A stretch of DNA of 64,000 nucleotides. Origin: Spiractinospora alimapuensis (GTDB lineage Bacteria > Actinomycetota > Actinomycetes > Streptosporangiales > Streptosporangiaceae). Position numbers and translations under genes: made by a program. Of the stretch, positions 1-64,000 are shown piece by piece (within the stretch, counting starts at the first letter, position 1; each line of letters starts with the position of its first letter). The stretch spans positions 3,100,001-3,164,000 of the forward strand of contig NZ_CP072467.1 in the NCBI RefSeq assembly GCF_018437505.1, written 5' to 3'. The notes beneath the pieces were generated by a model. That model worked only from the letters and a program-made list of their open reading frames with translations. It was not told the DNA's origin and made no database searches.

Positions 1-2
1 TC

Positions 3-1328
3 TCCCGCGAGGGCGTCCACATGATGTTGACGGACGCGGTGGAGAACTTCGCGACCTTCCCCCCGTTCGCGCTCATCATCACGGTGATGTTGGGCGTCGC
101 GGTGGCCGAGCGCGGTGGGCTGCTGAACGCGATGCTGCGGGGCAGTGTCGTCCGTGTGCCCCCGAAGTACCTGACGTTCATGCTGGCCTTCACCGGCGTC
201 TCGGCGAGTGTCGCCTCGGACGCGGCGTACGTGGTGCTGCTGCCGCTGGGCGCGCTCGCGTTCCAGGCGGTGGGCCGTAGCCCGATCCTCGGACTGATCG
301 TGGCGTTCGGCTCGGTGTCGGCCGGCTACGACGCGTCCATCTTCGTCACCGCGACCGACGTCATCTTCGCCGGGCTCAGCAGCGACGCGGCCCGGCTCAT
401 CACCGACGGCTACACGGTCTCGCCTCTGGCGAACTATTTCTTCAACGTGGTGTCCGCGATCGTCCTGGCCCTGATGATCACCCTGGTGACGGAGTTCGTG
501 CTCACCCGCCGCACCCAGAACATGGTGGCCGACGGCGAGGGGGTGGACAACACCCTCGGGGAGATGCAACTCCGGCCGGAGGAACGGCGAGGTCTGCTCG
601 TCACCGGCATCGTGTTCCTCGTCTTCGTCGGCGTGGTCGTCGCGCTGCTCGTCCCCTCGAACTCCTGGTTCCGCGGCGAGGACGGGGGTGTGATCTCCTC
701 GCCCATCATCACCGGCATCGCTCCGGTACTGGGCCTGTTGTTCCTCGTGACCGGCTACGCCTACGGCCGCACGGTGGGCACCTTCACCCGCGCCCGCGAG
801 GTCCCCGCCGCCATGGCCTCCGGTGTGCGGGAGCTCGCCCCCGTCATCGTGCTGTTCTTCGCCGCCGCCCAGTTCCTCGCCTACTTCGGCTGGAGCAACA
901 TGGGGACGGTGCTCGCGATCCGGGGCGCGGACGTACTGGGCTCGGCCGGCGTCCCGTCGTTGGTGTTGCTGCTGGCGTTCGTCCTGCTCGCCACCGTCAT
1001 GAACATGTTCATCACCAGCGGATCGGCACAGTGGGCACTGATCGCTCCGGTGTTCGTGCCCATGTTCATGCTCCTGAACATCTCGCCGGAGACCACCCAG
1101 GCCGCCTACCGGATCGCGGACTCCAGCACCAACCTGATCAGCCCGATGAGCCCCTACTTCGTCATGGCCCTCGGCTTCCTACAGCGCTACCGCAAGGACG
1201 CCGGCATCGGGACCCTGATCTCCTTGACACTGCCCATCTCCATCACGGTGCTGTTGAGCTGGAGTGCCGTGTTCGTCTTGTGGTGGCTGTTCGGCCTCCC
1301 GCTCGGCCCCGGCGTGCCGATCCGCTGA
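3..1328 (+). CDS. AbgT-family transporter, 5' truncated by window edge
   Basis: Integral membrane transporter of the AbgT (p-aminobenzoyl-glutamate transporter) family, thought to move p-aminobenzoyl-glutamate or act as a drug (sulfonamide) exporter driven by the proton gradient. The reading frame is open from base 3, and residues before the first ATG at 21 (SREGVH) still resemble the family, so the true start lies before the window; roughly the last 440 residues are present, against about 500 in full proteins. Many hydrophobic segments are seen, with a charged loop near residues 165-190. The family-like stretch SGSAQWALIAPVFVPMF and the SPYFVMALGF region near the C-terminus support the call. 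The next gene, 86 bp downstream on the same strand, is a glutamate carboxypeptidase, which fits uptake and cleavage of aroyl-glutamates. Substrate is inferred. Confidence 0.85.
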   Translation, partial: SREGVHMMLTDAVENFATFPPFALIITVMLGVAVAERGGLLNAMLRGSVVRVPPKYLTFMLAFTGVSASVASDAAYVVLLPLGALAFQAVGRSPILGLIVAFGSVSAGYDASIFVTATDVIFAGLSSDAARLITDGYTVSPLANYFFNVVSAIVLALMITLVTEFVLTRRTQNMVADGEGVDNTLGEMQLRPEERRGLLVTGIVFLVFVGVVVALLVPSNSWFRGEDGGVISSPIITGIAPVLGLLFLVTGYAYGRTVGTFTRAREVPAAMASGVRELAPVIVLFFAAAQFLAYFGWSNMGTVLAIRGADVLGSAGVPSLVLLLAFVLLATVMNMFITSGSAQWALIAPVFVPMFMLLNISPETTQAAYRIADSSTNLISPMSPYFVMALGFLQRYRKDAGIGTLISLTLPISITVLLSWSAVFVLWWLFGLPLGPGVPIR

Positions 1329-1413
1329 GCCCGTTCCCGCGTCCGACCCCGACCCCACACACTCGGCACCGACTGGGCGGCGGCACACCGACCGCCCACC
1401 GAAGGAGAACCGG

Positions 1414-2559
1414 ATGACCGCGACCGCGATCGCCAAGCTGGCCGAACGGGACCTCGCCCTGATCCTCGGGGACATCGCGTGGATCGTGAACCACGAGACG
1501 CCGAGCAAGAACAAACCGCTACTCGACACCGGACTGGCGGCGATCGAGTCCTGGATCCACAGCCGGCTCGGGGATCCCAGCCATCGGGAGCGGCACGACG
1601 GCGGCGAGGACGGCGACGTGCTCGAGCTGCGCTACCCGGGCACCGCGAACGGCTCGGTGCTGCTCCTCGGCCACTACGACACCGTGTGGCCCGAGGGAAC
1701 CCTCGAGGAGTGGCCGGTCTCCACCGACGGCAAGCGGATGAGCGGTCCCGGTGTGTTGGACATGAAGGCCGGAGTGGTGCAGGGAGTATGGGCCGTGCAC
1801 GCGCTGCGCGAGCTCGGCCTGCCACACCCGGAGATCCGGATCCTCCTCAACGGCGACGAGGAGGTGGGATCGCACGCCTCCCGCCCGCACATCGAGGCGG
1901 CGAGCGCCGACGTGGACGCCACGCTCGTCCTCGAGCCCAGCCGCGCCGGCCAGGTCAAGACCGGGCGCGCCGGGATGGGGTTCGTGGACGTCAGCGTCCA
2001 CGGGGTGGAGTCCCACGCCGGCCTGGATCCGACGGCGGGCGCCAGCGCGGTGCACGCCCTCGCCGAGATCGTCCCCCAGCTCACGGCGATGGCAGCTCCA
2101 GAGCTGGGCACGACCGTGAACGTCGGGGTGCTCGACGGCGGCACCCAGCGCAACGTGATCGCCGGTCACGCGCGCTGCGCCGTCGACGTCCGGGTGAAGG
2201 TCCCCGAGGAGATGTCCCGCGTCGACGCCGCGCTCGGCACGCTCACGGTGTCGGACCCACGGGTGAAGGTGGTCGTGGACACCGAGTGGAACCGTCCCCC
2301 GATGACCCCGAACCCGCCGTCGGCGGCCCTGTTCGGCCAGGCGCGGGAGGTCGCCGAGGAGCTCGGCTTCACGCTGGGCGAGACGTTCGTCGGCGGGGCG
2401 AGCGACGCCAACTTCGTGTCCGCGCTGGGGCGCGGCGTCCTGTGCGGCCTGGGCGCGGTCGGCGAGGGCCCCCACGCCCGGACCGAGTACATCGTCCCGA
2501 AGAGCGTCCCCACCCAGATCGCCCTCGTCGCCGGACTCCTCAACCGGCTGGGTGAGTGA
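1414..2559 (+). CDS. M20-family peptidase, carboxypeptidase G2-like
   Basis: Zinc-dependent exopeptidase of the M20 family, closest by eye to glutamate carboxypeptidase (CPG2), which removes C-terminal glutamate from folates and p-aminobenzoyl-glutamate. 381 residues. Expected metal ligands and catalytic residues are visible: H in GHYDTVWP (about residue 88), D in GPGVLDMKAG, the pair in NGDEEVGS, E in VLEPSR, and H in GEGPHARTEY near the C-terminus. The dimerisation domain lies between about residues 190 and 300. Start chosen at ATG 1414 because AAGGAG sits seven bases upstream; an in-frame extension from 1264 overlaps the transporter and has no such site. It likely forms one transcription unit with the AbgT-like transporter. 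No signal peptide, so probably cytoplasmic. Confidence 0.88.
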   Translation: MTATAIAKLAERDLALILGDIAWIVNHETPSKNKPLLDTGLAAIESWIHSRLGDPSHRERHDGGEDGDVLELRYPGTANGSVLLLGHYDTVWPEGTLEEWPVSTDGKRMSGPGVLDMKAGVVQGVWAVHALRELGLPHPEIRILLNGDEEVGSHASRPHIEAASADVDATLVLEPSRAGQVKTGRAGMGFVDVSVHGVESHAGLDPTAGASAVHALAEIVPQLTAMAAPELGTTVNVGVLDGGTQRNVIAGHARCAVDVRVKVPEEMSRVDAALGTLTVSDPRVKVVVDTEWNRPPMTPNPPSAALFGQAREVAEELGFTLGETFVGGASDANFVSALGRGVLCGLGAVGEGPHARTEYIVPKSVPTQIALVAGLLNRLGE

Positions 2560-2565
2560 CCCCCG

Positions 2566-2955
2566 TTACTCCGTTGGAGCAGGCCACCACGCGTGCTCCA
2601 GGTTCTCCCGGATCTTACGGTCCTTCGTCACCAACACGCTGGAAGTCGAGGCGGCGTGTGCGGCAAGCAGGCGGTCGAAAGGGTCCCTTGTCCACTGAAG
2701 CGAAAGCGCCTCAGAAAAAACGGACATGGATGAAGGGTCCGTGAATGTGAGTTCCAATCGGGGCGCCAGATAATTGATGATTTCCTGAGAAGGGACATTC
2801 AACCGTCCGATCTCGTATAGGTACTGCAGCTCGAGGTTCACCACCGGCGATAGGCCGATCTCCTCAACATCCAGGCGCTTGAGAACCGCGTCGGGAACGA
2901 GCACGAGTGGGTCCTTGTACAGCCAGACAACCACATGTGTATCGAGGAGGATCAC
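2566..2955 (-). CDS. PIN-domain toxin, VapC-like
   Basis: Probable ribonuclease toxin of a type II toxin-antitoxin pair. About 129 residues form one PIN domain. The acidic metal-binding residues are present: D in ILLDTHVVVW at the N-terminus, E in NLELQYL, D in TRDPFDRLLAAHA and D in LVTKDRKI. Start: GTG at 2955 gives the usual beginning (M/V)ILLDTH, has GGAG eight bases upstream, and overlaps the antitoxin stop by four bases (GTGA), the classic coupled arrangement. An ATG at 2970 is an alternative that adds five residues. The gene ends only 6 bp from the convergent M20 peptidase. RNA target unknown. Confidence 0.85.
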   Translation of the reverse strand: MILLDTHVVVWLYKDPLVLVPDAVLKRLDVEEIGLSPVVNLELQYLYEIGRLNVPSQEIINYLAPRLELTFTDPSSMSVFSEALSLQWTRDPFDRLLAAHAASTSSVLVTKDRKIRENLEHAWWPAPTE

Positions 2956-3182
2956 GACTCGGGCTCCCATTCTCCGGACCAGTCGAGGTGCACGAAGTCT
3001 TCAGGATCCCCCGCGAACGCTCCAGGATGAGACTCAAGCCGATCGACCTTGGAACCGAAGTGCCCGGGGATTATGTAGAGGGTCTGACCACCGCGCTCGA
3101 TTTCCAACGGGGCACCAGTCGTCAGGACCTCATCCAGTAACTGGTATACGTTGCGCCTCAGTTCCGATGCCGTCACTGCCAT
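2952..3182 (-). CDS. Phd/YefM-like antitoxin of the PIN pair
   Basis: 76-residue protein beginning MAVTASELRRNVYQLLDEV, the N-terminal DNA-binding pattern of Phd/YefM antitoxins, followed by a short acidic tail (residues 50-76) that would wrap the toxin. It precedes and overlaps the PIN toxin by four bases, so the two are co-translated. A purine-rich binding site (GGAGAGGGAG) lies 4-14 bases before the ATG. The palindrome CGTACGTACG at 3200-3209 just upstream is a plausible autoregulatory operator. The upstream monooxygenase ends at 3210, so read-through from it is possible. Confidence 0.82.
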   Translation of the reverse strand: MAVTASELRRNVYQLLDEVLTTGAPLEIERGGQTLYIIPGHFGSKVDRLESHPGAFAGDPEDFVHLDWSGEWEPES

Positions 3183-3199
3183 GGGACACTCCCTCTCCG

Positions 3200-3209
3200 C
3201 GTACGTACG
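3200..3209. promoter_or_regulatory. palindrome upstream of antitoxin gene, possible operator
   Basis: Perfect 10-bp palindrome CGTACGTACG, 18 bp upstream of the antitoxin start and directly next to the stop codon of the monooxygenase. A second CGTACG lies at about 3224-3229, within the monooxygenase 3' end. Type II antitoxins usually bind such repeats to control their own operon. That role is inferred from position only. Confidence 0.4.
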
Positions 3210-4418
3210 TCAAGCATATCCGAACGTACGAGCCGGGCTCTCCCACTCGATGTGGTGGGTGTAGAGCCAGTGGTCCTCGCGGGCCTGGCCGCGGGCGACG
3301 AGGTTGAGGACGAAGGGGTAGGTGAGGTCGCGGACGATCCGACCGAAGGAGCCGACGGCTTTCTGGTCGCCGCTGCGCTTGCCGAAGGCGACGACCTTCT
3401 CGACACGGTCGCGCCGTGTGGCCTCATACGTGGTGAACGCGTCCTCGATGCTGGCGCTGTCCCGGAGGCACTGTGCCAGCACGACGGCGTCCTCCATCGC
3501 CATTGACGCGCCCTGGCCCGAGGCGGGGGACATGGCGTGGACGGAGTCGCCGACGAGGACGGTCCTACCGCTGTGCCACGTGGGCACGGTCGGAAGGTCG
3601 TAGGTGTTCCATCCGGCGAGCACGTCCTCGGTGGCCCTGATGATCCTCTTGGCCGGCGAGCGGTCCCGGGCGACGAGCCCGATCAGGTTTTCCCGCCACT
3701 CCTCCGAGGAGATGGCGGCCAGTTCCTCCCGGCTGAGTTCCCGGGGCGCCGGGGTGTTGGCGAACCACCACACCTCGCCGTTGGGGTTCTTGGTCCAACT
3801 GAAGAAGCAGTCGTGCCCGAACATCATCTGCATCACGCCGACCTCGCCGGGGACGTCGACGCCCTGGGCGAAGCCACCCGCGTTACCGAGGCCGAGGTAG
3901 CGGGGCTGGGGGGCCTCCGGGTCGATCAGTTCCCTGGTGCGCGACCGGACGCCGTCCGCGCCGACCAGCAGGTCACCGACCTCCTCGGTTCCGTCCGCGA
4001 AGATCGCCCGAACGCCGTCGGCCTCGGTGCGCGTGTCCACGAGTCGCTTGCCGTATTGGACGTTCACGCCCGCCTGGAGCGCGGCGTCGGCCAGCGCCGC
4101 GTAGAGGTCGGAGCGACGCATGGTCTGGGTGGTGGTGCCGCCGCGCCCGTTCCCCAGTGGCAGCCGGCCCCAGTGTCGACCGGTCCCCGAGTAGAAGTCC
4201 ATGGCGGGGGTCGCGAACCCGAGCCCGTCCACCACGTGTCCGAGGTCAACCGCGCGTAGGGCGTCGACGCCGTTCGCGGCGAGCCCCAGGAACGCCCCGA
4301 CGCCGTGGGCTCCGCGGGGGAACGACTCGGAGAGCGTCACGTCCATGCCCAGGCGGCGCAGCGCCACCGCCGTGACCGGTCCGGCGATTCCGCCTCCGAC
4401 GATGAGTGCCTTCGTCAT
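3210..4418 (-). CDS. FAD-dependent monooxygenase (group A, PheA/TfdB-like)
   Basis: Flavoprotein hydroxylase of the FAD-binding-3 (pfam01494) family, using NAD(P)H and O2 to oxidise a small aromatic or polyketide-like substrate. 402 residues, usual length. The N-terminus has the Rossmann motif IVGGGIAGP; the mid-protein DG motif is LLVGADGVRSRTR (about residues 150-162); the second FAD motif is LVGDSVHAMSPASGQG (about 287-302). ATG 4418 is preceded by GGAGGT at the right spacing. It is divergent from a PadR regulator across a short AT-rich operator region, so it is probably repressed by that regulator until a phenolic or drug-like effector appears. Substrate is not predictable from sequence. 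Confidence 0.87.
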   Translation of the reverse strand: MTKALIVGGGIAGPVTAVALRRLGMDVTLSESFPRGAHGVGAFLGLAANGVDALRAVDLGHVVDGLGFATPAMDFYSGTGRHWGRLPLGNGRGGTTTQTMRRSDLYAALADAALQAGVNVQYGKRLVDTRTEADGVRAIFADGTEEVGDLLVGADGVRSRTRELIDPEAPQPRYLGLGNAGGFAQGVDVPGEVGVMQMMFGHDCFFSWTKNPNGEVWWFANTPAPRELSREELAAISSEEWRENLIGLVARDRSPAKRIIRATEDVLAGWNTYDLPTVPTWHSGRTVLVGDSVHAMSPASGQGASMAMEDAVVLAQCLRDSASIEDAFTTYEATRRDRVEKVVAFGKRSGDQKAVGSFGRIVRDLTYPFVLNLVARGQAREDHWLYTHHIEWESPARTFGYA

Positions 4419-4434
4419 CTCGCACCTCCATGCG

Positions 4435-4470
4435 CTTAGTTATTTTATAACTATATATATAATGACTAAG
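4435..4470. promoter_or_regulatory. AT-rich divergent promoter with inverted repeats
   Basis: This strikingly AT-rich island lies between the divergent monooxygenase and PadR genes. CTTAGTTATT (4435-4444) pairs with AATGACTAAG (4461-4470) with one mismatch, and inside it AGTTAT-TTT-ATAACT (4438-4452) is a perfect inverted repeat. The TATATATA core probably contains -10 elements. PadR proteins usually bind such palindromes between themselves and the gene they control. Confidence 0.6.
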
Positions 4471-4529
4471 ACGTCAAGCTGGTTTCCTGGGAAGGATCCC
4501 GGCGGTCGGGACGCGGAGAGGGGGCGACC

Positions 4530-5204
4530 ATGGGCGCGGCCACGCGTGGGCGGAAGCGTTCCGGGCTGGCGGTGCAGCTACTGCTGCTCCTCGTGGAGGC
4601 GCCGATGCACGCCTATCGGATGCAACAGCTCATCCGGGAACGAAACAAGGACGAGGTCGTCAACATCGCCCAGCGCAACAGCATCTACCAGACGCTGGAC
4701 CGCCTGGCGCGAGACGAGCTGATCACGGTGCTCGACACCGAACGCCAACACAACCGCCCGGACCGCACCATCTACTCGATCACCCCCGAGGGGCGCGACG
4801 TCCTCCACGACTGGCTGGGCACCATGCTGTCCACCCCGGCGCGCGAGTTCCCCGAGTTCCCGGTCGCGCTGGCCTCCTTGCCAGCCCTGGAGCCACGCGA
4901 GGTCGAGGACTTCCTGCGGACGCGAGTCGAGCACCTGGACGGCGAACTCGCCCGGTTCGACGCCGAGCGCGCGGCCACCCAGACCATGGGCCTCCCACGC
5001 CTGTTCACGCTGGAGGACGAGTACCGTCGGGCCGTGCTCGAGACCGAACGGCACTGGGTGGCCGGCGTCCTCGAGGACCTCGCCGAAGGGCGGCTCACCT
5101 GGAGCGGCGAGTGGCTCCGGGCGGTCGCCGAGGCCCAGGACGCCTCCCACCCGCAGGGCACCCCGAACGCTCCGGACGACACCAGCGTCACCGACGGCCG
5201 CTGA
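4530..5204 (+). CDS. PadR-family transcriptional regulator
   Basis: 224-residue regulator. Residues 10-90 form the winged helix of PadR proteins (LLLLLVEAPMHAYRMQQLI, then SIYQTLDRLARDELI and the wing with TIYSITPEGRDVL). The C-terminal half (about 100-190) is the helical PadR_C/Vir-type dimerisation domain. ATG 4530 follows GGAGAGGGGG. It is divergent from the flavin monooxygenase and is the obvious candidate to repress it and itself through the palindromes at 4435-4470. The effector is unknown; phenolic compounds are common for the family. Confidence 0.85.
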   Translation: MGAATRGRKRSGLAVQLLLLLVEAPMHAYRMQQLIRERNKDEVVNIAQRNSIYQTLDRLARDELITVLDTERQHNRPDRTIYSITPEGRDVLHDWLGTMLSTPAREFPEFPVALASLPALEPREVEDFLRTRVEHLDGELARFDAERAATQTMGLPRLFTLEDEYRRAVLETERHWVAGVLEDLAEGRLTWSGEWLRAVAEAQDASHPQGTPNAPDDTSVTDGR

Positions 5205-5422
5205 CGGCCCCACCACGCTCCCCACCCCGGACACCACTGCGAGCGTCATCACAGTGCGGGCCGGACCGCGCGCGAAACCCCGACGGGAGAGGAAAATCGG
5301 GAAAAGGTCCGGTCCACCCACACCCGACGCTGTGCGTCCCATGACCGAGTCGCAACATTTCTCTGTCATGCTCTCGCTGCAGAATTGAGACGGTGGCCAG
5401 GGGCACCGAGAGCAGGGTGGAC

Positions 5423-6901
5423 ATGACGTCAGACAAGGCAGCATCCTCGCGGTCGTTTCCCGCACGGATAGCGATCGGCACCGACAACTTCTTCCGGATC
5501 AGCGAACGCGGTTCCTCCGTCAGCCGCGAGATCCGTGGTGGTGTGGTCACCTTCTTCGCGATGGCCTACATCATCGTGCTCAACCCGCTCATCCTCGGCA
5601 CCGTCCCGGACGCGGAGGGGCAGTTCCTCGGCGGCGGGACCGAGCCCAACCTCGGCATGATCGCGGCGGCGACGGCACTCGTGGCCGGCGTCGTCACCAT
5701 CCTCATGGGGATCGTGGCGAACTTCCCCATCGCGCTCGCCACCGGGCTGGGGCTGAACGCGTTCGTCGCGTTCGGCGTCGCGAGCCACATGACCTGGGCG
5801 GACGCCATGGGTCTCGTGGTCCTCGAGGGCGTGCTCATGCTCATCCTCGTCCTCACCGGGTTCCGGCGCGCCGTCTTCAACGCGGTCCCCCGGGGTCTGA
5901 AGACCGGCATCAGTGTCGGCATCGGCCTTTTCATCGCCTTCATCGGGCTGAGCAACGGCGGGTTCATCAACTCGACCCTCATCCCCAGTCCGCCCGTGGA
6001 ACTCGGCACGGGCGGATCGCTGGCCGGCTGGCCGGTCGCGGTCTTCACCCTGGGCCTGATCGCGATGATCGTCCTGTACACGCTGAAGGTCCGTGGCGCC
6101 ATCCTGTGGGCGATCATCGGCACCACCGTCCTCGCCGTCACCCTGGAACAGGTCCTGAAGATCGGTCCGGCGAGCGACGACAACCCGCTCGGCTGGAACC
6201 TGAACGCCCCCCAGCTACCGGACACCCTCTTCACCGTTCCGGACTTCTCACTGCTCGGGCACTTCAACCTGCTCGGTTCCTGGGAGAACGTCGGCCTCAT
6301 CCTCGTCATCCTGCTGGTCTTCACGCTGCTGCTGAGCGACTTCTTCGACACCATGGGGACGATGGTGGCGGTCGGCGCCGAGGGGAACCTGCTGGACCAG
6401 CACGGCAACCCGATCAACGCGCAGCGGATCCTCGTCGTGGACTCCATCGGCACCCTCGCCGGCGGCGCCGGTGGCGTCTCCACCGCCACGTCATACATCG
6501 AGTCCGCGACCGGGGTCGGCGACGGCGCCCGCACCGGCCTGGCCAGCGTCGTCACGGGGCTGTGCTTCCTGCTCGCGACACTGCTGTCCCCCATCGTGCA
6601 GATGGTCCCCAACGAGGCCGCCGCCCCCGCCCTGGTGTTGGTCGGGTTCCTCATGATGACGCAGGTGGGCGGGATCGACTGGCGGGACCCGGAGATCGCG
6701 CTGCCGGCGTTCCTGACCATGGCGTTGATGCCGCTCGCCTACTCCATCAGCGTCGGCCTCGGGGCCGGATTCATCGCCTACACCGTGATGAAGGTCGCCC
6801 GCCGCAAGTGGCGCGAGATCCACCCCCTGATGTGGGTGGTCGCCCTCGCCTTCGTGGTCTACTTTGCGCACGGACCCCTGCAACAGCTCATCGGCGGCTA
6901 G
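5423..6901 (+). CDS. NCS2 purine permease (AzgA/PbuG-like)
   Basis: Nucleobase permease of the NCS2 AzgA subfamily, importing guanine, hypoxanthine or adenine with protons. About 492 residues with some 12 predicted membrane segments. Family marks include VVTFFAMAYIIVLNPLIL in the first helix, GLGLNAFVAF (residues about 105-115), and the LSDFFDTMGTMVAVG and GVSTATSYIESATGVGDGAR regions that line the substrate path. Start ATG 5423 preferred because AGGGTGG precedes it and the N-terminus matches the family; a GTG at 5393 would add ten residues. It stands alone and ends before a strong hairpin shared with the convergent siderophore operon. No purine riboswitch was seen upstream. Confidence 0.88.
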   Translation: MTSDKAASSRSFPARIAIGTDNFFRISERGSSVSREIRGGVVTFFAMAYIIVLNPLILGTVPDAEGQFLGGGTEPNLGMIAAATALVAGVVTILMGIVANFPIALATGLGLNAFVAFGVASHMTWADAMGLVVLEGVLMLILVLTGFRRAVFNAVPRGLKTGISVGIGLFIAFIGLSNGGFINSTLIPSPPVELGTGGSLAGWPVAVFTLGLIAMIVLYTLKVRGAILWAIIGTTVLAVTLEQVLKIGPASDDNPLGWNLNAPQLPDTLFTVPDFSLLGHFNLLGSWENVGLILVILLVFTLLLSDFFDTMGTMVAVGAEGNLLDQHGNPINAQRILVVDSIGTLAGGAGGVSTATSYIESATGVGDGARTGLASVVTGLCFLLATLLSPIVQMVPNEAAAPALVLVGFLMMTQVGGIDWRDPEIALPAFLTMALMPLAYSISVGLGAGFIAYTVMKVARRKWREIHPLMWVVALAFVVYFAHGPLQQLIGG

Positions 6902-6953
6902 GCCGAAATCGGCGCGTGCCGGCGGATGTCGACCGACGGCGGTGTGGACCGTG

Positions 6954-6989
6954 CCCCCCTCTCCCATATGCCTGGAGGGGAGAGGGGGG
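6954..6989. terminator. bidirectional terminator hairpin
   Basis: A perfect 12-bp stem, CCCCCCTCTCCC (6954-6965) with GGGAGAGGGGGG (6978-6989), around a 12-base loop. It lies in the 100-bp gap between the convergent purine permease and the last siderophore gene, so it can end transcription from both sides. There is no T-tract, as is common in actinomycetes. Confidence 0.8.
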
Positions 6990-7001
6990 ACACGGCGTTT
7001 C

Positions 7002-8822
7002 CTAGCGGACGAACCGCGCGATGGGGTTGGTGAGTTCGCCGTGGAACTGCAACGACGCCGAGGGGTCGGGGTCGTCCAGGTCCACCATCTGGCGGTTGTC
7101 GCGCAGTTGCAGCCGGTTCAGGCACGAGAGCTGGAAGGTGGCGGCGAAGAGGTCGTCCCGGACGAACCGGTCCGCGAGCTGCGGCATGGAGTCCTGGTAG
7201 TCCCGGACGCACTCGGCGACGGTCCGCCAGAAGGTGTCCTCGTCCAACAGCTCCTCCTCGCACAGGATCGCGTTCAGGAACCGCAGGAAGCAGTCGAACA
7301 CGTCGGTGAGGATTGACAGCGTCCGCAGGTGGGCGGGCACGTCGATGGCGATCCGCTCAACACCCGACGGGAGCACGGCGTCGGGGTCCAGCACGCCGAC
7401 CTCCTCCCCGATGTCCTTCATGAACACCCGGGCGGGGACGCCGTCCCGCAGGACCAGCACCAGGTTCTCGCCGTGCGGCATGAACACGAGGTCGTGGGCG
7501 TAGAAGCAGTGCAGGACCGGGACCAGGTAGGCGTCGAGGTAGCGCCGGATCCACTCCCCGGGCTCCAGGCCCGACTCGGCGACGTATGCGCCGACGACGG
7601 AACGACCCTCCGGGTCGACGTGCAGCAGTGACGCCATCGTCGCCAGCCGCTCCCCGTCGCGCGTGAAGGAGAGCGGGCTCTCCCGCCACAGCGCGGCGAG
7701 CATTTTGCGGTACGGGGACCCCTTCCCCGTGGCCGCGAGGTACTGACGGTGGTGGTACCCGATCGCCGCCCGTTCCCGCAGGACGGAGAACCCGCGTTCG
7801 CGCAGGAACCCGTCCTCCGACACCACCGAGGCCACCCAGTCGTTGATCGCCGGGGTGTCGCGCATGTACTCGGCGGACAGGCCGCGCAGGAACCCCATGT
7901 TGAGCACGGACATGGCGGTCTTCACGTAGTGCCGGCGCGGGTTCGCGACGTTGAACAGGGTGCGCACGGACTGCTGGGGCTGGTACTCGTCGTCTCCCTC
8001 CCCCAGGTACACGAGGTCCTGGCGCGCCACCTCCCCGGCGAAGGCCACCGCGAGCTTGTTGGACCACTGCCAGGGGTGGACGGGGATGAGGTGGTAGTCC
8101 ACCGGGTCGACCCCCAGCGCCGTCAACCGACGGAGGAACCGGCGCCGCGTCGCCTCGTCCAGCTCGGCCCGGATCAGCTCGCCGTGGTCCACGCCCGCGC
8201 CGACCGCGACGGTGCACCGTTCCCGCCGCGCCGCCAGCCAGGCCAGCCGCATCCGGGGAGCGGCCTCCGGCGCGTAGGCGTGGTACTCCGAGGCGTCGAT
8301 CCCGATCCGCCCGTTGTTGGCGACGAAGCAGGGATGGCCCTCGGTCATCCCCGCCTCGATGGTCTGGAAGTCCGCCGCCGCGAGCTCCGCGCTCGGCCGG
8401 GCCCGGGTGAGCTTGTAGGCGTAGCCGGCGAGGGTCGCGGTGATCTCCTCCAGGTAGACGGGCAGCACGTCGTCACTCAGCCCCAGTGCCTCGCGGAGGT
8501 CCAGCACGAGGTCCACCGCGTCCGGGGCCTCGGTGCTCCCTCCACGCACCCGGGTGACGCTCGCGGCGTCCACGCTCCAGTGGTCCAGCGCCAGGACCCG
8601 CGCCGCGTAACGGTACTCGGTCACTCCGTCGTCTCCACGGAGGACGTACTGGCCCGGTGCCGCGGCTTCGGGCGTGACCAGCCGCTCGTGCGCGAACTCG
8701 GCCAGCATCTTGCGGACCAGGTGCCGGTTGGCGCGCTCCCAGTTCCTGGGGGTGAGGTGGGCGGTCGCCTGGTGGACGGTCGAGCCCAGGAGGTCGGCGT
8801 CGGGTGCGGTGCGAATGCTCAT
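7002..8822 (-). CDS. desD: NIS siderophore synthetase, DesD-like
   Basis: ATP-dependent synthetase of the IucA/IucC family that joins and cyclises N-hydroxy-N-succinyl(acyl)-cadaverine units into a desferrioxamine-type hydroxamate siderophore. 606 residues. The IucA/IucC domain covers about 140-390, with the nucleotide-binding stretch HPWQWSNKL and the conserved KTAMSVLNMGF; the FhuF-like C-terminal domain (about 400-590) contains HGENLVLVLRDG and FMKDIGEEVG. ATG 8822 overlaps the stop of the preceding acyltransferase by four bases (ATGA), so it is translationally coupled; longer in-frame extensions only shadow that gene. It is last in the order desA-desB-desC-desD. Whether the product is desferrioxamine E, B or a relative cannot be read here. 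Confidence 0.93.
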   Translation of the reverse strand: MSIRTAPDADLLGSTVHQATAHLTPRNWERANRHLVRKMLAEFAHERLVTPEAAAPGQYVLRGDDGVTEYRYAARVLALDHWSVDAASVTRVRGGSTEAPDAVDLVLDLREALGLSDDVLPVYLEEITATLAGYAYKLTRARPSAELAAADFQTIEAGMTEGHPCFVANNGRIGIDASEYHAYAPEAAPRMRLAWLAARRERCTVAVGAGVDHGELIRAELDEATRRRFLRRLTALGVDPVDYHLIPVHPWQWSNKLAVAFAGEVARQDLVYLGEGDDEYQPQQSVRTLFNVANPRRHYVKTAMSVLNMGFLRGLSAEYMRDTPAINDWVASVVSEDGFLRERGFSVLRERAAIGYHHRQYLAATGKGSPYRKMLAALWRESPLSFTRDGERLATMASLLHVDPEGRSVVGAYVAESGLEPGEWIRRYLDAYLVPVLHCFYAHDLVFMPHGENLVLVLRDGVPARVFMKDIGEEVGVLDPDAVLPSGVERIAIDVPAHLRTLSILTDVFDCFLRFLNAILCEEELLDEDTFWRTVAECVRDYQDSMPQLADRFVRDDLFAATFQLSCLNRLQLRDNRQMVDLDDPDPSASLQFHGELTNPIARFVR

Positions 8823-9409
8823 GCGTTGGTTCCTCGCCAGTCGCGGGCGGCCCGGTACTGCTCGCGGGTGCAGAAGCTGAGCAGGGCCGTCTTCGTGGGC
8901 AGGGTGAGGGCGCGGTCGACCTCGAAGCCGACGGCGGCGTTGAGGACGCGGACACGGTGGTTCCGGGCGTCGGGTTCGACGACGACGCGGTGGACCGAGG
9001 CGTCGGCGAAGAGGAAGTCCATCACCGTGGTGATGACGGCGCGGGTGAAGCCGGTGCGTGGGTCGCTGGTGGGTGCGACGAGGAAGTGCATACCGACGTC
9101 CCCCGGTCGCGCGTCGTACCAGCCGACGAGTTCCCGGTGCGCGGGGTCGTAGCGCTCGGTCAGGAACGCCGGGTACTCCGTTCCGTCCGCCGTGTGCAGA
9201 CCGAGGTAGGCGGCTCGGTGGGGGTCCGCGGCGATGGCGTGGTACTCGCGTTCGACGTCCGCCAGGGTCGCGGATCCCATCTCCCAGAAGGCGGATTTCG
9301 GATGGGTGAGCCACCGGTGCAGGGTCCGGAGGTCGTGCTCGAGGTCCACCGGTCGCAGCGTGAAGGCGCCCAGGGAGGGGTCGACGGTGGTGTGCCGGGT
9401 GGGTGTCAT
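8819..9409 (-). CDS. desC: GNAT acyltransferase, DesC-like
   Basis: Acyl-CoA-dependent N-acyltransferase of the IucB/MbtK-type GNAT group, expected to transfer succinyl or acetyl groups to N-hydroxycadaverine. 196 residues. The N-terminal part contains LRTLHRWLTHPKSAFWEM, the pattern typical of siderophore GNATs (H-W-M/L-H-P), and the middle carries DVGMHFLVAP and GFTRAVITTVMDFLF, which would form the CoA-binding region, then VEPDARNHRVRVLNAAVGF. It overlaps the upstream hydroxylase and downstream synthetase by four bases each, so expression is tightly coupled. Confidence 0.9.
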   Translation of the reverse strand: MTPTRHTTVDPSLGAFTLRPVDLEHDLRTLHRWLTHPKSAFWEMGSATLADVEREYHAIAADPHRAAYLGLHTADGTEYPAFLTERYDPAHRELVGWYDARPGDVGMHFLVAPTSDPRTGFTRAVITTVMDFLFADASVHRVVVEPDARNHRVRVLNAAVGFEVDRALTLPTKTALLSFCTREQYRAARDWRGTNA

Positions 9410-10773
9410 CGGATCGGCACCTCCCGGTGTGGGTGGGCCGGCGCGGGCTCCGCCTGGGGCGGTTGGGGCGGGGGGACCCCCGGAGCGGCCTCCTCGGGAA
9501 CACCGAACTCCTGGAACGCGATCGCCCGCTCCACCGGGTAGACCTCGCGGCCCGCCAGCGCGCGGATGATCCAGGAGTTGCGGTGGGCGCCCATCCCCAG
9601 GTCAGGCGCGACGAGGCCGTGCGTGTGCAGCTCCGCGTTCTGCACGAAGATCTCCCCACCGCCGTGGTCGACGGTGTGGTCGCGCGCCACGTCGAACCGG
9701 CCGGAGGAGTCCCACCGGATCCGGTCCGCGATCGGGGCGAGGAACTCGGGGACCGTGTGGCGGTAGCCCGTCGCCAGGATCAGGCCCTGGGTGTCGTGGG
9801 TGAACCGCCGCTCCTGCTCCCGTTGACGCAGCGCCAGCCGGAACCGGCCGGGCTGGGTATCGGTGTCGACGCCGGTGACCTCGCTGTTCGTCATCAACCG
9901 CGCCGTGCGGCCGGAACCACGACTCTTCACGTAGAGGGTCTCGAAGATCTCGTCGATGAGGGTGGAGTCGATGCCCTTGTACAGCGACGCCTGGGCGGCG
10001 ATCAGCGCGTCCCGCTGGGCGGGGGCGAGGGCGTGGAAGTAGTCGGTGTACTCCGGGGAGGTCATCTCCAGCGTGAGCTTGGTGTACTCCAACGGGTAGA
10101 AGCGCGGCGCGCGGGTCACCCAGGTCAGCGCGTAGCCGTGGTCGTCGACCCCTCGGAGCAGGTCCAGGAAGATCTCGGCCGCGCTCTGGCCGCTGCCGAC
10201 GACGGTGAGGCTGTCGGCGGCACGCAGCTCGTCCCTGCGCCCCAGGTACTGGCCGCTGTGGACGGCGAGCCCCTCCAGTCCGCGGCAGGCCTCGGGGACG
10301 TAGGGCGGGGTTCCGGTGCCGAGCACCAACCGGTGTGCTCGGTGGGTGTGGGTCTCCCCGGTGTGGAGATGACGGCTGTGCACCGAGTAGGCATCGCCGT
10401 CGTGGGTGATCTCCGTGACGCGGTGTCCGAACCGGACGGCGGGGAGCTGGTCGGCCACCCAGCGGCAGTACTCGTTGTACTCCACGCGCAGGGGGAAGAA
10501 GGACTCGCGGATGTAGAAGGAGTACAGGCGCCCGGTGTGCTTGAGGAAGTTGAGGAAGCTGTACCGCGAGGTCGGGTCGGCCAGGGTGACGAGGTCCGCG
10601 AGGAAGGGCGTCTGAAGGTGGGTTCCCTCCAGCAGCATGCCGGGATGCCAGTCGAAGGTGGGGTTCTCGTCGAGGAAGACGCCGTCGAGGTCGTCGATGG
10701 GGTCGGTGAGAGCGGCGAGGCCGAGGTTGAAGGGGCCAACCCCGACCGCGACGAAGTCATGCGGTGTGGACAC
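9406..10773 (-). CDS. desB: cadaverine/lysine N-hydroxylase, DesB-like
   Basis: Flavin-dependent N-hydroxylating monooxygenase of the lysine/ornithine hydroxylase family; in desferrioxamine pathways it hydroxylates cadaverine. 455 residues. FAD-binding motif VGVGPFNLGLAAL at the N-terminus, NADPH-binding motif VVGSGQSAAEIFLDLL (about residues 190-205), and the C-terminal ILATGYRHTVP that closes the active site. It starts with GTG (10773), with AAAGAG upstream, 30 bases after the decarboxylase gene. A proline-rich C-terminal tail (about 430-450) is unusual but not disruptive. Confidence 0.92.
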   Translation of the reverse strand: MSTPHDFVAVGVGPFNLGLAALTDPIDDLDGVFLDENPTFDWHPGMLLEGTHLQTPFLADLVTLADPTSRYSFLNFLKHTGRLYSFYIRESFFPLRVEYNEYCRWVADQLPAVRFGHRVTEITHDGDAYSVHSRHLHTGETHTHRAHRLVLGTGTPPYVPEACRGLEGLAVHSGQYLGRRDELRAADSLTVVGSGQSAAEIFLDLLRGVDDHGYALTWVTRAPRFYPLEYTKLTLEMTSPEYTDYFHALAPAQRDALIAAQASLYKGIDSTLIDEIFETLYVKSRGSGRTARLMTNSEVTGVDTDTQPGRFRLALRQREQERRFTHDTQGLILATGYRHTVPEFLAPIADRIRWDSSGRFDVARDHTVDHGGGEIFVQNAELHTHGLVAPDLGMGAHRNSWIIRALAGREVYPVERAIAFQEFGVPEEAAPGVPPPQPPQAEPAPAHPHREVPIR

Positions 10774-10803
10774 GTCCGGGCTCTTTCGTGTGGTCGGCCT
10801 TGC

Positions 10804-12315
10804 TCAGGGGGTCGTGGTGAGTTCCGCGTACTCGGCGGCACGCGCGTGCTCGGCGACGAGGTCCAGTACCGCGGCCACGTCCTGGACGGTGGTCTCCGGG
10901 TTGAGCAGGGTGAGTTTCAGGAAGCGGCGCCCGTCCACCGTGGTCGCGGCCACCATGGCGCGGCCGGAGGAGAGCAGGGAGTCCCGCGCGCCGTCGTTGA
11001 CGCGGTCCCACAGCCAGGGCTCGCTGTCGTCGTTGAGCCGGTAGCGGAAGACGAGGGTGCTGAGCCGTGGCTGGTTCACGACCTCGAAGCGCGGGTCGGC
11101 GGCCAGGAGCTCCCACGCCTCGGCCGCGCGGTCCACGACCTCGTCGAACAGGGCACCGACCCCGTCCGCGCCGAGTACCCGCAGCGTCAGCCACAGTTTC
11201 AGGGCGTCGAAGCGTCGGGTGGTCTGGATGCTGTTGTCGACCAGGTTGGGGGTGTGGTCCCGGGCGGTGTGGGCCGGGTTCAGGTAGTCGGCGTGGTGGG
11301 TGACGTGCCGCAGGGTGGCGCGGTCCCGTACGAGGACGGCGCTGGAGCTGACGGGCTGGAAGAACGACTTGTGGAAGTCGATCGTCACCGAGTCCGCGCT
11401 CTCCACCCCGGCGAGCAGGTGTGACCGGCGCGAGACCAGCAGCCCGCAGCCGTAGGCGGCGTCGACGTGGAGCCACACCATTCGGGACCGGCAGAGGTCC
11501 GCGATCTCCCCCAGGGGGTCGATGGAGCCGAAGTCGGTGGTGCCCGCCGTCGCGACCACGGCCATCGGGATGAGCCCCGCCTCGCGGCAGCGGGCGATCT
11601 CCCCGGCCAGGTGGTCTACGCGCATTCGACGCTCGTCGTCGCAGGGCACCGCGATGACGGAGTCCGGCGCGAGCCCCAGCAGCGAGGCCGACGTCCGCAC
11701 GCTGAAGTGGGCGCACTCCGAGGCGAACACCCGAAGGCGCGGGAGCGGATCGTCGCCGGGTCCGAGGTGGCGCGCGCGGGCCTCCTCCCGGGCCAACAGC
11801 AGCGCCTGCAGGTTGGACTGGGTGCCGCCGCTGGTGAAGACACCGTCCGCGTTCGCTCCGAAACCGACCCGGCGGGCGCTCCAGTCGATCAGACGCCGCT
11901 CGATGAGCGTCGCTCCCACACTCTGGTCCCAGGTGTCCAGGGACGAGTTGACCGTACTCAGCAGGGTTTCCGCCGCCACGGCCGGAATGACGACGGGGCA
12001 GTTGAGGTGGGCCATGTAGCGCGGATGGTGGAAGTACACGGCGTCGCGGAGGTAGAGGCTCTCCACCTCGTCCAGGGCCTCGGACATGTCGCCGAGGGGG
12101 CGTTCGAGGTCGACCCGGTTGACGTCCGCGGCGAGGTCGGGTGCCGTGATCCCCGAGGTGGGTTGGTCGACCTTGGGGATCCACTGGGCCAGACGCCCCA
12201 CGACCTCGGTGACCGACGTCTGGTAGCTGTCGGCGGTTCGTTCGTTGAGCAGGTGTCCTCGCGGGGACGGCCGCTGCGGTGCTGGTGCCTCGTCCACATG
12301 CCTGAGGGGGCTCAT
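10804..12315 (-). CDS. desA: PLP-dependent lysine decarboxylase, DesA-like
   Basis: Group II pyridoxal-phosphate decarboxylase that would make cadaverine from lysine, the first step of the siderophore pathway. 503 residues. The PLP lysine is in TIDFHKSFFQP (about residue 325); other family marks are TSGGTQSNLQALLLAR (about 150-165), VATAGTTDFGSIDPL (about 253-267) and WLHVDAAYGCG (about 287-297). Start ATG 12315 chosen because AGGA lies five bases upstream; an upstream in-frame start at 12351 would run through the iron boxes. It heads the operon and lies directly below two iron-box-like operators, so the cluster should be induced by iron starvation. Confidence 0.92.
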   Translation of the reverse strand: MSPLRHVDEAPAPQRPSPRGHLLNERTADSYQTSVTEVVGRLAQWIPKVDQPTSGITAPDLAADVNRVDLERPLGDMSEALDEVESLYLRDAVYFHHPRYMAHLNCPVVIPAVAAETLLSTVNSSLDTWDQSVGATLIERRLIDWSARRVGFGANADGVFTSGGTQSNLQALLLAREEARARHLGPGDDPLPRLRVFASECAHFSVRTSASLLGLAPDSVIAVPCDDERRMRVDHLAGEIARCREAGLIPMAVVATAGTTDFGSIDPLGEIADLCRSRMVWLHVDAAYGCGLLVSRRSHLLAGVESADSVTIDFHKSFFQPVSSSAVLVRDRATLRHVTHHADYLNPAHTARDHTPNLVDNSIQTTRRFDALKLWLTLRVLGADGVGALFDEVVDRAAEAWELLAADPRFEVVNQPRLSTLVFRYRLNDDSEPWLWDRVNDGARDSLLSSGRAMVAATTVDGRRFLKLTLLNPETTVQDVAAVLDLVAEHARAAEYAELTTTP

Positions 12316-12327
12316 CGATGTCCTAAC

Positions 12328-12366
12328 TAAGGAAAGGCTAACCAAACCCAAGTGAGGCTAACCTAT
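12328..12366 (-). promoter_or_regulatory. tandem iron boxes (DmdR/IdeR-type) before desA
   Basis: Two 19-bp sites lie side by side 13 bp upstream of the desA start: 12348-12366 and 12328-12346. On the minus strand they read ATAGGTTAGCCTCACTTGG and TTTGGTTAGCCTTTCCTTA. Each matches about 14 of 19 positions of the known actinomycete iron box (TTAGGTTAGGCTCACCTAA). Occupied by an Fe-loaded DtxR-family repressor, they would block the des operon. Confidence 0.8.
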
Positions 12367-12558
12367 CTCCACGCTCGGTGTACAGAGGGGCGCCGAGAGT
12401 TCTCCAGCGAGCGTGTGACGGCCTGTCCCGCCGCGCGCGGCTCGGTACCGGCCGGGCTGCCGATTACGTTCGTGCATCGGTGCGCGGGCCTAGACCCATC
12501 GGATTCCGGGAGCGTTACGCTGTTGCCGCATCGGGTCCACCGCGACGGAGGAGAGCCC

Positions 12559-13371
12559 ATGGCCGACTCGCACGAGCTGACGTTCGCCGGCACCCGGGAG
12601 ACCATCACGGCCCGCAATTGGCCGAATCCCGAGGCGCGGTACACCGTCGTGCTGGTGCACGGATACGGCGAACACATCGGCCGCTACGAGCACGTGGCCG
12701 ACGCCCTGGCGACGCACGGTGCCGTGGTCTACGGCCTGGACCACATGGGCCACGGCAAGTCGGGCGGGGACCGTGTGGTGATCAAGGACTTCGAGGACGT
12801 GGTCACCGACGTGCACACCCTCGTGGAGACCACTCGGGCGGAGTACCCCGATCTCCCCACGGTGGTGATCGGCCACTCGATGGGCGGGATGATCGCCGCC
12901 CGCTACGCGCAGCGCTACGGCGACGGTCTCGCGGCGCTCGTCCTCTCCGGACCGGTCATCGGCTCGTGGTCCGTCGTGGACCAGCTAAGCCGCCTGCCCG
13001 AGATCCCCGACACCCCGATCGACCCGTCGACGCTGTCCCGGGACACCGCCGTCGGCACGGCCTACGCCGCGGACCCCCTCGTCTGGCACGGCCCGTTCAA
13101 GCGGCCGACGGTGGACGCCTTCCTCGCCATGATGGCCACGATCACCGCCGGGGGCTCACTCGGCGAGCTGCCCACCCTCTGGGTGCACGGCGACGCCGAC
13201 GAGGTCGTCCCCCTCTCGGGCAGTCGCCCAGGGGTCGAGGCGATCGAGGGCTCCAACCTCACCGAGATCATCGTCCCGGGCGCCCGGCACGAGGTCTTCA
13301 ACGAGACCAACAAGGACGAGGTCCTCGCCGACGTCACCCACTTCCTCGACCGCGTCCTGCGCTCCACCTAA
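12559..13371 (+). CDS. alpha/beta hydrolase, monoacylglycerol-lipase-like
   Basis: Serine hydrolase of the monoglyceride lipase/lysophospholipase group (Hydrolase_4). 270 residues. Oxyanion-hole motif HGYGEHIGRYEHVA (about residues 33-46), nucleophile elbow GHSMGG (about 109-114), acid in HGDADEVVP (about 214-222) and the catalytic H in PGARHEVFNE (about 244-253). ATG 12559 has GGAGGAGA upstream; the frame is open further 5' but without a start signal. It is divergent from desA but probably unrelated in function. No signal peptide, so likely cytosolic. Confidence 0.88.
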   Translation: MADSHELTFAGTRETITARNWPNPEARYTVVLVHGYGEHIGRYEHVADALATHGAVVYGLDHMGHGKSGGDRVVIKDFEDVVTDVHTLVETTRAEYPDLPTVVIGHSMGGMIAARYAQRYGDGLAALVLSGPVIGSWSVVDQLSRLPEIPDTPIDPSTLSRDTAVGTAYAADPLVWHGPFKRPTVDAFLAMMATITAGGSLGELPTLWVHGDADEVVPLSGSRPGVEAIEGSNLTEIIVPGARHEVFNETNKDEVLADVTHFLDRVLRST

Positions 13372-13400
13372 CCCCCCGCCCCACCCCGCCTCTTCCCCCA

Positions 13401-13465
13401 CGAGGATTTCTCCACTTCCATCAGGTGGGTGTGCACATTCACCTGTTACAGCAGGGGCAACTCCA
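13401..13465 (+). repeat. intergenic repeat-like element, copy 1
   Basis: The convergent gap holds AGGATTTCTCCAC followed by CTGTTACAGCAGGGG. The same two blocks, slightly changed (AGGACTTCTCCAT and CTGCTATAGCGGGGG), occur near 20788-20832 in the same order. The core CTGTTACAG is palindromic. The pair may be members of a small dispersed intergenic repeat family; two copies are too few to be sure. Confidence 0.35.
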
Positions 13466-13490
13466 CCCATGCCGGGGGCCAGGATCGCGG

Positions 13491-14237
13491 CTACGCGTTC
13501 TCCCGGTGGAACCGTCGCACGGAGATCGTGACCAGCAGGGCGGCTACGACGAGGGTGACCGAGGTCCCGACCAGGGCGTCGGCCCCGAGGAACTCGCCCG
13601 CGGTGAGGGCGCGGGCCGCGTTCACGGTGTAGGTGACCGGGTTGAGGTGGCTGAGGAACTCCAGCCATCCGGGGGCCAGCTCCATCGGCAGGAGGATCCC
13701 GGCCAGCAGCATCAGGGGCAGGTTGAGGCTGTTGGTGATGGCGGAGACGCCGTTCTCGTTGCGGACCGCCAGCCCCAGGGCCACGCAGATCGAGGCGACT
13801 CCCACGGTGAACACGCCGACCAGGACCAGGGTGAGTGCCAGTCCCACCCAGTCGGGTCGTATCCCGAGCAGCCAGCCGAGCGCCACGACGATCACACCCT
13901 GCGCGGACACGGCGGCGCCCTCGGGCAGGACCCGCCCCAGCAGCAGGGAGGCCCTCGGCGCCGGAGTGACGCGATGTCGTTCCACAGCCCCGGCACGTAG
14001 CTCGGCGACGATGCCGAAGCCCGCACTCATGCCGGAGAACAAGCCGAGCAGGACCAGGATGCCGGGCACGAACATCAGCCAGGGGTCGATCCCGAACGGC
14101 TCGGAGAACCGCTCGACGATCGGTCCGAAGAAGAGCAGGTAGAGAGCCGGCTGGGCCAGCGCGATGAAGAGCCAGCCGGGGACACGGACGGCCCGGGCCA
14201 CGTTGTGCCGCATGAGGAGCGGAGTGGTCAGGTACAT
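13491..14237 (-). CDS. ABC-2 type permease of a drug exporter (DrrB-like)
   Basis: Membrane subunit of an ABC exporter. 248 residues with six predicted helices; the central AELRAGAVERHRVTPAPRASLLLGR matches the ABC-2/DrrB conserved loop between helices 2 and 3, and NSLNLPLMLLAGILLPME with LSHLNPVTYTVNAARAL is the typical C-terminal half. It follows the ATPase gene by 17 bp on the same strand, so the two form one unit. Likely exports a hydrophobic compound. A PadR regulator lies upstream and may control it. Confidence 0.87.
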   Translation of the reverse strand: MYLTTPLLMRHNVARAVRVPGWLFIALAQPALYLLFFGPIVERFSEPFGIDPWLMFVPGILVLLGLFSGMSAGFGIVAELRAGAVERHRVTPAPRASLLLGRVLPEGAAVSAQGVIVVALGWLLGIRPDWVGLALTLVLVGVFTVGVASICVALGLAVRNENGVSAITNSLNLPLMLLAGILLPMELAPGWLEFLSHLNPVTYTVNAARALTAGEFLGADALVGTSVTLVVAALLVTISVRRFHRENA

Positions 14238-14254
14238 GGGAGGTTCCCTTCGGT

Positions 14255-15247
14255 TCAGGCCACGACGGGGTCGGTGGAGCCGACGCCATGGCCGGTCTCT
14301 CGCAGGCTGCGCCCGGTGACCTGGAGGAAGACGTCGTCGAGGCTGGGGGTCTTGATCGACAGGGACTTCGGGGGGACCTGCGCGGCCTCCAGCGCGCGGA
14401 GCACCGGAAGGATCACCGCCTCGCCGGACTCGACGGCGAGGATCACCTGGTCGCCGTCGATCCAGGTCTCCCGAGGAGCCGCCTCCCGCGCCGCGACGTC
14501 GCGCGCGAACCCGGCGTCGCCATCGACCGTGAACGTCACCATGTCGCCGGCCAGTCGCCCCTTGAGCTCGGCTGGTGTCCCGGAGACCGCGAGCGTCCCG
14601 TGGTCCATGATCATCACCCGGTCACACAGGGCGTCGGCCTCCTCCAGGTAGTGCGTCGTGAGCACCACGCTGGTCCCGGCTGCGCGCAGCCCACGAACGT
14701 GCTGCCACAGGTTCGCCCGACTCTGCGGGTCCAGACCCGTGGTCGGTTCGTCCAGGAACAACAGGGTGGGTCCGTGGACAAGACCGGCGGCGATGTCCAC
14801 GCGACGCCGCTGGCCGCCGGACAGGGATCCGTACGTCCGCCGGTCGAGCCCTTCCAGCTCCATCCGCCTCAGCAGATCCGCGACCCGCGCGTGGGCATCG
14901 GCCCTACCGATCCCGAACAGGCGCGCCTGCAGCACCAGCTCCTCGCCGACCAGCGACTCATCCAGCGCACTGCCGTCCTGTCCCACGTAGCCGATCCGGC
15001 GCCGGATCTCCGCCGGGTCCTTCCGGAGGTCACGCCCCAGCACGCTCCCGGACCCACCTGTGGGTCGCAGCAGGGTGGTGAGCATCCGCATCGTCGTGCT
15101 CTTGCCGGCGCCGTTTGGCCCCAACAGCCCGACGATCTCCCCGGCGGGCACCGTGAGATCCAGCTCTCGAACGGCCTCGACCGCCCCGGACCTGGTGCGA
15201 AACGTACGACTCAGCCCCTGAGTCTCGATCACTGCGCTGTGGTTCAT
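14255..15247 (-). CDS. ABC exporter ATPase (DrrA-like)
   Basis: Nucleotide-binding subunit paired with the DrrB-like permease. 330 residues. Walker A GLLGPNGAGKSTT (about residues 40-52), Q-loop YVGQDGSALDESL, signature YGSLSGGQRRRVDIAAGL (about 137-154), Walker B LLFLDEPTTGLDP, and the H-switch in LTTHYLEEAD. The C-terminal 100 residues form the DUF4162-like tail common in DrrA proteins (LSIKTPSLDDVFLQVTGR). Start ATG 15247; an in-frame start at 15283 would lie on the other side of the operator palindrome and is unlikely. The AAGGAC directly before the ATG is very close for a ribosome site. Confidence 0.9.
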   Translation of the reverse strand: MNHSAVIETQGLSRTFRTRSGAVEAVRELDLTVPAGEIVGLLGPNGAGKSTTMRMLTTLLRPTGGSGSVLGRDLRKDPAEIRRRIGYVGQDGSALDESLVGEELVLQARLFGIGRADAHARVADLLRRMELEGLDRRTYGSLSGGQRRRVDIAAGLVHGPTLLFLDEPTTGLDPQSRANLWQHVRGLRAAGTSVVLTTHYLEEADALCDRVMIMDHGTLAVSGTPAELKGRLAGDMVTFTVDGDAGFARDVAAREAAPRETWIDGDQVILAVESGEAVILPVLRALEAAQVPPKSLSIKTPSLDDVFLQVTGRSLRETGHGVGSTDPVVA

Positions 15248-15251
15248 GTCC

Positions 15252-15277
15252 TTGATTATTCTAACTAGAATAATCAA
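15252..15277. promoter_or_regulatory. 26-bp perfect palindrome, operator of the ABC exporter
   Basis: TTGATTATTCTA and TAGAATAATCAA, separated by AC, form a perfect 12+2+12 palindrome starting 5 bp upstream of the ATPase start codon. It is very AT-rich against the surrounding DNA, and on the minus strand TTGACT and TTGACG boxes lie just upstream, so it overlaps the promoter. It is almost certainly a repressor site. The PadR protein encoded at 15801-16403 is the nearest candidate; a MarR-type protein elsewhere is possible. Confidence 0.75.
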
Positions 15278-15800
15278 CGTCAACCTTAGTCAAGAGCGCC
15301 ACGGAGTCGGTCTCCATTGAGGCCCCGCCTTGGGTGATGGCCCAGGTGCGACGGGAGAAACGATGGCCGGCGTGACGCGTTCGGCTGACTGGGGCGGTCC
15401 GCCACAGAGCCCCAGGCACTGGTGGGCCTACGCACGCCACGCCGGGACGGCTCGCGAGATGAGGCGGTTACGCCGGGTGCACGGCGGGGTGGATCACGTT
15501 CGTGGGGTCCCAACGCGCCGGGGAACCCCTCTCAGCCGACACCCCGCACACGGTCGATGGCGTCGGCAGTCCGGCCCGGACCACCCCGACCCGCCACGCA
15601 CGGGCGGAGAGTCACCCGCCCACGACACCGTTGCACGCGCCCGTGGAAAGGGATCGCGGAAGCCGGACTCACGCGTCACCGGCACTCGACCCCGGGCCAG
15701 GTCACCCCCCGTCGACCAAGGACGAGCGGAGGGGACACACGCGGCGTGGCCACAGGTCCGACGTAGGCACTACCGAGCTACGACAAGGATTCGGAGGGGT
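15278..15800. other. intergenic stretch, no gene seen
   Basis: About 520 bp between the ABC exporter promoter and the end of the PadR gene. Several long stop-free frames cross it on both strands, but none has a start with a ribosome site, recognisable protein motifs or third-position GC pattern like its neighbours. No tRNA, repeat or clear terminator was recognised. Confidence 0.5.
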
Positions 15801-16403
15801 CTACTTATCCCTGGGGAGGTAGCCGGACCACATCTTGTCGAGCTCCCCAGAGCTCACCCGCTCGAGCAGCCCATGTGTCCATTCCAGTTCTGCCTGGAGC
15901 AGCATCTTGGTCAGGCGCTTGCTCTCGGCGACGTGGAAGAGGACCGTGCCGTAGGTGGGGTCGGGCTTCTCCAGGACCTGGCGGATGCCCTCCTCGCAGA
16001 AGGCGACGTCGGCCTCCAGCTTGGAGATGCGACCACGCAGCGCGGACTCCAGTTCCTCCCGGGACAGGCCCGGCAGGAACGCGGTCCCCACCAGGATGGG
16101 GTGGTTCGGCATCTCACTGCGCCACAGGTTCTCCAGCAGCAGCTTGGTGAACTCGCCATCTCCGGTCTCCGTGACGCGATAGGTGGTGCGCTCCGGACGC
16201 CGGCCCTCACGGTCGGAACCGGAGACCTCGATCAGCCGGTCGTTCTCCAGGGTCTTCAACGCGTTGTAGATCGACCCGGGCGACACGTTCGCCCACTGGT
16301 CCGCTCCCCAGGACAGCAGTTCACGGCGAACGTCGTAGCCGTGCACCGGCTGGAGGAGGAGAACGACGCCGAGCACGAGGAGGCGAGTCGAGGAGCGGGC
16401 CAT
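15801..16403 (-). CDS. PadR-family transcriptional regulator
   Basis: 200-residue regulator. Residues 1-80 form the PadR winged helix: LLVLGVVLLLQPVHGYDVRR, then VSPGSIYNALKTLENDRLI and the wing RPERTTYRVTETG. The C-terminal part (90-190) is helical, for dimerisation and effector binding, with repeated charged heptads. Start ATG 16403 gives the usual N-terminus; the frame extends 11 codons further without a better site. It lies upstream of the DrrAB-type exporter on the same strand with a 550-bp gap, so it is a likely controller of that exporter. CTAGAATC near its own start resembles half of the exporter palindrome. Confidence 0.85.
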   Translation of the reverse strand: MARSSTRLLVLGVVLLLQPVHGYDVRRELLSWGADQWANVSPGSIYNALKTLENDRLIEVSGSDREGRRPERTTYRVTETGDGEFTKLLLENLWRSEMPNHPILVGTAFLPGLSREELESALRGRISKLEADVAFCEEGIRQVLEKPDPTYGTVLFHVAESKRLTKMLLQAELEWTHGLLERVSSGELDKMWSGYLPRDK

Positions 16404-16468
16404 GGACGAGATTCTAGGCGTCGCGCTCCGGGGCACTCACGGACGCGCGACGCCGGTCGCGGGGCCCC

Positions 16469-17218
16469 TCACCCCTCGTTGGCACGGAGGAGGGCCGGGA
16501 CGGCCTCAACGATGGGATCCCGAATCACGGCCACCGCGCGGTCGTCGTAGGGCGTGGGGTCGGCGTTGACGACGATCAGGTCGGCGCCGTGGTCCATCGC
16601 TACGTCGCACAGCCCCGCCGCGGGGTTGACGGTCAGCGTGGTGCCGATCGCGAGGAACACGTCGCACTCGGCGGCGGCCATCGCCGCCGCCTCCAGGACG
16701 TGGGTCTTCAGGGTCTGCCCGAAGGAGATCGTGTCCACTTTCTGGATGCCGCCGCACTCCGGACAGGCCGGGTCGGGCTCGGAGTCCAGGCGGGGCAACA
16801 CGTCCCGTGTCGGCGTGCGCAGGCCACACGCCATGCACAGCACCCAATGCAGGGTTCCGTGCACCTCGATGACACGTTCCGCGGGCATACCGGCGGCCTG
16901 GTGGAGTCCGTCGATGTTCTGTGTGACCAGGCCGGACAGGCGCCCGGCGGCGTCCATGTCCGCGATCGCGCGGTGCGCGGCGTTGGGGGTGGCCTCCCAC
17001 GCCGGGTTGTCCCGCCGCATCCGCCACACCTCACGCCGGACGTCCGGCTCGGACATGTAGGTGTCGTAGTCGAACAGGCGGGTGGCGTCGGGAGACCGCG
17101 TCCACACCCCGTTGGGGCCCCGGAAGTCGGGGATGCCGGAGTCGGTGGAGATCCCCGCCCCCGTGAGGATCCCCACTCGCCGCGCGGAACGAACCCGTGT
17201 CTCGACGTCCGTCGCCAC
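16469..17218 (-). CDS. cobB: Sir2-family NAD-dependent protein deacylase (sirtuin)
   Basis: Removes acyl groups from lysines using NAD+, giving O-acyl-ADP-ribose and nicotinamide; in bacteria it commonly reactivates acetyl-CoA synthetase. 249 residues. NAD-binding GILTGAGISTDSGIPDFRG (about 16-34), TQNIDGLHQAAG (about 98-109), catalytic H in IEVHGTLHW (about 119), zinc ligands in CMAC and CPECGG, and the C-terminal IGTTLTVNPAAG and VVNADPTP. It lacks the A-x-x-Y/R-x-x-R pattern of desuccinylases as far as I can see, so deacetylation is likelier. GTG 17218 has GGGAGG upstream. Confidence 0.92.
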   Translation of the reverse strand: MATDVETRVRSARRVGILTGAGISTDSGIPDFRGPNGVWTRSPDATRLFDYDTYMSEPDVRREVWRMRRDNPAWEATPNAAHRAIADMDAAGRLSGLVTQNIDGLHQAAGMPAERVIEVHGTLHWVLCMACGLRTPTRDVLPRLDSEPDPACPECGGIQKVDTISFGQTLKTHVLEAAAMAAAECDVFLAIGTTLTVNPAAGLCDVAMDHGADLIVVNADPTPYDDRAVAVIRDPIVEAVPALLRANEG

Positions 17219-17417
17219 GGTCCAACCTCCCAGCCGTCAGAGCCTACGATCGCGCGCCAGCCGTCGCTGCCGGCACGCCAGAGTGTGTCCGCCGGGAGTG
17301 ACAACCGGCAACCCAATATCGCTCGACGGTACGGGTCACGGCGACGTGCCATCACCATCACCGCAGGCACCCGCACTAGAGTTCCTCGGGAGGCAATTCG
17401 CTGAAGAGGAGTCGACT

Positions 17418-18860
17418 GTGACCCACGCGCGCATCGGAGTCATCGGCCTGGCCGTCATGGGCAGCAACCTCGCCCGGAACCTGGCCCGGCACGGCCACCC
17501 GGTCGCCCTCTACAACCGCACGACGGAACGAACGCGGGAATTGGTGGCCCAGCACGGCGACGAGGGCACCTTCGTCCCGGCGGAGACTCCCGAGGAGTTC
17601 GTCGCCTCCCTGGAGCGGCCCCGACGCCTCGTGGTCATGGTGAAGGCGGGTGCGCCGACCGACGCCGTCATCGACCAGTTCGCCGCCCTGCTGGAGGAGG
17701 GCGACGTGATCATCGACGGCGGCAACGCCCACTTCGAGGACACCCGCCGCCGCGAGGCCGCGCTGACCGAACGTGGCCTGCACTTCGTCGGCACCGGGAT
17801 CTCCGGCGGCGAGGAGGGCGCCCTGAACGGGCCGAGCATCATGCCGGGCGGGTCGCCCGAGGCCTACGCGTCGCTCGCCCCGATGCTGGAGGACATCGCC
17901 GCGAAGGCCGACGACGGCCAGCCGTGCGTCACGCACGTGGGCCCCGACGGCGCCGGACACTTCGTGAAGATGGTGCACAACGGCATCGAGTACGCCGACA
18001 TGCAGCTCATCGCCGAAGCCTACGACCTGTTGCGCCAGGCCGGGGGGATGCGCCCCGCCGAGATCGCCGACGTGTTCTCCCAGTGGAACACCGGACGGCT
18101 GCGGTCCTACCTCGTCGAGATCACCGCCGAGGTGCTGCGGCACACCGACCCGGAGACGGGACAGCCGTTCGTGGAGATCGTCGCCGACCAGGCGGAGCAG
18201 AAGGGCACCGGCCGTTGGACGGTGGAGGTCGCTCTGGAGCTGGGTGTCCCCGTCACGGGGATCGCCGAGGCGGTGTTCTCCCGCTCCCTCTCCGCCCACA
18301 CCGACCTGCGGTCCGCCGCCCGTGACTTCCCCGGCCCCACGCCCGAACCGTTCAGCGAGTCCGCCGCGCACGACCTCGCCCGCGCGGTCGAGGAGGCGCT
18401 GTACGCGTCGAAGATCGTGGCCTACGCCCAGGGATTCCACCAGGTCGCCGCCGGGAGCGCCGAGTACGGGTGGGACATCGACCTCGGGGCGGTCGCCGCG
18501 ATCTGGCGGGCGGGCTGCATCATCCGGGCCGACTTCCTGGACGACATCCGCGCCGCCTACGCCGAGGACCCCCAACTCGCGACCCTGCTCGCCGCCCCCC
18601 GGTTCGCCGCCGCGGTGGAGGGCGCGCAGCGCGCCTGGCGTCTCGTGGTGAGCCTCGCCGCCGAGCACGGCATCCCCGCTCCCGGTTTCTCCGCCGCGCT
18701 CGCCTACTACGACGCCCTCCGCGCCGACCGCCTCCCCGCGGCCCTCATCCAGGCCCAACGCGACTTCTTCGGCGCCCACACCTACCGCCGCACCGACCGC
18801 CCCGGCGTCTTCCACACCCTGTGGAGCGAGGGACGCACGGAGGAACTCATGGGGGAGTGA
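17418..18860 (+). CDS. gnd: 6-phosphogluconate dehydrogenase, decarboxylating
   Basis: Pentose phosphate enzyme converting 6-phosphogluconate and NADP+ to ribulose 5-phosphate, CO2 and NADPH. 480 residues, the long form. N-terminal Rossmann motif GVIGLAVMGSNLARNLA (residues 6-22) with NRT after beta-2; substrate site GISGGEEGALNGPSIMPGG (about 130-148), catalytic K in GHFVKMVHNGIEYADMQ (about 190), and the DQAEQKGTGRWT region (about 255-266). Start is GTG 17418, with AGAGGAG seven bases upstream. A hairpin overlaps its stop codon. It stands alone between divergent and convergent neighbours. Confidence 0.95.
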   Translation: MTHARIGVIGLAVMGSNLARNLARHGHPVALYNRTTERTRELVAQHGDEGTFVPAETPEEFVASLERPRRLVVMVKAGAPTDAVIDQFAALLEEGDVIIDGGNAHFEDTRRREAALTERGLHFVGTGISGGEEGALNGPSIMPGGSPEAYASLAPMLEDIAAKADDGQPCVTHVGPDGAGHFVKMVHNGIEYADMQLIAEAYDLLRQAGGMRPAEIADVFSQWNTGRLRSYLVEITAEVLRHTDPETGQPFVEIVADQAEQKGTGRWTVEVALELGVPVTGIAEAVFSRSLSAHTDLRSAARDFPGPTPEPFSESAAHDLARAVEEALYASKIVAYAQGFHQVAAGSAEYGWDIDLGAVAAIWRAGCIIRADFLDDIRAAYAEDPQLATLLAAPRFAAAVEGAQRAWRLVVSLAAEHGIPAPGFSAALAYYDALRADRLPAALIQAQRDFFGAHTYRRTDRPGVFHTLWSEGRTEELMGE

Positions 18861-18884
18861 GGGCCCGTCGAGGCGTGCCCTCAC
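18857..18884. terminator. hairpin at the end of gnd
   Basis: GTGAGGGC (18857-18864) and GCCCTCAC (18877-18884) form a perfect 8-bp stem with a 12-base loop. The stem includes the gnd stop codon and sits between gnd and the convergent AbrB-type gene, so it can serve both. Confidence 0.65.
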
Positions 18885-18903
18885 GGCGACGCCCAGGGAT
18901 CGT

Positions 18904-19281
18904 TCAGTCCGGCCATTCCGCCCGCAGATTGAGCAGGTAGTCCTCGGCGTAGACTCCGGGAAGGATTCCGGCGGTGCGCTCTACCGCCTCCCGACTCCCG
19001 GGCGCGGCCCCGTCGGAGACGTGACGTGGTCCGGGTGTTTCAGGCTCAGCACCCCACCCGTCACGGGTCAGCGCCATGAGCTCATCGGTGGTCAGTGCGA
19101 TGTCACCCGAACCCGCGAGGCGGTCGACGTCGCGCTGTGACAGGCCGGGAGCCTTCGCCACAGGAACCAGCCGCGCCGCGGCACCGTCGAGCACGAATTC
19201 CACCTCGTCTCCCGCGCGCAGGCCGAGCTGGTCCCGCACATGGGCGGGAATCGTCACCCGCCCATCCCCACTTATCCGCAT
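18904..19281 (-). CDS. AbrB/SpoVT-type DNA-binding protein, orphan antitoxin-like
   Basis: 125 residues. Residues 1-45 are a SpoVT/AbrB swapped-hairpin domain (RISGDGRVTIPAHVRDQLGL, then AGDEVEFVLDG). A flexible middle contains LTTDELMALTRDGW, and the C-terminal ERTAGILPGVYAEDYLLNL looks like the toxin-binding tail of an antitoxin. No PIN or other toxin gene is adjacent: the next gene downstream is the convergent gnd and the one upstream is a TetR regulator. It may be an orphan antitoxin or a plain regulator. The start at 19281 is taken from the domain boundary. Confidence 0.75.
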   Translation of the reverse strand: MRISGDGRVTIPAHVRDQLGLRAGDEVEFVLDGAAARLVPVAKAPGLSQRDVDRLAGSGDIALTTDELMALTRDGWGAEPETPGPRHVSDGAAPGSREAVERTAGILPGVYAEDYLLNLRAEWPD

Positions 19282-19340
19282 ACGCTCACGGTAGACGTGA
19301 CGGGCACTGGCCGTTCAGGATTTGTCGGAGCCCAACCGAT

Positions 19341-19976
19341 TCACCCCTTCGCATCCACCCCCACGGTGGCCATGATCGCCGCGAGGAACTCCCGTAGTAC
19401 CGCCCGGGCCCGCTCGGAGTTCATCTGCTCGGGGGTGTACACGAGCTGGGTGGACAGTCCGTCGACGAAGACGCCCAGGTGCTCGGCCCACGTCTCCAGC
19501 CACGGGTCGTCGCTGGGCTCGCCCAGGACCTCGGGGGGCTCGAGACCTCCGAGTCCCCCGACGAGTTGGCGGTAGAGGCCCCGGGTCTCGGCGTTGAGCC
19601 GGGTGGCCACCTCCCGGTCGCGGGCGGACTCTCCGCCGAAGGCCAACCACAACTGGAACTCCGCGTTGCGCTGGTCGTCCAGGGGGAGCAGCTCCTCCGC
19701 GAACCCCGCGACCCGCTCGATCACGGTCGACTCCGTCGCCGGACGCTCCGCGCGGGCGTGGACCCGCTCCCGGACCCGGATCGCCGACTGCTCGATCGCG
19801 AAGGTCAGGAGCTCCCCACGCGTGGCGAAGTAGTGCCGTAACGCGCCGGTGGACCAGCCGGCCTCCGCCGCCACGGTGCGGATCGACACCGCGGCGGGCC
19901 CCTGGTCCCCCACCACCCGCCACAGCGCGGCGGCGATGTCGTGCCTGCGCTGCTCATGGTCCACGATCTTCGGCAT
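19341..19976 (-). CDS. TetR-family transcriptional regulator
   Basis: 211-residue repressor. N-terminal helix-turn-helix at about residues 28-55 (VSIRTVAAEAGWSTGALRHYF), preceded by DHEQRRHDIAAALWRVV; the C-terminal 150 residues are the ligand and dimerisation domain of the TetR_C group. Start ATG 19976 matches the family; a longer frame to 20015 would run into the operators. It is divergent from a GAP-family membrane protein, and two copies of AGCAC-N4-GTG(C/T)T lie between, so it very probably represses both genes. Confidence 0.88.
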   Translation of the reverse strand: MPKIVDHEQRRHDIAAALWRVVGDQGPAAVSIRTVAAEAGWSTGALRHYFATRGELLTFAIEQSAIRVRERVHARAERPATESTVIERVAGFAEELLPLDDQRNAEFQLWLAFGGESARDREVATRLNAETRGLYRQLVGGLGGLEPPEVLGEPSDDPWLETWAEHLGVFVDGLSTQLVYTPEQMNSERARAVLREFLAAIMATVGVDAKG

Positions 19977-19987
19977 GTTCCCTTTAT

Positions 19988-20024
19988 AGCACGACCGTGT
20001 TATTTTATTTAGCACAAGCGTGCT
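19988..20024. promoter_or_regulatory. two TetR operators in divergent promoter
   Basis: AGCAC-GACC-GTGTT (19988-20001) and AGCAC-AAGC-GTGCT (20011-20024), 23 bp apart, flank an AT-rich TATTTTATT that probably holds promoter elements for both directions. The second is a perfect inverted repeat, the first has one mismatch. The spacing puts both sites on the same face of the helix, as for cooperative TetR binding. Confidence 0.75.
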
Positions 20025-20039
20025 GAAAAGAGGTGTCCC

Positions 20040-20741
20040 ATGACTCCCGGCCTGACACTCACCATCGGTGGGCTGGCGGTACTCGACATGCTGAGTCCCG
20101 CCACCATCGGCATCAGCCTGTACGTTCTCCTCAGCGGCAACCGGCGCCTCGCCGCGCCGATGTTCGTCTTCCTGGGCACGGTCGCGGGCTTCTACTTCAC
20201 GGTGGGGGTCGCGCTGATGCTCGGCTTGGACATCGCGGTGCGATACCTCGGCGACGTCGTCAACAGTCCCGTCGGCCTGTGGGCCCAGCTCGCCCTCGGG
20301 GTCGGGATACTGGTCGCCGCCTTCGTCGTTCCCGGCCGACTGAGCAACGCGCCCCGGCGCCCCCGGAACCTTCGGCTGGGCGTGATGGCCGCGCTGGGGG
20401 TCACCACCGGCCTACTGGAGGTCGGTACGGCCCTGCCCTACCTGGGAGCCATCGGCATCATGACCTCGGCCGAGCTCTCCCCCGGCGTGTGGGTCCCGAT
20501 ACTGGCCGGCTACAACCTGCTGATGGTGCTCCCGCCGATCATTCTGTTCGCCGGCTACACCCTGTTCGGCGCCCGTATCCGCCCCCGCCTGGACCGCTGG
20601 CGCGACAAGATCGAGTCCTCCGGCCGAGAGGCCTTCGGCTGGATCCTCGGCATCGCCGGCTTCCTCCTCGCCCGCTACGCCGCCAACGAGCTCGGCCTGT
20701 TCACCTCACTCGACGGCCTGGGGATCAGCATCGGAATCTAG
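20040..20741 (+). CDS. GAP-family (Sap/SfLAP) membrane protein
   Basis: 233 residues with about six transmembrane helices, matching the GAP family first seen in glycopeptidolipid and sulfolipid export of mycobacteria. It starts GLTLTIGGLAVLDMLSPATIG, the family's N-terminal pattern with a conserved D and P, and has MAALGVTTGLLEVGTALPYLGAIG in the middle. In other actinomycetes such proteins occur beside TetR regulators with unknown cargo. AAGAGGTG precedes the ATG. Divergent from the TetR gene and likely derepressed when it binds its ligand. Role in lipid or drug export is inferred. Confidence 0.8.
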   Translation: MTPGLTLTIGGLAVLDMLSPATIGISLYVLLSGNRRLAAPMFVFLGTVAGFYFTVGVALMLGLDIAVRYLGDVVNSPVGLWAQLALGVGILVAAFVVPGRLSNAPRRPRNLRLGVMAALGVTTGLLEVGTALPYLGAIGIMTSAELSPGVWVPILAGYNLLMVLPPIILFAGYTLFGARIRPRLDRWRDKIESSGREAFGWILGIAGFLLARYAANELGLFTSLDGLGISIGI

Positions 20742-20787
20742 CGCCGGAGCACCTCCTCTTCTCCCCCGACCACCCCGTCACCCCCCA

Positions 20788-20832
20788 TCAGGACTTCTCC
20801 ATCGTCACCAGAATTTCCGCTGCTATAGCGGG
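20788..20832 (+). repeat. intergenic repeat-like element, copy 2
   Basis: AGGACTTCTCCAT, then CTGCTATAGCGGGGG 17 bp later, parallel the blocks in the 13.4-kb element, where the gap is about 27 bp. GCTATAGC is a perfect palindrome. It lies in the gap between the GAP-family gene and the first DMT transporter. Confidence 0.35.
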
Positions 20833-20891
20833 GGAAGGTGCACACACCACTCTGCGGAACGCGAGCTTGAGTCGCGCCGTAGGGTCCCCAC

Positions 20892-21737
20892 ATGACCGGA
20901 TTCGTCATCGTCGTCGTCCTCGGGTCCGCGCTGATCCACGCCGTGTGGAACGCCCTCCTGCACGCGATCACCGACCGGATGCTGGGGTTCGCCCTCGCGG
21001 GTCTGGGCGGCATCGTCACGGGCGCGCTCCTCATTCCCTTCGTCGGCCTGCCCAACCCCGCCGCGTGGCCCTACCTGATCACCTCGATCGTGTTGCACAT
21101 CGCCTACATGAGCTTCCTGATGCTCTCGTTCCGGTTGGGCGACTTCGGACAGGTGTATCCCCTCGCCCGCGGGGTCGCTCCCTGGGCGGTCACGATCGCG
21201 GCCGCGATCCTCCTCAACGAATCCTTGGGCCTCGGCCAGCTCCTGGCCATCGGAATCATCTCCGCGGGTCTGCTGAGCCTCACGTTCTCTGGCGGTCTCC
21301 CCGGTAGGCACCAGCTGCCGGCGATCGGCGCCGCGTTGGTCACCGGCCTCCTGATCGCGACCTACACGATGGTCGACGGGGTGGGAATCCGGCTCGCCGA
21401 CGGAGTCCTCGCCTACACCGCCTGGTTGATCTTCAGCCACTCGACCTGTTTCCTCACCATCGTGCTCCTCATCCGCAGGAGATCCCTCTTCACCCAGATG
21501 CGCACCGTCTGGTGGCGGGGAATGCTGGCCGGCGCGTTGTCGCTCACCGCCGCCGCGATGGTTCTGTGGGCCCAGTCCGTAACCGCGTTGGGGCCGATCG
21601 CCGCCCTTCGGGAAGCGAGCATCATCTTCGCCGCCCTGATCGGCACCGTGTGCTTCCACGAACCGTTCGGGCGGTTCCGGTTACTCGCCGCCGTCACCGT
21701 CACGGCCGGCATCGTCCTGCTCGCGGTATCGGGCTGA
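20892..21737 (+). CDS. EamA/DMT-superfamily transporter, copy 1
   Basis: 281 residues with ten predicted helices in two EamA repeats, the layout of drug/metabolite transporters. The first half carries HAVWNALLHAITDRML and SFRLGDFGQVYPLARG (about residues 75-95), the second TYTMVDGVGIRLADG and ALREASIIFAALIG. It aligns end to end without gaps with the next gene and is clearly a tandem duplicate, the two being separated by 110 bp. Substrate unknown. Start ATG 20892, with AGGG upstream. Confidence 0.85.
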   Translation: MTGFVIVVVLGSALIHAVWNALLHAITDRMLGFALAGLGGIVTGALLIPFVGLPNPAAWPYLITSIVLHIAYMSFLMLSFRLGDFGQVYPLARGVAPWAVTIAAAILLNESLGLGQLLAIGIISAGLLSLTFSGGLPGRHQLPAIGAALVTGLLIATYTMVDGVGIRLADGVLAYTAWLIFSHSTCFLTIVLLIRRRSLFTQMRTVWWRGMLAGALSLTAAAMVLWAQSVTALGPIAALREASIIFAALIGTVCFHEPFGRFRLLAAVTVTAGIVLLAVSG

Positions 21738-21847
21738 TCCCACAAGGCGCGGACATTGCCCGCTGGTGAACGCCGGTCAACGCTGACCCGACGTTGGTGT
21801 TACCCCCGGTGGCCTACCGGCGACATCACAGGCGTAGGGTCTGCCGG

Positions 21848-22693
21848 GTGACTGGACTTGTCGTCGTCGCGGTACTGGCTTCCGCTGCCATTCACGCGTC
21901 CTGGAACGCCCTGCTGCATGCGATCACCGACCGGATGCTGGGGTTCGCTCTCGCGAGCCTTGGTGGCATCGTGGCCGGTGGGATCCTCATCCCCTTCGTC
22001 GGGCTCCCCCACGCCGACTCCCTGCCCTACCTGATCGCCTCGATCGTGCTGCATGTGGGCTACATGGCGTTCCTGATGCTGTCGTTCCGGCTGGGGGACT
22101 TCGGACAGGTGTATCCGATCGCCCGCGGGGTGGCCCCCTGGGCGGTAGCGCTCGCGGCGGCGTTCTTCCTCGGCGAGACGATGGGGCCCCTGCAGCTTCT
22201 GGCCATCGGGGTGGTCTCCGTCGGACTGCTCAGCCTCACCTTCGCGGGCGGACTCCCCACCAAAGCACAACTGCCCGCCATCGCCGCGGCCCTGGCCACC
22301 GGGCTGGTGATCGCGACCTACACCCTCGTCGACGGAGCGGGCGTCCGGTTGGCCGACGGATCGATGGCCTACGCGACCTGGCTGATCTTCGGCCACTCCG
22401 TCGGGTTCCTCGGCCTCGCGCTCCTGATCCGTCGCCGGAAACTCTTCCGCCAGATGCGCGGCGTGTGGTGGAAGGGAATGCTCGCCGGCGCCCTGTCCCT
22501 CGTCGCCTACGCGCTGGTGCTCTGGGCGCAGACCGTCTCCGCCCTCGGCGCGGTGGCCGCCCTGCGCGAGACGAGCATCATCTTCGGCGCCCTCATCGGC
22601 ACGCTGTTCTTCCGCGAGTCCTTCGGCCGCTTCCGCGTCGTCGCCGCCGCCACCGTCACGGCCGGCATCATCCTGCTGACCGTGACGGGCTGA
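21848..22693 (+). CDS. EamA/DMT-superfamily transporter, copy 2
   Basis: Paralogue of the gene just upstream: same length of 281 residues, same ten helices and identical stretches such as SFRLGDFGQVYP, RGVAPWAV and LIRRR. Start is GTG 21848, giving MTGLVVVAV, which lines up with MTGFVIVVV of copy 1; a longer frame from 21794 has no counterpart. Differences gather in the periplasmic-side loops and helix 3-4, as expected if the copies now prefer different substrates or if one is simply recent. It converges on the Uma2-like gene 8 bp away. Confidence 0.85.
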   Translation: MTGLVVVAVLASAAIHASWNALLHAITDRMLGFALASLGGIVAGGILIPFVGLPHADSLPYLIASIVLHVGYMAFLMLSFRLGDFGQVYPIARGVAPWAVALAAAFFLGETMGPLQLLAIGVVSVGLLSLTFAGGLPTKAQLPAIAAALATGLVIATYTLVDGAGVRLADGSMAYATWLIFGHSVGFLGLALLIRRRKLFRQMRGVWWKGMLAGALSLVAYALVLWAQTVSALGAVAALRETSIIFGALIGTLFFRESFGRFRVVAAATVTAGIILLTVTG

Positions 22694-22700
22694 CCACGCG

Positions 22701-23294
22701 CTAACCCCGCTGACCGCCATAGCGACGGAACTCGTCCGTCGCGAGCTGGATCTCGTCCAAAAGCGCGGGCAGCGGCACCACGTCGCCGAACCGGAACGGC
22801 CGTTGCTGCCGATACACCCCGGCCACCGGCTCGGTGTGCAGGATGATGTCCCCAGAGCGCGGATCGACCAGCAGGTAGACAGGAATCCGCCACTCGGCGT
22901 AGACCTCCGGCAACTCGCGGACGTCCTTGTTCGGGCAACTAACCGAGACGACCTCCGCCACCAGGTCGATCTCCGCCGCAGGAACCATCGGCCGGTCCTC
23001 ATCGAGCGCCGCCTCAGTCGTGACGATGAGGTCGGGGATGACGTAGTCACCTTCGTGGATGTCGGGGGCAATGCCTGTGCCGCTCACTGAAGGTACTCGT
23101 TCCCCCGAAAGCCCGAGAAGTTGGTAACAGATACGGTCAGCGATTCTGTTGTGAATCGGCACTGGTGCAGGCGTCACGTGTATTTGTCCCCTGAGGATTT
23201 CAACTGCGGACCCTTCGGGAACCACAAGATCATCGGCGACTGACCTGAGGTCCGTCACCGTGGGACGCGAGTGTGTACGCACATCCATAAGCAT
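22701..23294 (-). CDS. Uma2-family (DUF820) protein, restriction-endonuclease fold
   Basis: 197 residues. The family has a PD-(D/E)XK nuclease-like fold and unknown function; it is often scattered in actinomycetes and cyanobacteria. Family marks: PIHNRIADRICYQLL (about 58-72), IPDLIVTTEAALD (about 93-105), the core DLVAEVVSVSCPNKDVRE (about 118-135) with the acidic residue and K of the nuclease-like site, and the C-terminal YAEWRIPVYLLVDPRSGDI. Start ATG 23294 or the ATG two codons later; the longer frame to 23588 is not coding. Biological role unknown. Confidence 0.8.
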   Translation of the reverse strand: MLMDVRTHSRPTVTDLRSVADDLVVPEGSAVEILRGQIHVTPAPVPIHNRIADRICYQLLGLSGERVPSVSGTGIAPDIHEGDYVIPDLIVTTEAALDEDRPMVPAAEIDLVAEVVSVSCPNKDVRELPEVYAEWRIPVYLLVDPRSGDIILHTEPVAGVYRQQRPFRFGDVVPLPALLDEIQLATDEFRRYGGQRG

Positions 23295-23424
23295 AGGAGT
23301 TCCCTTCGACGGAGCACATACTCTGACAGGCCCCGATCCGCTCCGGCGGGAATTCCCGGATTCTGGGGATATCCGCCCCGGCCGGGCCGGCCGCTGGGGC
23401 CGGCCCGAAACGCCGGAGCTGAGG

Positions 23425-24183
23425 TCAGAACCTCCGCAGGAAGGTCTCGACGGAGGTGGCCAGGGCCACGGGGGTCTCGTCCATCGCGTAGTGGCCGGCG
23501 TTGCCCATGACCTCGATCTCCGCCTTCGGGTACCACTCCGCGAAGGTGCCGCGCATGACGGCCTCGCCGAGGGCCGGGTCGTGTTCACCGGCGATGGCCT
23601 TAACGGGGACCGTGCTTCCCACGACGCGTTCGTGGAAGTCGACGCGGGCCCAGGAGTGGAGGTAGGCGGCGAAGGCGGTGGGGTCGCTGTGCTCCAGGGA
23701 GTGGCGCACCATCGCGTCCAGCCACACGTCGGTGTGCCGGTTCCCGGTCGTGAGGTCGATGATGGCCCGCCGGTTCTCCGGCTTCTCCGCCGCGCCGGAG
23801 AACAGGGCCCACCCGTCGTCGTCGAAGGGGACCGGGCCCGCGGGCACCGGAGACACTCCCACCATCGCCCGGACGCGATCGGGCGCCGTGGCGTACACCT
23901 CCTGCATGAACTTGCCGCCCATCGAGTGTCCGAGCAGCGAGAACCGGGCGGTTCCTCGGCTGTCGGCCAGCTCGAGCACGTCCGCCGCGACCTCCGCCGG
24001 GCTGTACTCCCCGGCGACGCCCCGGCGCGATCCGTACCCCCGACAGTTCACGAACACGTAGGTGAACTCGTCCCCGTCCAGGTGCGGTTCCAGAGCGCCC
24101 CAGGCCTCGGCCGATCCGAACCAGCCGTGCAGCCCGAACACCACGTGCCCGCCGCCACCCACCTGCCGGTAGCTCTCACTCAC
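23425..24183 (-). CDS. alpha/beta hydrolase
   Basis: 252-residue esterase or dehalogenase-like alpha/beta hydrolase. Motifs in order: oxyanion loop GLHGWFGSAEAW, nucleophile elbow GHSMGGKFMQE with S at about residue 91, acid in AGEHDPALGEA and the catalytic H in GNAGHYAMDETP near the C-terminus. GTG 24183 is chosen because AGGAGG lies five to ten bases before it; an ATG at 24228 is the alternative and adds 15 residues. It is divergent from the cobalamin riboswitch. Substrate unknown. Confidence 0.85.
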   Translation of the reverse strand: MSESYRQVGGGGHVVFGLHGWFGSAEAWGALEPHLDGDEFTYVFVNCRGYGSRRGVAGEYSPAEVAADVLELADSRGTARFSLLGHSMGGKFMQEVYATAPDRVRAMVGVSPVPAGPVPFDDDGWALFSGAAEKPENRRAIIDLTTGNRHTDVWLDAMVRHSLEHSDPTAFAAYLHSWARVDFHERVVGSTVPVKAIAGEHDPALGEAVMRGTFAEWYPKAEIEVMGNAGHYAMDETPVALATSVETFLRRF

Positions 24184-24339
24184 CGCGCCTCCTGAGACGT
24201 AGGTAACAACAGGTCCGCATCGTCGCACAGACCGTCGGTCCAGAACAGGCCCCGGCCACGGCTCCCACGGCCTGAGGAGCGGTCACGCCGACCGGCCGAG
24301 GCCACATCCTGCCCGTATGTCATCATTGAAGGCGGCAAA

Positions 24340-24490
24340 ACGACGGCGTGCCGAGGAAGCCGGTGTGACTCCGGCGCGGTCCCGCCACTGTGAGTTGGGG
24401 AGTCCTTCCCGACATGGCCACTGTCCCCTCGGGGGATGGGAAGGCCGGGAAGGGCAGCGACCCGCGAGCCAGGACACTCACCGCCGTCGT
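24340..24490 (+). ncRNA. cobalamin riboswitch
   Basis: AdoCbl-type aptamer. Closing stem P1 is ACGACGGCG (24340-24348) with CGCCGTCGT (24482-24490), nine perfect pairs. Inside are the conserved core GAAGCCGGTGTGACTCCGGC (24356-24375), GCGGTCCCGCCACTGTGAG and the B12 box GAGCCAGGACACTCACC just before the closing strand. It lies 160 bp upstream of a BtuFCD-like operon, and ligand binding should switch that operon off. Confidence 0.92.
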
Positions 24491-24652
24491 CCTCACGAGC
24501 CGGGGCGGATTTCCCCGAGAGAGGTCGGACTGACGCATGGCGTCGCACGGTGACATCCCGCGTCCGCCGACGCGAGCGTCACGCCGCACCACGATGGCGG
24601 CACTCTTTCGTTCCTCGGGAGCCCGTCGCGCAGATTCCACGGAGACACCCCG
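24491..24652 (+). promoter_or_regulatory. riboswitch expression platform / leader
   Basis: Leader between the aptamer and the first gene. A nested hairpin can form: GTGAC with GTCAC outside CGCGT-CCGCCG-ACGCG (about 24551-24587). GGAGA before the ATG is the ribosome site. Whether control is by termination or by hiding the start cannot be told by eye. Confidence 0.5.
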
Positions 24653-25843
24653 ATGAAGCATGCCCGCCTTCCCCTGATCACTCTGTTCGGTCTCGCCGTG
24701 GTGGCGACCGGCTGTGGCGCGCCCACCGGGGACGACGCCGCAGAGGACACCACGTCCGCCGACTGCGTCGAGGACCACGACCCCGACACCGACTACTTCC
24801 CGGACAAGCTCTCCATCGACCACGCGGAGAACCTGTCCATCGAGTACGCCAACGACCACCAAGTCGTCACGATCGATGAGCCCTCTCCCGGCGCCGAGGC
24901 CGAGAGCTACGTGCTGCTGCGCTGTGGCGCGCCGGAGCCGGAGCTGGACGGCGAGCTCGCCGACGCCCCGGTGATCGAGGTACCGGTGCGGAGCGTCTTC
25001 AGCGCCTCGACCACGCACCTGTCGCTCTTCACCTACCTGGACCAGACCGACGTCGTCACGGGCGTCGCCGACGGTGGCGTGGTCAACGACGAGGAGATCC
25101 GCGAAGGTGTGGAGTCCGGCGACGTCGTCGACTACGCCGGCGGCGGTGCTCTCGACCAGGAACTGGTCATCGCCGAGGCCCCCGACCTGCTGATGACCGG
25201 GGGAGCCGAGGAAAGCGAGTACCAGACCCTGCGCGACGCCGACATCCCCGTCGTCGCCAACGCCGAGTGGCTGGAGAACTCCCCCCTGGGACGCGCGGAG
25301 TGGGTCAAGCTCGCCGCCGCGCTCACCGGCACGGAGGAGGAAGCCACCGAGCTCTTCGACCAGATCGCCACCGACTACGAGTCCGTCACCGACCAGGTGT
25401 CCGACGCCGACCCGGTGGACGTGGTGCCGGGCCAGATGTTCGACGGGGTGTGGAACGTCGTCGGCGGAGGCTCCTACGTCGGTCGGCTCCTGGCCGACGC
25501 GGGTGGCACCCACCCCTGGGACGACACCGAGGAGACCGGCAGCATCGAGATGGACCTGGAGGAGGTCCTGTCCGAGGTCCAGGACGCCGAGGTGTGGATC
25601 TCCAGCGAGCACTGGGACACCTACGACGACATGACCGCCGACGACGAACGCTACGCCGAGTTCACCGCGTTCGAGGAGCGGGCGGTCTGGACGAACAACA
25701 ACAACGTCGGCCCCGGCGGAAACCGGTACTGGGACGAGGCCGTGCTGCGACCCGACCAGGTCCTCGCCGACCTCGCCACCATCCTGCACCCGGAGCTGAT
25801 GGACGACCACGAGCTGGTCTACTACCGGACCCTGGACGACTGA
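24653..25843 (+). CDS. btuF: cobalamin (or metal-chelate) ABC transporter lipoprotein, BtuF-like
   Basis: Extracellular solute-binding lipoprotein, 396 residues. Signal peptide with lipobox VATGC (C at residue 21), then an acidic linker and a periplasmic-binding-2 fold of the BtuF/FhuD class. The location directly behind a cobalamin riboswitch and before a BtuC-like permease makes vitamin B12 or a corrinoid the expected ligand. The protein is very acidic (many D/E). Start ATG 24653. It overlaps the permease start by one base (TGATG). Ligand assignment rests on the riboswitch, not on seen binding residues. Confidence 0.85.
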   Translation: MKHARLPLITLFGLAVVATGCGAPTGDDAAEDTTSADCVEDHDPDTDYFPDKLSIDHAENLSIEYANDHQVVTIDEPSPGAEAESYVLLRCGAPEPELDGELADAPVIEVPVRSVFSASTTHLSLFTYLDQTDVVTGVADGGVVNDEEIREGVESGDVVDYAGGGALDQELVIAEAPDLLMTGGAEESEYQTLRDADIPVVANAEWLENSPLGRAEWVKLAAALTGTEEEATELFDQIATDYESVTDQVSDADPVDVVPGQMFDGVWNVVGGGSYVGRLLADAGGTHPWDDTEETGSIEMDLEEVLSEVQDAEVWISSEHWDTYDDMTADDERYAEFTAFEERAVWTNNNNVGPGGNRYWDEAVLRPDQVLADLATILHPELMDDHELVYYRTLDD

Positions 25844-26958
25844 TGTCCACCGCCGCTCCCGTCCGGCGACCGCCCCGGGACGAGTCCGTCCCGGCTCCAC
25901 GGGGCCGGGACGGGGGCGCGCTGCGCGTCACCGTGGTGGCGGGCCTGCTGTGCGTCACACTGCTCCTCGGGGTGACGCTCGCCCTCACCGTCGGCTCCAC
26001 CCCACTCACGGTCGGGCAGGTCTCCTCCGCGCTGTTCGGGCTGGGCGGCGTCGACCACCAGGTGGTCACCATCGTGTGGGAGGTACGGGTACCCCGCGCC
26101 GTCACCGCCCTACTGGCGGGGGCCGCCCTCGGGGTCGCCGGCGCGCAGATGCAGACGCTGCTGCGCAACCCCCTGGCCGAGCCCTACATCCTGGGGGTCA
26201 GCGCGGGAGCCAGCCTGGGCGTGGCCGCCGTCGTCCTCGGCGCGGGGTCCGCCGGCGGCGCGTTCGTGTCGATCGGCGGAGCGTACGGCCGCGCCGGCCT
26301 CGTGGTGGCTTCCGCGCTGGGCGCGGGCGCGGTGTTGGCGCTCGTGCTCGTCCTCGCCCGCTGGACCAAATCCGTCGTCACGCTGCTGATCATCGGCGTG
26401 ATGGTGGGCTCCGGGGTCACGTCGTTCGTGAGCCTGCTGATGTCGCTCAGTGATCCGGAACGGATGCAGCGCTTCGTCCTGTGGGGACTGGGAAACTTCT
26501 CCGCGACGACGTGGCCGGACCTGGCGTGGTTCGCGCCCATCGTCGCGGTCGGGATCCTGGCCGCGTTGACGCTGATGAAGCCGCTGAACGCCCTGCTGCT
26601 CGGCGAGACCTACGCCCAGACCATGGGTGTCCCGGTCCGTCTGGTGCGCTGGCTGGTGATCCTGTGCGCGTCCGTGCTCGCCGGCACCGTGACCGCCTTC
26701 TGCGGACCGGTGGCGTTCCTCGGCCTGGCCATCCCCCACCTGACCCGCATCGCCCTGGGCACGACCAACCACCGGGTTCTTCTTCCCGGCACCGCCCTGA
26801 TGGGCGCGTGCGTGGCCGTCCTGTGCGGCACGGTCGCCGTGCTCCCCGGTGTGGGCGGTGTCCTTCCCCTCAACGTGGTCACCAGCCTGATCGGAGCCCC
26901 CATCGTCATCGGCGTACTCATCCGATCTCGGGCCGCGCAACAGGGGGTGGGCGTGTGA
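25843..26958 (+). CDS. btuC: FecCD-family ABC permease, BtuC-like
   Basis: Membrane subunit of the cobalamin uptake system, 371 residues with about ten helices. FecCD marks: VRVPRAVTALLAGAALGVAG (about 83-102), QTLLRNPLAEPYILGVSAGA, GETYAQTMGVPVRLVRW (the coupling region to BtuD) and GPVAFLGLAIPHLTRIALG near the C-terminus. ATG 25843 overlaps the binding-protein stop, so expression is coupled. The N-terminal 35 residues are proline- and arginine-rich and cytoplasmic. Confidence 0.9.
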   Translation: MSTAAPVRRPPRDESVPAPRGRDGGALRVTVVAGLLCVTLLLGVTLALTVGSTPLTVGQVSSALFGLGGVDHQVVTIVWEVRVPRAVTALLAGAALGVAGAQMQTLLRNPLAEPYILGVSAGASLGVAAVVLGAGSAGGAFVSIGGAYGRAGLVVASALGAGAVLALVLVLARWTKSVVTLLIIGVMVGSGVTSFVSLLMSLSDPERMQRFVLWGLGNFSATTWPDLAWFAPIVAVGILAALTLMKPLNALLLGETYAQTMGVPVRLVRWLVILCASVLAGTVTAFCGPVAFLGLAIPHLTRIALGTTNHRVLLPGTALMGACVAVLCGTVAVLPGVGGVLPLNVVTSLIGAPIVIGVLIRSRAAQQGVGV

Positions 26959-27211
26959 CCGTCCCGGCCTTCTCCACAGGGGCTCGCCCCCACCCCGGGC
27001 GAGCTTCCCATGCCGTCACCGATCGCGGAAACACCAGACCGTCGCCGGCCGACCCCAACTCCGCGGACACCGCCCGCACCGTCGGAGCAAGCCCGACCAG
27101 CCTCACCAACCGAACCCGCGCAGGGGACGACCCGGAGCAGCGGACCACGTGCGGGCCACTCGGCCGATCGCTCTCCGCACCCAGGACCGGCGTCTCCCCC
27201 GGGAGGGCCTC

Positions 27212-28048
27212 ATGACGGAGATCCCGACCGACGGACTGGCCGTCGACCAGCTCAGCGTTGGCTACGGTTCGGGGCGGCGACGGCGCACCGTCCTGTCGGA
27301 CGTCAACGCCCTGGCGCGCCCCGGCGACCTCACCGTGCTGCTAGGACCGAACGGAACCGGGAAGAGCACCCTGCTGCGTGCCCTGGCGGGCCTCGCCGCC
27401 CCGTTCGCCGGACGCTGCCTGGTCAACGGAACGGACGTCACGCGTCTGCGCGGGGCCGACCGTGCCCGCCTGCTCGCCACGGTCCTGACGCAGAGGGACA
27501 TCCCGGGGCTGCTCCGGGCACGGGAGGTCGTCGCCCTGGGCCGCCACCCCTACACCAGCGTGACCGGTCGGCTCAGCCCGGAGGACCAGCGGGCGGTCGA
27601 CTGGGCGCTGGACGCGGTGGGGGCGGAGCCGCTCGCCGGGCGGCGCGTCGGGGAACTGTCGGACGGGGAACGCCAGCGGGTCCTCACGGCCCGGGCGTTG
27701 GCACAGGCCCCTGATGTGCTCCTGCTGGACGAGCCGACGGCGTTCCTCGACGTCGCCGGCAAGGTGGCGCTCCACGGACTGCTGCTGCGACTGGCCCGCG
27801 ACAACGGACTCGTCGTCGTGATGTGCACGCACGACCTGGAACTCGCGCTGCGGGTGGCGGACCACGTGTGGCTGCTGGCGGCAGGGGGACTGCGCGGAGG
27901 CTCGCCGGAGGAGCTCGCGCGTCGGGGCGACCTCTCCGAGGTCTTCGACGGGGCGGACCTCACCTTCGACACCGAGCGGTGGGTGTTCCAGCCCCGCGGC
28001 CTTCCCTCGCACGCCACCGCGTGGCGCGAGGACTCAGCCCGCAGCTGA
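27212..28048 (+). CDS. btuD: FecE/BtuD-like ABC ATPase
   Basis: ATPase of the cobalamin importer, 278 residues. Walker A LLGPNGTGKSTLLRAL (about residues 43-58), Q-loop LTQRDIPGLLRAREVV, signature VGELSDGERQRVLTARAL (about 146-163), Walker B DVLLLDEPTAFLDVAG and the H-loop in MCTHDLELALRVAD. ATG 27212 follows CGGGAGGG; the frame is open upstream but the first 21 codons look non-coding. A 253-bp gap separates it from the permease, so a second promoter is possible. It overlaps the convergent DUF2277 gene by 15 bp at the 3' end. Confidence 0.88.
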   Translation: MTEIPTDGLAVDQLSVGYGSGRRRRTVLSDVNALARPGDLTVLLGPNGTGKSTLLRALAGLAAPFAGRCLVNGTDVTRLRGADRARLLATVLTQRDIPGLLRAREVVALGRHPYTSVTGRLSPEDQRAVDWALDAVGAEPLAGRRVGELSDGERQRVLTARALAQAPDVLLLDEPTAFLDVAGKVALHGLLLRLARDNGLVVVMCTHDLELALRVADHVWLLAAGGLRGGSPEELARRGDLSEVFDGADLTFDTERWVFQPRGLPSHATAWREDSARS

Positions 28049-28309
28049 GTACCGGCGCTGGGCCCGCTCCCGCGCCCGCTCGGCGTCGGCTTCGCGGGAC
28101 CGAGGCGGAGCGGTGGTGACCAGCGAGTCCAACAGTTCGGACGTCGCCTCGGCGACCGCCGCCACCGCCCGGTCGAACGCCTCACGGTTCGCGGCCGACG
28201 GCGCGCTGGAGCCACTCACCTTACGCACGTACTGCAGCGCGGCGGCGTGCACCTCGTCCGTGGTGGCCGGCGGCTCGTAGTTGTGGAGACGGTGGATGTT
28301 TCGGCACAT
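28034..28309 (-). CDS. DUF2277 family protein
   Basis: 91-residue conserved protein of unknown function found widely in actinobacteria. The N-terminal MCRNIHRLHNYEPPAT and the LQYVRKVSG, AFDRAVAAVAEAT and LLDSLVTTAPPRSREADAE stretches fit the family. The cysteine at position 2 and the basic C-terminus are conserved features. No signal peptide. It ends inside the 3' end of the convergent ATPase gene. Confidence 0.85.
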   Translation of the reverse strand: MCRNIHRLHNYEPPATTDEVHAAALQYVRKVSGSSAPSAANREAFDRAVAAVAEATSELLDSLVTTAPPRSREADAERARERAQRRYSAAG

Positions 28310-28349
28310 ACCTTGACGCTACCGCGCACCAGTGACGCGCGACAGCGTG

Positions 28350-29471
28350 TCACCCCCGGGCATCGTCGCTGGTCGGCGTGACGACGGCGGGTTCCGTGGC
28401 CGAAACGCCCCGGGCGCGCTGATCGTAGCGGTCCGCCATGGAACGCAGACTGAGGCTGAGGGCGGCGTCACAGGCGAGGGCCAACAGTGCCGGCGGGGCG
28501 TCGGCCAACTCGTCGAGCAGCGCGGCCCCGGAGGTCACCACCTCGTGGGCCAGCCCCGGATAGTGCTCAGCGCTGGCCAGCACGATCTCCATGTGCTGAG
28601 CGACGACGTGCCGCGCGATGCCGAGCTGTCGCCACGGCCGGTGGCCCAGCTTGCGTGCCTCGTCGTTCTCCAGAGACGCGACGCACCGCCGGAGGCTACG
28701 CCACGCGTCCTCCAGATTGCCGCAGCGCAGTTCCAGCTCGCTGAGCCGGCACAGCGCACTCCCGGTACCGTAGGGGCGGTTGTTGTCCCGCGCGACCAGT
28801 AGCCGCTGCACTCCAGCGGCTTCGGCGAACTCCCCGATCCGGGAGAGTTCGTACTGCAGGAACCGCAGCAGCCCCGTGTCGGGGGGACCGGTCTGCAGCA
28901 TCCGCAGGAGGAACGCCTTCGCCTCGGCGGCCATGCCCTGGACGCGGGCCCGTCGCGCCCACTCCGCCTCGGTCTCCTCCTCGATGCGCTTCGGGAAGGC
29001 GACGTCGCCGATCTCCTTGACCCACCGGCGGATTCCCGCCGGATCCCACACCGGTTCTCGGCCCGGCCGGGACAGGTCGCCCAGGGGGATCCCGGACAGC
29101 GCGAACCAGGTGTCGAAGTTGGCGAACCGCGCCTCGTAGATGCGTTTGAGGTCGGTGGAGTCGATCCAGCGAACGACCAGGTACACCGCGAGGCGGAGCT
29201 CGTCGGAGATCCCCTGGAGATGCGCGGCCTGGTGGTTGATCGTCTCCTGCTCCAGCAGGTGCCGCAGCAGGTCGAGGTCCTCGGGGCGCCGGTCGTACTG
29301 GGCCGCCCACAACACCGCGGCCCGCCGCACACCGTTGCCGTCGACCGGGTATCCCTCGACGCCGTCGGCCTCTTCGTAGTTCAGCTCCGACCACAGCGAA
29401 GGATCCGAACGCATCTTCTCCAGATCCGCTCGACCTGGTGCGAGAACCTGGTCAGGGTCGGCGGTTTCCAT
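28350..29471 (-). CDS. hypothetical helical protein (TPR-like), unknown function
   Basis: Not recognised. 373 residues, soluble and almost wholly helical; residues about 200-350 contain repeated helix pairs with short A/L-rich turns (ALCRLSELELRCGNLEDAW, LGIARHVVAQHMEIVLA) that look like tetratricopeptide-type repeats. The N-terminal part has VLWAAQYDRRPEDLDLLRHL and aromatic-rich FANFDTWFALSGIPLGD. ATG 29471 follows GGGGGAG; a longer frame to 29540 lacks a site. It is a lone gene before the broken RelBE locus. Codon pattern is typical of neighbours, so it is real. Confidence 0.6.
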   Translation of the reverse strand: METADPDQVLAPGRADLEKMRSDPSLWSELNYEEADGVEGYPVDGNGVRRAAVLWAAQYDRRPEDLDLLRHLLEQETINHQAAHLQGISDELRLAVYLVVRWIDSTDLKRIYEARFANFDTWFALSGIPLGDLSRPGREPVWDPAGIRRWVKEIGDVAFPKRIEEETEAEWARRARVQGMAAEAKAFLLRMLQTGPPDTGLLRFLQYELSRIGEFAEAAGVQRLLVARDNNRPYGTGSALCRLSELELRCGNLEDAWRSLRRCVASLENDEARKLGHRPWRQLGIARHVVAQHMEIVLASAEHYPGLAHEVVTSGAALLDELADAPPALLALACDAALSLSLRSMADRYDQRARGVSATEPAVVTPTSDDARG

Positions 29472-29622
29472 GCTCCCCCACGTCCCAATGTCGCCGGATA
29501 CCAGGAGAAACTCTACAGACACCCACAAGGCCCCGTGCACCGGACATCACCGTCAACGGTCCCACCCACGGGCCGAACCTCGACAACGAGCCGACCTCGC
29601 GCGAACGCGTTCACGCGGACGA

Positions 29623-29891
29623 CTACCCGCGATACCCGTACCGCCGATGCTGGACGGTGACAACGTGGACGACGACCGTGTCGTCGCGAATCACGTACCC
29701 GACGCGATGCTCGCCTCCTCTGGTGCGCCGCGCCGGAGCGAGAGACGGATTGAGCGGGGCGCCACCCGATGGAGGTTCTCGAGCAGCGGCCCCCGGATGA
29801 AATCCCCCGCGGCGGTCGCCGCCTTCTCTGGCCGGCGTTGGGCGACATCTCGACGGGCCCGTATCGACCCCTGAAGGCGATCGTGGGTCAC
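29623..29891 (-). pseudogene. frameshifted RelE/ParE-type toxin
   Basis: Toxin of a RelBE-like pair, broken by one missing base. The frame from GTG 29891 reads VAQRRPEKAATAAGDFI and GPLLENLHRV, typical RelE sequence, then goes out of frame. The second half is in the next frame: APLNPSLAPARRTRG, HRVGYVIRDDTVVV and TVQHRRYGYRG up to the TAG at 29623. Adding one G near 29762 (GTGGC to GTGGGC on the minus strand) restores HRVGAPLNP and an 89-residue RelE. The start overlaps the antitoxin stop by GTGA. Either a real null mutation or a sequencing error. Confidence 0.75.
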
Positions 29892-30166
29892 GCCCGCCCC
29901 GCCTCACGCAAGGCTGCGTCGATCTCGTCCTCGGTGAACGTGTGGCCAGCGGCCAGGTCGGCCATACCCTCCCGTATGCCCTCCATCAGCTCCGGGTGGG
30001 CAAGGATGTCAATGGTCTCCCGCATCGCCTCGAAGTCCTCGAGGGAGACAAGGACGGCCACGGGCGTTCCGTTGCGGGTGATCGTGGCCCGTTCGTGGGT
30101 GCTCACGGCGGCGTCAACGATGCGTGAGAGTTTCGCTCGTGCGTCCTCGATGGTCACTACTGTCAT
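29888..30166 (-). CDS. Phd/YefM-family antitoxin
   Basis: 92-residue antitoxin. N-terminal MTVVTIEDARAKLSRIVD and RATITRNGTPVAVLVSLEDF are the Phd/YefM DNA-binding fold; the C-terminal part (about 60-92) is an acidic helix, LAAGHTFTEDEIDAAL, for toxin binding. ATG 30166 fits the family start; a TTG further up is possible. It is followed directly by the frameshifted RelE-type toxin, so it is probably the surviving half of a decaying toxin-antitoxin locus. Confidence 0.85.
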   Translation of the reverse strand: MTVVTIEDARAKLSRIVDAAVSTHERATITRNGTPVAVLVSLEDFEAMRETIDILAHPELMEGIREGMADLAAGHTFTEDEIDAALREAGRA

Positions 30167-30201
30167 GTGCACGGTTACGGCCAACCATCAGGTCCGGGAC
30201 G

Positions 30202-31083
30202 TCACCCCCCGATCTCGTCCTCGGCGAGGTCGATCCCGGCTTGTTGGGCGAGTCGGATGGGAGCGCGGGGGTCGGCGGCGCCGAAGGTGGTGAGGAGGCG
30301 GCGGGCGGCGCGTGCCTGGGTATGGGTGAGCTTCAGGAGCCGCTCGACGACGGCGGCGGTGTCGGTGACGCGGAGGGTCTCGGCGACGGAGGAGAAGTCC
30401 TCACCGGTGGCGGCGTCGGCGGCCGCGAGGACGAGATTGAGGAAGCCGTGTGGCCCGGGACCCGCTTCGGACGGGGTACGCACGGCCGTGTGGTGGAGTC
30501 CCGCCGCCGCGCGTGTCTCACCGCCCACCCGCGCCACCGAGCACAGCGCGCCCGCCAGGTCGTCGTCGGTGGGGTACTCGCCCTCGGCGTCCGGTCCGCA
30601 CCACAACTTCACCGCCACCGGTCGGGCGTGGTCCCGTTCGGCGATGGCCGCGGCCATCACACCGGACTGCCGGATGTGCGCCGGCAGCATGCACAGGGAG
30701 ACCTCGAAGGGAATCCGGGCCCCTTCCAGTCCGCCGAGGGCGAGCGCCAGCGCTCCGGCGGGATCGCTGGTCTCCAAGGCGTAGACGGGGCATTCGAGTG
30801 CGACCAGGCGCAACCGTGGCTCCGCGGCGATCTCGGCCACGGCCGGGGCCACCCCGTCGATCCCCTCGTTGACGATCAGCACCAGGTCGATGGCGTCGTC
30901 GGGGCGCAGGACCTCCCGCACCTCGCCCAGGCGCGTCGACGGGCACAGCAGGCGGTGGGTGAGCATCGGGTTCGCCGCTGCCCGGTCCGCACGGTGGCGC
31001 GTGACAACTTCCTCCGCCGGTCGAGCACCCGGTGGAAAGAGTCCACCATCGTCGACCAAGCGATGAAGCACGTTGGAACCCAC
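30202..31083 (-). CDS. conserved hypothetical protein, possible TIM-barrel-like
   Basis: Function unknown. 293 residues, soluble. Motifs I recognise from a family common in actinomycetes: VDDGGLFPPGA at the N-terminus, LTHRLLCPSTRLGEVR, VAVKLWCGP, then TAAGLHHTAVR-like AAAGLHHTAVR and HGFLNLVLAA. The beta-alpha spacing and the V-x-L-W-C-G / A-G-L-H-H strands hint at a TIM-barrel or aldolase-like fold, but no catalytic residue can be assigned. GTG 31083 is chosen because GGGGAGAG lies six bases upstream; a GTG eight codons earlier is an alternative. It is divergent from a long AT-richer intergenic region. Confidence 0.6.
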   Translation of the reverse strand: MGSNVLHRLVDDGGLFPPGARPAEEVVTRHRADRAAANPMLTHRLLCPSTRLGEVREVLRPDDAIDLVLIVNEGIDGVAPAVAEIAAEPRLRLVALECPVYALETSDPAGALALALGGLEGARIPFEVSLCMLPAHIRQSGVMAAAIAERDHARPVAVKLWCGPDAEGEYPTDDDLAGALCSVARVGGETRAAAGLHHTAVRTPSEAGPGPHGFLNLVLAAADAATGEDFSSVAETLRVTDTAAVVERLLKLTHTQARAARRLLTTFGAADPRAPIRLAQQAGIDLAEDEIGG

Positions 31084-31612
31084 GAAAGTCTCTCCCCGCA
31101 CGTTCACCGTCGCCGGCTGTCCGGGATCACGAGCGATCCCGTGGACACCCCTGCGCCACCATCGACGCGGTGCCCTGTTTGATGAACAATGTTCGCGGTG
31201 ACCGATTCACTCATTAATCGCACCGCACCTCCAGACACCACGATGCTTGTACCTGACCGGAACTGGACGCGTTTTGCCCACCGTAATCCGCGTGGCGGAC
31301 CGCCGGATCGTCCGACATAACCCACCCGAAATGGTAATGCGACGAAGACCACGACAACCACCGCTGATCATATTTCCTGTGCCCCGGACCCACTCCCCAC
31401 GAAGATCCACACTTCGAGGGCCTGAATACGCTGACCATCCACCTCCCCAACGGCGAATTCCGGAATTCAACTAACGGTGGGACAACCGCACCCGTAGTGA
31501 TCAAAGGATTGACCACCAAGGGGGTCCTGAGAGTAACGCGAACAACGGGTTCTGGAAAGCGCATATGGACCGCGACGCGGTTCTCCGCCCGTATTACCTC
31601 TACTCTGGCCCC
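31084..31612. other. AT-richer intergenic region with a palindrome
   Basis: About 530 bp between divergent genes, lower in GC than its surroundings, with no convincing gene. It holds the 14-bp palindrome GAATTCCGGAATTC at 31455-31468, about 145 bp upstream of the MarR gene, and GAACA-A-TGTTC at 31184-31194. Promoters for both flanking genes should be here. Confidence 0.5.
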
Positions 31613-32152
31613 ATGACCGTTGATCCCTCTACTCCGAGCGGGCCCGACTATCTCTCCTTCGTGAACTACGCGGTGGAGGAGGCCACCACGCGTCTTCCCG
31701 GCGTCGACCCGGTCTCCATGCGGCTCGGACTCACGCTGCACCGCCTGACGAGCACACTGGTCTACGACTGGGAGTCGACCGTGCACCGCCCCCGTGGCTG
31801 GAGTTGGAGCGGCTTCCGGCTGCTGTTCGTCCTGTGGCTCGCGGGGCCGTTAGAGGCCAAGCGCACGGCGGACCTGTCCGGCATGAGTCGCGCCGCGGTC
31901 TCGGCGGTCGCCAACACGCTCGAACGCGACGGCTTGGTGACCCGGCGGCAGTCCGACCAGGACCGGCGCTCCGTACTCATGGATCTGACCCCGGTTGGCA
32001 AGGAGTCGCTGGCTCTCGCCTACGCCGAGCACAACCGACGGGAACAGGCGTGGGCGAACGCGTTGACGTCCACGGAACAGCAGCAGCTCATCGTGCTGCT
32101 AGAGAAGGTGGCGGCGAGCCGCACCGTCGTCGGCGCCCGACGGCGCGTCTAG
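31613..32152 (+). CDS. MarR-family transcriptional regulator
   Basis: 179 residues. Winged helix at about residues 70-135: GFRLLFVLWLAGPLEAKRTA, the recognition helix MSRAAVSAVANTLERDGLV, and the wing TRRQSDQDRRSVLMDLTPVG. Long helical N- and C-termini form the dimer. Start ATG 31613; a frame from 31565 is longer but unlikely. It converges with a RsbW-like ATPase, the two stop codons sharing the tetranucleotide CTAG (32149-32152). Target unknown. Confidence 0.88.
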   Translation: MTVDPSTPSGPDYLSFVNYAVEEATTRLPGVDPVSMRLGLTLHRLTSTLVYDWESTVHRPRGWSWSGFRLLFVLWLAGPLEAKRTADLSGMSRAAVSAVANTLERDGLVTRRQSDQDRRSVLMDLTPVGKESLALAYAEHNRREQAWANALTSTEQQQLIVLLEKVAASRTVVGARRRV

Positions 32153-32616
32153 GGACCAACCTCCTGGCCCACGGCCTGGGGCACCGCGTCGGTCCCTGTC
32201 CCCGACGGAATCGGAACGTCGGCGGTCGCGTACGGGATCTCCGCGTACATGGTGCGATGCGCCCCGTCGGTTCGCGTCCACCAGCGAGCGCTCAACGTCT
32301 CCACCAGGAACAGCCCGTGCCCGGACTCCACTCCCGGCCCGGACCGACGGGCCCGCGGCTCCGAGACGTCACTGCCATCATCGGTGACCTCGAGCCGGAG
32401 CAGGCTCGCCCCGATCCGTAGGCGCGCGTGCACGCCTCCGCCGGGCAGACCGCTGCGACTGTGTCTGATGGCGTTGTTCATGAGTTCCGCGAACACCTGC
32501 TCGGCCCGAAAGAGCGGCTCAGGTCCCAACGCGGCGGACCGAAGCTCGCCGGTCAGCCAGTGCCGCGCCTCCTGAGCGCTCGCGGCGTGTCCGGGAAACG
32601 AGACCTCACACCCCAT
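32149..32616 (-). CDS. RsbW-like ATP-binding regulatory protein (anti-sigma type)
   Basis: 155 residues with a GHKL (HATPase_c_2) domain as in anti-sigma kinases RsbW/SpoIIAB and the many small Streptomyces ATP-binding regulators. N-box FAELMNNAIRHS (about 45-56), G1 box VTDDGSDVSE, G2 box GVESGHGLFLVETLS (about 105-119). The C-terminal 30 residues are a flexible tail. ATG 32616 has GGGAGG upstream. No anti-anti-sigma or sigma gene is adjacent; the SigB/F/G-type sigma factor at 59.6 kb is the only possible partner here, and that is a guess. Confidence 0.82.
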   Translation of the reverse strand: MGCEVSFPGHAASAQEARHWLTGELRSAALGPEPLFRAEQVFAELMNNAIRHSRSGLPGGGVHARLRIGASLLRLEVTDDGSDVSEPRARRSGPGVESGHGLFLVETLSARWWTRTDGAHRTMYAEIPYATADVPIPSGTGTDAVPQAVGQEVGP

Positions 32617-32716
32617 ACCCGCACCTCCCGACGTCCCTCTGCCGTGACACTCACGCCACGGACAGCACGATAGGGGGCCGCGGCCGCCACCGTGGGGAAA
32701 CCGGCGATTCGCGCGA

Positions 32717-34432
<1,716 letters not shown>

Positions 34433-34583
34433 AGCCCGTCCTCCGACATGTCCTCGGTGTACAGGACTTCAGGCTACCGGGATCGGATCACGCTCTCCCC
34501 CGGCTTCTCCCCGCCTCGGGGCACCGCGGACGAGGAACGAGAGACGCGACCCCGCCGTCCCGAGCCCGGCGAGTGGAGTGGCG

Positions 34584-35414
34584 TTAGGCCTTGCGCGCGA
34601 TCGCCGCCACGTGGGTCCGGGCGTAGGGCTTGAGGTCCTCGACCGCGGGCACGGCGCGGTCTGGCTCCTCGGGATACCACCGCTGGGGGTAGTCCAACCC
34701 CGGAGGGACGAGCTCCATCCCGAGGAAGTGCTCCCGTGTCTCCTCGAGGGTCCGCGCCCACCCGCTGCCCAGTGCCTCCTGACACGCTTGGGAGAGCTTG
34801 ACCTGCTCGGGGTACCCGGTGTCCGGCCACGACGTGATGAAGAGGAAACTCCCGGGAGCCAGTGGCTCCATCAGTTCGGCGATGAGGCGGTTGGGCTCGT
34901 CCTCGTCACTGAAGTACATCAACAACCTGATGATCATCAGCGCGACCGGTCGGTCCAGGTCCAGGGTGTTCCGAACGTCGGGGTGGTTGATGATCCCCTG
35001 TGGGTCGCGGAGGTCCGCGTTGACCACCGTCGTGGAGCTGTTGTCGGCGAGCATCGCGCGGCCGTGCGCGAGAACGATGGGATCGTTGTCGACGTAGATC
35101 ACGCGGGCGTTCGGGTTGATCGCCTGCGCGACCTCGTGGGTGTTCTCCCGGCTGGGCAGGCCACTGCCGATGTCCAGGAACTGGTCCACCCCGGCGGTCC
35201 GGGCCAAGTAGCGCACCCCACGCGCCAGGGCGTGGCGGTTGTCCCAGGCCGACGCGCGGGCGGTGGGGATGTACTGCGTGAAGATCTTCGCGGCCTCTCG
35301 GTCCACCGCGAAGTTGTCCTTGCCCCCGAGGATCGCGTCGTAGGTGCGGGCGATCGTCGGAACGTCCATCGTGACCCCGGGGGGAGGCCATCGAGAGGCG
35401 TCGTAGGACATCAT
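34584..35414 (-). CDS. DUF574 SAM-dependent methyltransferase
   Basis: 276 residues of the DUF574 (Methyltransf_19) family, very frequent in streptomycetes and relatives, with largely unknown substrates. Marks: [20 protein letters not shown] at the N-terminus (the family D-x-x-L-G-G-K-D-N/H-F-x-x-D), SAM-binding [20 protein letters not shown] (about residues 77-96), [18 protein letters not shown], and the C-terminal [20 protein letters not shown] at 35414/35411 after GGAGCGGG; either ATG could be used. Lone gene. Confidence 0.9.
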
Positions 35415-35589
35415 TTCCCGCTCCTCTCGCGGCGTCGCGAAATCTCAGGCGATCGTAGCGAGGAAACCTCCCGCACGGCGATGATCCGGAAAAATGGACC
35501 CCCGATTCCCGGTGTCCGGGCACGGCCACGCACGCGGCGGTGGCGCGCCTCCTTGGTGGCCGGCGACCACGTCAGGATCATGGACCACC

Positions 35590-36153
35590 ATGTGGAGCGA
35601 TCTTGTCGACGTGGCCATCCCCCTGTCCGAGAAGGTCGCACGGACGGTCCTCGTCTACGTCGCGATCCTCGTCCTGTTGCGGATCGCGGGGAAACGGAAC
35701 CTCGCGGAGTTCAACACCTTCGACCTCGTCGTCATGCTGCTCCTGGCGAACGTCGTACAGAACGCGGTCATCGGTCCCGACTACTCCCTGCTCGGCGGCC
35801 TGATCGGCGCCGGCGTCCTCGTCGCCGTCAACGCGGTCCTTGTCCGCCTCGCCACCGTCGTCCCGGGGCTGCGCAACCTGTTCGAGGGGCACGCCGTCGT
35901 CCTCGCCCAGGGCGGCAAGATGCGGACTCGCACGCTGCGGTGGATGGGTATCCGCCCGGCGGAGATCGCCGTCGCGATCCGTCGCCAGGGTGGTCACCAT
36001 ATCCGCGACACCGAGAGCGTGGTCCTCGAACCTGGAGGCGTGGTCATCGTCCAGCTCAAGGAGGGCATCGAGCGCGCGACCCACGCCGACCTGGTGGAAC
36101 TGAACGAGCGACTGGCCCGGATCGAGCGGGCCCTCGCGCACCGATCGTCGTGA
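35590..36153 (+). CDS. DUF421 (YetF-like) membrane protein
   Basis: 187 residues. Three transmembrane helices in the N-terminal 85 residues (TVLVYVAILVLLRIAGKRN, DLVVMLLLANVVQNAVIG, LLGGLIGAGVLVAVNAVLV), then a cytoplasmic DUF421 domain with GHAVVLAQGGKMRTRTLRW and a C-terminal acidic/basic helix. YetF-type proteins are found in spore formers and actinomycetes, role in membrane or spore coat not settled. Start ATG 35590 fits the first helix; upstream frame is a shadow. Converges with ftsH. Confidence 0.8.
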   Translation: MWSDLVDVAIPLSEKVARTVLVYVAILVLLRIAGKRNLAEFNTFDLVVMLLLANVVQNAVIGPDYSLLGGLIGAGVLVAVNAVLVRLATVVPGLRNLFEGHAVVLAQGGKMRTRTLRWMGIRPAEIAVAIRRQGGHHIRDTESVVLEPGGVVIVQLKEGIERATHADLVELNERLARIERALAHRSS

Positions 36154-36189
36154 GAGCCCACCGCGCCACACCCGCCGACGGCGGATGGC

Positions 36190-38175
36190 TCAGCCGGCGT
36201 CCCCGTCGGGGCGCGCGGGCGGGGTCAGTCCAGCCGCGGCGTAGGCGCTCTCCTCTTCCAGGGTCTCGTTGCGCAACAGCGCCTCGGCGATCGAGTCCAG
36301 CCGGTCCCGATTCTCCGTCAGGAGGTCACGCGCCTGGACGTGGCACTCCTCGATGATGCGGCGCACCTCGGTGTCCAGCCGGTCCAGGGTGGCGGGCGCG
36401 GACTGGGTGGGGGTGAGCTCGTCGCTCGACAGCACCGTGACCGGCCCGATCTCCACCGACATGCCCCACCGGCCCACCATCTGACGGGCGATCGACGTGG
36501 CCTGCTCGAGGTCGTTCTCCGCTCCGGTGGAGATGACGCCGAACACGACCTCCTCGGCCGCCATTCCGCCCAGCGCGCCGACGATCCGGCCCCGTAGATA
36601 GGGCTCCTCGTAGCCGTAGCGGTCCTGTTCGGGGGTGGCCAGGGTCGCGCCGAGGGACCGACCGCGCGGAATGATGGAGATCTTGCGCACGGGGTCAGCT
36701 CCGGGCTGCACCATGCCCAGCAGCGCGTGGCCGGATTCGTGGTAGGCGGTTCGGCGGCGCTCCTCGGCCGGCATGACCACCGACCGCGCGGTGCCCAGTT
36801 GGACCTTCTCCAACGCGTCGGCGAAGTCCGTGGTGGCCACACGCTCCCGCCCGTGCTTGGCGGCGAGCAGCGCCGCCTCGTTCACCAGGTTGGCGAGGTC
36901 CGCCCCGGTCATTCCGGGTGTCTGCCGCGCCACGTCGTCGAGGTGGACGTCCTCGGCGAGCGGAACCGACCGGGTGTGGACCTCGAGGATGGCCGCCCGG
37001 CCCACCGAGTCCGGCGGGTTGACGGTGACGGTGCGGTCGAACCGGCCCGGCCGCAGCAACGCCGGGTCCAGGACGTCGGGTCGGTTCGTGGCGGCGATGA
37101 CGACGATGCCCTCGGTCCCGGTGAAGCCGTCCATCTCGGTCAGGATCTGGTTCAGGGTCTGTTCGCGTTCGTCACTGCCACCCAGGGAACGCCCGCCGCG
37201 TTGCCGACCGATCGTGTCGATCTCGTCGATGAAGATGATGGCGGGGGCGACCTTCCGGGCCTCGGCGAACATCTCACGGATGCGGCTCGCGCCAACGCCG
37301 ACGATCATCTCGATGAACTCGGCCGCGCTCGCCGAGAAGAACGGGACCCGCGCCTCACCGGCGACGGCCCTGGCGAGGAGCGTCTTGCCGGTGCCGGGCT
37401 GGCCGGTCAGCAGCACACCGCGGGGAAGTTTCGCCCCGACCCGGCGGTACTTCTCGGGTTCGGTGAGGTAGTCGACGACCTCGGTCAGCTCGGCCTTGAC
37501 CTCGTCGATGCCGGCGACGTCGGCGAAGGTCGTCCGGATCTGTCCCGCCTGCACCGGCGTGGTGACCTTGGTGGACCCCAGTCCGGCGAGGCCACCGAGC
37601 CCGCCTCCCTGCATCATGCGACTGCCGCGCCGCATGATCCAGATCCACACACCGACGATCAGGATCCAGGGCAGCAGCGCCCAGAACAGGTTGCCGAGGA
37701 GCCCCCGCTGTTGGGCGACGGGCTCGGCGCGCACGGTGACACCCGCGTCCACCATCTGGGCGAAGATGTCGTCGCCGGCGAACACCGGGCGTTCGGTGCG
37801 GAACCGGTGGTAGGTCTGGCTCGAGTCTCCCGGCACCTTCTGCGCCTTGTCGACGGTGCCCTCGATGGATTCGCCCGTCGCGTAGACGTCCTTGACGTTG
37901 CCGTTGGCGACCTGCTCGGTGAAGTCGGTGTAGGGGATGGTGGCCAGGTCGTCGTTCTGGTCGTTCCACCACACGACACCGAACAGGATCAGGTACCCGA
38001 CGAGCAGGACCAACGCGATGCGTGGCCAGCGCGACCGCGGTGCCCCACCGGACTGGTCCGGCCCGCCGGTCTCTCCCTCGGGCAGCCCTTCGGTACGCCA
38101 GAAGGGCGAACGGTCGCTCTTCTTCCCGCCGTCCGACGACTCGCGCTTGGAGCTCGTCCCCTTGTCCCGCCCCAC
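36190..38175 (-). CDS. ftsH: FtsH-type ATP-dependent zinc metalloprotease (paralogue)
   Basis: Membrane-anchored AAA+ protease, 661 residues. Two helices (about residues 50-70 and 155-175) flank the periplasmic FtsH_ext domain. AAA module: Walker [18 protein letters not shown] (about 258-274), Walker [12 protein letters not shown], second region of homology [20 protein letters not shown]. Zinc motif HESGH (about residue 480) and the third ligand D in [11 protein letters not shown]. The pore loop reads [10 protein letters not shown], where most FtsH proteins have M-F-V-G: the aromatic residue is isoleucine. The N-terminus is long and charged. No folE or hpt neighbours of the usual housekeeping ftsH are seen, so it is probably a second copy. 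Confidence 0.9.
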
Positions 38176-38258
38176 AACCCCCCGATACCCATCAACTACG
38201 GAGAGTAAGACAACCGTAGGGGAACGTCACCGATTCCTCTGCCTCGGCGGGGACCTGG

Positions 38259-38897
38259 TCAGGTGCGGTTGCCGGAGAGCGCGAGCGTTCCCCCGAGGCC
38301 GATCATCATCACCCCGCCGCCGGCTCCCATGAGCGAAAGCCGCTTCGGGTCCCGGGCGAACCAGGAGCGGGCGGCTCCCGCCGTGAGCGCCCACACGGAG
38401 TCACAGACGAGCGCGATGGCGAAGAAGATCAGGCCGAGGACGGCGAGCTGCGCCGGGATGGCCCCCGCCTCGTAGGAGACGAACTGCGGGAGCACGGCGA
38501 CGAAGAACACGATCGTCTTCGGGTTGGACACACCCACCAGGAACCCCTGGCCCAACAGTCGCGACGACGACATCCGACGTTCCACGGGCGCGTCGGCCTC
38601 CGTGGTGGTGTCGCGGTGCCGGATCGCCTGGACTCCGAGAAAGATGATGTAGGCGGCGCCGGCCATCTTGATCGCCGTGAAGACCACCACGCTCTCCGCG
38701 ACGACCGTGCCCACGCCCAACGCGACGCAGGTGATCGCCGGGAGCATGCCCAGCGCGTTGCCCAGGACGCTCAGCAGCCCGCCACGGCGGCCGAGCGAGA
38801 GGGAACGGCCGATGACGAACAGGACGCTCGGGCCGGGGATCAGGATCAACGCGACGGCCGCGAGGGCGAAGGCCGCGGCGTTGGTGGCGGGTGGCAT
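38259..38897 (-). CDS. LysE/RhtB-family exporter
   Basis: Amino acid or homoserine-lactone exporter of the LysE superfamily, 212 residues with five or six helices. The hallmark ILIPGPSVLFVIGRSLSLGRRGG is at the N-terminus, MAGAAYIIFLGVQAIRHR ends helix 3, and GFLVGVSNPKTIVFFVAVLPQFV (about residues 116-138) is the second conserved block. ATG 38897 has GGAG upstream. It lies upstream of ftsH on the same strand with an 83-bp gap. Substrate not predictable. Confidence 0.88.
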   Translation of the reverse strand: MPPATNAAAFALAAVALILIPGPSVLFVIGRSLSLGRRGGLLSVLGNALGMLPAITCVALGVGTVVAESVVVFTAIKMAGAAYIIFLGVQAIRHRDTTTEADAPVERRMSSSRLLGQGFLVGVSNPKTIVFFVAVLPQFVSYEAGAIPAQLAVLGLIFFAIALVCDSVWALTAGAARSWFARDPKRLSLMGAGGGVMMIGLGGTLALSGNRT

Positions 38898-38974
38898 GCG
38901 GGCTCCGAGGGGACTGGCGGGACGGGGTACGGGAAGTCTACTTTCCTCCCCTTACAGGTGGTCAACGCGGTTTT

Positions 38975-39008
38975 GTGCGTGCCTGGGGGAGCGCCCTCAG
39001 GCACGCAC
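38975..39008 (-). terminator. terminator after the SNF2-SWIM operon
   Basis: GTGCGTGCCTG (38975-38985) and CAGGCACGCAC (38998-39008) form a perfect 11-bp stem with a 12-base loop. It lies about 85 bp beyond the SWIM gene stop and 78 bp before the LysE start, so it should end the helicase operon. Confidence 0.75.
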
Positions 39009-39093
39009 GAACCCGCCCCGGCGCGCCCGTGGAGCCGGCCCGGACGACGATCGGTGACCGCCCCTCGACCCGGCTCCGTCGCCCCGGGCGTTC

Positions 39094-39918
39094 TCAGGCC
39101 GAGAGGTACTCGCGGGCCCGCTCGCCGGACCGATGGACGAGGTCCCGCAACGTGTCGACGTCGACGGCCGCGACCGGGGGCGCCGGGAGTTCGGCCCCGA
39201 CCGGCGCCGGTGTCGGTTCCGGGCGCAGGACGCCGGGCAGCGCGGGGATCGTGGCGGCGTAGGCGGCACGCGCGGGTGCGCCGACCGCCGCGTCGTCCGG
39301 AGCCGCGCCGCCGGCGTCGTCCACGCCGTCGTCTCCACTCCCGGAGGCGTACCGGTGCACCCGATCGAGGATGTCGTCCTCGTCCCGGCCGCGCAGCAGC
39401 AACAGGAGGAACGGATCCTCGTCGAGCAGCCACGCCACCTGGAAGCACAGGGCCGCGGCGTGCCGACAGGGATGCTCGATCTCCCCGCAACTGCACTCGG
39501 GTTCCAGGTCGCCCATTCCCGGGACGAGGAACACGCCCGCCGCGGACGCGTCGTCGGCGAGGTCCTCGGGGAGGTCCCGCTCGAGCAACGCCGCGAGGTA
39601 GCCGGACCGGCTCGCGATCTCGGCGACGAGCCTGCGCCACTGTGCCGGATCGAACCGTTCCACCCCGACCGTGGTGGCGTGGGACGAGTGGTCGTCGTAC
39701 ACGGTCGCGGAGATACGCCCCGCGCTGAGCGTGATCGGTCCGACGTGCCCGGCGTAGGCGTAGGCACGCCCCCGTTTCACCGGCGCCTTGTCCAGGGCGT
39801 CCTCCTCGACCCCCTCGACCCACGCGTTGCCCCACCAGGTACGGGCGAACCGTCCCCTCGCCCGCCTACGCGGTTGGAACGCGGGAAACCCCAGGGCCCG
39901 CTCGCTGTACTCACCCAC
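39094..39918 (-). CDS. SWIM zinc-finger protein
   Basis: 274 residues. The SWIM zinc motif is CSCGEIEHPCRH (about residues 147-158), C-x-C-x(n)-C-x-H, followed by AAALCFQVAWLLDEDPF, the helix typical after this finger. The N-terminal half (RFARTWWGNAWVEGVEE, GPITLSAGRISATVYDD) is a conserved beta-rich domain of the same family. GTG 39918 follows GGAGGT and is two bases after the helicase stop, so the two are coupled. SWIM proteins next to SNF2 helicases recur in actinobacteria and probably act with it on nucleic acid or protein complexes. Confidence 0.85.
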   Translation of the reverse strand: MGEYSERALGFPAFQPRRRARGRFARTWWGNAWVEGVEEDALDKAPVKRGRAYAYAGHVGPITLSAGRISATVYDDHSSHATTVGVERFDPAQWRRLVAEIASRSGYLAALLERDLPEDLADDASAAGVFLVPGMGDLEPECSCGEIEHPCRHAAALCFQVAWLLDEDPFLLLLLRGRDEDDILDRVHRYASGSGDDGVDDAGGAAPDDAAVGAPARAAYAATIPALPGVLRPEPTPAPVGAELPAPPVAAVDVDTLRDLVHRSGERAREYLSA

Positions 39919-39920
39919 TG

Positions 39921-42812
<2,892 letters not shown>

Positions 42813-43296
42813 GCCGCCGCCTTCCCCAGGTCTGCCTCCGCCAGCGAGACCTGCAACGCGAAACCGGCTCCGAAATTCCCTTCCCCGGGAACCTCTGTCC
42901 GCCGCGCTGCGCCCCTGGACGGGGAACATCCGTTGATCAGCGATTAAGGGAACTTGTCAAACTAATTAACACCTTCAACAAGGCCACCAACGGATCGAGT
43001 GATCACATGTTGATGATCAGTGATCTTGACCGGGCCAATACGACTACAGGCAAGGTCCATGAAAATCGCAGGTCGAATGGGATGAATCTTTCCGACGAAC
43101 CGAACACATCGGGAGATCGTCACGCTGGGTGGCGTGACAGCGAGAGTACACATAAATAAATTCTGTGTTGCGACTCACACCCGCGTCTGGCCAGAACCCT
43201 TTCGAGATGCTGGGATGTCCGATCAAATGTGCCAATTGTGCGATGGCTCACAGGCCCGGCACGACAGACCCCGCACAGGAGAAAGGTGGAGGCGAC
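42813..43296. promoter_or_regulatory. divergent promoter region of helicase and peptide transporter
   Basis: About 480 bp, its middle clearly AT-richer than the flanks. It contains TGATCA three times (42934-42939, 43000-43005, 43014-43019) plus TGATC at 43021, and the perfect inverted repeat GTCACGC-TGGGTG-GCGTGAC at 43119-43138. The AT-rich ACACATAAATAAATTCTGTG (43149-43168) may be the transporter promoter. No gene seen. Confidence 0.5.
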
Positions 43297-45108
43297 GTGA
43301 CCACAAGGAACGGCCTCTTCGGGCTCGCGGCGCTGGGATCCGCCGCAGTGCTCGTACTGACCGCCTGCGTTCCGGGGGACGGAGACGGCTCCGGCGGCGG
43401 AACGTCCAGCGGATTCGAGGACTGTCCGGACAACCCGCTCGAGTGCAACACCGGCGAGGTGCAGGACGGGGGCGAGATGACGTGGATCATCAACGACACC
43501 GTCGACACCTGGGGCTCGTTCTCCCCGGCCGGCGGAACCGTGTACAACGTCCAGATGACCCAGGGGATACTCCCCTACACCGGGAGCTACCTGCCCGACG
43601 GATCGACCTACGAGTACAACATGGACGTCCTGGCCGCCGAACCCGAACTCGTCAACGACGGGTCGGACGGTGAGGCGTTCCAGTACAAGTTCGAGCTGAA
43701 TCCGGACGCGGTCTGGAGCCGGGACGGGGAGACGTTCCCGATCACCGCGGACGACTTCACCATCTCCTGGATGATGGCCATGGGCGACGAGGGCGGCCAG
43801 TGCAGTGAGTGCGCCTCGCGCGCGGCGGAGTCCTACACCCGGATGGAGTCGGTCGAGTCCGAGGACGACGGCAGCACCGTGGTGGTCACGCTCGAGGAGG
43901 GCGAGCTCAACGCGGAGTGGCACAACTTCTTCTACCAGCAGGCCATCACGCCCGGCGTGTACCCCGCCTTCGTCGCGGTACAGGAGGGTTTCCTGGAGGG
44001 CACGCCCGAGGAGCCGGAGCTGGACGACCCCGACGGGGTGGCGGAGTACTTCGAGTGGATCGACTCCACCATGCCGGACTTCTCTGGCGGGCCCTGGATG
44101 ATGGTCGAGGGCAGCGAGCTCAACGAGCAGATCATCCTGGAACCAAACGAGGACTACTGGGGTGAACAACCGCACCTCGACACCCTGATCCGGGAGTTCA
44201 ACGACGAGGAGCCGAGCTACGCCGCGGCGGTGACCAACGGCGAGATCGACGGTGGGAACCCCACCAATTACAACGAGGACGTCATCCAGGAACTCGAAGC
44301 CCTGGACAACGTACACGTGGACGTCTCCGGCGGATCCACGTGGGAGCAGATCCAGTTCAACAACGACATCGTCGACGACGTCGAACTGCGACGCGGCATC
44401 CTCACGGCGATCGACGCCGACGAGATCGTCGAGCGCAACTTCGGCGGCGCCTTCCCCGAAGGTGAGCGGCAGCGTAACTTCCTCTTCCCCGAGGAGAGCC
44501 CCTACTTCGAGGACCTCTTCACCGACTCACCCATGGGGACCGGTGACTCCGACGAGGCGTTGTCGATCCTGGAGGACGCGGGGTACGAGCTCGACGGCGA
44601 CATCCTGACACTCGACGGCGAGCAGGTGGGCCCGTTCCGCCTGTCTGCCACCGACAAGGACACCCGGCAGACCTCGCTGCAGATCGTCCAGGGGCACCTG
44701 GACGAGATCGGGATCGAGACCGACATCGAGGTCGTGGAGGACCTGGGCGCCACCACGTCCGAAGGCGACTTCGAGATCATCCAGTACGGCTGGTCCGGGA
44801 GCCCCGACTTCCAGACCAACCCCTCGCAGTACTGGCACAGCGACAGCGGCAGCAACTACGGCAACCTGGACAGCGAGGCGGTCGACGAGGCCGTCCTGGC
44901 CGTGCAGGCGAGCCCGGACCTAGACGAGGCAGGGGAACTCGCCAACGAGGCGCAACGGCTCGTCGTCGACGAGGCCTACTCACTGCCGTTGATGTACGAG
45001 CCGGAGTACACCTTCGTCCGCGACGAGTACGCCAACGTCCGACCCAACATGTTCATGAGCGTGCGGGCCAACTACAACTCCCACGAGTGGGGCGTCGTAT
45101 CCGAGTGA
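43297..45108 (+). CDS. peptide ABC transporter binding lipoprotein (family 5)
   Basis: Extracellular oligopeptide/dipeptide-binding lipoprotein, 603 residues. Signal peptide with lipobox VLTAC (C at residue 24), then a Gly/Ser/Asp linker and an SBP_bac_5 domain: FKFELNPDAVWSRDG-like YKFELNPDAVWSRDGE, IVDDVELRRGILTAIDADEI and ILEDAGYELDGD. Strongly acidic. GTG 43297 sits after AAAGGTGGAGG; the longer frame to 43165 has no signal peptide logic. First gene of a complete importer operon; an intercistronic hairpin follows. Confidence 0.92.
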   Translation: MTTRNGLFGLAALGSAAVLVLTACVPGDGDGSGGGTSSGFEDCPDNPLECNTGEVQDGGEMTWIINDTVDTWGSFSPAGGTVYNVQMTQGILPYTGSYLPDGSTYEYNMDVLAAEPELVNDGSDGEAFQYKFELNPDAVWSRDGETFPITADDFTISWMMAMGDEGGQCSECASRAAESYTRMESVESEDDGSTVVVTLEEGELNAEWHNFFYQQAITPGVYPAFVAVQEGFLEGTPEEPELDDPDGVAEYFEWIDSTMPDFSGGPWMMVEGSELNEQIILEPNEDYWGEQPHLDTLIREFNDEEPSYAAAVTNGEIDGGNPTNYNEDVIQELEALDNVHVDVSGGSTWEQIQFNNDIVDDVELRRGILTAIDADEIVERNFGGAFPEGERQRNFLFPEESPYFEDLFTDSPMGTGDSDEALSILEDAGYELDGDILTLDGEQVGPFRLSATDKDTRQTSLQIVQGHLDEIGIETDIEVVEDLGATTSEGDFEIIQYGWSGSPDFQTNPSQYWHSDSGSNYGNLDSEAVDEAVLAVQASPDLDEAGELANEAQRLVVDEAYSLPLMYEPEYTFVRDEYANVRPNMFMSVRANYNSHEWGVVSE

Positions 45109-45120
45109 CCTGAGGCGACC

Positions 45121-45155
45121 GTGTGCCCGGGCCGCCCCGTGTGGGCCGGGCACAC
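45121..45155 (+). promoter_or_regulatory. intercistronic stem-loop after the binding-protein gene
   Basis: GTGTGCCCGG (45121-45130) pairs with CCGGGCACAC (45146-45155), 10 perfect pairs, in the 72-bp gap before the first permease. Such hairpins often stabilise or partly terminate mRNA so that the binding protein is made in excess. Confidence 0.65.
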
Positions 45156-45180
45156 ACGGACGCAAGAGAGGCCGATCCTC

Positions 45181-46206
45181 ATGCTCGTGTACACAGTGCG
45201 CCGCGTGCTCGTCGCGATCCCGCTGCTCTTCCTCGCGTCCGTCCTCGCGTTCGTGCTCGTGGACGTCTCCGGTGACCCGCTGAGCGACATGCGAATGGAG
45301 CCGGACATCACCGAGGCCGCCATCGAGGCCGAGGAAGGGCGGCTCTACCTGGACCGCTCGATGCCGGAGCGCTACATCACCTGGGTCACCGGCTACGACT
45401 GCAACCGCGACGCGGACGGCGCCTGCGACATCGGACTACTCCGGGGGGAGTTCGGCCCGTCGGTGCGCGGCTTGGGATTCGACATCGGGGAGCAGATCAC
45501 CACCCGCCTGTTCACGACCCTGCGGCTGATCTCCGCCGCGGTGGTCGTCGCCCTGGGACTCGCGATCCTGGCCGGCGTCGTGAGCGCGGTCAAGCAGTAC
45601 TCCAAGATCGACTACACCCTGACCTTCATCGGCTTCCTCGCCCTGGCGATGCCGACCTTCTGGCTCGGGGCGCTGATCCGCCAGAGCGGAGTCTGGGTCA
45701 ACGAACAGGCGGGCACCCAGTTGTTCGCGACCATCCACGCCCGTTCCTCCGACACCCGCGGCTTCACCGGCTGGGAGCACTTCAACGACATCCTCGCCCA
45801 CCTGACCCTGCCCACGATCGCCTTGATGTTGACGGGATACGCGGCGTGGAGCAGGTACCAGCGCACCTCGATGCTCGAAGTACTCAACAGCGACTACGTC
45901 CGGCTCGCCCGGGCCAAGGGACTGCGCAACCACGTGGTGATCCGTCGGCACGCGCTTCGGACCGCGTTGATCCCCCTGACCACGGTCGCGGCCATCTCTA
46001 TCGCCGCCCTCCTGGACGGCGTGGTCCTCATCGAGGTGGTGTTCCAGTGGCGCGGCCTCGGCACCTTCTTCGTCGACTCCATCAACGAACGGGACTCCTT
46101 CGCCCTGATGGCGTGGCTCCTGTTGAGCGGGACGATCGTCATCGCCGCCAACCTGATCGCCGACCTGCTCTACGGCGTCCTGGACCCGAGGATCCGCTAT
46201 GACTAA
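45181..46206 (+). CDS. peptide ABC transporter permease, DppB-like
   Basis: Inner-membrane permease, 341 residues with six helices and a large extracellular loop (about 35-105). The EAA loop is TSMLEVLNSDYVRLARAKGL (about residues 230-249), contacting the ATPase. N-terminal RRVLVAIPLLFLASVLAFVL matches the DppB/OppB start. ATG 45181; the frame extends to 45121 through the hairpin and is rejected. It overlaps the next permease by eight bases. Confidence 0.92.
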   Translation: MLVYTVRRVLVAIPLLFLASVLAFVLVDVSGDPLSDMRMEPDITEAAIEAEEGRLYLDRSMPERYITWVTGYDCNRDADGACDIGLLRGEFGPSVRGLGFDIGEQITTRLFTTLRLISAAVVVALGLAILAGVVSAVKQYSKIDYTLTFIGFLALAMPTFWLGALIRQSGVWVNEQAGTQLFATIHARSSDTRGFTGWEHFNDILAHLTLPTIALMLTGYAAWSRYQRTSMLEVLNSDYVRLARAKGLRNHVVIRRHALRTALIPLTTVAAISIAALLDGVVLIEVVFQWRGLGTFFVDSINERDSFALMAWLLLSGTIVIAANLIADLLYGVLDPRIRYD

Positions 46207-47134
46207 CCTCCCCCGGCAGGAGCCAGGTCCTCCCCGAGAACCGGCCGCCGCGGCCGCCGAGGCGATCACCACGAAACGGCGCTCCCAACCACAGATGGTC
46301 GCCCGGCGCTTCCTGCAACACCGGCTCGCGGTGATCAGCCTGATAGTGCTGGCCCTCCTCGCGCTGGGCGCGTTCCTCGGACCGTACCTGTGGACCTGGG
46401 ACCACAGCGTGCACCGGGCGATCCCTCCGTCGGCGCCACCGAGCCCGGACCACCCTCTCGGCACCACCAACGCCGGCCACGACGTGCTCGGTCAGTCCAT
46501 GCGCGGCGCGCAACAGTCCCTGAAGATCGCGCTGACGGTGTCCCTGGTCGCGACCGTCCTTGGCGCGTTGTGGGGGGCGGTCGCCGGCTACCACCGCGGC
46601 TGGTTGGACGCGCTCATGATGCGGTTCGTCGACCTGCTGCTCGTGGTGCCACTCCTCGTCGTCGTGGCGGCGATCGCGGGGAACGTGCGCGGGGGAACCA
46701 CCTGGTACGCGATCGCCTTCATCACGGCCGCGTTCTCGTGGACGATCATCTCCCGCGTGGTGCGCGGCGTGGTGCTCTCACTGCGGGAACAGGAGTTCGT
46801 CGAGGCGGCCCGCGCCTCCGGGGCGTCCACGACGCGCATCATCGTGCGTCACCTGCTCCCCAACACCGCCGGACCGATCATCGTGGCGGCCACGTTGCTG
46901 GTGGCACAGGCGATCCTGATCGAGGCGTCCCTGTCGTTCATCGGGTTCGGGATCCAGCCCCCGGACATCTCCCTCGGCAGGATGATCCAGGACGCGCGCT
47001 CCGCCCCGTTCACCCGCCCGTGGCTCTTCTACCCGCCGGGAGTTCTCATCGTGCTCATCTGTCTGACCATCAACTTCGTCGGCGACGGCCTCCGCGACGC
47101 CCTGGACCCCCGACAGACCATGGTGCGGCGATGA
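46199..47134 (+). CDS. peptide ABC transporter permease, DppC-like
   Basis: Second permease, 311 residues with six helices. Marks: RRFLQHRLAVISLIVLALL-type start, DHPLGTTNAGHDVLGQSMRGAQ-type loop (HPLGTTNAGHDVLGQ, about residues 85-99), EAA loop QEFVEAARASGASTTRI (about residues 200-216) and SLSFIGFGIQPPDISLGRM near the end. The start overlaps the previous stop by eight bases and its own stop overlaps the ATPase start by four (ATGA). Confidence 0.92.
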   Translation: MTNLPRQEPGPPREPAAAAAEAITTKRRSQPQMVARRFLQHRLAVISLIVLALLALGAFLGPYLWTWDHSVHRAIPPSAPPSPDHPLGTTNAGHDVLGQSMRGAQQSLKIALTVSLVATVLGALWGAVAGYHRGWLDALMMRFVDLLLVVPLLVVVAAIAGNVRGGTTWYAIAFITAAFSWTIISRVVRGVVLSLREQEFVEAARASGASTTRIIVRHLLPNTAGPIIVAATLLVAQAILIEASLSFIGFGIQPPDISLGRMIQDARSAPFTRPWLFYPPGVLIVLICLTINFVGDGLRDALDPRQTMVRR

Positions 47135-49311
47135 CGGCGGTGAACGGCACCGAGCTCGACGCGTCGCCGCCAGTGTCCGGGGCCGCGTTGGAGGTGGACG
47201 ACCTCCACGTCGGATTCCCGACCGACGACGGCCTCGTCCTCGCCGTACGCGGAGTGACCTTCACGCTCCACCCCGGCGAGGCACTGGGGATCGTCGGCGA
47301 GTCCGGCTCCGGGAAGTCCGTCACCTCGATGGCCGTGATGGGGCTCCTGCCCAAGACCGCACAGGTGGCAGGGTCAGCGCGGGTACTGGGCCAAGAGGTC
47401 ATCGGGCTCAACGACGCGCAGATCAGCGAGGTCCGCGGCAAGAGGATCGCCATGATCTTCCAGGACCCGCTCACCTCGCTCAACCCCGTCTACACCGTCG
47501 GCTACCAGATCGCCGAGGCGATCCTGGCCCACCACCGCGTCACCAAGCAGGAGGCTCGGGCCCGGGCCGTGGAGCTGCTCGACACGGTCGGGATCCCCCA
47601 CCCGGAGCAGCGGGTGGACTCCTACCCGCACGAGATGTCGGGCGGCATGCGGCAGCGCGTCGTGATCGCGATCGCCATGGCCAACGAGCCCGACGTCATC
47701 ATCGCCGACGAGCCCACCACCGCGCTCGACGTCACCGTGCAGGCCCAAGTCCTGGAGGCGTTGCAGACCGCCCGCTCGCGCACCGGTGCGGCACTCGTGC
47801 TCATCACCCACGACCTGGGGGTCGTCGCGGGGCAGGTCGACCGGGTCGCGGTGATGTACGCCGGGCGGATCGTGGAAACCGGGGAGGTGACCGAGGTCTT
47901 CCAGCACGCGCGCATGCCCTACACCATCGGCCTGTTGGGCAGCCTGCCCCGGATGGACGAACAACGCCACGAACGGCTGACCCCGATCCTCGGCACACCT
48001 CCCTCCATGGTCGACCTGCCCCCGGGGTGCTCCTTCGCACCACGCTGCCCGATGGCCACCGACCTCTGCCTCGAGGAGGATCCGCCTCTGTTCCCCAGCG
48101 CGGAGGCGGCACACGCGGCGGCCTGCCACTACAGCGACCAGCTTGCCGACACCACCCCTCGGGACCTGTTCCGCGCCACGGCGGTGGACACGGAGGGGCT
48201 CACCGAGTCGGAGGAAGGCGAGTCGGGGAAGTCCGTGGCGTCGAAGGAGGAACGGATCGCCACGGCGGAGACGTCGCGATCCGTTGTGGAGGACACGCGC
48301 GAGCCCGTCCTCACCGCGCGCGGCCTGGTGAAGCACTTCCCGGTCCGGTCCCGCGGCCTGATCCGGCGCAGGATCGGCGAGACCCACGCCGTCTGCGACG
48401 TCTCCCTCGACCTCCGCCCCCGCGAGACGCTGGCCCTGGTGGGCGAGTCGGGGTGCGGGAAGTCCACCACGGCCCGGCTGCTGGTCAACCTTCTCAAACC
48501 CACCCTCGGCTCCGTCGTGCACAAAGGGCAGGAGCTCGGGACGCTGACGACGGCGCGGATGCGGCCGTTGCGACGCAACCTACAGATCGTGTTCCAGGAC
48601 CCGTTCGCCTCCCTCGACCCCCGGATGCCGGTGCACGACATCATCGCCGAACCGCTCCAGGTACACCGCCGGTACGAACGCGGCGGCCGGCAGGTGGAGG
48701 ACCTCCTGGAGGTCGTCGGCCTCTCCCCCGAGCACGGCAACCGGTACCCGCACGAGTTCTCCGGCGGCCAGCGCCAACGCATCGGCATCGCCCGCGCGCT
48801 CGCGCTCGACCCCGAGGTGATCGTGCTGGACGAACCGGTCTCCGCGTTGGACGTCTCGATCCAGGCCGGTGTCATCAACCTGCTGGAGGAACTCCAGGAA
48901 CGGCTGGGACTCGCCTACCTCTTCGTCTCACACGACCTGTCCGTGGTGCGCCACACCGCCCACCGCGTCGCCGTGATGTACCTGGGACGCGTCGTGGAAC
49001 AGGCCACGAACGAACAGCTCTTCGCCGCGCCCGCCCACCCCTACACCCAGGCCCTCATGTCGGCGATTCCCCTCCCCGACCCCGTCAAGGAACGGCGCCG
49101 CGAACGGGTCCGGATCACCGGCGACGTCCCCAACCCGGTGGACCCACCGTCCGGCTGTCGCTTCCGGACCCGCTGCCCCAAGTTCGCGGGAGAACTCAAC
49201 GACGCCCAACGCGACCGCTGCGTCACCGAGATCCCCACCCTCACCAACCGCGCTTTGGAGCCCGGCCACATCGCCGCCTGCCACTACGCCGAACCCCGCG
49301 CCCTCATCTGA
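47131..49311 (+). CDS. fused DppD-DppF type ABC ATPase
   Basis: 726 residues holding both ATPase domains of the peptide importer in one chain. Domain 1 (about 18-345): Walker A VGESGSGKSVTSMAVMG, signature EMSGGMRQRVVIAIAM, Walker B IIADEPTTALD, and the oligo_HPY tail with SFAPRCPMATDLC. A 50-residue acidic linker (about 350-395) follows. Domain 2 (about 398-720): Walker A VGESGCGKSTTARLLVN, signature EFSGGQRQRIGIARAL, Walker B VIVLDEPVSALDVS and RFRTRCPKFAGEL. Both tails have the cysteine pairs known to hold an Fe-S cluster in the family. Most bacteria keep these as two genes. Confidence 0.93.
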   Translation: MTAVNGTELDASPPVSGAALEVDDLHVGFPTDDGLVLAVRGVTFTLHPGEALGIVGESGSGKSVTSMAVMGLLPKTAQVAGSARVLGQEVIGLNDAQISEVRGKRIAMIFQDPLTSLNPVYTVGYQIAEAILAHHRVTKQEARARAVELLDTVGIPHPEQRVDSYPHEMSGGMRQRVVIAIAMANEPDVIIADEPTTALDVTVQAQVLEALQTARSRTGAALVLITHDLGVVAGQVDRVAVMYAGRIVETGEVTEVFQHARMPYTIGLLGSLPRMDEQRHERLTPILGTPPSMVDLPPGCSFAPRCPMATDLCLEEDPPLFPSAEAAHAAACHYSDQLADTTPRDLFRATAVDTEGLTESEEGESGKSVASKEERIATAETSRSVVEDTREPVLTARGLVKHFPVRSRGLIRRRIGETHAVCDVSLDLRPRETLALVGESGCGKSTTARLLVNLLKPTLGSVVHKGQELGTLTTARMRPLRRNLQIVFQDPFASLDPRMPVHDIIAEPLQVHRRYERGGRQVEDLLEVVGLSPEHGNRYPHEFSGGQRQRIGIARALALDPEVIVLDEPVSALDVSIQAGVINLLEELQERLGLAYLFVSHDLSVVRHTAHRVAVMYLGRVVEQATNEQLFAAPAHPYTQALMSAIPLPDPVKERRRERVRITGDVPNPVDPPSGCRFRTRCPKFAGELNDAQRDRCVTEIPTLTNRALEPGHIAACHYAEPRALI

Positions 49312-50481
49312 CCCAGGCCGGCTCCCCTCACCAGTGGATCCTGCCGCACCGACCAGTCGTGGTCCCCCGGCTCCGGCCACGGCCGGGACGCCCCTCGAGA
49401 GGCGGGATTGATCGGTGTTGGTGGAGGAGAGCGGTTCCACGGCTGGTGGAGCCGGACATGGCGGTCTTGCCGCGGGCGAGGTCGACGCACGGTGGCGACG
49501 ACTGGGTAATGAACCGCCGGTGATCCGGAAGGGCAGTCACTCGGTCACCGGCGGGTGAACCCTGCCTGATGGTCGTACTGTCCCCGGCAGCCGCACCGAA
49601 GAACTCCTGGCGCCTCCCCCGACCCATGTGGTGGTGGCCGAGGTACCCGGCACAACCATGGCTCGGGCACGACCCACAGGCAGATCCGCGACGCTCTACG
49701 AGACGCGTCGTCGGGCACAGCGCACGTGCGGTCGACTACCGGGCACGACCGGCCGGAAGTGGGCGGCGGAGAGATTCAGCGTCGCCGTCCGGCACGGACG
49801 TGTGGGGCGGCGACACGTCCGACCGCGCCCACCAAGGGTCATGCCACGCACGGCCGTTCGTCATGAGGGGCTCCGTCCCTCTCCCGGCTCCTGATAACCC
49901 ACGCTCGGACTCACGTGGACACCGCTCGCCCACGGCGACGGTGACGATAGAGCCGTGGCCACAACCCCTTCTCGGGCTCGGCTCTCAGGAAGGCTGGCCA
50001 CGCCACGCATGGCGACCCCTGGAGCACAAGTGCCCAAAGGGCGCGACACACCCGTCACGGCCACCGAGCCCGTCGGCGCGACCGACCGCTGTGGAGCGCG
50101 GGGGCGGCACCAGGACCGACGCCATACCCGGTCGTTTGTCGAGACTCCCTCCGGGTGGAGCCGGTCACAGCCATTGGTCCGCCACGCCGCACGACGCGTC
50201 GTCGCACAGCGCTCCTTCCGGTCGGCAGGACCGGTACGACCCCCCGAGCCCGCCGGCGCGGGCGACGCTTGCCGGTCGGTAGCGGGTCGCGGCCGATGGA
50301 GTCCGGTGTGCGGCACGAGCGGCGACGTAACGACCGCGGAGCCGGGCCGTCGACATGCCTCCGGGCGGACCTGAAACCGGCGCGACGGCCATCCCGCGCG
50401 GTCCTCGACCGTGCCGCGCACGAAGCCCGTCCGTCGCGCCGGGGCGCGCGAGGGGAACTGGCGGTGGGCGACAATGGGGTC
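49312..50481. other. 1.2-kb intergenic stretch, no gene seen
   Basis: Between the peptide importer and the AfsR-like regulator. Frames without stops occur on both strands (for example 49569-50282 plus) but their protein composition is Arg/Pro/Ser-rich shadow sequence with no motif or start signal. No transposase, tRNA or terminator was recognised. It may hold the regulator's promoter, decayed DNA, or small RNA genes. Confidence 0.5.
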
Positions 50482-53355
50482 ATGCGATTCGGGGTCCTAG
50501 GGCCGGTGCGGGTGGGGGACGACCTCCAAGGGACGGTCGGTGGGCTGCGGTTGCGTGCCCTGCTCACGCTGTTGCTGCTGGACGCGGGGCGCATCGTGCC
50601 CACGGACCGCCTCATCGACGGCGTGTACGCCGAGGATCCGCCCCGGGGCGCGGCGAACGCGCTGCAGTCCCAGGTGTCCCGACTTCGGCAAATGTTGCCG
50701 ACCGACAGCGCCGGTGCACCGTTGGTGGAGTTCCATCCGGGCGGGTATCGGATCGCCGTCGACCCTGACGACGTGGACGTCCACCGCTTCGCCCGCCTCG
50801 CGGGCGAGGGCCAGGGAGCGGCCCAGGCCAATGACCCCCGACGGGCGGCGCTTCTCCTCCGGCAGGCCCTTGACCAGTGGCGCGGACCGGCCCTCAGCGA
50901 TGTGGCCGAACTGCCGTTCGCGGGACCGCAAGCCGCCCGGTTGGAGGAGCAGCGGGGGAAGGTGATCGAGGAGCTGGCCGCTACCCAGCTCGCTCTGGGG
51001 CTGGCCAACGACGCGGCCGACGGCCTGCGCCCCCACGCGGACGCGAACCCGCTACGGGAACGCACCTGGGCCCTCCTGATCCGCGCCCTGGGCGGCGCGG
51101 GTCGACAGGCCGAGGCCCTGGCGGCCTTCGACCGGGTGCGGACCGCCCTCGCCGACGAACTCGGCGCGGATCCATCGCCGGAGCTCGCGGACGCGCACCT
51201 GGCGGTGCTTCGGGGGGAGACCACGGTCGCCCCGGCCGCGCCGGAACGGTGGGGGCTCCGGCACCAGTTCACGTCCTTCGTGGGGCGCGAGAACGACGTC
51301 CAACGCGTCGCCTCCCTGTTCGACGACCGCCAACTCGTCACCCTGGTCGGGCCGGGGGGTGCGGGCAAGACGCGGCTGGCCATCGAGGTCGCCGACGGGT
51401 ACGTGGGTGACGTCGGTTTCGTGGACCTGTCCAGCCTCGGCGAGACGTCCGACATCCCCCAGGTCATCCTGGGAACCCTGGAACTGGGCGAGGCCGGACT
51501 GCGGGCGTCGACCAGCGCGCCACCCACCGAGGACCATGCGCTGCGACGCCTGGAGAACGCGCTGGCGAACCGAGCGCTCCTCCTCGTGCTGGACAACTGC
51601 GAGCACGTCATCGCCCCCGTGGCGGCGCTTGTCAGTCGGCTGTTGAGCGCGTCCCCCTCGCTGCGTGTGCTCGCCACCTCCCGCGAGCCGCTCGGGATCA
51701 CGGGTGAGGCGCTGCACCGGCTGTGGGGGTTGCCCCTGCCGCCAGGAGACGTGCCCCCGGACCCCGACCAGCTCCAGGAGTCAGCCGCGGTGCGGCTGTT
51801 CGTGGAACGCGGGAAGGACACCGACCCCGGCTTCGCCCTGTCGTCGGAGACCGTTGAGTCGGTGCTGCGCGTCTGCCGGCGTCTCGATGGCCTCCCGTTG
51901 GGGATCGAACTCGCCGCGGCGCGGCTGCGCACGCTTCCGGTGGCCGAGATCGCGCGCCGGCTGGACGACCGGTTCCAATTGTTGTCCCGCGGCAGCCGAA
52001 CGGCGCAGCCTCGGCACCAGACGCTGCGCGCGGTCGTCGAGTGGAGCTGGGATCTCCTGAGTGCCGAGGAACAACGACTCGCCCGACGCTTCACCGTCTT
52101 CTCCGGAGGCGCTGACCTGCAGGCGGTGGAGGCCGTCTGTGGTGGTGAGGGAACGGACGTCCTCGAGACGCTGAGCGGTCTGATCGACAAGTCGTTGGTG
52201 GAGTCCGACGGGGGCCGCTACCGGATGCTCGACACGGTGCACGCCTTCTGCTCCGAGCGGCTGGAGGAGTCGGGGGAGGCCGAGGCGGTTCGCGAGGAGC
52301 ACTGGACGTTCTTCCGTGACCTCGCCCAGCGGGCCGAACCGTGGCTGCGACGCACGGAGCAGCTCGAGTGGCTGGCCCGGCTGGACGCCGAGCGCGACAA
52401 CCTCCACCTGGCGATCCGGCGCGCCGTCGCGGCGGGTGACTCCGTCACCGCCGCGCGCATGGTGGCGCCCCTAAGCCTGTACTGGTGGGTGCGGGGCATG
52501 CGCTGGGAGGCGTCCTCGATCGCCGACGACGTCCTCTCCGTCTTCGGCGACGAGCCGCCAGACGAGCTGTACGAGGAGTGGTGCGCGTGCGTCCTCCTGG
52601 CGTCGATCACCCGCACCGACCCGGAGCTCGTCGAGCTGAGGGAGGCACTGCGCTTCAAGACCTGGCGGTGGCTCCTGGAGACCGAGGAGGCGCCGAGGTA
52701 CCCGTTCACCCTGTATCTGTTCGCCCTGGCCAGCGGACCGCCGCAAGACCCGATAGAAGAGGACGTCTACCTGACCGCGGTGGCTGGCGAGCGGCACGGT
52801 CCGTGGCTGCGCTCGCTGACGTTGGTCGGCTCGAGCACGCTCGCACGGCTCAACGGGGAACGCCTGAGTTCCGAGGCCCCCCTTCGCGAGTCGCTCGCCG
52901 GTTTCCGGAAGTTGGGTGACCGCTGGGGGATGACGCTCGCGTACACCATTCTGGGTGAGGAGCTGGGGGACGAGGGGCGCCCCGCCGAGGGCGTGGCGGC
53001 ACTGGAGCAAGCGCTCCTCCTCGCCCACGAGCTGCAGGCGAACCGGGACATCGCCGACCTGACCCGTGTCCGAGGCAGCCTCCGCCTGGAGATGGGCGAC
53101 ATCGTCGCGGCACGCGCGGACTTCGAGGAAGCGGCGACGCTCGCTCGTCGCGCCGGCGACCAGGAGAACGCCTCGGGGGCAGGCCTCGGCCTCGCCAAAG
53201 TCGCCCTTCGGGAAGGAAACAGCACCAAGGCACGCCACCTCGCGGAAACGGCACTTGCCCAGTGCCCGACAGGGTGGTTCATGGCCGACGAGACTCACGA
53301 CGAGATCACCGCGTTCCTGGACACTCTCGGGGCCGCCCCGGACCAGCGGGGCTGA
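50482..53355 (+). CDS. AfsR/SARP-like regulator with BTAD and NB-ARC domains
   Basis: Large multidomain regulator, 957 residues. Residues 1-90: OmpR-type winged helix (MRFGVLGPVRVGDDLQGTVG, LRLRALLTLLLLDAGRIV); 93-240: bacterial transcriptional activation domain (RFARLAGEGQGAAQA, ALGLANDAADGL, WALLIRALGGAGRQAEAL); 258-520: NB-ARC ATPase with Walker A VGPGGAGKTRLAIEVA (about 288-303), LLLVLDNCEHV (Walker B) and ATSREPLGITGEAL; 600-957: TPR-like helical repeats (AYTILGEELGDEGR, QALLLAHELQAN, LAETALAQCPTGW). ATG 50482. No polyketide or peptide cluster is adjacent; it may act on the exporter cluster at 55.9 kb or elsewhere. Confidence 0.9.
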   Translation: MRFGVLGPVRVGDDLQGTVGGLRLRALLTLLLLDAGRIVPTDRLIDGVYAEDPPRGAANALQSQVSRLRQMLPTDSAGAPLVEFHPGGYRIAVDPDDVDVHRFARLAGEGQGAAQANDPRRAALLLRQALDQWRGPALSDVAELPFAGPQAARLEEQRGKVIEELAATQLALGLANDAADGLRPHADANPLRERTWALLIRALGGAGRQAEALAAFDRVRTALADELGADPSPELADAHLAVLRGETTVAPAAPERWGLRHQFTSFVGRENDVQRVASLFDDRQLVTLVGPGGAGKTRLAIEVADGYVGDVGFVDLSSLGETSDIPQVILGTLELGEAGLRASTSAPPTEDHALRRLENALANRALLLVLDNCEHVIAPVAALVSRLLSASPSLRVLATSREPLGITGEALHRLWGLPLPPGDVPPDPDQLQESAAVRLFVERGKDTDPGFALSSETVESVLRVCRRLDGLPLGIELAAARLRTLPVAEIARRLDDRFQLLSRGSRTAQPRHQTLRAVVEWSWDLLSAEEQRLARRFTVFSGGADLQAVEAVCGGEGTDVLETLSGLIDKSLVESDGGRYRMLDTVHAFCSERLEESGEAEAVREEHWTFFRDLAQRAEPWLRRTEQLEWLARLDAERDNLHLAIRRAVAAGDSVTAARMVAPLSLYWWVRGMRWEASSIADDVLSVFGDEPPDELYEEWCACVLLASITRTDPELVELREALRFKTWRWLLETEEAPRYPFTLYLFALASGPPQDPIEEDVYLTAVAGERHGPWLRSLTLVGSSTLARLNGERLSSEAPLRESLAGFRKLGDRWGMTLAYTILGEELGDEGRPAEGVAALEQALLLAHELQANRDIADLTRVRGSLRLEMGDIVAARADFEEAATLARRAGDQENASGAGLGLAKVALREGNSTKARHLAETALAQCPTGWFMADETHDEITAFLDTLGAAPDQRG

Positions 53356-53546
53356 CCTCGCCGTCCGTCGCCCTGTTGTCGTCGGGACCGCCCCTACGGC
53401 CCGTGGGTCGGCGCGGACCGTTGGCACGCCCAGTACCCGACGGACCGAGCCAACGCCCGCCCCGGACGGCGCCCCCGACAGGGCGGCCGGCGCGGGCGAC
53501 GGGGCGACGCTGATCCCGGCCCTCTGAGGTCAACTGGCCCGAAGCG

Positions 53547-54215
53547 TCAGACGGGAACCGGCTCGTTCGTCGCGCGAGAGGTCGTGCGCCCGGCGCGCAC
53601 CAGGGTGCGGGCGACCAGGACACACCCGGCTGTGAGCAGGACACCGTGCACCATGCGGATGGGCTGTGGGGTGAAGAACTGCGGCAAGAGAAGCACGAAG
53701 CCAAGCGCGAAGGGCGCGGCGGACCACACCGACGCGTGGCCGGACTTCGTGACCGCGCCGGCGGCGAGGACGGCCGCGGCTCCCAGGAGCAGGAGGCCGA
53801 CGGCGAAGAGGCCCGTGGCGACGATGTCGGTGTGCAGGGTGTCGGCCAGGGCCACGACCGACCGGTCCCCGGTGTCCAGCGCGTGCTGGGAGACGAACCG
53901 CAGCATGAACGTCTCCGCGCCGTAGTAGGGCAACGTCAGTCCAATCCCGAGGACCGAGACGATGACCGCGCTGATCGCCGATCGGTGTCCCAGGGTCCCC
54001 CGCAGCGTCTGAGGGAGCCACGAGAGGCCCAAGGTGATCAGCGTGAACGCGCCGATGGCGAACAGGTGGGAGGCGAGCCACGCCGTGGAGGCCATGGTCT
54101 CCGCGGTGTCGGTGAACGGGCGGACGAACTGGTAGAGCGCGAAGAGGACACCGCCGATGACCAGGGAGGTGGCGGCGAGCCGGGTCAGGATCGGGGATGG
54201 CGCGTCGAAAGTCAT
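53547..54215 (-). CDS. six-helix membrane protein, unknown function
   Basis: 222 residues with six predicted membrane helices (AATSLVIGGVLFALYQFV, HLFAIGAFTLITLGLSWL, AISAVIVSVLGIGLTLPYYG, TDIVATGLFAVGLLLLGAAA, and two more). I do not recognise the family with confidence; DUF998/DUF4386-type proteins are similar in shape. The ATG at 54215 directly touches an operator palindrome, leaving no ribosome site, so the transcript may be leaderless. It is divergent from a TetR gene and is very probably its target. Confidence 0.7.
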   Translation of the reverse strand: MTFDAPSPILTRLAATSLVIGGVLFALYQFVRPFTDTAETMASTAWLASHLFAIGAFTLITLGLSWLPQTLRGTLGHRSAISAVIVSVLGIGLTLPYYGAETFMLRFVSQHALDTGDRSVVALADTLHTDIVATGLFAVGLLLLGAAAVLAAGAVTKSGHASVWSAAPFALGFVLLLPQFFTPQPIRMVHGVLLTAGCVLVARTLVRAGRTTSRATNEPVPV

Positions 54216-54262
54216 AGAGCAATGCTCTCGAATTAGAGCAGCAAATACAAGAGCACTGCTCT
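54216..54262. promoter_or_regulatory. two TetR operators between divergent genes
   Basis: AGAGCA-A-TGCTCT (54216-54228) and AGAGCA-C-TGCTCT (54250-54262) are both perfect 6-1-6 inverted repeats, their centres 34 bp apart; a lone AGAGCA half lies between at about 54235. The first abuts the start codon of the membrane protein gene. Confidence 0.8.
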
Positions 54263-54294
54263 CGGTTTCTCGTGGCCCTCGCTACCATGGCCTG

Positions 54295-55014
54295 ATGACC
54301 GCGATCCGAACCGCCCGAGAACGCGCCCGCGAGGAACTCACCCGCGAGATCGCCGACGCGGGGCGCCGCCACCTCGCGGAGCACGGGGCGCCGGGGCTGT
54401 CCCTCCGGGCCATCGCCCGCGAACTCGGTATGGTCTCCTCCGCGATCCACCGCTACTTCCCCACCAAGGACGACCTCCTGACCCGCCTTATCGTGGACGG
54501 CTACAACGCGGTGGGGGACGCGATCGAACGCGCCGACGCGGACGTACCCCGCGACGCCTACACCGACCGTTGGCTCGCGTCGTGCCACGCCCTGCGCGAC
54601 TGGGCGAGGGACAACCCCCACGAGTACGCGCTCATCTACGGGTCCCCGGTCCCCGGCTACGCCGCGCCCTCCGACACCGTCCTGCCGGCGGCCCGAGGCG
54701 CGGCCGTCGTCGGCGCCGTCCTCCGCGCGGCCCACGAGGCCGACGCCCTGCGGCCCCCACCCGGGTACCCCGCCCCGCCACCGGAGTTCGCCGAGGACGC
54801 CGAACGCCTCCGCCCCGCGCTGGGCCCCCTCCCCGACGAGACGATCGCCCGCGCGGTGACCGCCTGGACCGCCGTGTTCGGATGGCTGAGCTTCGCCCTG
54901 TTCGGCCAGTTCGCCAACGGCGTCGAGCACCAGGACGCCGCGTTCGACCATCACCTCCGCACCCTGGCGGCCTATCTGGGGCTCCCACCCACCGGCCCCA
55001 CACCACCCGGCTGA
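54295..55014 (+). CDS. TetR-family transcriptional regulator
   Basis: 239 residues. Helix-turn-helix at about residues 37-60 (LSLRAIARELGMVSSAIHRYF), followed by PTKDDLLTRLIVDGYNAVGD. The C-terminal domain carries WLASCHALRDWARDNPHEYALIYGSPVPGY, the TetR_C_13-like pattern (WHG-type). ATG 54295 chosen at the family start; the frame is open back to 54157 through the operators. Divergent from the membrane protein and flanked by two identical operator palindromes, hence autoregulation and repression of that gene is very likely. Confidence 0.88.
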   Translation: MTAIRTARERAREELTREIADAGRRHLAEHGAPGLSLRAIARELGMVSSAIHRYFPTKDDLLTRLIVDGYNAVGDAIERADADVPRDAYTDRWLASCHALRDWARDNPHEYALIYGSPVPGYAAPSDTVLPAARGAAVVGAVLRAAHEADALRPPPGYPAPPPEFAEDAERLRPALGPLPDETIARAVTAWTAVFGWLSFALFGQFANGVEHQDAAFDHHLRTLAAYLGLPPTGPTPPG

Positions 55015-55887
55015 CCCACCGACCCAAGTGGACGCCTCATGGCCGGGACGGGACGTCCAGCGGGGCGGACCACCCGGCCACGGCGTTCACGGAGAGCACC
55101 GCCCATCGGAAGCTCACCAGCCGTGGCCGCTGAATACGCGGACGGCACCGCTCGACCGGTGCCGCGGGGACTCCACGCGTCAGGATCGGTGTCCCCGCGA
55201 TGCGAGGCCACCCGACGGTAGGCGGGGGAATCCTGCCGCCGAGGAACGGTGCCCTCCGCGATGGCCACGACGGCCGCGGTCCCCCTGTCGACGGGATCGG
55301 CACACGGGCCGCGGAACGCACAGGGGGATGAGCCCCGCGCGTCGCGACCTATCCGGCCGTGGGCCCCGTCTCCACATCGTGGCGCACCGCCCTCCGGGTC
55401 ACAGCGGTTCCCTGTGCGTTCCGGAAGGCGGTGATCTCGTCGGGGGTCTCGTCGGCCAGGAACCGACCTGTCGGGCACCGGGTCAGCGCCTGCTCCAGCG
55501 CCGCCACGCCTTCGGCGGGACGGCCCTCGTCCCCCAGCGACTCCGACGGACCGACGCCCGGCCGAGAGAGAAAGCGCCCCACGCCGTCGCCCGAAGAACC
55601 CCACATGACGCGACCGCCCCATGACCACGCACGGAAACCGCACCATGAGGCCATCACGCCCACGGTGCGCGCCGGAGTCGCCATGATCGGCCGGCGAGAG
55701 TGCCGTGACGTCGCTGGGCGCCCGGGTTCGACCCGAACCTCGGATGAGCGCTGACGGGCCCGGCGCTCGGCGCACCCTCAGGCCCCCACGCCCGCCCGAC
55801 CAGGGCTGACGCCGCAGACGAGGCCGTGCGCGCCGCCGTCAGCTCGTCGTGCGTCCACGGTCAGCGCCGCCCCGCACTCTGATCCCT
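55015..55887. other. 870-bp intergenic stretch with decayed regulator fragment
   Basis: No intact gene. On the minus strand it holds the remnant listed separately. It also contains a perfect 14-bp inverted repeat, CGGAACGCACAGGG (55312-55325) and CCCTGTGCGTTCCG (55410-55423), 84 bp apart. The rest shows only shadow frames. Confidence 0.55.
55400..55545 (-). pseudogene. fragment of an AfsR-like regulator C-terminus, internally deleted
   Basis: A stretch inside the minus-strand frame 55349-55684 reads SLGDEGRPAEGVAALEQAL followed at once by TRCPTGRFLADETPDEITAF. These match two separate parts of the AfsR-like protein at 50.5-53.4 kb (ELGDEGRPAEGVAALEQAL and AQCPTGWFMADETHDEITAF), with the roughly 80 residues between them missing. 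The DNA is also close to identical over the blocks. So it is the remains of a second copy in inverted orientation, with a deletion joining short GCRCT-type sites. No other part of the gene was found nearby. Confidence 0.8.
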
Positions 55888-56853
55888 ATGACGAAACACG
55901 CGATTCGCACCGAGGCGCTGCGGAAGCGCTACGGCGACAAGAACGCTCTGGACGGTCTCAACCTGACCGTCCCCGAGGGGGGCGTCTACGGACTCCTCGG
56001 CCCGAACGGCGCGGGCAAGACCACCGCGGTCCGGGTCCTGGCCACCCTGCTCCGGTTCGACGAGGGCATCGCCACGGTCAACGGCGTCGACGTCCAACGC
56101 CACCCGGAACAGGTACGACAGCAGATCGGACTCACCGGACAGTACGCGGCGGTCGACGAGATGTTGAGCGGCTGGCAGAACCTCGTGCTCTTCGGTCGGC
56201 TCTTCCGGCTCAGTCGTCCCGCGGCGCGTCGCCGCGCCGAGGAGCTCCTGGCGGACTTCTCGCTCACCGACGCCGCGAAGAAGTCCGTCGCCGACTACTC
56301 CGGCGGGATGCGGCGGCGGTTGGACCTCGCGGTGAGTCTGATCCTGCGGCCTCGGGTGCTGTTCCTGGACGAGCCCACCACCGGGCTCGATCCCCGGAGC
56401 CGGTCCGAGGTCTGGACCACGGTGCGAGCTCTGGCGGACTCGGGGACGACGGTGCTCCTCACCACCCAGTACCTGGAGGAGGCCGACCAGCTCGCGTCCC
56501 GGATCGCCGTGATCGACTCCGGGCGCAAGGTGGCCGAGGGGACACCGAACGAACTGAAGTCGGTGATCTCGGTCGACCGGGTCGAGGTCGTGCTGCACGA
56601 AGCGGCCGACATCCCGCAGACCGCGGAGATCGTGGAGCGCGCCTGTGGCGGTGAGGTGACCACCGACCTCGACACACGTACCGTGCGCGCGCCGGTCACC
56701 GACCGGATGGGGGCCCTGACCTCGGTGGTGCGGGCACTGCACGAGACCGGGATCGAGGTCGAGGACATCGGCCTGCGCCGCCCGACGCTGGACGAGGTGT
56801 TCCTGCACCTGACGGGGGCCGACTCCCGCGGTGCCCACGAGGAGGCGAAATGA
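55888..56853 (+). CDS. ABC exporter ATPase (DrrA-like)
   Basis: Nucleotide-binding subunit of a drug exporter, 321 residues. Walker A GLLGPNGAGKTTAVRVLATL (about residues 36-55), Q-loop GLTGQYAAVDEMLSG, signature YSGGMRRRLDLAVSL (about 139-153), Walker B LFLDEPTTGLDP, H-switch LTTQYLEEAD (Q replaces the usual H, as in many DrrA proteins). DUF4162-type C-terminal tail with RRPTLDEVFLHLTG. ATG 55888 fits the family start. It overlaps the permease by four bases (ATGA). Confidence 0.92.
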   Translation: MTKHAIRTEALRKRYGDKNALDGLNLTVPEGGVYGLLGPNGAGKTTAVRVLATLLRFDEGIATVNGVDVQRHPEQVRQQIGLTGQYAAVDEMLSGWQNLVLFGRLFRLSRPAARRRAEELLADFSLTDAAKKSVADYSGGMRRRLDLAVSLILRPRVLFLDEPTTGLDPRSRSEVWTTVRALADSGTTVLLTTQYLEEADQLASRIAVIDSGRKVAEGTPNELKSVISVDRVEVVLHEAADIPQTAEIVERACGGEVTTDLDTRTVRAPVTDRMGALTSVVRALHETGIEVEDIGLRRPTLDEVFLHLTGADSRGAHEEAK

Positions 56854-57704
56854 GCACCACAATCGCGCGACCAACCACGGCGACGACACCGCCACCACCC
56901 AAGCCGTCCGCGATGACCCGTCTCCGGTGGACCATCACCGACGGGTGGGTCATGGCCGGACGCAACATGGCCCGGCTGGCACGAGACCCCGGCGAGCTGG
57001 GGCTGTACTTCATGCTGCCAATCATGTTCGTCCTGGTGTTCGGCTACGTGTTCGGCAGCGGCATGCAGGTGCCCGACGAGGGTGCCTACCGGGAGTTCCT
57101 CCTGCCCGGCGTGTTCGTGATGACCATGATCTACGGGCTGGGCTCGACTGGCACCGCCATCGCCCTGGACGTGGAGCGCGGCGTCGTCGACCGGTTCCGC
57201 GCCATGCCGGTGGCGCGCTCCGCGCTTCTCGTCGGCCGCAGCCTCGCCGACCTGGCGCGGGCCCTGCTGGAGATGAGCGTGGTCGTGGTCTGCGGCCTGC
57301 TGGTGGGGTGGACCTGGAACGGAACCCTGGCGGAGGCCGCCGGCGCGATCGGACTCATCCTGCTGCTGCGGTTCTCCCTCACCTGGGTCGGCATCTGGAT
57401 CGGGCTGGTCGCCAAGCCGGACACCGTCGGCCTCATCGTGTTCCCGACCGTGTTCCCCATCACCGCCCTGTCCAGCATCTTCGTGGCGCCGGAGTTCATG
57501 CCGTCGGTGCTGCGCACCATCGCGGAGTGGAACCCGCTGTCGGCGACGACCGCGGCCGCCCGAGAACTCTTCGTCAACCCCGGTCTGGGCGGCTCCACCT
57601 GGGCGGCGGAGAACGCGCTCCTGCTCGCCGTGGTGTGGCCCTTGGCGCTGGTCGCGGTGTTCTTCCCGCTGGCCGTACGCCGCTACCAACGACTGAGCCG
57701 GTAG
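56850..57704 (+). CDS. ABC-2 type permease (DrrB-like)
   Basis: Membrane subunit of the same exporter, 284 residues with six helices after a proline/threonine-rich cytoplasmic N-terminus of about 30 residues. Marks: MLPIMFVLVFGYVFGSGM, the DVERGVVDRFRAMPVARSAL loop (about residues 108-127), and IFVAPEFMPSVLRTIAEWNP near the end. Resembles the daunorubicin exporter family; substrate unknown. Followed by a long hairpin. Confidence 0.9.
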   Translation: MSTTIARPTTATTPPPPKPSAMTRLRWTITDGWVMAGRNMARLARDPGELGLYFMLPIMFVLVFGYVFGSGMQVPDEGAYREFLLPGVFVMTMIYGLGSTGTAIALDVERGVVDRFRAMPVARSALLVGRSLADLARALLEMSVVVVCGLLVGWTWNGTLAEAAGAIGLILLLRFSLTWVGIWIGLVAKPDTVGLIVFPTVFPITALSSIFVAPEFMPSVLRTIAEWNPLSATTAAARELFVNPGLGGSTWAAENALLLAVVWPLALVAVFFPLAVRRYQRLSR

Positions 57705-57732
57705 CCGCGGGCAAACTCCCGCGAACGGAGGT

Positions 57733-57770
57733 CATGGAGGTCAAGTGAGCCACTTCACTTGATCTCCATG
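57733..57770. terminator. long hairpin after the ABC exporter
   Basis: CATGGAGGTCAAGTGA (57733-57748) pairs with TCACTTGATCTCCATG (57755-57770), 15 of 16 positions plus a G-T pair, around a six-base loop. The stem is AT-richer than the surroundings. No T-tract follows. It may end the exporter transcript or bind a regulator of the next gene. Confidence 0.65.
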
Positions 57771-57856
57771 ACTCGCTAACGTTCACTCCAGTCACCGCCG
57801 TTCGACCGGCGAATCCCCCCTACCGCGCCGCACGGGCGCGGAACCCGGAGTGCCCA

Positions 57857-58597
57857 ATGCGCCTTTCTCCCCTGCGTCCACCATGGCGGCGCGCCCTCGT
57901 CCCCGTGACCGCCGGCCTGGCGGCCGTCCTGCTCTGGGGCGTCCCCGCTCACGCCGACAACCGGGCCACGGTGAGCATCGAGCCCACGGCCGACTGCGGT
58001 GAGGCCACCGTCACCTGGCACAACCCCAACACGTGGAGCAGCTATCGCGGCGGCTACTCGGTCGACGGCGAGGAGTCGTCCATCGTCATCAGGCCGGACC
58101 GGACCATGACCCGGGTGGTCGAGGCGGAGGACGGCGCGCATGTCTCCGCCTGGATCAGTGACCGTCCCAACCCTCCCGACGAGTCCCGCGCCGAGGGGAG
58201 TCCCGTCACCGAGGTGGAACTGGATGTCGCCGCCTGCGAGCCGGACCCCACCCCGACCGACAGCCCGACCGACCCGCCCACGGACACCCCCACCGCCCCC
58301 CCGACCGACACTCCGACGGACACCCCGACCGATGGGCCCACGGAGTCACCCACGGATTCGCCGACGTCCACCCCTCCGGACGAAGACGATGACAACGAGG
58401 ACAACGACGCCGGCGACGAGGCGGGCCAACCCGAGACCGCCGCCCCGGATGAGTCCGACGGCGACAGCGACCTCCCCCGTACCGGAGCCCCCCTGGTCGG
58501 CCTGATCGCCGCCGCCGTCGCCGCCCTCACCGCCGGCGCCGTCGCCCTGTGGGCCGCCCGCCGACGCCGACGACGCGCCATCGAGCCCGCCGAGTAG
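57857..58597 (+). CDS. LPXTG-anchored surface protein with PT-repeat stalk
   Basis: 246-residue sortase substrate. Signal peptide (residues 1-33, ending GVPAHA), a small folded domain (about 35-130) with two cysteines, C40 region CGEATVTWHN and C near 130, likely disulfide-linked, then a 60-residue Pro/Thr/Asp stalk of repeated PTD-type units, an acidic patch (DEDDDNEDNDAGDE), the sortase signal LPRTG (about 206-210), a membrane helix and a terminal RRRRRR tail. No sortase is in the window. The stalk spans the wall. Ligand unknown; the folded domain resembles those of other actinomycete wall proteins. Confidence 0.88.
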   Translation: MRLSPLRPPWRRALVPVTAGLAAVLLWGVPAHADNRATVSIEPTADCGEATVTWHNPNTWSSYRGGYSVDGEESSIVIRPDRTMTRVVEAEDGAHVSAWISDRPNPPDESRAEGSPVTEVELDVAACEPDPTPTDSPTDPPTDTPTAPPTDTPTDTPTDGPTESPTDSPTSTPPDEDDDNEDNDAGDEAGQPETAAPDESDGDSDLPRTGAPLVGLIAAAVAALTAGAVALWAARRRRRRAIEPAE

Positions 58598-58666
58598 CGG
58601 CACCCCTCGGCGCGAGACACCAACCTCCCGCCCCCAAGCGGAACCCGACAGCCCCCGGCCCGACGG

Positions 58667-59261
58667 TCACCCCGAGGGCTCTTCATCCGTGGCACGCTCC
58701 GGGGTCACCCGCACCGCGGCGTCCTCGGCACCGAGCGCGCCTTCGTCGCGCCCCGCCTCGCGGGCCACCAGGTCCTTTTCCGTGTCGGGCCGTGCCTTCG
58801 TCGGGCTCGACCAGGCGTGCCGTGGTTGACGGCGTGTCCTCGGTCGGCCCGACCCGTCCCGCTCCGCGCTGGCGCACGGAGTCGGTGGGCGCGTCACCGA
58901 GCGTTCCCGTCTCGCTCGTGTCCATCACCGCGGCTCCCTCGACACCGGGTCCCCCGGCCTCCGAGCGGTCCACTCCCGGCTCCGTTTCCTCCTCGTCCGC
59001 TCGCCCGGGGCCTTCGATCACGCCCGGGCTGGCATCACCACCCACGTCCGGCCGCTCGCGAGCCAGCGCCGCATCGTGGGATTCACCCGCCTCACGTTCC
59101 GTTCCGCCCGCGCCCTCCTCGCCGAGTGGGACGGGTTCCTGGCCCGGGAGCACAGTGTCCTCGGTGGTGTCTTCCTGCTCGGGCAGTCCCGCCGCCGCCC
59201 AGTCCTCGGCCTCGTGGTGGACCGGGTCGGACGCCGGGCGACGCGGCTCGTCGTCACTCAT
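58667..59261 (-). pseudogene. DUF5709-family gene with a frameshift
   Basis: The ATG at 59261 starts an acidic protein: HHEAEDWAAAGLPEQED, then GGTEREAGESHDAALARERPDV, typical of DUF5709 proteins (small acidic actinobacterial proteins of unknown role). Near 58790-58796 the frame breaks after ARLVEPDEG. The expected tail, RPDTEKDLVAREAGRDEG and GAEDAAVRVTPERA, continues in the +1 frame to the stop at 58667. Out of frame, the original frame runs into Arg/Gly shadow. So either a one-base change disrupted the gene or the sequence has an error. Between the conserved ends lies an unusually acidic, repetitive middle. Adjacent to a sigma factor. Confidence 0.65.
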
Positions 59262-59616
59262 GACAGTCCGCTACCACGGCGTCGGGGTTGGCATGCGTGT
59301 GTCCCACCACCGGTTTCACCGCCGTCACACCGGGCAGCACCGCAACGCGGGCATCCTCGTGCGGGGCGACGCTCGAAACCGGCGACAGGGATTCATCGGG
59401 CGCTCACGCGGACCGGCGCGGGGAGAAATCGCGACGACGCGCCGAAGGGAAACCAGGAAGGCTTCCGCGTGGATTCCCGCACACGGCGTCTACGGGGGAG
59501 ACGGCCACGGGGTTCCGGCGAGGGCGGCGCGTTCTCCGCCCGGGGAACCCCCCGAGGCGACCGGCCCAGTGAGAACAGACCGACCTCGGCCAGCAACGCG
59601 GTGAGTGAGGTGTGCG
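59262..59616. other. intergenic region before the sigma factor
   Basis: 355 bp between the divergent DUF5709 gene and the sigma factor. No gene, tRNA or repeat seen. It should contain the sigma factor promoter; GAGGTG before the ATG is the ribosome site. No clear -35/-10 could be assigned by eye. Confidence 0.45.
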
Positions 59617-60435
59617 ATGCCGAACGCGCCACGGCGACAGTCGACCAACACTGTCACCACTAACTCGACACCGGTTCGGGACTCGGAGTCCGAACTCCTC
59701 CTCGGTGAGCTCAAGCGCTTGGAGGAGAACGACCCGGCCACACGGGAGGTACGCGAGCGGGTCGTCCAGCTCTGGCGACCCGTCGCCAACCAGGTCGCAT
59801 GGCGGTACGCCAACCGCGGCGAACCCGTCGAGGACCTGCGCCAGACGGCGATGGTCGGCCTGATGAAGGCCATCGCCCGCTACGACCCCGCGCGAAGTGG
59901 TCGCTTCGCGTCCTACCTACTGCCGACCGTCACCGGAGAGGTGAAACGCCACTTCCGCGACCACACGTGGGCGGTCCGTGTTCCGCGACGCCATCAGGAG
60001 AACCGGGGCCGGTTGAACCGGGCCACGACGGCGCTCACCCAGCGGTACGGGCGTTCTCCGACCGTCGACGAACTGGCCGACCACCTGGGGCTCGGTCGGG
60101 ACGAGACCGTGGAGTTGATCGAGGCGTCATCCGCCTACAGCGCCCTGTCGCTGGAAGCGCCGATCCGCGACTCCGAGGGCTCCATCACGACACTCGGCGA
60201 CACCCTGGGGGAGTTCGACGCGGCCCTGGACCGGCTCGTCGACCGTGAAGCCCTTCGACCCGCGGTCGCGCGGTTGCCCGAACGCGAACGACTCATCCTC
60301 GCGCTGCGCTTCACCGGCGAACGAACCCAGTCGGAGATCGCCACCGCAGTGGGGTGCTCCCAGATGCACGTCTCACGGATCCTGTCCGGTGTCCTGCGGC
60401 GACTCCGTCGAGAGCTGACCCCCCATGAGGACTGA
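59617..60435 (+). CDS. SigB/SigF/SigG-family RNA polymerase sigma factor
   Basis: Stress or sporulation type sigma-70 subgroup 3 factor, 272 residues. Region 2: VEDLRQTAMVGLMKAIARYD and GRFASYLLPTVTGEVKRHFR (about residues 75-115), then VRVPRR. Region 3 includes TVDELADHLGLGRDETVELI, and region 4 holds the HTH TQSEIATAVGCSQMHVSRIL (about 235-254). ATG 59617 is preferred over GTG 59605 because GAGGTG lies upstream. Actinomycetes carry several such factors for osmotic, oxidative or development stress. Next to a stress-type dehydrogenase, suggesting a SigB-like regulon. Confidence 0.92.
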   Translation: MPNAPRRQSTNTVTTNSTPVRDSESELLLGELKRLEENDPATREVRERVVQLWRPVANQVAWRYANRGEPVEDLRQTAMVGLMKAIARYDPARSGRFASYLLPTVTGEVKRHFRDHTWAVRVPRRHQENRGRLNRATTALTQRYGRSPTVDELADHLGLGRDETVELIEASSAYSALSLEAPIRDSEGSITTLGDTLGEFDAALDRLVDREALRPAVARLPERERLILALRFTGERTQSEIATAVGCSQMHVSRILSGVLRRLRRELTPHED

Positions 60436-60502
60436 CCCAGCACCGAACGCCGAACCCGCATGAGGGCGATCACGCCGCACGAACACCACTGGGGAGATGG
60501 TC

Positions 60503-61351
60503 ATGGGACGCCCACCAGCACAGAGCCAACGCCATCCGGGATGGACCGAGCCGATGCGGCCCCGGCCCATGGACGAGATGCGGACCTACGAGGGACGGGA
60601 CCTACTCCGGGGCAAGCGTGCCCTGATCTCTGGGGGCGACTCCGGGATCGGGCGGGCCGTCTCGGTCGCGTTCGCCAAGGAGGGCGCGGACGTCGCCATC
60701 GGCTACTTGTCTGAGGACTCGGACGCGGAGTACACCACCGAGCTGGTCGAGGAGACTGGGCGGCGCGCGGTCGCCATCCGGGGCGACGTCGCGGAACGGG
60801 AGGTGTGCCGCGAACTCGTCCGGGGCTCCGTCGCGGAGCTCGGAGGCTTGGACGTCGTGGTGACACACGCCGCGACGCAGGCTCCCGTCGACGACCCGAC
60901 CGAGCTGAGCTCGGACATGCTGACGCGCACCTTCCAGGTCAATGTGTACGGGGTTTTCTGGACCATCCAGGAGGCGCTCCCGTACCTGTCGGAGGGGAGC
61001 TCGATCATCGTTACGGGGTCGATCAACGGCTTGCGTGGCAACACACGACTGATTGACTACGCCGCCAGCAAGGCAGCGGTCATGAACCTTTCTCGTTCTC
61101 TGGCACAGACCCTGGTCGGGCGAGGTATCCGCGTCAACTGTGTCGCTCCTGGGCCGGTCTGGACTCCGTTGATCCCGGCGACCCTGGAGGAGGACGCGGT
61201 GGAGGGGTTCGGCGAACACTCCCCGATGGGGCGGGCGGCCGAGCCGGACGAGATCGCGCCCTCCTACGTGTTCTTCGCCAGCGACGCTCTGTCGTCCTAC
61301 TACACGGGCGAGACCCTGACACCGACGGGCGGTGAGATCCAACCGAGCTAG
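60503..61351 (+). CDS. short-chain dehydrogenase, YghA/general-stress type
   Basis: NAD(P)-dependent oxidoreductase of the classic SDR family, 282 residues. Longer N-terminus than usual (residues 1-35, with PGWTEPMRPRPM), a feature of the YghA/GsiB-type stress group. Cofactor motif ALISGGDSGIGRAVSVAFA (about residues 41-59), catalytic S in VTGSINGLRG and Y-x-x-x-K in YAASKAAVMNLS (about 190-201), N in the active site NVYGVFWT, and the C-terminal GETLTPTGGEIQPS. ATG 60503 (GGGGAG six bases upstream) is preferred over the ATG two codons earlier. Likely part of a SigB-type stress unit with the sigma factor. Confidence 0.9.
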   Translation: MGRPPAQSQRHPGWTEPMRPRPMDEMRTYEGRDLLRGKRALISGGDSGIGRAVSVAFAKEGADVAIGYLSEDSDAEYTTELVEETGRRAVAIRGDVAEREVCRELVRGSVAELGGLDVVVTHAATQAPVDDPTELSSDMLTRTFQVNVYGVFWTIQEALPYLSEGSSIIVTGSINGLRGNTRLIDYAASKAAVMNLSRSLAQTLVGRGIRVNCVAPGPVWTPLIPATLEEDAVEGFGEHSPMGRAAEPDEIAPSYVFFASDALSSYYTGETLTPTGGEIQPS

Positions 61352-61424
61352 GGAACCCAGCCAACGCGCCTTGACCGTCGCCGTCCCCCGGTGGGGGACG
61401 GCGACCTCGTCGGCCGTCGATTCC

Positions 61425-61838
61425 CTACGGGGTGCTCAGGGCGTTCACCAGGTCGCCGACGTTCTGTCGTGGCTCGGAGCGGGCGACGTCGGCGACGCTC
61501 ACGATGCCCACCAGGCGCGCCTCGTCCACCACGGGCACCCGCTTCACCTGATGCTCGGCCATCGTGTGGACGAGTTCGTCCACCGTGTCGTCGGCGTCGA
61601 CCGTCACCGCGACGCCCTGGTTGAGGCTCCCCGCCGGGTCGGAGAGGCGCTTGCCCTGCGCGACGCCCCGGACCACGATGTCGCGGTCGGTGAGCACCCC
61701 CTTCAACTCTCCGTCCGGGCCACAGATCGGCAGGCTCCCCACGCCGTCGGACGCCATGTACTGGGCGGCCTTCTGCAGGGTGTCGTCTGTGTCGATGCAC
61801 CGTGGTGCGGAGGTCATGATCTCGCGTACGACCGTCAT
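61425..61838 (-). CDS. CBS-domain protein
   Basis: 137 residues forming two CBS domains (Bateman pair), which sense adenosine nucleotides: residues 5-60 with AAQYMASDGVGSLPI and GVLTDRDIVVRGVAQG, and 75-130 with VDELVHTMAEHQVKRVPVVD and LVGIVSVADVARSEP. ATG 61838 has GAGGGGG upstream; the frame continues to 62012 but is not coding. Proteins like this are often induced by general stress in actinomycetes (hypoxia-response type). Convergent with the SDR. Confidence 0.88.
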   Translation of the reverse strand: MTVVREIMTSAPRCIDTDDTLQKAAQYMASDGVGSLPICGPDGELKGVLTDRDIVVRGVAQGKRLSDPAGSLNQGVAVTVDADDTVDELVHTMAEHQVKRVPVVDEARLVGIVSVADVARSEPRQNVGDLVNALSTP

Positions 61839-61950
61839 CGGTCTCGCCCCCTCGACGAGTGATGGATGTCCTTCTCCACCCCATGCCTCGCCGCACCTGC
61901 TTTTATGCGTGGTGCGAGCCACCGAATCGGTGGCCGTGCCCTCGCGCGGG

Positions 61951-63012
61951 TCAGCGGGGCTGGGGACGTTCACGCACCACCTCCGTGGCCGGCTTGTCGC
62001 GTCGAAGTCCAAGGAACCGGGGATGACGCAACCGCTGGTCGTTCGTCCACTCGGAGAACCCGACCTCGGCGACGAGCTCCGGGGTCACCCACCGCGAATC
62101 CTTCTCGTTCACGCGTTCCGCGAAGGGTGAGGCGTCGCGTCGGAGTCCGTCCAGGCGGGACCGCAGCGACCGGAGCGTGGCGGTGTCGTAGCCGGTGCCG
62201 ACCTTTCCGGCGTAGCGCAAGCGGCCGCGCTCGAAGTAACCGACGAGCAGCGCCCCGAAACCGACGCGACTGCCCCGCGGCGGAGTGAACCCGCCGATGA
62301 CGAACTCCTGTTCGTCCACGCACTTGAGCTTCAGCCACGACCGGCCTCGCCCCGGTCGATAGGGGGCGTCTCCCCGCTTGGCGATGACGCCCTCCCACCC
62401 CCGTTGGCAGGCCGCCGCGAAGTACTCCGCGCCGTCGGCGTTTCGGTGTTGCGTGAAGAAGAGCGGCGACTGCCAGGTGACCGCGGACCTCAACAGGCGT
62501 TTGCGCGTCCGCAGCGGCAGGCGGGTGGTGTCGTGGCCGTCGAGGTGCAACAGGTCGAAGACGTAGTAATACACCGCCACGGTGCTCTGCCGAACGTCCT
62601 GCGGTCGGGTGAGCCCCATCCGTCGCTGCAGCCGGGAGAAACTGGTGAGTCCGCCCTCGAACGCCACGATCTCTCCGTCGATCACGAGCCGGTGGCCGGT
62701 GCTACGGGTGACCGCCGCCTTGATCTCGGGATAGGTCCGGTCCAGGGTGCGCCCGGTCCGCGAGAGCAAGAACGCCTGGGACCCGTCGTGCACCGCCAGG
62801 ACCCGCTCCCCGTCGAACTTCCGCTCGAAGATCCAGTCGTCGTCGGAGAAGACGTCGTCGGTGAGCGTCGCCAGCATCGCCTCCGGCTGACTGGGCAGGC
62901 CCTCCGATCGCAACCGTCCACGTTCGGAGTCGTTCAGGCGCGCGATCAGGTCGTCCACCGGGTGCCTCCACGGAGTCTCGTACTCCCGCTCACTGTGCAT
63001 GTCACCGCTCAT
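61951..63012 (-). CDS. ATP-dependent DNA ligase (LigD ligase-domain type)
   Basis: Stand-alone ligase of about 353 residues, without polymerase or phosphoesterase domains. Adenylation motif I is FERKFDGERVLAV with catalytic K (about residue 54); motif III VIDGEIVAFEG, IIIa YYVFDLLHLDG, IV EGVIAKRGDA, V SWLKLKCVDEQEF. The C-terminal OB domain covers about 240-345 with GALLVGYFERGRLRYAG and GYDTATLRSLRSRLDGL. Such genes usually work in Ku/LigD end joining or spore DNA repair; no Ku gene is in the window. Start ATG 63012 or ATG 63000; both have weak ribosome sites. Confidence 0.9.
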   Translation of the reverse strand: MSGDMHSEREYETPWRHPVDDLIARLNDSERGRLRSEGLPSQPEAMLATLTDDVFSDDDWIFERKFDGERVLAVHDGSQAFLLSRTGRTLDRTYPEIKAAVTRSTGHRLVIDGEIVAFEGGLTSFSRLQRRMGLTRPQDVRQSTVAVYYYVFDLLHLDGHDTTRLPLRTRKRLLRSAVTWQSPLFFTQHRNADGAEYFAAACQRGWEGVIAKRGDAPYRPGRGRSWLKLKCVDEQEFVIGGFTPPRGSRVGFGALLVGYFERGRLRYAGKVGTGYDTATLRSLRSRLDGLRRDASPFAERVNEKDSRWVTPELVAEVGFSEWTNDQRLRHPRFLGLRRDKPATEVVRERPQPR

Positions 63013-63158
63013 GAACAGCGCAAACACACCGCCGAGGTCGCTCCACCGTTCGTCGCGGGGCACCAGGCGCTGTCTTCCCGCGACAGGTGGGCCCTGGGCA
63101 CGGGCCGGTTCGTTTCCGTACGATCCCTTCCGGAGTTCCTTCCCGAGGGAGGTGCACA

Positions 63159-64000
63159 GTGCGTCTACTGGTCCTCGGCGGCTCGCACCACGTCGGACGA
63201 ACCATGGTGGAGTCGGCGCTGGCGCGCGGCGACCAGGTGACCACACTGAACCGCGGCCTCGCACGCGCCCCCACCCCCGGTGTCGAGGCCCTGGTCGCCG
63301 ATCGGACCGACACTTCCGCACTTCGGGCCGCCCTCGGCGGCAGGGAGTGGGACGTCGTGGTCGATACCTGGCCGATGGCCCCCCGCGTCGTTCGGGACAG
63401 CGCCCGTCTGCTGTCCGGCCGGGTCGGTCACTACGTCTACGTCTCGGCGCGCGACGTGCATCGCTGGCCGTGGCCCCCCGCCGCCACCGAGAACGCGCCA
63501 CTCGTTGACGCCGACCCCGCCAGCGAGGACAACTATGACTACCCGGCGTCCAAGCGCGGAGGCGAACTCGCCGTCTTGGAGTCGTTCCCCACGCGATCCT
63601 TGCTGGTCCGAGCGGGAGGCGTCGTCGGCCCGTACGAGAACGTGGCCCGCGTGTCCTGGTGGCTGCGTCGTTGCCAACGCGGGGGTCGGCTCCTGGCCTC
63701 CGGCCCTCCCGATCGTGGCGTGCAGTTCGTCGACGTTCGCGACCTCGTCGCATGGACGCTCTCCGCGGCGGAGCGTGGCCTGCACGGTCCCTACACAGTG
63801 ACGAGTCCGCCCGACCACATGACAGTCGGTGAACTGTTGGACTCCGTGGTCCAGACGACTGGTGGCGGCGCGGAGTTGGTGTGGGCGTCCCCGGAGTTCC
63901 TCGAAGCGTCGGGACTTCCCCTGGGACTGGAGCTTAGCCTGCGCTTTCCCGGTGTTCCCCATCCCACAGGTGTCCACGACGCCGACGTGTCCGCCGCTCT
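63159..64000 (+). CDS. NAD-dependent epimerase/dehydratase family protein, 3' truncated
   Basis: Extended SDR enzyme cut off by the window end after about 280 residues, still open. N-terminal Rossmann motif VRLLVLGGSHHVGRTMVESAL (the usual G-x-x-G-x-x-G is G-G-S-H-H-V-G), VVVDTWPM in beta-4 region, YVYVSARDVH, and Y-x-x-x-K in DYPASKRGGELAVL. RPGGVVG-like RAGGVVGPYENVARVSWW and VQFVDVRDLVAWTL follow. GTG 63159 has GAGGGAGGTG just upstream. Divergent from the ligase. Substrate unknown; sugar nucleotide or isoflavone-reductase-like. Confidence 0.85.
   Translation, partial: MRLLVLGGSHHVGRTMVESALARGDQVTTLNRGLARAPTPGVEALVADRTDTSALRAALGGREWDVVVDTWPMAPRVVRDSARLLSGRVGHYVYVSARDVHRWPWPPAATENAPLVDADPASEDNYDYPASKRGGELAVLESFPTRSLLVRAGGVVGPYENVARVSWWLRRCQRGGRLLASGPPDRGVQFVDVRDLVAWTLSAAERGLHGPYTVTSPPDHMTVGELLDSVVQTTGGGAELVWASPEFLEASGLPLGLELSLRFPGVPHPTGVHDADVSAA

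Follow-up and report, generated by a model that had tools for sequence, protein, structure and literature searches.

The analysed window covers 64,000 nucleotides, positions 3,100,001-3,164,000 of the single-contig 5.86-Mb genome of Spiractinospora alimapuensis, and window coordinates are used unless stated otherwise. The region around the drrAB drug-pump operon contains the following features:

50482..53355, plus strand: gene of an AfsR-like large SARP regulator, hereafter REG, the nearest relative of the fragment (ORF; Pfam)
52962..53015, plus strand: REG segment 1 matched by the fragment (BLASTN, 90.7%, 54 bp)
53250..53317, plus strand: REG segment 2 matched by the fragment (BLASTN, 85.3%, 68 bp)
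53356..55835, no strand: stretch between REG and the drrAB operator, probably inserted according to the locus comparison (limits approximate)
53547..54215, minus strand: membrane protein of 222 aa (ORF; no family above cut-off in Pfam or NCBIfam)
54295..55014, plus strand: TetR-family regulator (Pfam TetR_N and TetR_C_33)
55349..55684, minus strand: 111-aa open frame enclosing the fragment (ORF list; ATG at 55684)
55404..55543, minus strand: fused, inverted, internally shortened C-terminal REG fragment (BLASTN, diagonal comparison, ungapped extension)
55838..55865, plus strand: predicted SARP-type operator with GTCAGC repeats 22 bp apart and a middle GTGCG at 11 bp (comparison of the sequences before DrrA)
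55888..56853, plus strand: DrrA-type ABC ATPase (TIGR01188, 358.7 bits, cut-off 312.45)
56850..57704, plus strand: DrrB-like ABC-2 permease (Pfam ABC2_membrane, 3e-25; under the TIGR01247 drrB cut-off)

REG is thus separated from the operator and drrAB by about 2.5 kb, which carry the membrane protein gene (minus strand), the TetR gene (plus strand) and the fragment (minus strand). The ATPase resembles that of daunorubicin-type DrrA-DrrB efflux systems and scores above the TIGR01188 cut-off, whereas the permease differs with a score of 48.4 against the drrB cut-off of 223.05. Elsewhere in the window, a direct repeat of about 860 bp with 77% identity (20878-21737 and 21833-22693) was detected, which is probably a tandem gene duplication.

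The start of REG was taken as the ATG at 50482; the longest listed ORF begins earlier, with a GTG at 50155. Pfam detected BTAD (8.1e-37), Trans_reg_C (4.4e-8) and NB-ARC (1.1e-5) domains, and TPR models match the TPR-like C-terminus weakly, under their gathering cut-offs. REG has the Trans_reg_C, BTAD, NTPase and TPR-like architecture of AfsR-like large SARPs. It shares the winged-helix, BTAD, nucleotide-binding and TPR-like parts with AfsR of Streptomyces coelicolor and other large SARPs, as outlined in PMC10936776, but differs from AfsR in reaching only 172 bits with the AfsR equivalog model NF053617, below its cut-off of 1430. The REG family occurs at six other places in the genome (seven match rows) with 30-48% protein identity. 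Two other REG-family loci of this genome contain in-frame stop codons inside the match, namely 2993810-2996833 (three TGA and one TAG) and 1924455-1927622 (one TGA) in genome coordinates; these may be copies that are decayed or carry a frameshift, or the match overruns a stop.

A BLASTN search of 55000-56000 against the window revealed two strong inverted matches to the 3′ part of REG. Positions 55485-55538 match 53015-52962 on the minus strand over 54 bp (90.7%, E 1.4e-15), and positions 55423-55490 match 53317-53250, likewise on the minus strand, over 68 bp (85.3%, E 1.2e-16). The third-best non-self match within the window (E 0.004) lies far behind. By ungapped extension the two blocks reach 55404-55490 (87 nt, 79%) and 55485-55543 (59 nt, 88%), and the fragment thus comprises about 140 bp out of the 2874-bp REG gene. 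The offset between the two diagonals is exactly 240 bp, corresponding to 80 amino acids that are absent relative to REG, and the join is therefore in frame. The fragment adjoins the drrAB operon and is oriented backwards relative to REG. These results bear out the claim of the earlier note that two C-terminal segments of an AfsR-like gene are fused in one frame on the opposite strand, for which it had proposed BLASTN against the 3′ part of the regulator gene as a check; its wording of near-identical DNA was too strong for an identity of 85-91%. A further inverted match of 22 nt (82%) at 55834-55855 was dropped (E 0.59), and the site is accounted for by the drrA operator.

Against the whole 5.86-Mb genome, the same two matches were recovered with E-values of 3.3e-14 (68 bp) and 2.2e-13 (54 bp). 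A chance match was rejected on the E-values in the window and genome-wide, the latter being 2.2e-13 or lower, and against an assembly artefact stand the identity of 85-91%, which a mis-joined read would not give, and the genome forming a single contig. No support for either was found, and both can practically be dismissed.

For the analysis of the internal gap, the best 40 of 99 translated REG relatives were aligned (the loci L028 and L110 have an identical sequence). All 40 retain the 80 residues that are absent from the fragment, so that the short form is derived and the fragment represents a shortened copy, confirming the internal deletion proposed by the earlier note. In REG, the units YTILGEELGDEG..., TRVRGSLRLEMGD... 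and GLGLAKVALREGN... align by eye as 40-residue repeats. In the fragment, ...LEQAL of the first unit is followed by what in REG comes after ...AETAL in the third, and the deletion thus removes exactly two 40-residue units with endpoints that agree in the protein-repeat register. In the present-day REG gene, only 22 of 66 bases around the endpoints and 7 of 15 at the joint are alike, a state that may differ from that at the time of the deletion. With this little agreement in the DNA, a deletion mediated by a DNA repeat is not demonstrated, and the agreement is one of protein-repeat register. The deletion between short repeats proposed in the earlier note is thus weakly supported.

The stop codon is absent from its homologous position in the fragment, and an Arg replaces the Trp of a TGWF stretch found in REG. 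This Trp is kept in REG and in six aligned relatives linked to drr genes (L022, L023, L024, L035, L048 and L069); it is also missing from several more distant relatives and hence not universal among the 40 aligned sequences. The N-terminal DNA-binding, BTAD and ATPase parts of REG were not found near the fragment. In 55015-55887 and 53356-53546, no convincing remnants of the rest of the gene were detected, where one of the searches was empty at E 0.01 even for the fragment itself. Elements needed for function, i.e., the N-terminal parts, the stop codon and the drr-linked Trp, are thus lost.

It was also considered whether the 111-aa frame encodes a functional small protein, e.g., a TPR-derived decoy of the regulator. 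The frame is open, and in its homologous part the G + C content at the three codon positions (0.74/0.58/0.86) is close to that in REG (0.77/0.50/0.87). However, no homology was detected for over half of the frame, the conserved Trp is lost, and the pattern is weaker for the whole frame (0.70/0.65/0.82). The ORF at 55349-55684 gave no match to Pfam or NCBIfam families at E 0.01 and none to PADLOC at 0.001. A functional small protein is accordingly regarded as very improbable.

In the matched blocks, 16 of 40 codons differ, and 11 of these changes are synonymous, for which neutral drift leads to an expectation of about 3-5 (p <= 0.001 in all twelve mutation models). Pure neutral drift was rejected on these grounds. 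The excess is no proof of past selection on the fragment, because the branch of the working gene also accumulates mainly synonymous changes: with half of the changes placed on the REG branch, the probability of at least 11 synonymous changes out of 16 is 0.07-0.25, and with 30% placed there, it is 0.014-0.044. The constraint on REG alone can explain the excess under the half-and-half model, and less well at 30%; the excess is likewise compatible with a copy that worked for a while.

To place the fragment in context, 271 stretches encoding REG relatives were found, of which the best 80, from named genomes, were kept. Relatives of DrrA and DrrB follow REG directly and in the same direction in 5 of these 80 loci, all from Micromonospora (L022, L023, L024, L048 and L069), with identities of 64-67% for DrrA and 64-69% for DrrB. 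Sixteen further drrAB loci were fetched from other families by DrrB similarity. In only one of them (L211) do DrrA-DrrB come directly after REG, with the operator immediately ahead of DrrA; in the other 15, the 8 kb retrieved contain no REG, and the leader before DrrA is different. In eight of the best 80 REG loci, weaker DrrA-DrrB relatives (DrrA 49-54%) are located downstream on the opposite strand.

The sequences preceding DrrA in the REG-linked loci share the consensus C(C/G)GTCAG(C/T)-N4-(C/G)GTGCG-N4-C(C/G)GTCAG(C/T), which ends 21-22 nt before the ATG, and the stop codon of REG falls within this element in L022, L024, L048 and L069. The window copy is located at 55836-55865. As the element of the REG-linked loci is present there, the stretch from 53356 to about 55835 looks inserted, and we infer that it came to lie between REG and its putative operator. 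A comparable arrangement is found in Actinoplanes italicus (L035, 11276-14055), where about 2.7 kb including an opposite-strand ABC-transporter-like ORF lie between the regulator and operator-drrAB, so regulator and operator may have become separated on more than one occasion. The main weakness of the insertion reading is the minority of loci with a REG-drrAB linkage: since only one of the 16 DrrB-fetched loci shows it and eight of the 80 REG loci have the pump genes on the opposite strand, a co-oriented adjacency as the ancestral state rests on few loci.

Within this stretch, two palindromes of the form GAGCAnTGCTC are located at 54217-54261 between the divergent membrane protein and TetR genes. 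A GAGCA/TGCTC palindrome with one or two central bases was found at 21 of 24 loci of TetR relatives and at 21 of 26 loci of membrane-protein relatives; as a control, 1.44 Mb of REG loci gave 11 matches. The palindrome is likely the TetR operator, and the membrane protein would share the regulon, as judged from this distribution. At the 26 membrane-protein loci other than the own one, one weak TetR match was detected nearby, and none of the 24 TetR loci has a membrane-protein relative within about 1.5 kb.

Two origins of the fragment were weighed. In the first, the 3′ part of REG was duplicated in inverted orientation inside this genome, across the membrane protein/TetR pair, and the deletion followed. 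The inverted orientation, the distance of 2 kb in one genome and the fact that the resident REG is the nearest relative found speak for it. On the other hand, no mirrored DNA was detected past either end of the fragment when the sequence beyond it was compared with that beyond REG, an identity of 85-91% needs considerable time or a diverged source, and the deletion endpoints show little DNA similarity. This origin is therefore considered somewhat unlikely. The earlier note had placed the inverted duplication around the membrane protein/TetR pair, which is not borne out by the comparison, since the flanks are unmirrored and the outgroup loci suggest that the pair lies in an insert of about 2.5 kb between the regulator and the drrAB operator. 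Overall, the history proposed in the earlier note is partly supported.

The second origin is the remnant of a diverged homologue, either a functional paralogue or the orthologue of a related strain, that was brought in with the membrane protein/TetR stretch. The identity of 85-91% instead of near 100% and the 11 synonymous changes among 16 point in this direction, as does the absence of exactly two repeat units with the frame kept, a change that could leave a protein functional; identity and in-frame loss fit this origin at least as well as the duplication. Against it, no such gene was found elsewhere in the own genome, nor by DNA in 341 genomes of the family, where two candidates were scored per genome and a miss is possible. 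Likewise, no REG match lies within about 1.5 kb of the TetR relatives (0 of 24 loci) or the membrane-protein relatives (0 of 26 besides the own locus). We give this second origin a little less than an even chance.

The search for a donor gave the following results. An intact second copy of the source gene was not found in the own genome, and the six other REG-family places were rejected as a source because their DNA does not resemble the fragment, with 20 out of 105 candidates scored. Some DNA match to the fragment at E 1e-3 was detected in 15 of 41 relatives, and a match at 1e-5 in 26 of the 341 family genomes (two candidates scored per genome), the own sequence being included in both counts. 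The matches outside the own genome are short (about 24-88 nt) and reach at best 54.5 bits, compared with 78.8 and 76.1 for REG; they are read as ordinary similarity of repeat-coding DNA.

Taken as a whole, the fragment is probably what decay has left of a second copy of the regulator gene, one closely related to REG. This is because the DNA matches lie far above chance, the gap of 240 bp is in frame, the Trp and the stop codon are lost and a family match is absent; furthermore, six loci have REG directly upstream of DrrA-DrrB, with the operator before DrrA as in the window. The excess of synonymous codon changes and the small share of loci with a co-oriented REG-drrAB order speak against this reading. 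The fragment is C-terminal only, inverted, 85-91% identical to REG and located inside the stretch that separates REG from operator-drrAB. The second copy would have arrived or arisen with the rearrangement that placed the membrane protein and TetR genes between the regulator and the pump operon, and would have lost all other parts of the gene including the stop codon, leaving a functionless piece. The resident REG probably still activates drrAB via the predicted operator at 55838-55865. Truncated pseudogenes occur in bacteria near a parent gene. The fragment resembles these in being partial, internally deleted and without stop codon or domain, but differs in its inverted orientation and in a deletion that is in frame and in repeat register.

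The predicted operator was analyzed further in the best 80 REG loci. The pattern GTCAGY-N16-GTCAGY, followed by an ATG after 21-22 nt, was detected on the REG strand in 29 of them and not found in 51. In 26 of the 29 loci the site lies from -45 to +223 nt relative to the REG stop codon, and in L027, L034 and L035 it lies farther away. Position 12 is G in all 29 sites and position 13 is T in 27, as expected for a third repeat at 11 bp. A scan of both strands of the 80 loci gave 30 matches, i.e., the 29 and one on the opposite strand in L085; reversed sequences gave none, and neither did mononucleotide shuffling (mean over five sets). The stricter form with the middle GTGCG is present in 10 of the 80 loci, with 0 matches in the controls. 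By eye, the sites are followed by 6 genes for ABC ATPases, 6 for MFS-like and 14 for FAD-enzyme-like proteins and 3 others, so that ABC-pump, MFS-like and FAD-enzyme-like genes make up 26 of 29; for three of these proteins submitted to Pfam, the matches were FAD_binding_3 (L050), MFS_1 (L026) and AAT (L027). Because REG was the criterion for choosing the loci, this pairing holds as an association among REG loci.

A scan of the own genome for the strict pattern, tolerating at most two mismatches, gave two sites, both exact, one before drrA and one at genome positions 685,190-685,217 (L237). The latter is followed after 22 nt by the ATG of a FAD_binding_3 protein (Pfam), and no REG relative lies within 1.5 kb of it. 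This gene is a possible second target of REG. Among 394 genomes of the class, 11 contain the strict pattern (12 sites) and none the reversed one; a start codon is located 21-22 nt downstream of 7 sites and is lacking at 5. The element is thus rare and not always accompanied by a REG neighbour, since a REG relative within 1.5 kb was found at only two of the 12 sites (L240 and L241; the window fragment was not counted).

According to PMC10936776, the repeats of SARP promoters are spaced by 11 or 22 bp, and the 3′ repeat lies 8 bp from the -10 hexamer. The sequence before drrA agrees with this spacing (repeats at 11/22 bp), with 8 bp between GTCAGCG and a -10-like hexamer CACTCT that was assigned by eye. 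In S. coelicolor, the -10 hexamer of afsS is CACTGT (PMC10936776). PimR-type SARP-LAL operators likewise consist of three heptameric direct repeats with 4-bp spacers, according to PMC5930380, but their consensus is CGGCAAG instead of the GTCAGC-based sequence, and the C-terminal half of PimR differs from that of REG. The drrA transcript may be leaderless. In the parts of the published SARP literature that were searched, neither this operator sequence (including GTCAGCG) nor remnants of AfsR genes are treated, which for the operator sequence is no proof that it is unpublished.

A more far-reaching reading, which we consider rather unlikely in its full extent, is that the fragment is what remains of a formerly working second regulator that lacked two in-register repeat units. 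In addition, REG would be one of a widespread group of large SARPs which activate neighbouring genes of resistance type, namely those for ABC pumps, MFS pumps and FAD enzymes. Their operator would consist of three repeats at a fixed distance, 21-22 nt, from the start codon, the transcripts would probably be leaderless, and here REG may act on drrAB and the distant FAD-enzyme gene.

As such, the fragment is an unremarkable relic of gene decay and rearrangement. What it suggests is that a regulator was parted from its probable target and that the target kept its operator, and this predicted operator offers a testable candidate site at which a large group of AfsR-like regulators encoded beside resistance-type genes may bind.
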